42,500 nt of DNA from Chondrilla cf. caribensis (lineage: Eukaryota > Porifera > Demospongiae > Chondrillida > Chondrillidae): contig OZ026546.1 in NCBI GenBank assembly GCA_964020155.1, forward strand, positions 2,495,400 to 2,537,899, read 5' to 3'. Under the pieces are notes generated by a model. The model did no database searches and was not told the DNA's origin. It saw only the letters and a program-made list of their open reading frames with translations. Within the stretch, counting starts at the first letter, position 1, and each line of letters starts with the position of its first letter. Of this stretch, positions 1 to 42,500 are shown piece after piece. Made by a program: the position numbers and the translations under genes.

Positions 1-188
1 ACTAAAAAGTTTTTAGAAGATGCAAGTAGAAGGGTCACACTACCACCTCCTCCTGGACCTCAGTGGGCCTTGTTGCCAAATTGGGTGGTACAGTCAGCAC
101 TGCAGGGAATACAAGTCCAAGTTCAAGTGCATGTCAAGAAACAAGTAATAGAAGCAACTTTGTGAGTAGTAGCTCTGACTCTGAATAA
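1..188 (+). CDS. Possible 3' end of an unidentified gene, partial
   Basis: From base 1 a frame reads through a Pro-rich stretch (RRVTLPPPPGPQWALLPNW) and stays open for about 54 codons. A second frame ends in a Ser/Asp-rich tail (SNFVSSSSDSE, stop at 186-188). Joining the two needs either a frame change near the GGG at about 112 or a splice that I cannot place. Compositionally it looks like a protein C-terminus, but I do not recognise the family. The gene would continue to the left of the window. Confidence 0.3.
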
Positions 189-1048
189 CTATACTTAGTC
201 TTTGACTAGTAATATTAACACTTAGTTTACGTATTTAGGATTGATTTTTATAACTTAGAGGCTTATATTCATTTATTGTTGTTTGGAAAATACTTCAAAC
301 TCGATACGTGTTTTCACTGAAAAAGGTTAAACATCTATAATTCTCTATTGATACGAATAGAGAGAATTCATAAGCCTATAAATCCATACCTGGAGGATTT
401 TCAGCCGCTACTGCATGGGGCAAAGAAATCTGGACGTTACCGTCTATCACAAATACGGGCACACATCGTCACGTCCTCAACGTTATAGACGATACTAATA
501 CGGTAATTCCCGTGGTAAAACTGTGCCATTACGGGTATAGACGGGCCCATCGTCACACTAACGGGAACACGTATTTTTCCCGTTGTATACGCATATACGG
601 GACCGTATATAATATGGACGGTACACGTATTAGCGGCTTGTTTTTCCTGTGTTTGTTGTTCTTTGATTTGAATAATAATGTGTTTCTCCCCAGAGTGTAA
701 GTACTGTGGTCCTGGTATCCAGCATTCAAAATGAAAAGAGAAAGATTCAGTAGGTGTCTGCTGAAAGGTATATGTAGCGATATTATGATTAGATGACATT
801 GTGTGGAGAGGAGTCCCAGTTTGAAAGATGCATGCTAAACCCTGAAAGGACTGTGACAACAAGCCAACAAAAAAACAATTGGAAATACCATATAACCAGA
901 AATATTGGCAGAAAGAATATTTGGCGGTTTGTCAAATTTTAGGGTATTGGCGGTTTTTATTTTGGCAGATGGCAAGCCCAGGTTATGATACAATAGAGTA
1001 TAGGTAGACATAAGGTAGCTTGTCAGAATTCCGTTCCTTTCTCTTGAA
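189..1048. other. Intergenic stretch with a CpG-rich degenerate repeat
   Basis: No exon with convincing splice sites is visible. Bases 432-645 stand out from the AT-rich surroundings by many CG dinucleotides and repeated short motifs: ACGGG, its complement CCCGT, and ATCGTCAC twice, near 475 and 550. It reads as a degenerate repeat rather than a gene. An open frame on the minus strand across it is long only because of composition. Confidence 0.4.
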
Positions 1049-1063
1049 GTATCCCATACAAAA

Positions 1064-1340
1064 ATCACAAGCTTGTTGACAACCTTGTTACAACCTTGTC
1101 ACAAGCTTGTCAACAATCTTGCGACAAGGTTGTAACAAGCCTGTTGACAAGCTGGTAACAACCATGAAATTGGAATTGTAACATTCTGTTACAACCTGGT
1201 CAACAACCTTGTCACAAGGTTGTTACAAGGTTGTCAACTAGCTTGTTACAACCTTGTCAAAATGAAGGTGGGTTGTGTTGTGCTACAACCTTGTAACAAG
1301 CTAGTTAACAACCTTGTAACAAGCTTGTTAATACAATTGT
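1064..1340. repeat. Left subterminal array of palindromic 10-mers
   Basis: At least a dozen copies of ACAACCTTGT, its complement ACAAGGTTGT and the hybrid palindrome ACAAGCTTGT occur within about 275 bp, usually separated by one base, in both orientations. A unique gap lies around 1,165-1,185. The array begins about 130 bp beyond the stop codon of the BEN gene. The same motif forms the array at 12,313-12,737 and was not noticed elsewhere in the window. Confidence 0.85.
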
Positions 1341-1468
1341 GTTCACGTTGTATAGACAATAGATAAATCACTGGTAAAATTCACAGTACAAAACTCAACT
1401 CAGTCCAGGGTTAACCCCTAACTACTAAATGAGCTCAAACGTGTTGGAATTATGTGAGGCCTAGCTGC

Positions 1469-4400
1469 TTATTTATCTTCCCTCTTCCTCCTGAAGTTTG
1501 CACATTTGTCGTTGATGGCATCAACTAAGATAGATCTTGGTGTTCCTGGGTTCTTCTTCATGACAAATTCTATACAAAGGATAAAAGTGCAAAATCAAAC
1601 CAGGCTTACTGCAAGACAATGACGACTCACTCAAGCATGCTCCTATGATCTGCTTATCCAGGGCTGGGAATTTCCTGCCTCCAAAGCAGCTTGATTTCGC
1701 AAGGATCTGAGGTGTAAAGTACACCATCAATAAATTTCTAATCATTTTGGTGGCTGATGCCCCGCTGCAATCAATAACTTCATCCAGCTGGGGCTGTGTT
1801 ATAACAGCACTGTATCCTTCGACTAGAGGGATCTGTTGACGTACATATAGTACATAAGTACATACTTACTTGCACATATAAATCCACATCTAATTCAATT
1901 ATCATACCTTCTTTTTCTCTTCAGGACCACCAGTAGGAGAGACAGGCATGTCCACTGCAAAGATAGAGACACCATGTTCACTTTTACAGACAGACAGTTA
2001 TTATATGTATCACTTACATGGCAGTTCTTTACTCTTGTCAAATTTTATTTCCCTTTGTATCTAAGTGAATTGTTGTTGAAGATGAGACATACAGTCAAAG
2101 CAATATAACTCAATGACTGAACTCAAAACGTCCATAATCTGTTCACTAATAGTTATATGTGATATATGTGAGCATGCCTATGAGAATGGCCCTTAAGCAA
2201 TTATTCAGGGAAGCCTATTTTAAAGTTCTATCCAATGATACAATCAATAAACACATATCGGACTCTATTAAATGACTATGGACCTTTGCTTGTAGTGTAA
2301 TATATAAACCTGTTCCCAAAATGAGAATGTTTTGAGAACAGGCTTATATACTTCCTCTTTAAGGTAGGCATGTCACTATACACAAAAATAGCAAAAATCA
2401 CCTAAAAAATTGTTTTGTTCTCAAACGTACTAAGCAACTCATCATAACACTTCAGCACCTCATCTTTAGGGGTATAGAAGTGTTTAATAGGAGAAAAAAG
2501 AATAACTGGAAATTTTGACCCTGTTAATTGGCTGTTTTTACAAATTGTGAGCTTTGTGTCAACAAGGCTTAAGGGCCCTTTTTCACATGCATGCTCACAT
2601 TTACGTAAGTGTTCCTCTAAATCACAATTTGGAATCATAATTGAGTATATAAAACATATTTCACTTAAGCTATGCAAGACTTATGAGCACATTGGAGACT
2701 TGCTACAAAACAGAATATTCCCCAAGCTACAGATATCATGGCACTTTTCGCAATAAACTGAAAGTTTATCATGTTCCATACATCGCTCTGTTTCTGATTT
2801 TTACTCGTCCATTTTTTAGTACAGAATGGGCAGTCTGTCTGTTTTAGATAAAATGGTGATTATGTTAGCAACAAGGTAGTGAAGTTTTCAGGCGTAGCTT
2901 AAAAAGATATGCTGAAATTGTGGAGTGATTAACTTCACAAAGCCATTGAATGGCCAAAATCGTTACATTTGCTACCTTCTCAAAATCTATCGTGAAAATG
3001 TGAAAAATTCAAGAGCAGGAGCAGTTTCGAAGGTTAATATAGAAGCGAATGAACGGAATGATGATAAAACTACCTTTGTAGAGTTGAATATGCTCCAAGA
3101 TTTATAGAAGGACAAAATATCCCCAAATTGATACTTTGATAACCCTGGATAGTCGTTAACAGCTAACTATACAGTGTTCCGTCTTTTGTTAATTGTTTCG
3201 CAGCAGATATTTTTCCCGAGCATGCTGCTGTGCTGTAGCAGACGAACATTCAGTTCATTAGGAAAAGTACCGTACATCAACTTCAAGTATAGCTTTTTTA
3301 ACAAAGGTGCAGCGCTATATAGCTATAATAATAAATTAATACAATTACTCACATACCTTTTTTTTCTCTTCACAGTGTGAAGTGGCCAGTGGAGATGCTG
3401 ACATGTAGGCTATAGTGATGGATACATTGCACACATATCAAAGACTCCATTTTTTCAATTGGAACAGGGGACATTACTTACATGACATAGCTTCGGAATC
3501 CTTCACTGAAACACTTTCTTTTTGTTTCTACATGTGAGATCAAAGTGAACAACATGACAATATTCAGATAATAATCCACAATAAGCTACTAAGCACAAAT
3601 GGCACTGTTCACAAGTACATACTTGTCTTCGGAGCATAGATTCCAGCATTTGTATTCTTTCATCTTTTATTCTAATTTCATTATCATAAAGGGAATCTAC
3701 AAAATGGAAATACAATAAAACACCAGGTTAAGAAATTGTCCATTGAATAGTGAGCAAGCTTCTCAAACTCACCTTCACATGCAACATTTACACGAAGAGA
3801 GCTCTGTCCACTCATGCTAACACGATTGACAACACTAGAAGGAGTTGACTTTGCCTTTTTAGGTGTAAGAAATTCATCATCCAATGAAGCATGTGATGAT
3901 GGATAGGCCAATACAGCATCCTTTATGTGATAAAATACAAGAAATGTGACATGTTGTGATATCATAACATTAGTGCAATTAGGTAATGTATTAATTGGTT
4001 TAAATTGAATATGTGTACTTAACTCTCCTGAGTACTGCCATGCGAGCTGCTTTAATTGTATATTATGATGTGATATGGCAATGTGGCACATTCTTAACAA
4101 TTAGTAAGCTTGGCAACTAGTTAGCAAACAGTTCGTTGTCAAGGTTGTTCGGCCTGGTATGAGATTGGCTTGGAAACGGCTGCGTAGTGGCTGTTGAGCG
4201 TTCAGTTTCATATGATGTGTACCGTACATGTCAATTAACTGTGAATCAATGATGTTGACTCCAACCAGTGTATTTTGTGAAGTATGTATACCATAAAACA
4301 GACCTTCTGCCTCTTCCCACTGAAACCTTCTCTTGTATTCACAATTGCCTTCTTTTCCGGGGTGGTGGAGTCAACAATCTTCTCTTCTTCCTCAATGACA

Positions 4401-6326
4401 TCAGCTGTAACATCATCGGGAGATATCTCTCCATTAACAATCTGGTCTTCTAAGTCTTTTAGTGCCTTTCTATCCTCTAGAAGAAATACAAGAACTATTT
4501 AAATCAAAATGCAAACTGTATATTGGAGGTTCTAGACATCTTTTACCATAATACGCTACAAATCATATAAAACTAAACATTTGACGGCCACTACGCAGCC
4601 ATTCCTGAACCAGTTTTGTACCTGACAGTCTTTTTGAAAACGACCTGATGGTATCTGGTTGTTAAATTTACTAATTGCTAAATATGTGCCACCTCATCAC
4701 CAAATATGCCAAGCCAGTCTAATTAGAGTTTGGTACCAATTTCCTCAATTGTCTGCCTTAAGAAAAAGGCTAAATCTAACGCTACACACACGGTCCAGAA
4801 GTACTTTGTTCATGACATGTAGGGAACATCTGGATTCGATATACACAACCATTGTCGAAAAGTTATCAAAAGAAGCTCAACCAATAGTGAGAAGTGAACA
4901 ATGCAGAGTCAAAATAATCTACCAGTAACTTAGATCAGGCAGTGTTATTTCACTTGTCGATTCCCTCTGCAGTGCAAATTCCACCAAATTAACTCGTACT
5001 AAATTACTAATAAACCGCTGGGTCTAGTTACAACTTGAGCATTCCCATACTCGTTCAGGACCTGTTTGTAAACCTGTTCAATACCTGTCAAACACTCAAT
5101 TTCATATGATTGGTATCCCAGTTTTCTCAATCTCATGTAACATTGACACTGTAATTCTGGAAAATAATGTGTGATTAATATAATACGAATAAAAAATAAT
5201 ATGAATCATCCAAATCTGGAGTAATATTATATAAATGCTATCATAAAAATGCATAACACCATTTTGAACACCAGAAATATTGCATGCTCAAAAATGGCAT
5301 TCTAAATAATGCGTGCACATGTGAATTCACCCACAAAGTTCACATTTATAAATTACTGCATTAATTTCCGGAATTACGGTATGACACAAATAGATTTCTG
5401 GTACTAAGTCATTTAATAACCCAATCAACATTATCTTGACTCAGTGTCATTTTGTCAGACATGATCAAACTACAGGATTACGGACAGCTGTGTTGAAATT
5501 CAAAGTGTACTCAGTCTTGAAAACCATTTGCTCTATGCAATGGGAGTTATGTATGTAAGTCGGGGACAAAATGACAGCATTTGTCTCATCAAACAAAGCT
5601 ATAAATACGCTTTCAAATGTTATCAAGAATACAGAAAACAGAAACCGCCTTTTAATACACGTTACACCACAGTATCGAAATAAGCCCGGGTTTCCTGACT
5701 TTTACGCACCGCGGTACGTATTAGTAACCTTATATGACTACTTACTAATACGCACTGCGATGGGTGAGGGTTAGAGTTTAGGTTTAGGGTTTTGGTTAGG
5801 TTTTAGGGTTAGGCTTTAGGGTCAGGATTAGGTTAAAGTTAACCTGAACCCATCGCGGTGCGTAGCTATTAGTAAGTAGCTAGTCGTATAAGTAAGGTTA
5901 CTAATACGCACCTCGTGCATAAAAGTCAGGAACCCCATAAGCCCTTCTCTCCAACAGGGAAAGAACACCAGAGATACACAGATGAAGCTTATATAACCAA
6001 AACACAAGCATTCCTTGCAATCCGTACACTCACGCACACACGTAAATGATACAGATAAGGTCTGTCTCCTCCAAACAATCCCTGTACTACACCCTCCTGG
6101 GTACACATATATATACACAGTACACAAATAACTCACTCGATATCTTTAAAATCAGGGTCTTGTAATATTTCTCCTTCTTCGTTCTTGAATTACCCCACTT
6201 GAAATCCATCGTCACGCCAGGTTTGCATTTGGCAGGATCTTTCGAACATACAGTAGGGACGACGCTGAATAGATTTTCACCTAGCCACTCCACTAGAGCA
6301 AAAGTCAATCCTTCCTCACGTTCCAT
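1469..6326 (-). CDS. BEN-domain protein, 9 exons (two of them alternatives), about 326 aa
   Basis: Exons on the minus strand are 6326-6137, 4476-4304, 3920-3773, 3696-3623, 3527-3482, then 1954-1908 (or 3409-3357), 1832-1631 and 1569-1469. All junctions are GT-AG and the frame stays open (981 nt). The start MEREEGLTFALVEWLGENLF begins a 60-residue segment ending KYYKTLILKIS, a type I associate with BEN-family proteins. An acidic stretch (about 64-121), a Ser/Lys linker and a short coiled-coil-like segment (about 171-195) follow. Residues about 227-322 are BEN-like: LLMVYFTPQILAKSSCFGG, a Pro-Ala-Leu-Asp turn, then ILVDAINDKCANFRRKR at the C-terminus. BEN domains bind DNA and mediate chromatin or protein contacts. 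Its divergent partner is a transposase gene, which suggests it is a DNA-binding accessory of the same element. Donor 4303 (GTCTGT) is weak. Confidence 0.75.
3357..3409 (-). other. Duplicate exon of the BEN gene, phase-equivalent to 1908-1954
   Basis: This 53-nt candidate exon lies between an AG acceptor (3411-3410) and a GTATG donor. It encodes MSASPLATSHCEEKKK. The exon at 1954-1908 (47 nt) encodes DMPVSPTGGPEEKKK with the same phases (in 1, out 0) and the same AAG|GTATG end. Because both enter in phase 1 and leave in phase 0, they cannot be spliced in series without breaking the frame. Either one alone joins exon 3482-3527 to exon 1832-1631. They therefore look like mutually exclusive exons, or one is a relic. 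Confidence 0.5.
4104..4216 (-). repeat. Inverted fragment of the intronic MITE family
   Basis: The complement of this stretch matches the first about 110 bp of the MITEs at 4,557-5,115 and 9,472-10,192, including GGCCACTACGCAGCC-like and AACTAGTTAGC-like words. It lies in the intron between BEN exons 2 and 3, head-to-head with the larger copy. Confidence 0.65.
4557..5115 (+). mobile_element. MITE copy A in intron 1 of the BEN gene
   Basis: About 555 bp with imperfect terminal inverted repeats: AATCATATAAAACTAAACAT at the left, and the complement of the right end reads AATCATATGAAATTGAGTGT. It aligns along most of its length, same orientation, with the copy at 9,472-10,192. Shared words include TTTACTAATTGCTAA, GTTATCAAAAG, and CTGTTCAATACC near the right end. 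No transposase is encoded; an open frame of 89 codons inside is not conserved in the other copy. Confidence 0.75.
5688..5936. mobile_element. MITE with long TIRs, telomere-like core and 8-bp TSD
   Basis: The 249-bp element is bounded by the direct repeat ATAAGCCC (5,680-5,687 and 5,937-5,944). Its ends (GGGTTTCCTGACTTTTACGC, complement of right end GGGGTTCCTGACTTTTATGC) continue as inverted repeats of about 75-85 bp, with the words GTATTAGTAACCTTA and ACTTACTAATA on both sides. The centre, about 5,766-5,834, is a run of degenerate TTAGGG-like units. An 8-bp duplication fits hAT-like elements, among others. It lies in intron 1 of the BEN gene. Confidence 0.85.
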
Positions 6327-6492
6327 TTTAAAAAACAATCAACGATCGAACAGCAGCTGCTCCACACCATAAACCGGTCTAATCCAGCAAAGACGCGCCA
6401 AATTTTCCTAATGCGCATGCGCGAATTCACGTGTTTGCTTCCTGGCCGGCTATCAGGATCAATCGTAATTATTATATGCGGACACGCGGCCA
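6327..6492. promoter_or_regulatory. Shared divergent promoter of the BEN and tnp2 genes
   Basis: Only 166 bp separate the two start codons. The stretch is richer in CG than its surroundings, with GCGCATGCGC (about 6,413-6,422), CACGTG nearby and GGCCGGC, and has no obvious TATA box. Both genes must start from here, so they are probably co-expressed. The GCGCATGCGC word resembles an NRF-1-type palindrome, which is an inference from motif shape only. Confidence 0.6.
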
Positions 6493-9400
6493 ATGGCTGA
6501 GAATCGATCGAGGGGACCATACAAATTGCGACTAGCCACTGATGAGCCAAAATGCCACGCGAGCAGATCAACTGTACATAGAATGAAGAAGCGTGCAATG
6601 TTACAAGAACGTGCACGTGAAGATTCGAGAGAAGTAGATGAATTTCCGCCGAACAAACAGGGCCGCCGAGCCACGGAAGAATGCGTGCTTGATCCTGATG
6701 ATCTAGTCAATGTTGAGGAAAGTCTACCATGCCCTCAGGAATATTCGCAAGAAATCCAAAACAATAGGCGTTCGGGAAGTGGTGTATCTGATGACGATCC
6801 ACGGACAGAAAATGCAGTAGACGATGAGCGTTTTCAATCGAGGCTTAGCGATTTCTGTGATGACAATCCACTTGTAAGTAGCGAAGATGAGCGATTCCAG
6901 GACGAAAGTGATATGTCTCAAGATAATCCTTTGTTGGACGCCATGAGCAGTGATTCGGAAGTAGATGATACAGATGATCAGTTCAGTGACTCTCAATTCA
7001 ATGGTAAGTGACTTGGTATGTGTGAATGTGTGATAAAGCTACTATTTTCATTCTTTCTGTGTACATTGTGGGGCCCATGGACCATCTATGTATTTATGGC
7101 TTAAATTTATATTTTTACATGTCCAGCATATGGAACACCTTTGTACAATGGGGCATTGTTGACTGTAGGAGCCAGCTGCTTTCTGGTGTCAAGATTTGCA
7201 ATGAAACATAAGATTACCAATTCTGCCTTGAATGACCTGTTAAAAATCATTGAAATGCATTGTCCGCGTCCAAATGCCTGCTGTAAGTCTGTGCATTTCC
7301 TTAAAAAGTATCAAAATAGCAATGGGGTAGTATGTGAGACTGACATCGCTTGCACCACTCGTGAATACTGTACTCACTGTTCAGCACAAATATTGGACTC
7401 AAAGTCGCCAAGTTGTGTGAAGTGTAGAGCTTGTATTCAAGGAATTTCAAACAAATCAGAATTCATTATTATGAACATCGAAGATCAACTAAGGACACTT
7501 TTCAAATGTATGTATACACATTTGTACACCAAGCATGTACTATTAGGATGAATAACTTCAGTGTTGTGTGTTGTTTTCTGTAATTTATAGTATCAGAATT
7601 TACGTCAGCCATTCTATCTCATAAGCGGTCATCACCAAGATCAACAATTAATGATATTGTGGATGGGAAATGCTACAGTAACATTTTTCATGCGGGTGTC
7701 TCTTCTGATGTATGTAACTTGACTACTTTATGGAATACAGATGGTGTACCGATTTTTAAGTCATCAGGGTACTCTATTTGGCCAATTTTTTTGATGATCA
7801 ATGAACTTCCCTTTCATCTAAGGTATACAAGCAGCTGAGTATTGAATTGTTAAAGGTTTCATATTAGTATAGACTGTGCTTTATCTTTAACTATTATAGG
7901 AGAAAACCAGAGTATATGCTTGTTGCTGGGTTGTGGTCAGGTAGTAAAAAGCCACCTATGGATGTTTTCCTTCAACCATTAGTGACGTCAATGAAACATC
8001 TCAATGAAAATGGTATTTGTTGGAGCTAGTTTCAAACAATATCATGTTTGTTGTGGTGTTGCTTTACTGTTTGTTTATCTTGGTGTTCAGGTTTATCTAT
8101 CAGTACACCAGCTGGAAAATTTAAGTGCAGCCTTTTTGTCATTGCGGGTTCACTGGATCTAGTAGCCAAAGCTCCAGTATTGAACATGACACAATTCAAT
8201 GGCCTTTATGGATGTCCTAAATGCTTACAGAGAGGTACGTACTGTAAATGCCGTGTTGGTCATTTTTTATGTCATTACACATGTTTTGGTCGGAGGTGTA
8301 GGTTGTACAGTCTCCACTAGCAGTGGTGGTCATGTGCATGTATACCCCTTCAACCACAACAAGCCAGATGGACCTCTTCGATCAGCCAAATCTCACAAGC
8401 AATACTGTTTGGATGCACTTTCAACCTCACAAACAGTAAGATGTACTGTATATGAAATTTGTCAATGACTTGATCTAAATATTGGTGTATGTATATGAAT
8501 CGATGCAATGTCTCCTATTGTGTTTGGAAGGTGTATGGTGTGAAAGGACCCTCGTGTATTATGGAATTGCCTCACTTCGACATCATTCAAGGAATGGCGG
8601 TTGATTACATGCACCAAGCAATCTTGGGTGTTGGGAGACAGTTATTGAAGCTTTGGTTTCTTTCAAAGTATCACAATCGTCCATGGTACCTAGGCCGTAA
8701 CATCCGAGAGGTGGATACCTTATTGCTGGCAATTCATCCTACACTAGAAATGGATAGGCTACCCAGGAGCATTGGAGATACCATGAAGTTTTGGAAAGGT
8801 ATGTTCAGGCCTAATGTTTTACTGATTGGCCAAAAATTCTATTTTTACTTCTCGGCATATGCATATACTGTATGTATGTATACATGCAGCTCATGAAGTT
8901 AGGGTTTGGATTCTGTATTATTCCTTGCCAATCTTGAAAGAACGCCTTCCTCTTATTTACTACCAACATCATGTGGCTCTCGTCTGCGGACTCTATTGTC
9001 TTTCAAAGGATAGTATTGATGAGGCAGATCTCTCTGAAGCCAAATCTTGTTTTGAATATTACTGTTCTGTGTTTTCTGATCTGTATGGTGAGTGGGATGC
9101 TTTCAGTGTTGATTAGTATTCTGACGTGTATATATTATACATGTATCTACTATATGCATGCACATTGTAGGTGTTGACCAGATGACAATAAATGTACACA
9201 GCTTATTACACCTTGTTGAGAGTGTGCGGAATTTAGGGCCCCTATGGTGCCACTCCTGCTTTGCATTTGAGAATGTGAATGGTATATTGAAGTCACTGTT
9301 TCATGGATCACAGCATGTGAATAAACAGGTGTGTTCTTAACTTGAAATAAATTTTCTACTCCATGTGTGGATGACACTACAGAACAGTATACAGTCAGCT

Positions 9401-11061
9401 GTCTATATGCGTTCATTGGGAAACACATATATCCATATACTGTTCCAACTACGTACACTTGTTATTATATAGTACAAATCATATAAACCTGAATGTTTGT
9501 CGGCCACTACATGACTATTTCCAAACCAGGCCGATTTTTTTGGCAAGGACCTGCATGGTTGCCAACTAGTTAGCGAATTTACTAATTGCTAAGAATGTGC
9601 CACATTGCTGTTGAATTCAGAGCCAGTCTAGAGAGAGTTTATTGTACGCACTTCCTCATTAGCTTGCCTTTAAAGGTTGAATCATAGTATAGAATATCTA
9701 TGCTTAAATCTAGCACTACACGTACTGTCCAGATGTGCTTAGTTTGGGATACATAGAGATCGCCTGTATTCGATTTAAAAAATTAGAAAGTTATCAAAAG
9801 GTTCTCAACCAATACTGAGGAGTGAATGACATGGTTTCAAAATAGTGTACCAGTACCATAGCTACGGGCATTTACCGAACTATTCCTCCTATTTCATGTT
9901 ATTCGACATCATAAAAAATGGTGGAAATGGCCACCTTCGCTTTGTTCCAATGCATGAAGAATTATGAGTGACTCTAGTTCTGAATTCTTCAATGCTAAAT
10001 ACATCATATGCGTTGAAAAGTCTACTTCAATACTTGACAATTCCTTCTTGCATGCACAAATACCACAAAATTAGCACTTATTGAGTCCCAAGGAACTGCC
10101 TGGTCTAGCTACCCACAACCCATTCCCATGCTCATTCAGGACCTGTTCACAAACCTGTTCAATACCAGTGAAACGTTCTGTTTGATTTGTACCGTAGATT
10201 GTGAGTACGCTTGTGATGATGAAGAAATTGCCAATTTTGTCAGAATTTCTAACCCCGAGTGATGCATCATCTAGTTCTTTTGATAGATATTCTGTTCACA
10301 GGTATGTGCCAAACTTATACTTATTTGACTTCAAGTCGATAATTCTTTATACTCGTTTTATATGCTTTGTCTTTGCTTTTTCTTTCTTTTGCAGGTATAG
10401 TGTTGTGATATCTGACAGTGTATGTCTTCTACAAAAACCTTTCTTACCAAACTTCAATCAAAATGAACGTGGTCTGGTAGCTTCATACTTTGACAATCTC
10501 GATGGAATATCAGAGTATGCAAAATGTAAATTTGACAATAGAATAATCAAATCTTTGAGATTCTCCTCAAAGACTAGAAGGAATGATTCATGTGTTGCTT
10601 TCAGTCATGGTTCATGTATTGCTTTCGGACTGGTTATCAGAATTCTCAGACAAAGTCGATGTGCACTGCTCATAGCTCCTCTTGATATAAGAGAGCCAGA
10701 GCACCAACTCCCACAATCTACGTGTGGGAGTAGTACAAAACATATTGTGTCTGTCTCAAGACATAGGTACGTATGTGCACTATGTTTAGGTGGTTCTTGA
10801 ATTGGTGTACCATATATTATATATAATATATATATGCATGCATGCAATTAGACTGCCTGCACATGCAGTGCAATTGAATAGAATTTTGTGATCTTGCATG
10901 AATGTAATCCTCTTATTTACTACTAGCCTTCTCTACTATACTGCAGTAAACGGCCACTTGTTGTAGTACCCATTGAAAATGTCAAAAGGAAGTGCTTGTA
11001 TATAGAATTAAAATCTTCTATATTTGTATGTAGTTTTGCTAATCGAGTAGAAGAGTTATAA
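6493..11061 (+). CDS. tnp2/Transposase_21-like (CACTA/EnSpm) transposase, 12 exons, 906 aa
   Basis: Exons: 6493-7003, 7127-7507, 7591-7822, 7900-8012, 8091-8234, 8311-8435, 8531-8798, 8890-9087, 9171-9328, 10198-10301, 10395-10766, 10947-11061. All introns are GT-AG and the 2,721-nt frame is uninterrupted. Residues 1-170 are basic, then strongly acidic. Residues about 171-297 carry PLYNGALLTVGASCF and a Cys-rich cluster ending CVKCRAC. Next come NTDGVPIF (D348), a WPI..INELP.HLRR block, AGLWSGSKKP, LDLVAKAPVLNM (D435), FNGLYGCPKCLQRG, HFDIIQGMAVDYMHQAILGV and NLGPLWCHSCFAFENVNG (E691). These are hallmark blocks of tnp2-like proteins. D348, D435 and E691 are candidate catalytic residues by position only. 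The intact frame means a recently active element or a domesticated gene. Confidence 0.88.
9472..10192 (+). mobile_element. MITE copy B filling intron 9 of the tnp2 gene
   Basis: About 720 bp. The left end GTACAAATCATATAAACCTG pairs with the complement of the right end, GTACAAATCAAACAGAACG. It is a direct-orientation copy of the element at 4,557-5,115, with extra internal sequence around 9,880-10,020. The right end is only 4 bp from the AG (10,196-10,197) that serves as acceptor for exon 10, so the element supplies nearly all the intron's 3' sequence, including any branch point and pyrimidine tract. Confidence 0.75.
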
Positions 11062-12312
11062 CAGCCTATAGCTGCTTGTCAATGTTTTTTTTTTGATTGT
11101 CTGACCATAGTCTATTATGAATTCAATTATGTTTGGTTTCAAAGGCTTTAAGTATAGTACCTACAGATATAACGCACATAAATTATTGTGCATGCAATGC
11201 CTGGACGTACTTATTAAAAGTATAAAACTATATCAACACAAGCAACTGGCAAGACTCCATACAGCTGGCAAATTATCTGCATGAAGATGCACATGCATGT
11301 GGCATCTGCTTATCTTGATCTACTATTGACATATTTACCAACATAGTTACCAGCCAATACATAATAAGAAATATATACATCTAATATTATTCTGGACTGA
11401 TGCACCAATAAATGCAGGCATTCCTGCATGCTTGCTGCTGGATTCAGATTTGCATGAGTTGGCGGCGGTGCCAATAAGAGAATTAAAGCAAATCGGAGTT
11501 AAGCTCCACCATGGTGGAGCTTATAACTCCGATTATGTATTGATTGACAACTTTATATTATAATTTATATTAATGTTTTGTATGGGTTTGTATTCAATTG
11601 ACCATGTTTTGATATAATGGACTGGTGCGGTTTTGGCCGATAATCTACCAATTGCGTAAGGAGTACAAGCATCATTTGCACTACACATTGAAGCTAAGAT
11701 TTATGGAAGGCATTAAGCCTAGTATAACATTATAATAGTGATCCAAGTGAAAGAGCTGAAGCTGTTTCATTGAAGAGTTTTCATCTATAGATTTTTACCC
11801 TATTAATAATTAAACTGTTACATATTACTATACTAGTAAGGCCAAAATAATACACAATTTATAAGCACAGATGGCTGAACTTGAAATGAGTGTAAATAAG
11901 AGGATAAAGTTTACTGGTGCAAAAAGATTTAAACTGTCACAAATGCTATTCATTCTATTATAATATGTTGTGATGATGAAATTATAGCTCTATTTTAATT
12001 ATAATTCTTGAGTTTAGCTGTTACAGACACGTGCACTTTGCTTGTAGTTCCATGGGTTTGTGATAAAATCAGGCAACACTGCCAAAAATTATTATTCCCA
12101 AGTCTTCTGTCGGAAAAACATATATATGGCATAATATTATTATATATATAATGTATAATAGATATTGTGCTTATTAATATTAAATTAAATATGCATGTAT
12201 CAACAAATTAACATATGTTGTTGAACATGTCAGCTAGCCAAAAGTGTCAGTCAGGCCAATGATTCTGACATATAATTTACTAGTATGTAAAGAATCTATT
12301 ATTGAATATGTG
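11062..12312. other. Non-coding stretch downstream of the tnp2 gene
   Basis: No further exon is seen. It is AT-rich, with AATAAA at 11,407-11,412, a plausible polyadenylation signal for the tnp2 gene about 350 bp beyond its stop. It contains the strong inverted repeat listed separately at 11,491-11,534. Confidence 0.5.
11491..11534. repeat. Near-perfect hairpin with a 20-bp palindromic top
   Basis: Left arm AATCGGAGTTA (11,491-11,501), then the perfect palindrome AGCTCCACCATGGTGGAGCT (11,502-11,521), a TA bulge, and right arm TAACTCCGATT (11,524-11,534). The arms give 21 paired bases with a 2-nt bulge. It is GC-rich within AT-rich DNA, about 430 bp past the tnp2 stop codon. Confidence 0.85.
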
Positions 12313-12737
12313 CTTGGACAACCTTGTACGAGTTTGTTTATATTATAGCTAATATAATCAGTGGAATTTTAACCTAGGCCTTATGCAAGCTTTTCAAATG
12401 TTTCAACATCTTTGTACAAGATTGTTGAAGCATTAGGGTTAGTTTGACAGCAAGGTCATCTCAACAACCTTTTACAAGCTTGTCAAATGCTTCAACAACC
12501 AAGTACAAGGTTGTCTTATGCCATGACAACCTTGTACAAGGTTGTTATGGGCTCTTACAACCTTGTACAAGGTTGTAAAGTGCATGACAATCTTGTACAA
12601 GGTTGTTATGGGCTCTTACAACCTTGTACAAGGTTGTTCACAGCTTTTTACAAGGTATCTACAACCTCATACAACCTATTACAACCTTGAACAAGCTTGT
12701 GACAAGATTGTAACATGCTGGTAACAAGCTTGTCATT
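12313..12737. repeat. Right subterminal array of palindromic 10-mers
   Basis: It has the same ACAACCTTGT / ACAAGGTTGT vocabulary as the left array. The core holds four 20-bp palindromes of the type ACAACCTTGTACAAGGTTGT at 12,526, 12,557, 12,587 (one base changed) and 12,618. Their spacing of 31, 30 and 31 bp makes a 61-bp tandem repeat. Outward copies degrade and end with ACAAGCTTGT at about 12,724-12,733. Short open frames across it are by-products of the repeat. Confidence 0.85.
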
Positions 12738-13129
12738 TTCATATGGGTACCGATACATCGCCATGATTATTCGAGCCACATGGACGGCAATGTCGGGATT
12801 ACTAATAATACTAATAATAATATACAGTATGGGATGTGCTTTACCGTATATCCATAGACATGATATCAAAAGGAACTTTTTCCTACTTATCACACTGTAT
12901 TTTAAGTCAATGTACCATATAGCTTTTGATAGCAGTTTGTAATTCACTAATTAATTGTAGGCTACAACATCCTGTGTTTTAAGTGACTGATTATAGTGTA
13001 TTCCTGGTTAAACCTACCAAAACTTCGTACTATTCATAAAAATGTATCCCATACCAAACAGAGAATTTTGCCCCGAATATGTATTATATTATATATGAGA
13101 ACTGACAAAACAGAAAAAAATTAAATCAT

Positions 13130-13860
13130 GCCAACTTACAATCAAACACTATGACACCCTAGGACAAATACAGCATTGAAAGTCTGAGTACACACTAAAT
13201 GTATGGCACAAATTGAATTGTGCAGTGGATCGCTTGAAATGAGGTGCGCACGTTTAGCAAGATCATAAAGGGTATCAAGAGCATCCAAATTGAAAACACC
13301 TGTTGACTCTAATGTGACCCATTTAAAGTGATTGTTGTTCACTAATTCACAGTGAAGATTGTGGCTCTTAGAGACAACCTGCTTGCATCAGATCCAGCTC
13401 AAAAAGGCCATGATGATTTTGAATGGCGTCCCAGGTCTATGAATCCCAACAAGTCACATCCCACACCAAGGTTTAGACCTTTGCCCAAGGGGTGACGGTC
13501 ATGCCATCTGGTCTTTTGCTATCTAAAAATATAAGCGACAGAACCCTAGGCCTTGTGGTCCAAGATGGAGCTTGAGGGCACATTGGCACTAGACAAGGCC
13601 CAAAGAATGATATTGTTAATTTTTGGCAACCCAGGCCATGAACTCCTGACTCATCAACATGCATTCCACAAAGGAGGTATGTAGTCCCCAGCCTCAGAAA
13701 ATAGCAACTTGGATGGTCTCAATCTCCATAGGGACACCAAGAGCAGAAACAGGTTGGACAGTTATCCAAGTGAAGGCCTCCTGTCGGGATGATGTTCTGT
13801 CATCCTTAAACAAATCTGTACAAAGGACCTTTGAAGGTCAGACACTATAAGGATCTAGCT
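13130..13860 (-). pseudogene. Decayed reverse-transcriptase ORF, C-terminal region
   Basis: Reading leftward on the minus strand in shifting frames are fragments with the order typical of the C-terminal part of RT proteins common in invertebrate retroelements. They are LRLGTTYLLC, then VDESGVHGLGCQK, then SKRPDGMTVTPW, then FKWVTLESTGVFNLDALDTL, ending near FNAVFVLGCHSV (stop 13,142). In intact relatives these correspond to a Cys/His segment (C.CG...D..G.HGL.C), the RPDG....PW block and a V..ETLG...... segment. Stops and frame changes separate the pieces, so it is dead. The exact retroelement clade cannot be told by eye. Confidence 0.65.
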
Positions 13861-15708
13861 GTCTTTGAGGGCAAAATGATTGAACCTCTCTCCTTCATCT
13901 ATTACATCATGCACAATGTATACATCTGACATCATGTATGAAGAGCATAAAATTATTATAAGTATGACATACAGTTAGAACTCAATTCCTACATTTACAT
14001 AAAATACAAAGAAATCAGAAGAGAATAATTGTCCATTGGCTATTTTATCATCCGATATTATTTCAAATTTGGATTAGCATGCCACTTCCGTGAAAGTTAT
14101 CTTCCATACGTGTGCATGTGTACACACTTATATACCACACACATACACACAAATTACATTCATATCTGCAGAATACTTCTGGGTTGTAGGAATAGGTCAG
14201 CTATAGAGTTGTCCAAAGGTATATACGTATTTGGATTTATATACCAGGCCTATGCCATATCTAATATTGTTTATATATTATAATACCCTTCATATACTTT
14301 ATATACCTTTGAATACCCACAGTGATATACGGTAATATCCTATATCTATCCAATGTAGTCAGACATTGGTGAGGGTCTGGCTCTACAAGACTATATTATA
14401 GGACACAGTAACTGATACAATACACTCACTACGCAGACATGTTCTTGTATTTCATCCATGCACTACTAGCTATTATTAAGATAACACTACATGTATACAT
14501 TCCCAAGTGCTGCTTCACAGAATAGACAACAAATGACAAGCTATTTTAATTTCAATATAAGCTGTAAGTTCTGAGCTGTAGTGGACTAAATGAACGCAAG
14601 CCTCGAAGAACTTATTAACTATGTGTCAGGTGACCACTTGTCTGTGGAAGCTCTCTAAACAGAACCCTTTAATCTAATAACATCACATCTTACTTTGGGT
14701 TCCACTTTCAGGATAAGATTAATGACATAATATCTAATATAATATAATATAATAGTATTATACATAATAGAGAGCATAACAACTACATACATACATAACA
14801 TACTATATATAACATTATAGCCTGGACTGTATGTACATACTGAGAAACGAAGGATATAGTCTGGGCTATAAATCATAATACCTAACCACTGGTACACAAT
14901 GATCAATCCACCATTTGCCCAACTGGCAACATGTACTGTATTGAGTGGAAATAAATTCAATTACTTTTTCCTGCATTCATTAAACAAAACTTCACTAAGC
15001 CAGCCAAACACCTCTCCTATGAAATATTTTAATTGGTATATATATATTATACTGTAATACAATACATTATTCACATTAAATAATACTCCAATTGAAATAG
15101 TAATAAACAATGTAATAAAAAAATCTGTAGTTGTTCTTAAAACTGACTGACTGAATTAATAGACTTTCTTTCAGTCCTTGCCAACCATTGCACACTGCAC
15201 AGTACCAAAGAGCTTGAGATCCAGACACAATCATTGCACACAGTGCTCATGAAATATATCAGTCACACATTTAATGTTTATATATAATATTATACAATAA
15301 TGACTATGAATGCATTATTATTATTATTATTATTAAAATTTAGAGCTGTGTGCAGCCCTTCAGATTTGGGTTTATTCTCAACTCCATTATAATACAATAA
15401 ACTGATATTGTACATTTGTCATACAGGCTGCAACTGCACATAATATGAGCAGTACATATGCACTCAATTTTCCAAATAGTCCTGTATAATTTTACTCATA
15501 TCACACGGCTAACAGGTAAATCATCACAATTATCATCGTTATCATCAGGTTATTGTACTATTATCAATCGAGACCTTTACAAATCATGTACAAATGTCTT
15601 ACTTTGCATATAATACTTACAGAAAATGTTCAACTAGTCACATGGTACAAAATTGTATACAATATGTCCTATCAAAAATTTCATAGTCGAACAGAAAATC
15701 AAGGCACA
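13861..15708. other. Intergenic stretch, no gene seen
   Basis: No exon with supporting splice sites or recognisable protein is visible. A run of ATT triplets lies at about 15,314-15,336. TTTATT at 15,371-15,376 would be a minus-strand polyadenylation signal for the receptor gene whose stop is at 15,709. The 14,740-14,830 stretch is made of simple TA/CATA-rich sequence. Confidence 0.45.
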
Positions 15709-18700
15709 TTAAGACACAGTCTGATAAGCAGGAGAAGGCTCCATTTTGACAACATCAGTCATTTCAGAATAATAATAGTCACCTTTAGTACCACACACTG
15801 AAGACACAGTCTGATAAGCAGGAGAAGACTGCATTTTAATAATATTGTCTTTCTCTGGATCTTCATAGATAACATCTCCATCTCCACCTTTCTCGTTTTC
15901 TTTCTTTTTGATACAAGGACGTCCTATAATCACAGAAAACAACACACTAATTTCATGTACTTACACGACAATCACTATTAATATGTATCACGTACACTTA
16001 TGATGTTTGAATTCATGTTTGAATGAATTTGTACATTTCAACTCATTCTAGATGTTACAAGTGAGGTCATGTGATTAACACATTACTGGTTAACGGATTC
16101 CTAGCAGATTAACTGTGAACAGATATTGCATTACTTCCAACTGATATCCCGTTATCACTAAACAGTTAACTGATATTACAGTGACATAAATTTACCTTTC
16201 CCGTGGTCTGTACACTACTAACATTTTATAACTTTATAACTAAAGAACAACACGAGTCATTAGATAGCATCAATTCCTGGTTTATTTTTTACATAAAAGA
16301 TGCCTAAATTACGGTGGTACGTAACAGTAATGGATAAAAGTTACCAGTTAAACTGATAACCGTTAACGTTTTCGAAGAAACTTTACCCGGAAACTGTTAG
16401 CGGTTTTCAGATAATCGTTAACTGAAAATGATATACATATGTATGAATACGTATATACATCACAGCATAGCAAAAGTGCTTAATCAAAGTGTGATTTCAG
16501 GGACTCGGAAAGAATGGTTCTTGGAGTGAAAGAATGGAACTTGCTTGGGTGAGAGTGTAGCTTCTTCTGTTAGTAAGTACAACGATCTTGCCTCAATAAA
16601 ACTCACACTTTGTGATCTGATCATGTGCTCACGTCATGGAAATGCGCTTACATAATGCGTTAACGGTTAATGGTTTATGGTTAATGGTGCACCGATAAAG
16701 GCTGACGTTTATCCGTTATCTGAAAACCAGCAAACGAAACTACTATTATCTTTTTTATGGACCGCACTGTACATGGCATCAAATGTACATATTACAAAGA
16801 ACATAACAAAACATGTTAATTTCAAATCACCCAGATATTGGGTACATTTTCAGTCCAGTATTACATCAGATGACCATTTTATTGAGTTGTATGAATAAGA
16901 CAAGAACATATAATATTATATCAGATATTGAATCTGATATAAGGCCAATGCTGTCTTTGCAGTATGAGAGAGAGTTTACGAAATTGGAAAATATGGTGAT
17001 GAATGTGGTGAAAGTTGGTTTACATATTGTTTGTTATAAATGTACTATATGGAATGCCGGAATGGCTGAAGTGTGCTATTATAATGAGAATATATACCCA
17101 GCATTGTACCCTCATGTGTAATATAGTGTGTACAGGGCAGTGATCACATTCAACCTTTATACTTTATTGTTTACAAAATGATTCCTGCAAACACAGTATA
17201 CACGTGTGAACAAATTACACAGAATGACCACAATTAGGAACAATGAAATTCTAACCAACAACTAAACAGCAAATTCTTGCAGATGCCAGTAGACAAATCT
17301 TGTGTACTGTAAGCAATAACCAAGCACCTTCACATACCTTTCACACCATGCTTTTTCTTCTTACACCAAATGACAACCACAATAGCAATAATGACAACAA
17401 GGACCACCAGTATGATGGCTGCAACAATTGGCACCACAATGGGAACTATGGAGAGAATATGCAAAAGAGGATATATTGCACAAAAAGTACAATAAATGTT
17501 TTATCAGTACAGTTTCAATGTAAAAATAATAGATATATCCTGCCTAGGTATGCTGCAGCAAATGTCAAGTATTGAATAATCATAATGCAGTTGAAAAGCT
17601 AGCTTGTGCCCTGGTATAGACAATTTACGGTCCGGTTTGAAAAAAAAACTAAATGTTATCTTTTTTACCCTTTTTCTGTCAACGGTTAACTGTTATCTGT
17701 GAACCGTATGCGAATAGTACCTAATGATAGGTACGAATTGTACAACATATGAACGATCAGTTGGAGAGTCTGTCGACCAGATCCAGGAAGATGAGAGATG
17801 GTCCCATGTCTTTTGTACTTTTGAATCGTTGCCCAAACCCTGGCCTGCAATAAGTCCTTCTATGAGGACTAAGAATTCATAACGTACTGTTGACAGTTAT
17901 CTGTTAATGGTTATCGGTTAACAGGTAACAGAAAATAAGGTAACTTTTAACCGATAAACGTTAACAGCTATTGGATTAACAGGTGACTTTTATCTAGTAA
18001 TGTTTATTTTTTTCAAACCGTATCATATATAGTTGAATGTTTATGTAGTCCAATATAAAATATCATAATTATACATCCTCCCGGGTTCTCACTCAATTAA
18101 ATCTAACAATGGAACTTGTCTAGTGACCTGTACAGTTATATTATATGACTTGTGTTATACAAACTATATATCAGCATACCTTCCTTTTTGATCCACCTGT
18201 CAATCATACACCCATGTACCAAGACACCAGTACGTAACATAAATAATGTATCCTAACAAAATAACCACAGAGGATGTTGCCGTTACACAACTGGCCAATA
18301 CATGGCATAGGATAGTTATATTCGAATACATGGTCTGCTCATTCTATTTCATTAGTTTAGTGTTTTCATTACACATTCATTTCAACAGATGCTGTAAGAT
18401 ATGGTAAGTACATGCAGTAATTCAATATGGAACGCCAAATGCAACAAAAATAGGGCAGGTCATGTATACGCTAAACAAATAGATAATCGATTACAAAATC
18501 GTTTTCAAAATCAACATTCGACTAAAAAATCAGTATTCGATAACAAAATCAAAGAAAAAAAAAATCGTTTTTACATTCTGAAACGATTGGTCAATCAATT
18601 ACAAGATTGATCACAAAATCGATTATAAACTCGAGCAGCAAATCGATTACAAAATCAATTACAAACTCGAGTAGCAAGTCAATTTCATGCCAAACGTACT

Positions 18701-21700
18701 CTCAGACTGCAACCCTTTCAAAAGCAAGGTTGTTTGTGACAATCACATTTGTGACATGAAGCCATATTAGTTTTGCGAAGGCATCAGTATTCTGTTCAAG
18801 TTCCCAATGTCATCTAGATGGGTACCATAACTGATCAGGTGCATGGGGTTTTGTCATCCGTGGTGTAATTGATGGATACAGCTGTCTGATCACGTTTCTC
18901 GAATTGTTGACCAACAACAGATCTGATACTGTATTATCTGCTTTCCTTTCTGCTGTGCATGAAATTGGTCTCCCATCAAGAGTGAGGATAGACCAAGCTG
19001 GAGAAAATGTTGGAGTGGCTCGTTATATGCTAGAGCACCCACAGCGAGGAATAGAGAGAAGGAGTGTGATAACTGGAAGAAGTATGCATAACCAAAGAAT
19101 TGAAAGATTGTGACAGGATTTGTTTGCTGGTTGCATCGTCATTTCTTTTATTTCTTAGAGGACGAGAGAATTTTTGATATAGAGGATATACAGCATGTAT
19201 GTGCTCAACATCTTGCTTTTGCACCTGTAATTCAACAGCAGCTTGATATATTTTGACATGGTTGGGCTAACCATAGCCTTAGGACAGAACATAACAGAAC
19301 CCCACAACAGCTTTGGATACTTGAAACCCATGCAATGAGGAATGTGGATCAAATGCATGATTCAGTGACTGGACTGTTGGATGTATGCTACTAAAGTGTA
19401 CATGTCTATTGTAAACATTATGATTATTGTTCCTTATTATATAGTCCAACTGGAGTGACTAACAACAACTAACAACAAATGACGACACCACAGTAATGTT
19501 GCAAGATGTCCCTGATATCATTACCGCGGAAGAAGTAACAGAATTTAACTCAAACAACAGCATCAGTGGATGTGATTTGTCAAGAGAACTGCCTTTAAGA
19601 CATTTTGAGTCACCAAGTCCTTTGTGTGTACTCGGTGCGTACTCATGCAACCTAACTCAATTTCATTTCATCTATAATAATATTATGCATGTATACATGT
19701 CAGTACTAGTTTTTCATTATTATACAGTAATAAGGAATAAGCAAAGATTCTACATGAACCATAAACATATATAAATGTATATAAATTAATGCTTTCGAAG
19801 AGGTTGCAGAGAACCATTTTTAGTTCAATTTTGTAATCGATTTGCGAATCGATTTTTTAACGGACTGTCGATTTTGAAAACGATTTGCGACTCGATATAG
19901 TAATCGATTTCCGATTCGATATAGTATTCAATTTTTGAGTCGACTGTCGATTTTGTAATTGATTATCTATTCGTTTAGTGCATACATGACCTACCCTATT
20001 TTGTCGCATTTGGCGTTCCATAATTCAGTACAATGCAAACATACCAATAGGGAGTCCGGGAGTTGGAGTTGTAGGTGGAGGTGGAGCTGCAGTAATGATT
20101 GGGAAGGTGAAGATAATTACAAAGGAAAAATATTGAGTAATTAGAAGGTGACTAAGTCCATAAAAGGTTCATGAATATAAGTACATCAAAGGATAAGGAT
20201 ATTGCTGAAACAGATATGTATTCCTCCTTGTCAGAAAGTATGCATTAAATATAGTCTCCTACACCACAAAGAATTACACTAGTTGATAAATCTGGGAGAT
20301 GCCATTCAATTCAAAAATCACATGCCATTGGGGCTATATACCCACCTAAACAGCTTGGCAGTCCCAACAACATTCAAAGAACCCCACGTTAGAGTTGGCA
20401 GTGATGATATTCTTATCCATCAGATTTGTACTCCAATTTGAAACCCTTTGTATTACAAGATCAGTCATCCCTCTCATGCAATACAATTTATCATGTGAAA
20501 TAAAAGTAAAAACACTTCCATTTCAATATAACAACGGACACATAACATAGGAAGTTTGTACAGTGATACCTGGGCATTTCCTCTGAACAAATGTGTCATT
20601 GGTCTCTATTCCTAACATACTTAGATCATTACATACTCATGCAGTGTAATTTGTTCTGACAGTATACAACTGACTCTTTCATACACTGTGATGGAAAATG
20701 AACTGCATGGAAGGTTGAGCAATTTGTGTAAAGATACATGGAAATACTGAAGACATGGACACATTTACTGCATGAGGTGAAATGATGAGGTTATTATCAT
20801 TTGGTTTGATTAACAATTTTTTTACATAATATTATATCACTATGATGTGGAAATGGCAATTGAAAATATGGCAGTCGGATTGAAAAACAGTACTTGTTGA
20901 CCACTGAAAACATTAACTTATCATGCAGCAAAGTTGACAACAGTTCTTTAGATTGTTTAAAGGCAAGAGCAAGTGAAAAGTAAGTGCTCTCTTCTAGCGG
21001 ATCATATGCCAACGACAAGCAATGTCTATATATGTGACAAAGAATGGATTACATTAATTCAAATAAACTTGATAAAAATGACCTAAATTTCACAATATTG
21101 GGCCCCAAGCAATTAATTGTGCATATAAACTTTCGATAATGTTTTGGATGGAAGCCACAAAACAGAATAAGTTTACTTCACTGAACTGCTCAGTAATGAA
21201 TTATCAACTTAATGTGGACATCGTAAAAATGAAGACTCCATTGATATTGTTTCCACAGAATACTACATGAAATGATCAACTGACAACAGGTAATAACCAA
21301 TTAACCAAAGGTACATTCATAATATATATATACCAGTATTAGTAAGCTAATGTACACTTACCTGTAGCACTTGCAGAACTTGCACTACCTGCTCCACAGT
21401 TGTTGATCGGGGTAACTGTAAAATTATATGTTGTATTAGAGTCTAGTCCACTGATTGTACATGGACCACTGGGGGGACATGTCCCACAGTTTAGTGGTGA
21501 TGATGGATACAGGTGACATTAACTGATGTCACTGGAGGATTGTTAGAGGGTTAATCCCAGGTGATTTGTACACTGGTGTCGTTAATCAGCAGTGCATCAA
21601 CATTCATGAGCTGTGAAGGAACATCTAAATCATTAGAAAATATAACATAATAATATATACATACGTACATGGCACAAGAAACATTACTCACTGAAGGTAA

Positions 21701-24700
21701 TAACAATACTACTTTGTAAACAACAATAGCATCTAATCATCAAGAATAAAACAACAATGTCTGTTTTATATTTTTAAAATATGGTCTAGATTAAACCTCA
21801 AGAAGACACAGTGAAAGTTGAAAAAAAATATGAAAATCTAATGAAATTAAGAGGAAGACAAGAAGAACAGGTCAGTAGTCAAATTAAAGATTTCTGTCAA
21901 TTTTGTGTATAAAAATTGAACAAATTGACCAGGAAATATCAGGCAAGACACCTCTGTGTCAAAAGCGGCTGGTAATGCTGTTCGCATCGTTTAATCTATA
22001 CAATCATAGTTGGAACATTAGTAGTTACCAGTTTAAATAAATTAGGATAAATAATGTTTATCTAATATTCGAGACAAATAGCCATATCACTCTGAAACAG
22101 TTTATGGTACAATTCATAAAAAACGTTATATGCCCACCCCGTGCCTGTAGTACAATAGGTTTTTTTTATAAAATATGCATGCATGCTTTATCTGTATATT
22201 GGTTTGTTTACCCATAGGTACTTCAATACAAAACACATGGAAACCCATGCATACATACGTAGTGTAAGTACGTTTCCACTAACCTCATAGTACGGCTGAT
22301 CCTTGGAAAGAAAAATGGAACAATACCCGTATGTATGTACATATTAAAGGCATAAAACATTCAGTTTTTTATGAATAGCAACGTACAAACTTGAAAAGTG
22401 ATTGAAGGACAAAAAGTGCACAAATCTACAAAACCCATAATCTGAACAACCAAAGAAGTGATAAGTGCAAATTCTTGTGTTTAGGTGAGAATTGCACCAT
22501 GATGGAGAATAAGTGCAGAATGATATCATTTACTTGACCATACCTGTCATAATAGACTGTGTATGCAAATTTTGAAAGTGATCATATTATGTACAGTGAC
22601 ATACATGACCATTGACAAACATGGTAGACAATAGAAGTCCATTTTCTCATATTCTTATGACAAACATGGAATGGGTACGTATATGGTGCATGGTATCAAG
22701 ACAGTACATGTGCTCTGACTGTGCTTTGGGTATTAGATTTAAAGGGCCTAAACCAACTGCATGAAAACACTAAAATTAATATAAAATACTTACTCATAAA
22801 TAACAAAGAGCGCAATGTACACAGCATATACTATGGCCCAACAACAAAACATGACATATATTATAATATAACATAATATACAGTACTATGTTCAAACTAC
22901 TCAATGGGATTCCCAATAATGTCGCATGTATAACATGTGAGATTCGAGGGCGTCGACTCTAATTTTGTGGTTAAGGTGTTATGTAAACAATTAAGTCACA
23001 GGTAGTGTGGGCGAGTCACACACAATCCGCATGATGATCAGTGACATTTCTAATGCACGAATTCAAATGTACGAATAAACAGCCGCAACTGTACGTTTTT
23101 CTTCCCTTTATAGATCGTCTATTATTAAAATCTTTCTTTGAACAAGATTCGCCTATTTTTATGCTTATTATGTACGGAGAGACACCAGTCGTATGAATGA
23201 ATTGTGGGCGTCATGATTACATATTCGTGCTTACGTAATCTGAGCCTCGTGACAGTAACGTGATCAGGAGGACTGTTCTAGGTTTTGAGCATAGCTGAAC
23301 TTCTCGGGAAAAGGCGGAATGCTTAACTGCAGCCCAGAGCTTCGTATTCGTCGTTATTGGGTAGAAGAAGGGTGAAACTAACTTTTCACCGTGTAGCTTG
23401 TTTATATTTGCTCCCATTGTCAACATGTGACGGATTATGTTTTTCGCCTCTTGCCACAAACCGACAAAAACCGTCATATCTCGGGAATGGGGAACGAAAT
23501 CAACAAGCTACACGGTGAAAAGTTAGGTATCATTATTAGGAATGTTTCGAGCTAGAAAGTTAAACTCGTGCCTTCCGTTAAGTATTCCGCCTTTTTTTTA
23601 AAGCCTTTTTCATACGTACGACGGCATGCGGAATATTTCCATCAAATGAGAAAGTTGCAAAGTATTTAAGAGATAAAAGCATAGTTTTAATGTAAAAGAA
23701 GTATTTAAACTATTCTTTTCTGCTTTGGACCGATTCTGGAGTAAGAAAAAGGCGAAAATATCAGGGGTATTTTTCCGGCGGCCATTTTGTTTACGGCCAG
23801 GATCTCACATGTTATACCTGCGGTAGGTATGCTCAACTTGCGATATAATTTGGTCAATATGTACAGTACAATTACATAATTGCTCGTCACTGCCATGGTG
23901 AAGTGTTATACATACATATGTACTCATCATGTCTGATCACTATTTTAAACTTATGAGAAGACAACATATAGGATCTTACCCAATCTTCTAGCTGTAGTTG
24001 TAGCCATAGACGTTCCACACATTCCACTATTGAGAGTCACAGTGAAGGTATACTCAGTGTTTAGTTCGAGACCAGTGATATTACATGGACCGGATGTACA
24101 TGATGCACCACAAGCTGTTGATGATGGTGTACAGCTAACTGTACTGTTAATATCTGAAGGAATATCTGGTTTGTCCCACTGTAAAGTAATCACAGTGCAG
24201 TCGTGACCTACAGTTGTAGCAGTAGTGTTACTTGGAGGAGGAAGAGGTTCTGTAGAATTACAAAGAGAGATCAGATTGATGCATGTACTTGTCCAGTGAA
24301 GTAATAATGTTTCACCCTTGTATATATATTGAAAATATGTCAAAAGTATTGAGATATTGTGGATTGTACACCTAATGCCAGCTACCAATATTCATGACTC
24401 ATGACACATGTCATAAAATACCATGGTATCACACGGTTTTCCTCATAAAGTGTTACCTTAAAAGGAAAATTTGCACAGAAAGCACTAGGAACCCTTCAAC
24501 ACATTCTGTTTGTACAGCAAATATCTACTATATTCTTACTACACAGAGTACACCTTACCTGAAACAAAGAATGATGCAAGCATTAGTCATTGAGCTTATA
24601 TTTGCATATATATGATACAGCGAGTTAGAGAATACAAATCACAGTTGTACCCCTCTTTTAGTTGGTACATGGGAAATGTACCAAGGAGATATTAATTGAT

Positions 24701-25521
24701 AACTTGCACCCTCTGTGAATCAGCTGATCCCCTCAGTATATTCCCATGTACCAACCAATAGCCATTCAATTGTATGATTACCGAGTAGTTCAGTTGGCCC
24801 AGATTTCATTTACAATTTTGAAGAAGACAATTTCAAGAGCTGGAGATCTCATTCAACCAAATCATGAGACGAAATAACACTGCATGCAACTTCCAGATGG
24901 CTTCAAGGCCACCCGCACATCCTGAACCAACGAGTCTCAGAATACTTACTCATTGAACAAGAAAGTTTACTGAACCAATTAAATCTCAGAATACTTACCT
25001 AACCAATGGGCTTAATGAACAAATGAGGAGAGTCATCAAACCAACGAGCCTTATGATACTTACTGAATACACAGCAATTGCTGTGTTAATATGAGTCATA
25101 CATCACTAATAAGGTCAGTGCTGAACCGCGGTACTTTGGCAATGTACTCTGGTCCGTCCCTTTGATGTTACGTGACAATATCACCAATTTAGATACATAA
25201 ATGTTAGTCCTGGGAATCAGCTATAGCTTCCAAATCAATTATCAGCACATAGTAACTGATTGATTAATTGATTAATCACTGGAAGTAATTAAATTGGCCT
25301 AACTGGAAACCACTCCCATGCTATTAGACCAAACAAGTCATTTGAATTGAAAAACTCATGGGGATGCTGACCCTGCACTTGAATTACTTGGGCATCTTCC
25401 TTAGGTTCAAAAGAACCTTTGCTGAAGCCATTACGCTCGGCAAAACTTTAACGCATGAGTTCCAGCCCATTTCTAGTTCTTGTTGTGGTTACGCGTAGGA
25501 ATACATATTATATTTACATAA

Positions 25522-25588
<67 letters not shown>

Positions 25589-26212
25589 GTATCTCATTGG
25601 TGATATTGTCACGTAACTTCAAAAGCACCGACTACGGTATATACCTGATATACCGGGGTATATTTCTGACCTCATTACTGATATACCCCGTTTTCTTAAT
25701 TGAAAGGAAGTTATCAATTATCGCCGCACTTGTCACTTAAGACAATCAATGCACCAGCAATACTGATACACATGAACGCTGAAGACCACACCAATTCAGT
25801 TGAAGGAACACAAAATCAATGCACAAACCTCGCGTTTTCAGAAGGGCGGCGAATCGAGAACGATTTTAACATGAATCGATTGGTCGTTTAGATTGAAGAC
25901 TTCGTGGTTCGGGCTTCTAGGCCGGATAATATTTACTCAGCCCATTTTCTTGGTGGCGTTTTGGGCACATAAGGATTTGTCCACTCTTCTAAGTCAGTAA
26001 GCTCAGAGAAATGATCGCTATTATGATTATCCTCACACCTCTTTTTGCTAGGTATTTAGAGAGTTGATGGGTACTCGGCTATTGTTAACTTGACTCTGAT
26101 TATAGTTTTTACTGTCATTTCCAGCTCCCATAGAAATCTTTCCTCGCAAATTTCTTGTCTGTATTCACAACGCTAACATACATATGTACCCAGCAAAGGC
26201 GGGGTGTAACTA

Positions 26213-26243
<31 letters not shown>

Positions 26244-29200
26244 ATATTGGATGGCTATTGTTAATGGAGAGAACTCAAACCAATATATTTAAGATTCTAG
26301 CAACAGTACTGATGAATTACAGGATAGATTCCACTTGAACCAATAATATTGTCAAAAGGTGAAATGCAATTAAGGACTTAAATACAGTGTGTACAAAACA
26401 TCAATAAGTTGTGTTCGTATATATATGATGTAATCATGAATGAGTTTGAAGATGCGACAATATATCTATGTAGTTGTAATCATCTTGTTTTGTATGTGTA
26501 CTTGAAGGACAACTGACAAGTTTTTAACATATTATCAACTGAAAATACCAAAGAAGCAGAAAGGAGGTAGTTCATTCAAAAATTCTACACAACTGGTCTA
26601 TTCCACTCACTCATGGCTCTGTCTTTCAAGAAGACACATGTATTCAGTGATGATGTGCTACGACATCACAATGGGAATAGTTAGCATGAATATGACATAA
26701 ATCTAAAGGTATCACTACCTCTTTAGCACACACTATTCAATCAAATGTCATTTAGCCTATTATAGTAGCTGCATCTAAATTCTATGTTACTGTAGAGGTG
26801 TGAACTGTAGGGGATCTTAATCTTCAGAGGCTCTGTGTGGAGAGCCTGCAATCAAGTCAAGTAGACTAAGAATTTGGCAAGCATAACTCACTGGTCACTT
26901 AATTTTGGCATATGTACTTCAAACGACACTCCTTCTGATCTCCTTAGCACATTTACAATATATGTGATTGCCATAAAGGGCCCAACCAAATATTTTACCT
27001 ACTTTTATAGATCTGTAAAATACCCTAGGACTGAAAATTTATGCGACCATTTAATTTATGCAATTATGCCAATTCGGAAGGATTCGCACAATAATAATTA
27101 GCATAATTATACATCTACACTAACTATCCGTATACTATATCCGTAAATGGATGGCTACATATACGTGTCGGCAGGCAATTTTCGTTCCTAGTTATCGCCA
27201 GTTCTGATATATCTGTTATCATGAGCCTCTATCGGTATTTCCAACGGAATCCGTCTTTACCTACCTCCGAACAAACTAGGATAGGGAATCGAGCAACCCA
27301 CGAAGCAAACAAAGCTGTTCCAGAAGCCCTCGCATCGGCAAAGGAAGTATCTAGGAAGGGGAAGAAGTACACGAAGTTTAGCGAAGGAGACAGAGCGTCC
27401 ATCGGTAAATATGCTTCCAAAAATGGAAATTCAAACGCAAATAAGAAGTTTAAGAGCACCCATCCTGACCTAGTGGAGAGTACAGTGTGCTTGTTTAAGA
27501 AGAGGTACCCGGACACTGTGAAACAGAATACGAAACAAGGTGATACAGCGGTGGTAACAAGCATTCTTTCAAAACGATGTAGGCACCCACTCATGCTGGA
27601 CGATTTTGACCCAAAAATCCAGGAATACATTTGCGTTATTTAAGGGACAAGTTCTAGGCATGGTATGCAGATGAAGTAAAGAAGCAATTTGATGATGGGC
27701 AGCAAGAATCAGAAGTGAAGGTGAATATGCACCTTTCAGTCATGAAAGAAATTAGTGCCAAATGGCTTGAAGGAATGACGGACAAGTTGCAAAACTCACT
27801 ACAGTTGATAGTAAATGGATTTAAAGAAGCTGGGATAGCTGATGCCATCGAAACTGCCACAGTTCCCATGCAATGATAAGAATGAGGATCCATTTCAGAA
27901 CATAAACTCTGATAATGACTGACATGCATTATAAGTAAATCCTAGTAAGCACGTTATATACTCATATTACAAGTAACAATTCAGCATGATTTATAGCAAT
28001 CGCATTAGTAAAATTCACATTGTGGTAATTTAAGTGAAATCGCATAAATTTAAGGTCGCAAAAAATTCCAATCCTAGGGTAGGGTTTATGTAACAAATAT
28101 AACAAATAAATAACTTCATCTGCCACTAGGTGAACAGTGGCAGAAGAATACTGGATACTATGGCATTGTTGTGAAATTAGTCAATCAGAAGAAAAGGTTG
28201 AATGGCTACTGTTCATTGTTATCTTGATTAACTACTATTTATGGAAACTGTTGGTCTTGGATAAGTACTGATGATAATACAGAAACAGCTCATCTCATTG
28301 TTCCTAACTAAATCATTTAGTGTACTTTTTGCCCTTTTGTAAATTCTAATTCTCCACGTTTTGAAATTGGCCATTTTTTTCACACAATATAAATTATAAT
28401 ATAAATTCACTGTTATGGTTACGCGTAGGAACACATTATATACACATTTGTATCCTGGTTCGGCGAAAGATCAAAGAGAAAAGTGTGCACACATCAGCGC
28501 TGGAAGCACAGGTCACTGATGTGTGCACAGTTCACCAGACAGGTTTCATTGTTGGGATTAATTACGTGAGAACAAGGCAGGAAATTAGTAAACACATTTC
28601 TATTGCATATAATATGTTGTATTGGACTATGCGCATATTTGCCGTATAAATTGTCTATCTTTCGCCACCCAGGATACAAGATAGTTGTATCCTGCCTAGG
28701 TGTGCTGCAAGCTATAATATTATTCTATATTCTTTAGATGTAAATATTATATGTATACCAATCACTACCTTAAATTACCACACACAGTAAGGCTTTAAAT
28801 TATTGGAGAGGTCTCTCAAGGTGACATTTCTAATACACGCACTCCAATGATTACTATGACATAGTGGCCTTTGTTGCCTTCCTGTGGGAGCTCCTAATCA
28901 GCCAGAGGATACTGAGTTTACTGTAACAGGATATCTAAAATAGCATCTCCTTATTTGGTAATGGTATTGCTTACCTATCCAAGGTCATGCTGGTGAGACA
29001 AATAAAGTAAACCCTATAATGAGAACTGTGATTGGTTAGGCTAGGTGAATTTTAGGATTATTCCCGGTTAATACAGCTGTTATGGAGTAGGTTTGAGTTG
29101 TGTGTTAACAAAATCACACCCTTGCATTTACATACATACATACATATGTAAAAGCCAGATTGCAGCTAAGGCATATATTGTGATGCTCTCCTAAGGTATC

Positions 29201-31643
29201 GTGATATGCAGAAAATGTCATTATTTCCCAGCATTAAAGCAACATATAGTCGTGATTAAGATCATTTCAGATAGGATACACAAATGGATAGTCTTAGTAT
29301 GGGGTATGTGAGTACTATACTTATCTATGCACGTACGTACTGTGTGTATGTACGGATACGTACCTTAACTGCAATCTGGTTTTTACATATGTGTGTATGT
29401 AAATGCTTGCGTGTGAGTTTGAAAACACACAACTCAAGCCCACTCCATAACAGCTGTATTATATGGAAATAATCCTAAAATTCATACACATTTGCAGATA
29501 CTATGTATGTGTATGCAGACAGAGTATGTTAGTACATGCATCCACTGCATATACATAAATCACTGTGAATTGTTTGGTAATAGCATACATACATATACGT
29601 ATGAAGCCAATGTTAGTTGAACATAATCAACAATGCTGACAAGATCACAAATACATTCTCATCAAATGTACATATGTGTTCAGTACATGATCAGTTACTG
29701 CACATACATACATAATATCACAATAAAAAACATTCAACTATAGGGAAACAACCAAGTACACAAGCACAAAGCCCACATACATTGTCTATGATGTGATCCA
29801 TGTACGTATCTTCACTAGGAATGTCCCATTCATTCAAACAATTTAGAGCTTAAAATAACATCTCCTTATTTGGTTTGGGATTGTTTACTTATCCCAGCAA
29901 ACTGTAATGAGACCAATGAGGGAAAGTCTATGATGTGAGTTATAATTTCTAATCAAATCTGTGGATTATTAATGGTTACACAGCGGTTATGGAGTGGGCT
30001 TGAATTGTATACAGCACTTGAAATTAACAGACCACCCCCCCCCCCCACACACACACAGCCACATGGCATATTAACTGTAGTTGAGATATTGTAGGATGTA
30101 ACATTAAAATCACACGGCTTCAACTGTAGCACTTGATTAACACTAATTACCACACACACACAATGTACACACATGTACACATACACGTATAGCTATATGA
30201 CATGATATCATCACACGTTATGACCATAATGAAGGAGTATCATCATGCATAAGTGCTGGGGTTCAGCTATAGCACTTCTTCTAGTACTGATCTCCACACG
30301 CAAAAGGCACATGTACATTTGTACACAATTACACTTCATGACATTATTGTAAGCTAAGGTGTTACAAGATGCCACATTACTGATGGCAATAGTATAACAC
30401 TGTGTACATGGCCCCCACACACAAACAAAACCATATATTATGTATGGTATGTACATGTCATGGAAAACTTGACACATAATTATGACAAAATTGTATTTCA
30501 TAGGGGCACAAGCAATGTTGTAATCTAACCTAGTGAGCTAGTAGTGATCCTCCATAACAAATCGGTTTTACTTTTAAATAACATTGATTAGGTACATACA
30601 TACTATACAATGTCATACACAGATACCTTTGTACAACAGTATGGTATACATGCTAATTTTTGTGTTGTGTGTATTCTGCAAATCAACGAGTGGATTATTT
30701 TTAGGACTTCTCCATTTTTGTTGAAAGATGATCACTGCAGCTTGTTCTTTTTGGAGGATAAGTATTTTTGAATTAAATGTTTGCAAAATCCCTGAAATGG
30801 TCCCAAAGAAATTATTGTGTATAGCTAGGGCATGCATTTTTCAAATTAACATTATTAATATTATATTATTAATAAACCATTGATAGTTGAAGAGCTGATT
30901 TGTACGGCTGCCTTAATCTAACTATTGCAAATAGCCAGGCATGCATGTTTTAAATTAACAGTCCAGCACAGACTAGACTATACACATCTATGAATATACC
31001 GTATAGCGGGAAATTTTCGTGGGACAAAAATTTCGTGGATTGCTCCAAAAATGGAAATTTGTGGAGAAAATTTTCGCAAATGATGGCCACAGTCATGTGA
31101 TAGAACAACAAGAACACCTAATTCGCAGATTTCATTTTCGCGTGTGTTAGGCCAACCGCGAAATCTGTGAAATTTTTGTCCCACGAAATTTTTCTGCTAT
31201 ACGGTACGTAGATTAAACAGGATTATAGATAGTGATGTACTCAAGATAGAACACATTTCAATTTGGTCCTACCAATACTGCTTAACCTTCATACATAAAA
31301 CATTATCATTCGGAATCATGTACTAAGCATAAAAAACACTCACCTACTCTTACAGTAACTATCCCCTGAAAATTGCTATTAATAAAATCAAAACATCCAA
31401 TAGTTCCTCCATCGTCTGCTCTAGTAAACCCATCAATAGTGATGGTGGAAGATGGGGTAACACTTGTATCAGTAGTTGAGATCCTGGTATTACTGTTGGC
31501 TGCAACACGTCCACTTTCACCTGTCACACTTATCCCATCCAGCCCACTGATAGTCCACACAGCTGCTGCACCAATTACACTACAAGTAAATGTCTGTTGA
31601 CTACCACAATCCAACAAGACGGTACCATTTGGTATCAGTGTAC
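15709..31643 (-). CDS. Receptor gene C: Ig, FN3, (broken FN3), Pro linker, TM, Tyr-motif tail
   Basis: Minus-strand exons: Ig 31643-31344, FN3 24249-23980, damaged FN3 21624-21362, linker 20086-20045, transmembrane 17445-17338, tail 15923-15709. All have GT-AG sites and phase-1 boundaries. The Ig exon runs from [14 protein letters not shown] to IVTVRV, with DGGTIGC as the second-Cys region. The FN3 exon starts [12 protein letters not shown] and contains VITLQWDKP and [12 protein letters not shown]. The linker is [11 protein letters not shown]. The TM exon is [20 protein letters not shown] followed by KKKK. The tail has VIYEDPE and two copies of SPAYQTVS, possible phospho-Tyr docking sites. 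The first (signal) exon is unassigned; 35,384-35,336 is phase-compatible. Skipping the damaged exon keeps the frame. The ligand is unknown; a cell-surface adhesion or recognition receptor is inferred. Confidence 0.7.
16075..16750. repeat. TAAC/GTTA-rich repeat in the last intron of gene C
   Basis: Many copies of short words such as GTTAAC, GTTATC, CGGTTA and TAACGG occur in both orientations, for example around 16,090-16,170, 16,340-16,430 and 16,655-16,725. The same vocabulary fills the MITE at 17,633-18,020, so this is probably a larger or older member of that family. I cannot define its ends. Confidence 0.45.
17633..18020. mobile_element. MITE with CGGTTTGAAAAAAA termini
   Basis: The left end CGGTTTGAAAAAAAAACTAA (from 17,633) pairs with the complement of the right end, CGGTTTGAAAAAAATAAAC (18,020 leftwards). 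Next to both ends are clusters of TAAC/GTTA words (17,680-17,700 and 17,890-17,985), as if subterminal binding sites. The middle is unique sequence. No clear target duplication is visible. It lies in the intron between the TM and linker exons of gene C. Confidence 0.7.
18426..20022 (+). mobile_element. 1.6-kb rve-type DNA transposon with about 90-bp TIRs
   Basis: The terminal repeats start TATGGAACGCCAAATGC on both sides, continue through AGGTCATGTAT and end in a shared word AATAGATAATC. About 85-90 bp are nearly identical in inverted orientation. ATTCA flanks both sides (18,420-18,424 and 20,023-20,027), a likely target duplication. Inside each TIR follows a run of ATCGAT / AAAATCG words (18,480-18,675 and 19,835-19,970). 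The interior holds a dead integrase-like gene. The right end stops 21 bp from the donor GT (20,044-20,043) of the gene C linker exon, so the element sits in that gene's intron. Confidence 0.85.
18690..19395 (+). pseudogene. Dead DDE/rve integrase-core transposase
   Basis: Recognisable segments in order: [11 protein letters not shown]; then, after a frame change, [19 protein letters not shown] with a candidate first catalytic Asp. Next come [20 protein letters not shown] (second Asp), [43 protein letters not shown] and [13 protein letters not shown]. This matches an integrase-core protein common in invertebrate and fish genomes. Stops fall after IERL, after ISFIS and after LDIF; at the first and third the family normally has Trp. 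At least one frameshift lies near 18,815-18,845. It is the former transposase of the surrounding element; assignment to an IS3EU-like superfamily is a guess. Confidence 0.8.
20087..21361. other. Intron of gene C, nothing recognisable
   Basis: This lies between the linker exon and the damaged FN3 exon. A short minus-strand frame at 20,797-21,018 has no features of a real protein. A piece near 20,997-21,026 (GGATCATATGCCAACGACAA) resembles one near 34,829-34,855 beside pseudogene D, a possible trace of shared ancestry of these introns. Confidence 0.35.
21362..21624 (-). pseudogene. Damaged FN3 exon of gene C (stop plus -1 frameshift)
   Basis: It begins [20 protein letters not shown] and continues ITWD, then a TAA where an FN3 exon should continue with PSNNPP. 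About 15 codons later the frame shifts: reading resumes as [15 protein letters not shown] and continues to [18 protein letters not shown]. The exon is 263 nt. Its phase-1 boundaries require a multiple of three (264), so exactly one base is missing. Both splice sites are intact (GTAAGT donor). Because the module is phase 1-1, omitting it restores an open receptor. Confidence 0.8.
21625..23979. other. Intron of gene C
   Basis: No exon is seen. Apart from the inverted-repeat element at 23,309-23,599 it is unique AT-rich sequence. The part from about 22,930 to 23,830 has more CG dinucleotides than the rest. Confidence 0.4.
23309..23599. mobile_element. Foldback-like MITE with outer and inner inverted repeats
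   Basis: Outer arms: AAAGGCGGAATGCTTAAC near 23,310-23,327, and on the complement AAAGGCGGAATACTTAAC near 23,575-23,594. Inner arms are a perfect 25-bp inverted repeat beginning CTAACTTTTCACCG (23,378-23,402 against 23,502-23,526). The word TCTCGGGAA also occurs twice in the same direction (23,302 and 23,480). There is no coding capacity. Confidence 0.75.
24661..24755. repeat. 95-bp inverted-repeat element
   Basis: Perfect 15-bp arms GTTGGTACATGGGAA (24,661-24,675) and TTCCCATGTACCAAC (24,741-24,755) flank about 65 bp. It is probably a very short MITE in the intron between the Ig and FN3 exons of gene C. Confidence 0.7.
25151..25632. mobile_element. Inverted-repeat element with a TA microsatellite inside
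   Basis: The left arm, 25,155-25,198, contains GTTACGTGACAATATCACCA. The right arm, 25,588-25,630, contains its complement, TGGTGATATTGTCACGTAAC. About 45 bp pair with a few mismatches. Between them are about 390 bp, ending in a TA dinucleotide run (about 25,530-25,588). Just outside the right arm (25,650-25,692) are two GATATACCsG-type words around a small palindrome. Confidence 0.7.
25530..25588. repeat. TA/ATAC microsatellite
   Basis: Almost uninterrupted TA dinucleotides with one ATACAT interruption near 25,568. A frame of alternating Tyr-Ile across it is an artefact of the repeat. A similar shorter run is at 26,220-26,242. Confidence 0.9.
27023..28079 (+). mobile_element. Tc1/mariner-pogo type element, internally deleted
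   Basis: The left end CCCTAGGACTGAAAATTTAT pairs with the complement of the right end, CCCTAGGATTGGAATTTTTT. The match continues through TGCGACC and TTTATGC, about 40 bp in all. TA flanks both sides (27,021-27,022 and 28,080-28,081), the target duplication of Tc1/mariner elements. The interior carries only the beginning and end of a transposase gene, so the element is non-autonomous. It lies between the Ig and FN3 exons of gene C. Confidence 0.85.
27221..27876 (+). pseudogene. pogo/Tigger-like transposase lacking its catalytic core
   Basis: An intact 140-codon frame (27,221-27,643) starts [19 protein letters not shown]. It contains [20 protein letters not shown] and a helix-turn-helix-like segment ending in [12 protein letters not shown], similar to the N-terminal DNA-binding part of pogo/Tigger-related proteins. 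About 15 bp later, in another frame, comes [20 protein letters not shown], then [13 protein letters not shown] and [14 protein letters not shown] with a stop (27,874-27,876), the normal C-terminal end of such proteins. The roughly 300-residue DDE domain between them is missing. The junction is near 27,640-27,660. The N-terminal part alone could still be translated. Confidence 0.8.
28448..28679. mobile_element. MITE with TTGTATCCTGG ends
   Basis: The left end TTGTATCCTGGTTCGGCGAA pairs with the complement of the right end, TTGTATCCTGGGTGGCGAA, followed by AGAT on both. A second perfect inverted repeat of 14 bp (TGTGCACACATCAG, 28,484-28,497 against 28,516-28,529) lies inside the left half. Related sequence (ATCCTGCCTAGGTGTGCTGC) follows at 28,688 and again near 17,537. 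Confidence 0.75.
28935..30010. repeat. Duplicated repeat segments with an inverted copy
   Basis: The 28,935-29,112 stretch recurs in direct orientation at about 29,850-30,010; both have ACATCTCCTTATTTGG or GCATCTCCTTATTTGG, then a TTATGGAGT.GG.TTGA.TTGT word. The second half of it recurs inverted at 29,413-29,483. The pair 29,047-29,112 / 29,413-29,483 has matching ends (GAATTTTAGGATTATT) and so delimits a 437-bp inverted-repeat element. The third copy suggests the family inserted or duplicated more than once here. Confidence 0.65.
30032..30057. repeat. C-run followed by AC microsatellite
   Basis: A run of about 13 C residues directly followed by AC dinucleotides. This is the sort of place where sequencing and assembly lengths are unreliable. 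Confidence 0.9.
30999..31204. mobile_element. 206-bp MITE with TA target duplication
   Basis: The left end CCGTATAGCGGGAAATTTTC pairs with the complement of the right end, CCGTATAGCAGAAAAATTTC. Then CGTGGGACAAAAATTTC occurs on both sides; about 45 bp pair. TA lies at both borders (30,997-30,998 and 31,205-31,206), as in mariner-type MITEs. It sits about 140 bp downstream of the Ig exon donor of gene C. Confidence 0.85.
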
Positions 31644-33239
31644 CTGAAGTGAGATTATAAAGAAACTACAAATTGCTATATAGATTCCGACAATAAAACC
31701 ATAGTTTACAATGTAATCACAAAATTAATGTACACTGAAAAGATTGACAGTATATGAACGTTGGCACATAAAATTATATGTTCAAGAATCTGCAGTATTA
31801 GCTGTGTTCTTCCTGGGTATCTTGAAATGTACGTGTGCCGTCTTAATAAAAAATTGGAACGTATAGAACAAATAGTGTTTTGGAAGACTATCAACTGAGG
31901 TATAGGAATGGAAGATTCTCACCAGATTATGAAAGAGCAGGAATTAATACCATTGGATGAGAGAACGAGGAATAATATTGTCGGAAAATCCGATTATCGA
32001 ATGATAAAATACGTATTGTGTAATCGTATTATGACAAATTATAGTGCTGAACACTTGACTTGCCTTCGACGACCAAGAATACGCTGAATAAGACCCGTAA
32101 TTTCTCAGAAAACGATATCATCTCCTTGTGGGGCAGTTCAGAAGTCCACTTCTATCGGAATTCCGTATAATTCCTCCACACGAAGTATGCAACTCCGTGT
32201 CACTGGAGATCAGAGCAAAGCTACTCGATATCACGTACGTACGTAGTATAGAGTATCTATGATCAGAGATAGCGAAATATGTCCGTAATGAAGTAGGGGA
32301 GTCGCAAAGTCCAGCCTCACTTTGACGAAAATAATATTGTTTTAAGTCGTTCTAGATCTCCCGTCCAATTAATGGCATAAATCCTTGCTTTTTCTTAATC
32401 TAATGAGAATCTTCCAGTCTTATACCTCCGGAGTCTCTCACATGACTATATATGTTCTCCTTAGTTCTGATGATTGTCATACCATGCAGGTATGATATAC
32501 GTAGTTCTCTGCCGAGGATATTATATAGATAGGTCTATTCTTCTATTCAATTCCTTTCTGTCAGCCTGAAATCATGGCTTATTAGCAAATCAAATTTCCT
32601 TATAAACTTGCACTTGACTGCTTCTAACATGCTCCACAAGCCCTCCTCTCAGTATAACTCTGCTGCAGTATTGTATGAGAGTGATGATTTGCCATATAAT
32701 ATACCACTGTGTGTTTAGCTTCAACATCGACATGTCTGACTTGCAGTGTCCAGACAATTCCATAATTACATTTATTCTCATCATGCTATGCATGCAGGAC
32801 CCCCTGAAAGACCAGCTGATTGCTGAAGGGGCATTTCCTGCTGGAAATTATAGTTTATCTATCTATCTATGCTTATCTTACCCCATTATATAATCAGTGT
32901 GCTCACATCTCTAACAAATGTATAACTTCATCTTAGAACTCTATTTGCACTACAAGTTGTTCCTATCTCCCATTCTACTGCACACATGCACACACCCCAC
33001 ACACATACTCTCACACACAAGCACAACATGTTAGTTTTGTCCTGGCCTATTTGTACCGCAGCACTGCAACTAGGCGAGATATTATATTACATATGTATAC
33101 AGTTCTTTTACTAACTTCATTAGATATCTTCACTACTACTCCTAATCTACTCGGTTTTAGTGGGTGTAATCATTTCATCTAATCTTAAATCATAGATGAT
33201 CATATATACAAGTAAGCAGGCGTATGACAGATACGAAAG
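31644..33239. other. Non-coding stretch upstream of the gene C Ig exon
   Basis: No exon is recognised. It should contain the intron joining the Ig exon to its signal-peptide exon, or the gene's own start, but no ATG exon with a good donor was identified here. The closest candidate is at 35,384-35,336. Confidence 0.35.
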
Positions 33240-33352
33240 CTGAGTGGAATTCAGCCTGCTAAAGAGAAAGGAGAAAAGCGAAAAACCGGCAACTGCGGGA
33301 CTCGAACCCAGGGTGTCTGACTAAAGCCATCATAAACTACTGAGCCACGAAG
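33240..33352 (-). repeat. tRNA-like head of a SINE
   Basis: On the minus strand the sequence has an A-box-like TGGCTCAGTAG (33,347-33,337) and a perfect B box, GGTTCGAGTCC (33,308-33,298), about 40 nt apart, like an RNA polymerase III internal promoter. The arms do not fold into a proper acceptor or anticodon stem, so it is not a functional tRNA gene. A tRNA-derived SINE or tRNA pseudogene is the best reading. Any SINE body would extend leftward from 33,290. Confidence 0.6.
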
Positions 33353-33791
33353 CCACCACAGAGGCCAGCCTCCACAATTCTCCCCTCATACTACACCAGT
33401 GGTACTGCTAACTGCAAATCCACGCAGCTGTGCTGTGTGGTCTCGCCAGTGTGAGACTGCAGTTACATAAAGGGAAGTGAGTTCATTGGAACAAGCTTGA
33501 AGTCAGGAATAACCTCTCAAGGCACATATATTAGTTGGGCATCCAAATTCAGCATAACAGTTGGTCGAGATAATGTGGCTTTGACTGTGACGAGTAATCT
33601 ATTTCTAGGAAGCCCTAACACCATATTATTCAGACTACAGCTCCATTTGTTCATGTATCGAAACAAGAGACCTAGGACCAGGGACATGAGTGTGGTATTT
33701 TGTATAATTGTGAAACCTCATTACATCTAATTTTATGCACACAAATAATATTAACAAACAAAATTACATAAAAGAATAGTAAAGTTATGAT

Positions 33792-35384
33792 TCACATGCA
33801 GTTTGGTTCATACACTATCAAAGGTTCATAAGAAGGGTTTAGTTGTAGAGTGGGATCCACACTTCTCTCTTGTCCCTCTAAGTCTTATGAGCACCTTTCA
33901 ACTCAACTGGTTTCTCCTAAGCAGAAGGTACCCCAATACCTGCAATGAACAACACTGATCACTGTCAAAGTAACATAACACAGATACACTATACAGATAT
34001 CCCCATTAATGTACTTATATTTCTTTGTTCCACAAGCTTTGTACATATAAAAGTTGCTAAGATAACCCTGGTTATGATGACTACTGTGAGAAGGACAGCA
34101 AGTATACCAACAATCGCTGATAGCACAGGAACTGATACAACATCTGTCATATTTGTATTCTCCTCATTAGTGTCACCTCGGGGAATTGAAAAAAGATTAC
34201 TTCACATGTGCATTTACGTATTAACTGCATTTATGAATAAAACCAATGGGTTGAGATATTAATGCTAAATTATAAATGCATAGATTATTGATAATTCTGC
34301 ACTAATACCACTGTCATCACTAACTTAGTACAGCAACCGAAGTGTCCACCTTAGTGCTGTTTCCCAATTCATTTTCAACTTGAATTGAAAGGGAGAAAAT
34401 TTGTACATAGACTAACATTAGCCCACTCAATTCCAAACCCATTTCAATTTGGTTCCTCCCATTAGTACTCTGCTCATTCAAGGTCACCTGTATGAATGGA
34501 TGTACAATAAATGGAATAGACTGTAAACTACATTAGCAGGAGTGTAATATGTGCAGAAATCTCACTGTAGATGCAAAATAGATATAGTAATCATAAAATA
34601 ATATATTCTGACATATTGTAAATTTCAGCAAAAATGAACACAGCATGGTTGGCCATCTAGATATCCCCCAACGATGGATCAACAGAAACCACTCTTAATG
34701 ACCAAAATAAAAAAAAATCATTATTAAAAAGGGCAGAAATTGTTGTTCAAATTACTTAAAGATACGGATGTGGTGTATGATTGGTTGGATATCTGTTGTC
34801 AGGAGGAATCAAGCAGTAAGACCTCTTTTAAAGGATCCTATGCCAACAACAAGCAATAAGTGTTCGTTTCCATTCAGTTTAATGCTACAGTAATTGCAAT
34901 TGCGTATTGTATATTAAGAAAATATACTAATTACAATAGACTGTTAGTGTAGCTGGTGGATCACGTTGATCTATTCTTTCAGCAGAGTTGATTCTCACTG
35001 TGTACACAGCACGATACTACCATCCAGGACTCTGGTAACTGAGGTTCAGGTGAGAGGAGCACCGCCATTACTCAGAAAAGCTCCTTCACTACGTCAAAAG
35101 AGCGATTGATACCAATGAGTTGAGAATGTACATGCCAGTTGACATATATTGGATGAGAGCCGTTATTTACTGCACAATCAAACATGACTGTTTCTCTTTC
35201 AAATACTGTCTGGCTTTGGTCAAAGTAAAGTTGGTGACAACAGCTAACATGAGAACGACAGTTACACAACAATGGGTTACACAGTCATACGTGAGCTCTC
35301 GTTTAAATAGTGTGAACACGGTATGATACACTTACCATGGGATTCTGAGGATAAAGAGAAAATCAATATGATGCTCCAGATCAT
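33792..35384 (-). pseudogene. Decayed receptor D: signal exon, Ig, TM, tail
   Basis: Minus-strand pieces in order: signal exon 35384-35336 (MIWSIILIFSLSSESH, GTAAGT donor, phase 1); Ig exon about 35243-34935; TM exon 34176-34015; tail from 33939. The Ig exon reads SQTVFERETVMFDCAVNN and VNWHVHSQLIGINRS, later YTVRINSAERI and PPATLTVY. The TM exon reads VLSAIVGILAVLLTVVIITR, phase 1-1. The tail contains DPTLQLNPSYEPLIVYEP, stop 33,792-33,794. The Ig exon changes frame at least twice and holds a TGA; the tail meets TAG after GVPSA. It is a relative of genes C and E but with a different tail. Its signal exon could still serve gene C downstream, since both are phase 1. Confidence 0.6.
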
Positions 35385-35859
35385 CCTCTTAATTTTGGGT
35401 TTGGTTTCAGCTTTCAGGTTTGCTCTATGAGAGTTAAATGGGAGTTTGATGCAGGAGGAGAGAATACATTATCATCAAATAAAAGAACAAATGTGACACA
35501 AAAGAAGGCCTAGGTGTTAGGGATTACGTGACAGAGCAAACAGTCACCAGGTGTTTACTGCCTGGCAAGGTATGGTTCTAATTCACGCATGTCTACGCCA
35601 TGGTTTGACAAAACCGAAATAAAGGAAAAGAAAGACTGCATAAGTGGCATAGAATGTTTGTTTCTACATTACAGAGCATTAACATTCTGTTCAGTGGACA
35701 GCGATTTGCTGAATTCGCGTAGGGGGTTCCATTCCCTATCACCGTCCTCAAAGACAATCTTTGTAAAGTATTTTCCTTACCAACTCCCTTTGATATAGTT
35801 CTATTCATTGTCATGAACAATAATGGCGTTGTTTCTCCTAGTTTTTAATCACCTTTTCA

Positions 35860-36134
35860 TCACTAGTCACGTGTTGGCAGCCATCTTCCTCAGTCGTCAA
35901 GTTTCGCGAATCCAAATGAGAAACGATTGGGCACTCGTACAGTGATAGTGAATGTAAGAATAACAATATGGCTGACGCGTCTTATACCAGTTACTAGCCT
36001 ATTATATGTCCTGGCGCGCGGAGATACGGTTGTGTTATCTATGGTGACACAAACGAATTGAAGTGTTCAAGTTCTGGAATATTTTCAGACAATTTTTAAA
36101 TCGTCTTTCTTTGGGGAGTTCCAGGATATTCAAG
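35860..36134 (+). promoter_or_regulatory. CpG-bearing promoter-like stretch and possible first exon
   Basis: This is the densest CG stretch in the right part of the window (TTTCGCGAA, GACGCGTC, GGCGCGCGGA). It ends in a good splice donor, TTCAAG|GTGAGT, at 36,134. No long frame is present, so a 5' untranslated exon of a plus-strand gene, perhaps gene E, is possible. Gene D runs the other way from about 35,384, so the promoter might be bidirectional. Two GGCAGCCATC / ATGGCTG words resemble YY1-type sites by shape. Confidence 0.4.
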
Positions 36135-36334
36135 GTGAGTCTTGACTCTTAGACCCTTTAGTGTGATGTAGCTACGTAGTATGTTCAGTCAAATTGCCAA
36201 ATTTCGGACGTGTTCATTAACAGTGGATTTTTTAACCGTTGAGTTAGAGCAGATGATTGTAGGCATCTACTACAGGGTAGCTATCTGGTACACTATTCCT
36301 GCCCTATTTCTCTGAGGACGGGATCCTTGGGTGA

Positions 36335-36645
36335 ACTGGGGTGTTGTCTTCATTGGGTTGGGGAGTGGGTTCGGGTGGATCTTTGATTAAGTACCTGGGA
36401 TATCCGTTGATCGTCAGGGCCTGGGACATTTCTTCCTTCTTCAGTAAATGTAGTGGGTGTGGAGGGTAGGTACTGAGCTCGGTGGTTTAAGGTTCGTACT
36501 ACGGTTTGGTCAATGGGATAGTTGGATTGGAAATCGAGATATTTATCTGTATGAGTGGCCATGGCCTTTTCGTACACTGTGGTGTCTAAAGTCTTGTCAA
36601 GTCTACAGGAGATGAGTGCATCTAGGACTTCATCATAGTGGTACT
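36335..36645 (-). pseudogene. Penelope-like/RT fragment
   Basis: Reading minus from about 36,645: YYDEVLDALISCRLD, TVYEKAMATHTDKYLDFQSN, YPIDQTVVRTLNHRAQYLPS, then a drift to a stop at 36,350. The series T.THTD.YL.F.S..P......V.RTL..RA is a signature just after the catalytic part of reverse transcriptases of Penelope-like and related elements. Neither the catalytic residues nor an endonuclease is present, so this is a truncated remnant. Confidence 0.65.
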
Positions 36646-37096
36646 ACATACTTAATGTGTAATATACGTATGTACGTACCCCACCTACATGGCAGTAATT
36701 CGGTATGATAGTCAGTTATGTTTGCGTCTTTACATGATGTATTGCAGTATGACATGGTATAGGGTTGAACCTAACCACTTTTTCGTGACCATGACTTCAA
36801 TGAATGACAAAATAATAAAATTGTACTTCATTCTTCATTCCATCCCATCAACTATCCAAGATATATCTTTCACTACTGTACAAAGTTGACCCCTTTGTTT
36901 TTGTTGTTTGTCCTCATGCTGGACTCACCTTGGTAGTGGGGTATACTTGGGACCTTTATTGGAGTGCACTCATTGTCTCAAGTTGACTCCTTTGTTAGAG
37001 TCCACTCTTTGTGACAAGTTAATGCCCAACCGATTCCTGTGAGAGTCCTACCCATGCATCTGTGTACGTAAGATTGTTTTGTTTTTTTCTTTACTA

Positions 37097-37579
37097 TAGA
37101 AAATGATCACAAGGTGTATTTTGCCAGAAGATATCTCATATTCTTTAATCAGGTAATTTATTTGATTAGGTATCGTAGTAAAACTATTAATATTATGTAT
37201 GTATTATAGAATGTGTATTTTAGTATGTAAATTACTATTGAAATTTAAAATTATGGATTTGTATACACGTGGCGAGCCATATTGAAGGAACGGGCTGTAA
37301 ACTCCAAGGTACCAGTATGTATATAGAGTACAATCAGATTTTTAGCTACTTAATCTGTATTCAAATACTGAATATCATTCTACATCAGAACCTCAACATG
37401 ATAATCATTTGGTAGGTTTTGTTTCTCGTCTTGTCATCAATTTGCTCTTGTGTAGGTGAACAACTCAGTCGTTCGATTGCACAAGTCCTGGTGCAAACTT
37501 GGACCACGCATTATTAACAGGCACTTACATACTGTCAGAGTCAACTTGGTACAGAACAGCCTGGTCTCAGGTCTTTCAC
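37097..37579 (+). CDS. Two candidate exons, unidentified
   Basis: A segment at about 37,101-37,153 (acceptor TTTACTATAG, donor CAG|GTAATT) reads NDHKVYFARRYLIFFNQ. It joins in phase to a second one at about 37,457-37,578 (acceptor TTGTGTAG, donor CTCAG|GTCTTT) reading VNNSVVRLHKSWCKLGP and on to NLVQNSLVS. The joint frame is open for about 57 codons and leaves in phase 1, which would fit the acceptor at 38,790 of gene E. I do not recognise the protein; it may be chance. Confidence 0.25.
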
Positions 37580-38547
37580 ATGTGAGTGGGCAAGGCTGTA
37601 TGAGCATATAGTGAAGATTTGGTTGAGCTAAATCTATTAGGAATAAAGGATCAATTTCATTTCCTTACTGTCCAAATTTTGATACTTCCTATCAAGTAGA
37701 TGAACTGGTTGTGCATGCAATCCTTTTACTCCAAACTTAACTCTCCATGTGCATACAGTGTATATTTTGTAATATTTTCCAACTATACATAGTCCTTAGT
37801 CAATATAGTCAATATAGTTGCTGCAGAGGTTGACATACATACTAATACTGTACATATTTAGTTATGGTATGGTATTACAACACAAAATAACACATTATTG
37901 TTATATTATGTCATGCAATTTATATCATTGTGTGTTATGATACATATAAGTTTTGTATAGTGGTATACAGATGAAAAAATATTACACCAGAATTATGAAG
38001 AGCTCAGTATACAGCCTACCAATGGTTTATCACCTTTTTCTACTGTTTCTACAGCTGTATTCTTCAGTACAAGGTGTGCATACATATCTATGTCATATGT
38101 GAATTTTTTATTATAGTTATTGTATAGATATTTTGTTTTAGTACATGTTCCATTGAATAGTAAATACAAACAAAATGAAGCATGAGATAATCACCTCAAA
38201 TAAATATTTTACATGAAATACGTACTATGAAGAGTGTGATGACCTCTGTCCAATCTCTTATTGGATTATACTGTGGGTGTAGATGAATATTCTTGAGAAA
38301 GTTAAACATTTTATGTGTACTGTACGTCTATTCGTGATGAGAACTGAAACTGGACAGTATTTAATGTTTCTTTATTTACGTTTACATTTATTTTGTTACT
38401 AATAATACTTATACACCAGAATAATGATGGTATTAGGATTTGTTACCCTCTAAACAGTCTCATCAATCCGACTCAATGTCTCAATTCTCATCAGTAGGAA
38501 TCAAACTACAAATTGAATAATTTCAATTTGTAGTTTATTGAAATGCA

Positions 38548-38780
38548 CTGTTGCAAACGTTAATCTGTCAACATTTGCTTAGTTCTGGAGGTGCTTCATT
38601 TTCACTTTGGTTGATATGGAAATTTATTATTATGATATTGATATTATTTTCAGTTGCAATGTTAATCTCTCCACATTTGCTATTTCTTAAGGTGTTTCAT
38701 TTTCACTTCAGATCCCATTTAGTGTTGTACAGTGATATGCACATTTATGTTATATGATATTGATATTACTTTCTGTTGCA
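38548..38780 (+). repeat. Imperfect tandem duplication just before gene E
   Basis: Two units of about 110-120 bp share GCTTCATTTTCACTT / GTTTCATTTTCACTT and ATGATATTGATATTA, followed by TTTTCAGTTGCA or TTTCTGTTGCA. The second unit ends in the proposed start region of gene E, so its signal-peptide codons (or its splice acceptor) exist in two copies. Confidence 0.7.
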
Positions 38781-41429
38781 CAATTGTTAGGTCAAACAGC
38801 AATGCTCAATGGTACTAACTATGCCAGTGGCAGTGGATTCTGTTTTGGTGATCAACAACTGAAAGAAGGAACTCCATTCATATCATGTACACATTCAGGA
38901 TTCACTGGGACAGTTGCTTTTCTTACCATAGCATGGACCTTTGATGGTACTTCAACATTCCCTAATGGGGATGCAGTGAATAGCATGTTTGCTGGACGTA
39001 TTGATGCTGTGAACATGCAACCAGTGGAAGGACGACTGAACATTCTCAATGTTACTAATTTAGGAGTGTCCTCTGTTGCCTGTAGGATAACTGCATTTGA
39101 TAATAGTAGTACCCTCTTAGGACAAACACCACTGTCAGCAATAGCAATTATCTCTGTTGTCAATAGTAAGTGAAATGATGTTGCGTAAAACATGTTGATA
39201 TGGAATATCAAGGTGCCTGATAATAATCTTTGTAGTTATCATTATTCCTTATTTCTAATTTATTTGAGGTAAATTCATGATTAGTACGTAGCTGCACATT
39301 ACTTTGCATATGTAACATTGACACAGACTTTCCATTCAGTCAAGGTATCAACATGCACTGCATTTATGTAGTAAATGAATTAGTATCCATGTGCCTTAAA
39401 TTTCAATTTAAATTCACGGGTTGTGAATTCTTAACTCTTCAATTCTAATGACACTACATCTATTACGGAACAGAGTCATGACACTGATATATTTTTCTGA
39501 TTTGTGTCATTTTGTTAATTTTATCTGAGTCTTCTAAATTGAAAGGTATTAGCTTAGAAGTGATCTTCAACTAAGACAACAAAAAGACTCTTAGTAACTA
39601 AGTATGTATTTACAATTCTGTTCAAGTGGACAGTTAACAGCCCTTTCCAGTACTAATTATAATTGTAATGCGATGTCATAATATCGGTTAATCACTGTGA
39701 TATAATAGCTACCCAGATCTAAGATTATTGAAAACCATGAGGTTGTGCCTAAAATACGGACCGTCCACGCGGACGCTGACCTGTACTTTAGTATGGCGAC
39801 ACCAATTAGCGCCCATATCTGACTAAAATGACGACCCGCAAATACGAAGATATCTTTTATTAGTATTTAAAGACGACGGACGATTTCTCTTGACAGGTTT
39901 TAAGACATTGTTTAGCAATTACCCGCATAACAGAATAGTTTCCCAATGTATTGTTGTCGATGTAATAAATCCGCCAAGTGGCGTAACTGCATGCATTTGT
40001 GTTAGATCAGTAAAGAGATGTATCAACTGTCAACCTGGACGCCTCGGAAAATACTGTATTCAACATGACTCGAATCAGCCTGATACAACCTTTCCTATTG
40101 CAAATGCTAGGGATAAAAGGATAAACAGCCTACAAACGACGATGACGCCAGTGACACGGTGAACGAACAGCCTGTCATCTGTTTAAAACTCCTGGTAAGC
40201 AGGGGAAAAAATTGTTCATGAAAAAGCATGGTTATTTCAGTTGTATGCAGATTAGTCTGCAATGGAGAGTTTCGCTGAAAGCAGTAATGATTTTGGCACA
40301 CTCCATCCACCATTTGCATAATCAGTCCACAGTCCGCGTGGACGGTCTGCAAATTAGGAACAACCAAACCATGAACCTTATCTAGTGGGGTTAAGATCTG
40401 TGATTATAACTATTACTTGCATCACATTGGAATTCATTAACGATATGCACACACACACACATGCATACGCACACATGCTGCACAAACCCATATACAATGA
40501 ACACATACACATGGTATCTTTCCTATACTGCAGTTGTTCCAGCACCAAGAGTAACCAGTGGTGGTGTGTCACATACAACTGCTGACATTGTACTGATGAG
40601 ACCAAATGGACTATGTGAAGGGCTCAGTGACTGTCCAATAACCTACATGATTGAAGTATTCAGTGATAATGTCCTGATCACAACAAGGAATGTGACTTCC
40701 ACGGGAGCTGCCACTATCTATACCATATCTGATGTCACAAGTATGACAATGTACACTGTGAATGTCAGAGCAGTGTTAAATGTGGTCAGTCAGAGCTCAA
40801 TGGCAATGTTTGGTTTCACAACATTAGGTGGTAGGTTGTGTGTAGTGTATGCACTGTGCCTTAGTATCAGCTCACTTGTTGTATATTGACAAATTCTCTC
40901 TCAATTTGCTAGATGTTAATGAATGTGAGACTGACCCCCTCCGTGTGGTCAGATATGTAGAAATACAGTTGGTAGTTTCATGTGCAGTTGTGTTTCAGGA
41001 TATTCCATAGCAGAGGATGGTGTGACCTGCAATAGAGAGCAAGGTACACTACTACTGTGATAATGTACGTACGTTGGTATTATAGTAAAGTAAAATGATA
41101 AGTGATGTGATAATTTAATGTGTGGTTTGTTATTATGCTATACTGTTAATCAGAAATCTTAACACTATTAATTTTCTCTCCTTATCTTATCAGAATTATC
41201 AGGGTCCTCGTACAGTGTTCCTGTTGGCATATCAGTTGCTGTCACCTTCACAGTAACATCAGTGACTGCTGTTGTCATGTACTTTGTATGTATCAGGAGG
41301 AAGAGGAGTGGAGTAGTCAAGGACACAGGAACTAGTGGAGATATCTATGAAGATCCTGATGGAAGTGATGATATTAAAATGGATCCCTCACCTGCTTATC
41401 AGACTGTGGCTTCAGTTAATGTTCATTAG
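38754..41429 (+). CDS. Receptor gene E: Ig, FN3, EGF, TM, Tyr-motif tail
   Basis: Exons: 38754-39165, 40534-40830, 40913-41043, 41194-41429, all GT-AG and phase 1. The ATG at 38,754 gives MILILLSVAQLLG, a short signal peptide. Alternatively the exon begins at the acceptor 38,790 and the gene starts upstream. Ig part: FISCTHSGFTGTVAFLTIAW, later VSSVACRITAF. FN3 part: PAPRVTSGGVSHTTADIVL and MTMYTVNVRAV. EGF part: DVNECETDP, then CGQICRNTVGSFMCSCVSGY, a calcium-binding-type EGF. TM: VPVGISVAVTFTVTSVTAVV with RRKR stop-transfer. Tail: [24 protein letters not shown], stop. The tail matches gene C. The EGF exon lacks one base in a C-run (131 nt where phases demand 132), so as written the frame breaks there. 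ATTAAA (41,467) and AATAAA (41,776) follow. A surface receptor is inferred. Confidence 0.78.
39741..40365. mobile_element. Mutator-like MITE with 9-bp TSD in intron 1 of gene E
   Basis: AAACCATGA is duplicated at 39,732-39,740 and 40,366-40,374. The left end GGTTGTGCCTAAAATACGGA and the complement of the right end GGTTGTTCCTAATTTGCAGA continue in the shared word CCGTCCACGCGGAC; about 38 bp pair. A 9-bp duplication is typical of Mutator-like elements. Inside is a 90-codon frame (39,890-40,162) with a Cys-rich piece, RCINCQPGRLGKYC, perhaps a relic of an element protein. The interior is richer in CG than the flanks. Confidence 0.85.
40446..40512. repeat. CA-rich microsatellite before the FN3 exon of gene E
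   Basis: An imperfect ACACAC / CATACGCACAC run ends about 20 bp before the acceptor (40,532-40,533). Length changes here could affect splicing of the FN3 exon; that is an inference from position. Confidence 0.8.
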
Positions 41430-42500
41430 AATGAGACTCAGTTTTGTGGACATTCTTTATGGAGCAATTAAAGGCTACATAAAATAGTCCTAAACTAATC
41501 CTGTAGATGTGATGTGAGACGTTCTGAATACATGTCTCATATGTATTTCAATGCTTGATTATTACGTTGATTGTGCTGATTCGTGAGCTCCAGCTAGGTT
41601 TATGTTCATACATTGTTAAAATATACTTGGATAAGTGCAGATAATCAGAGATATAATATACTATGTGCAGTACTCCCTTTTATAATGAGTTAATTATATC
41701 TGATCATAATATTGTGTATATATATATATACATACAATATATGATTATATGGAGTATTTATTTGGTGATTAAAGCAATAAATATTATAATCATTATACAA
41801 ACCAATAGAATAATGTTATTAATATATTATACATGCACAATGTCATGATGTTATGTAAATTATACAAAAATGAAGCCATATTACCGCTTTGCTACACATT
41901 GTCTTTTAGCATAATATATACAAAAGTTATTATTGTTATAGATATAGTTAGATAGACATTCCTAGTTAAGATGCACCTCAACTGTTAGTTTTGGGCATGT
42001 ACATACATATTAAGGTCAGATTCATCCATATTCTCTGCCTTAACAAATCTGAGAGCTAAATAATTTGAGAGCTTAATGTACTTTGAATTAAAATTGTTGT
42101 TTATTGTATTTTTGGTGGTGGTGGTGCTTTACATAGTACTATAGTAATCTATATTTGATATTGTATTCTCAGAGAATTTTTCCTATGAAATTGAAATTGT
42201 ATGCACATGCAGAATGGCAAAGAGCTGGAGATGGTGTAATAATATGACATAAATTGTAAACAAATTGTATGACATTGTACAGCATTAGTAGAAGTAATTC
42301 TACTGGCAGAATTTGAGAGTGGCACTTTATAGAGGAACATTCAAATGGGGCTGTAAAAACTGTACTTTCTCATTTCTTATGTACATACTTACACAGCCAT
42401 ACAATACACCAATGTCTCTTGTATTGTGAGCTAGTTATAAGTGTTCTGAGTTCACCTGCTGCATAGTGTATACGTAGTCTAAGACATTAACTGATATTCA
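41430..42500. other. Region downstream of gene E, no gene seen
   Basis: The 3' untranslated region of gene E, probably to about 41,490 or 41,800 according to the two possible polyadenylation signals, is followed by AT-rich intergenic DNA with a short TA run near 41,717-41,730. No supported exon is visible on either strand. Confidence 0.5.

What the first reader, a model, noticed from the sequence alone, without database searches (positions are those of the whole stretch)
1049..12751. Two-gene transposon pairing a BEN-domain protein with a tnp2 transposase
Two intact, intron-rich, divergent genes are enclosed by arrays of one palindromic motif and by imperfect TIRs (23 of 29 positions). In plant CACTA elements a second protein (TNPA) binds subterminal repeats and works with the tnp2-like TNPD. 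Here the second gene encodes a BEN domain, a metazoan DNA-binding fold. If confirmed, this is an animal element that uses a BEN protein in the TNPA role. Both frames being open suggests recent activity or selection.
Basis: partly seen in the sequence, partly recalled or inferred. Interest (0 to 1): 0.88.

Follow-up and report, generated by a model that had tools for sequence, protein, structure and literature searches.

The report
Transposons that carry BEN DNA-binding proteins
In this genome, likely an animal's, a family of DNA transposons carries two genes, a transposase and a BEN-domain protein that likely binds the repeats at the element's ends, and BEN genes also ride in an unrelated transposon type, which suggests that a DNA-binding domain known from animal gene regulators and viruses also serves jumping genes.

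Summary
Confirmed and extended. The window element runs 1053-12747 (11,695 bp; TIRs 24/29) with two open, divergent, intron-rich genes: a tnp2-type transposase (909 aa) and a BEN protein (358 aa). The same genome has three more families of the pair, each in two TIR-bounded copies (aligned parts 98-99.9% identical) with unrelated flanks. All eight large elements have CCCA..TGGG ends; 6 of 8 have exact 2-bp target duplications (not the window copy), and four insertions have empty paralogous sites without a gap at the junction. Arrays of a palindromic motif are packed at the ends at helical spacing; the motif differs in the family with the most divergent BEN protein. The BEN call holds: a 5-sequence profile hits NAC1's BEN domain at 1.6e-9. 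The TNPA role is inferred. Strict CACTA membership fails (ends, duplication size), but the CMC catalytic signature is present. Unexpectedly, 27 of 42 BEN frames found in the genome lie within 3 kb of a Tc1/mariner-type (DDE_3) transposase frame, always on the opposite strand; one such family is TIR-bounded with a relocated copy. So BEN serves two unrelated transposon types here. Our literature searches (listings and passages) showed no report of either.

The parts
1053..12747 (.). Whole element W (11,695 bp), CCCATA...TATGGG
   Evidence: TIR match and comparison with relatives that end at the same sequence
1053..1081 (+). BEN-side terminal inverted repeat
   Evidence: 24 of 29 positions match the other end
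12719..12747 (-). tnp2-side terminal inverted repeat; its outer 18 bp equal the terminus of family F1
1067..1340 (.). BEN-side subterminal array of the palindromic motif ACAANNTTGT, steps mostly of 11, 12 and 23 bp
12461..12733 (.). tnp2-side subterminal array, steps mostly of 10-11 and 20-22 bp
1469..6326 (-). BEN gene, 10 exons (6137-6326, 4304-4476, 3773-3920, 3623-3696, 3482-3527, 3357-3409, 2018-2060, 1908-1954, 1631-1832, 1469-1569), 358 aa, predicted
   Evidence: splice model; relatives in 3 other families
1473..1832 (-). BEN domain (exons 9-10)
   Evidence: Pfam below cut-off in W, over cut-off in F3, profile matches NAC1 BEN at 1.6e-9
6137..6326 (-). conserved N-terminal module of the BEN protein (exon 1), no known fold found
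   Evidence: A2, 34-59% identity to W between families; no convincing PDB match
6327..6492 (.). 166-bp gap between the two start codons, likely shared divergent promoter
   Evidence: coordinates; promoter function inferred
6493..11061 (+). tnp2-type transposase gene, 12 exons (6493-7003, 7127-7507, 7591-7822, 7900-8012, 8091-8234, 8302-8435, 8531-8798, 8890-9087, 9171-9328, 10198-10301, 10395-10766, 10947-11061), 909 aa, predicted
   Evidence: Pfam PF02992 1.1e-11; D, D, C2C, H3H, E invariant in four families
4557..5093 (.). repeat in the first BEN intron, related to 9473-10174 in a tnp2 intron (65-73%); likely nested non-autonomous elements
9473..10174 (.). repeat in a tnp2 intron, relative of 4557-5093

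Best explanation
The window holds an 11,695-bp TIR-bounded member of a family of two-gene DNA transposons, made of a tnp2-type transposase and a BEN-domain protein that likely binds the palindromic repeat arrays at both ends and likely helps the transposase pair and cut them. Shown: relatives of this element have moved as one unit that includes both genes, with CCCA..TGGG ends, 2-bp target duplications and clean empty sites; both genes are present, and open as modelled, in four families; the motif arrays are packed at the ends. Inferred: the BEN protein binds those arrays, probably as rows of molecules one or two helical turns apart, and so does the job of plant TNPA, while the tnp2 protein does the job of TNPD. 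It may also repress its own divergent promoter. Also inferred: the window copy moved in the same way and is now old or inactive.
For: Three further families of divergent BEN/tnp2 pairs, each in two TIR-bounded copies; homology stops at the CCCA terminus, with unrelated flanks. All 10 exact genome matches to CCCATATNAAAATGACAA are ends: 9 of the F1, F2 and window elements, 1 of a 157-bp derivative. Exact 2-bp target duplications in 6 of 8 large elements, about 1/16 expected for each. Four of 8 joined-flank queries match paralogous sites across the junction without a gap there, one of them keeping an open frame. Codon position 2 differs least and position 3 most in both genes between families. 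9-10 of 11 tnp2 introns and 3-4 of 9 BEN introns share position and phase. Motif packed at the ends. BEN profile hits NAC1, whose BEN domain selects the palindrome ACATGT (PMC7764960, abstract and passages). In F3, whose BEN domain is the most divergent, the ends hold CATG 17 times against a shuffled mean of 6.4 and only 2 CTTG-type motifs. A 2.2-kb derivative (F3c) keeps both ends and has lost the tnp2 gene.
Against: No binding, expression or transposition data. The window copy has no close match to its exon 7 elsewhere and no exact target duplication; F3c has none either, nor has the 157-bp derivative, one end of which is not CCCA. The motif shift between F3 and the others is one contrast on one tree, so it is weak evidence of co-evolution. 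The motif also forms stand-alone arrays; five of the places listed were fetched and a simple pattern check saw no TIR pair. For the other tnp2 loci of this genome no BEN frame was found within 20 kb, so tnp2 transposases need not use BEN. Gene models of the relatives rest on a home-made spliced aligner guided by the window proteins; the middle of the BEN protein is poorly modelled. 733 bp inside F2b were not read.
Confidence: 0.68

Rival explanations
1. The pair is a mobile element, but the BEN protein is a regulator or host-interface factor (for example a repressor of the divergent promoter or a chromatin-targeting factor) and not part of the cutting complex; the arrays are bound by the transposase or by host proteins.
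For: Known animal BEN proteins are transcriptional and chromatin factors (abstracts and passages of PMC7764960 and PMC11472053). The genes are divergent with a 166-bp gap. The N-terminal module has no recognised function.
Against: The motif is packed at the two ends, with 0-2 sites in the whole interior. In plants the second protein of tnp2 elements both binds subterminal repeats and suppresses, so both roles can coexist (PMC2613891 passages).
Confidence: 0.22
2. The window pair is a domesticated host locus derived from such a transposon, kept for a host function.
For: No close match to its exon 7 elsewhere in the genome, no exact target duplication, both frames open.
Against: TIRs still match at 24 of 29 positions and the subterminal arrays are kept, which a domesticated gene pair would not need; sister families are mobile and, as modelled, equally open. 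An old but undecayed insertion explains the same facts.
Confidence: 0.06
3. The BEN gene is an ordinary host gene that happens to lie beside tnp2 in a few segmental duplications.
For: Each of the three other families is in exactly two large copies (F3 with one more deletion derivative), as duplications could give.
Against: Copies sit on different contigs in unrelated flanks and end at TIRs; the six copies carry exact 2-bp duplications, and four insertions have empty sites. The three other families, 39-59% identical to the window in the main BEN exon, keep the same divergent order.
Confidence: 0.01

Closest known systems
Plant CACTA / En-Spm elements (TNPD/tnp2 plus TNPA or TNP1)
   Same: tnp2 transposase, second element-encoded protein, subterminal repeat arrays that vary between families, non-autonomous derivatives that keep the ends
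   Different: Ends CCCA..TGGG instead of CACTA..TAGTG, 2-bp instead of 3-bp duplication, separate divergent genes instead of alternative splicing of one unit as in Spm, and a BEN domain in the second protein; plant TNPA and TNP1 are said to share little similarity (PMC2613891 and PMC4158355, passages read; that no plant second protein has a BEN domain is recalled)
Animal tnp2 (Transposase_21) proteins, e.g. in Branchiostoma, Crassostrea, Mercenaria, Nothobranchius
   Same: 33-45% identity for nearly all of 103 homologues, over most of the 481-aa core
   Different: Their genomic neighbours and ends could not be examined here; whether they carry a BEN partner is unknown
CMCT elements of fungi that carry a TET/JBP dioxygenase (EnSpm, ESTA, Plavaka)
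   Same: CMC-type transposase with C(2)C and H(3-4)H, 2-5 bp duplication, an extra protein captured by several unrelated transposon lineages (PMC12730594 passages)
   Different: Cargo is a dioxygenase, fungal hosts, other termini
NAC1/NACC1 and other BEN-domain transcription factors
   Same: BEN domain; NAC1 is the closest solved structure by sequence profile
   Different: Host factor with a BTB domain (PMC7764960 abstract); not known to me as part of a transposon

Membership tests
CMC/CMCT (EnSpm-Mirage-Chapaev-Transib) transposons | DDE transposase with C(2)C and H(3-4)H between second D and last E | tested here: met
   A3 invariant D68, D155, C174xxC177, H390xxxH394, E414 in four families; which acidic residues are catalytic is inferred from the pattern
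CMC/CMCT (EnSpm-Mirage-Chapaev-Transib) transposons | 2 to 5 bp target duplication | tested here: met
   exact 2 bp in 6 of 8 large elements; one copy of the 2 bp in the four empty sites aligned
CMC/CMCT (EnSpm-Mirage-Chapaev-Transib) transposons | 5'-CA..TG-3' termini (in most cases) | tested here: not met
   termini are CCCA..TGGG in all 8 large elements; CA follows two C. The source says 'in most cases', so this is not a strict criterion
Transposase_21 (tnp2) protein family | Pfam PF02992 over its cut-off | tested here: met
   44.8 bits against 28.6, E 1.1e-11
CACTA elements in the strict sense | CACTA/TAGTG ends and 3-bp duplication | tested here: not met
   CCCA..TGGG and 2 bp
TNPA-like accessory protein | element-encoded, binds subterminal repeats, required for transposition | not testable with these tools
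   only encoded-in-element and presence of end arrays were shown
BEN domain | Pfam PF10523 over cut-off or match to a solved BEN domain | tested here: met
   W alone 13.0 bits, below 23.2; F1 19.5 and F2 19.3, below; F3 30.1, above; profile of five sequences against NAC1 1.6e-9, BEND6 0.078
Tc1/mariner-type elements, here with BEN | DDE_3 transposase and BEN frame inside one TIR-bounded unit that has moved | tested here: met
   L061 436-3260, copy L064 at 99.5% with other flanks; TIRs TACGGTACACGACACAATTTGT / TACGGTACATGAAACAATTTGT; one family examined end to end
Tc1/mariner-type elements, here with BEN | TA target duplication | tested here: inconclusive
   the unit begins and ends with TA in L061 and L064, but no empty site was sought, so duplication and TIR cannot be told apart

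The most novel reading that the evidence does not exclude
BEN is at root a transposon end-binding domain. In this genome BEN proteins are a regular second gene of two unrelated DNA transposon superfamilies (tnp2/CMC type and Tc1/mariner type), and host BEN factors such as NACC1, BANP and Insensitive, like the BEN genes of viruses, descend from such element proteins.
Probability: 0.3. Interest if true: 0.92.

Novelty: new variant of a known kind. Interest (0 to 1): 0.8.

Why it matters
Plant CACTA elements use a second, fast-changing DNA-binding protein; the papers that we found name no animal counterpart. Here that slot appears to be filled by a BEN domain, with sequence-defined candidate sites at both ends of recently moved copies, so the role can be tested directly by a gel shift. 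That BEN genes also sit beside Tc1/mariner-type transposases suggests repeated recruitment of one domain by unrelated transposons, much as TET/JBP enzymes were recruited in fungi, and gives a possible source for animal and viral BEN regulators.

Tried and rejected
Domestication or plain duplication of the window pair: made unlikely (domestication) or rejected (duplication) by empty sites and TIR-bounded ends in the sister families. Strict CACTA membership: rejected by ends and duplication size. Fold of the N-terminal module: profile search gave only weak coactosin matches (E 0.058 or worse), not used. Common origin of the N-terminal modules of the tnp2-linked and the Tc1-linked BEN proteins: looked alike by eye, but profile comparison gave no support, not claimed. 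DUF4806, described as a BEN subtype in PMC11075544 (passage): no match in this genome, but the control genomes were silent too, so this is not evidence of absence. Other motif arrays: five places fetched to look for small derivatives (L067-L071), no TIR pair by a simple pattern check; the rest of that list was not fetched. dN/dS was not computed (synonymous sites look saturated); codon-position counts were used instead. Structure prediction was not run: spliced proteins and sequences from this genome search are not on that tool's list of accepted input. A first joining of loci assumed a wrong orientation, corrected; the table is not used.
Full report
What is there. The window (G000:C1:2495400-2537899) holds two divergent genes. 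By GT-AG splicing the + strand gene gives 909 aa in 12 exons and the - strand gene 358 aa in 10 exons, both without stops. The first is a tnp2 transposase (PF02992, 44.8 bits against a cut-off of 28.6). The second ends in a BEN domain. Alone it is below Pfam's cut-off (13.0 bits), and so are the F1 and F2 models (19.5 and 19.3 bits; the F1 model with its badly modelled middle left out), but the F3 model is above it (30.1 bits against 23.2). A profile of the domain from the four families and one database protein (P0001, trimmed) matches the solved BEN domain of NAC1 at 1.6e-9 and BEND6 at 0.078.

Other copies. Protein searches of the same genome found three further families in which tnp2 and BEN lie back to back. 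Each has two large TIR-bounded copies: F1 on C2 and C15, F2 on C2 and C5, F3 on C6 and C9. (733 bp inside the C5 copy of F2 were not read; the C9 copy of F3 carries about 4 kb of extra sequence.) C5 also holds a 2,188-bp F3 derivative (F3c) that keeps both ends and the 3' part of the BEN gene and has lost tnp2. Aligned parts of the copies within a family are 98.1-99.9% identical, and homology stops abruptly outside the genes. There all families share a terminus: CCCATAT.AAAATGACAA in W, F1 and F2 (W with 2 mismatches at its BEN end), CCCAGG(T/A)(T/C)AAAATA in F3. The ten exact genome matches to the first pattern are nine ends of the W, F1 and F2 elements and one end of a 157-bp derivative on C1. 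With two mismatches allowed the pattern found 86 places against 51 for its reversed control, so weak matches were not counted.

Ends, duplications, empty sites. The element lengths are W 11,695, F1a 12,043, F1b 11,912, F2a 8,432, F2b 8,404, F3a 8,164, F3b 12,341 and F3c 2,188 bp. The flanking dinucleotides are AG/AG, CA/CA, TG/TG, TG/TG, TG/TG and TT/TT for F1a to F3b; they differ for W (AT/TA) and F3c (CA/TA): 6 of 8 exact, where about 1 in 16 is expected for each. The 157-bp derivative also lacks an exact pair. Joined flanks of all eight, with one copy of the dinucleotide, were searched in the genome. F1a, F1b, F2a and F3b match elsewhere across the junction. For the other four no such match is listed, but only 40 of 538 candidates were scored, so this is no evidence of absence. 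Four of the 42 listed places were fetched, one for each insertion: identity 177/180 (F1a), 168/180 (F1b), 171/180 (F2a) and 173/183 (F3b). None has a gap at the junction; F1b has a gap nine bases from it, and in F3b the base next to it differs. F2a lies in an open frame of a multi-copy family, and the joined flanks keep that frame open, as in the paralogue, so it likely interrupts an exon. This shows transposition of units that include both genes.

Constraint. Between W and F1a, F1b, F2a and F3a, differences per codon position are 0.34-0.44 at position 2, 0.41-0.52 at position 1 and 0.61-0.65 at position 3, in both genes. Nine or ten of 11 tnp2 introns and three or four of nine BEN introns share position and phase. 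The models come from an aligner guided by the window proteins. The transposase keeps D, D, C(2)C, H(3)H and E in all four families, the signature of the CMC group (PMC12730594, passages).

The end arrays. CAA[CG]CTTG occurs 24 times in the two 400-bp ends of W, 16 in F1a, 14 in F1b and 36 in F2a, but 0-2 times in the 7.6-11.2 kb between; 300 dinucleotide-model shuffles of the ends gave at most 2. In W the full palindrome ACAANNTTGT recurs at steps of mostly 11, 12 and 23 bp on one side and 10-11 and 20-22 bp on the other, near one or two turns of DNA. F3, whose BEN domain is 45% identical to W's against 57-62% for the others, has only 2 such motifs but 17 CATG in its ends (shuffled mean 6.4, none of 300 shuffles as high); W, F1 and F2 have no excess of CATG. 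NAC1's BEN domain selects ACATGT with core CATG (PMC7764960, abstract and passages). This fits BEN binding to the arrays and a motif that changes with the protein, but it is a single contrast. The motif also forms stand-alone arrays: five of the places were fetched (L067-L071) and showed no TIR pair.

How it likely works. In maize Spm, TNPA binds the subterminal repeats and is required together with TNPD, and TNPA and TNP1 of different plant elements share little similarity (PMC2613891, passages). By analogy the BEN protein likely coats the arrays, brings the ends together and lets the tnp2 protein cut at CCCA. It may also repress the divergent promoter. These steps are inferred.

A second carrier. 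A scan for PF10523 listed 42 frames at E up to 1, 28 of them over the cut-off; a scan for DDE_3 (PF13358) listed 71. Both score only the best candidates. 27 of the 42 BEN frames (20 of the 28 over cut-off) lie within 3 kb of a DDE_3 frame, all 27 on the opposite strand, where about 0.14 are expected under uniform placement. Several are near-identical copies of one family, so they are not 27 independent cases. Of the other 15, three lie in F3 elements and one (C22:1443957, L065) is a deletion derivative of the L061 unit. In L061 a 2,825-bp unit with TIRs starting TACGGTACA holds both frames, and its copy in L064 is 99.5% identical with other flanks; Pfam confirms DDE_3 (1.5e-20) and BEN (27.6 bits, over cut-off). 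A second family (L060, L066) also ends in TACGGTAC; only one of its ends was held, and its BEN frame scores 20.1 bits as a protein and 23.7 in the genome scan. By contrast, none of the nine PF02992 frames of other tnp2 loci lies within 20 kb of a BEN frame, by inspection of the lists; these scans miss some BEN exons (one search missed those of W, F1 and F2). So BEN serves two unrelated superfamilies here, and apparently not every tnp2 locus.

Prior work. Full-text searches for 'BEN domain' with transposon and transposase (5 papers), mariner, sequence-specific and palindromic, DNA transposons, transposable element or EnSpm (264 papers holding two of three terms, only 25 listed and all but one of these without 'BEN domain', so this search says little), and for DUF4806 listed no paper whose title or abstract start concerns BEN in a transposon. 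I read passages of PMC12730594, PMC7764960, PMC2613891, PMC11472053, PMC4158355, PMC11075544, PMC5704228, PMC4574769 and PMC7642931, none of them whole. Subscription papers and Repbase entries were not searchable. Named relatives of the transposase are mostly animal proteins, with one protist and one bacterial label. One Hydra genome table lists DUF4806 beside transposon-type HTH domains (PMC7642931, passage), a lead only.

Limits. One genome of unnamed species; whether the pair exists in other animals could not be tested. The BEN protein has few relatives in the protein database (1; 5). Gene models are predictions.

Noticed in passing
L061:436-3260, L064:429-3252, L065, L060, L066; genome-wide list: 27 of 42 BEN frames found in the genome lie within 3 kb of a DDE_3 transposase frame on the opposite strand; one family is a two-gene Tc1/mariner-type element with a relocated copy.
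   Followed up: partly
window 4557-5093, 9473-10174 and 4083-4226: Related repeats (65-73% identical) sit in introns of both genes, likely nested non-autonomous elements.
   Followed up: partly
window about 18430-20025: Inverted ends GGAACGCCAAATG.. enclose a broken integrase-like frame: another, decayed element (read by eye).
   Followed up: no
G000:C2:3014720-3023151: Copy F2a interrupts an open frame, likely an exon, of a multi-copy gene family (..YGSPRKHIWTYAVGL..FVGDHYYCESG); paralogues give the empty site.
   Followed up: partly
L067-L071: Stand-alone arrays of the same ACAACCTTGT-type motif without a TIR pair; origin unknown.
   Followed up: partly
window about 5690-5930: A palindromic repeat around TTAGGG-like units in the first BEN intron (seen).
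   Followed up: no
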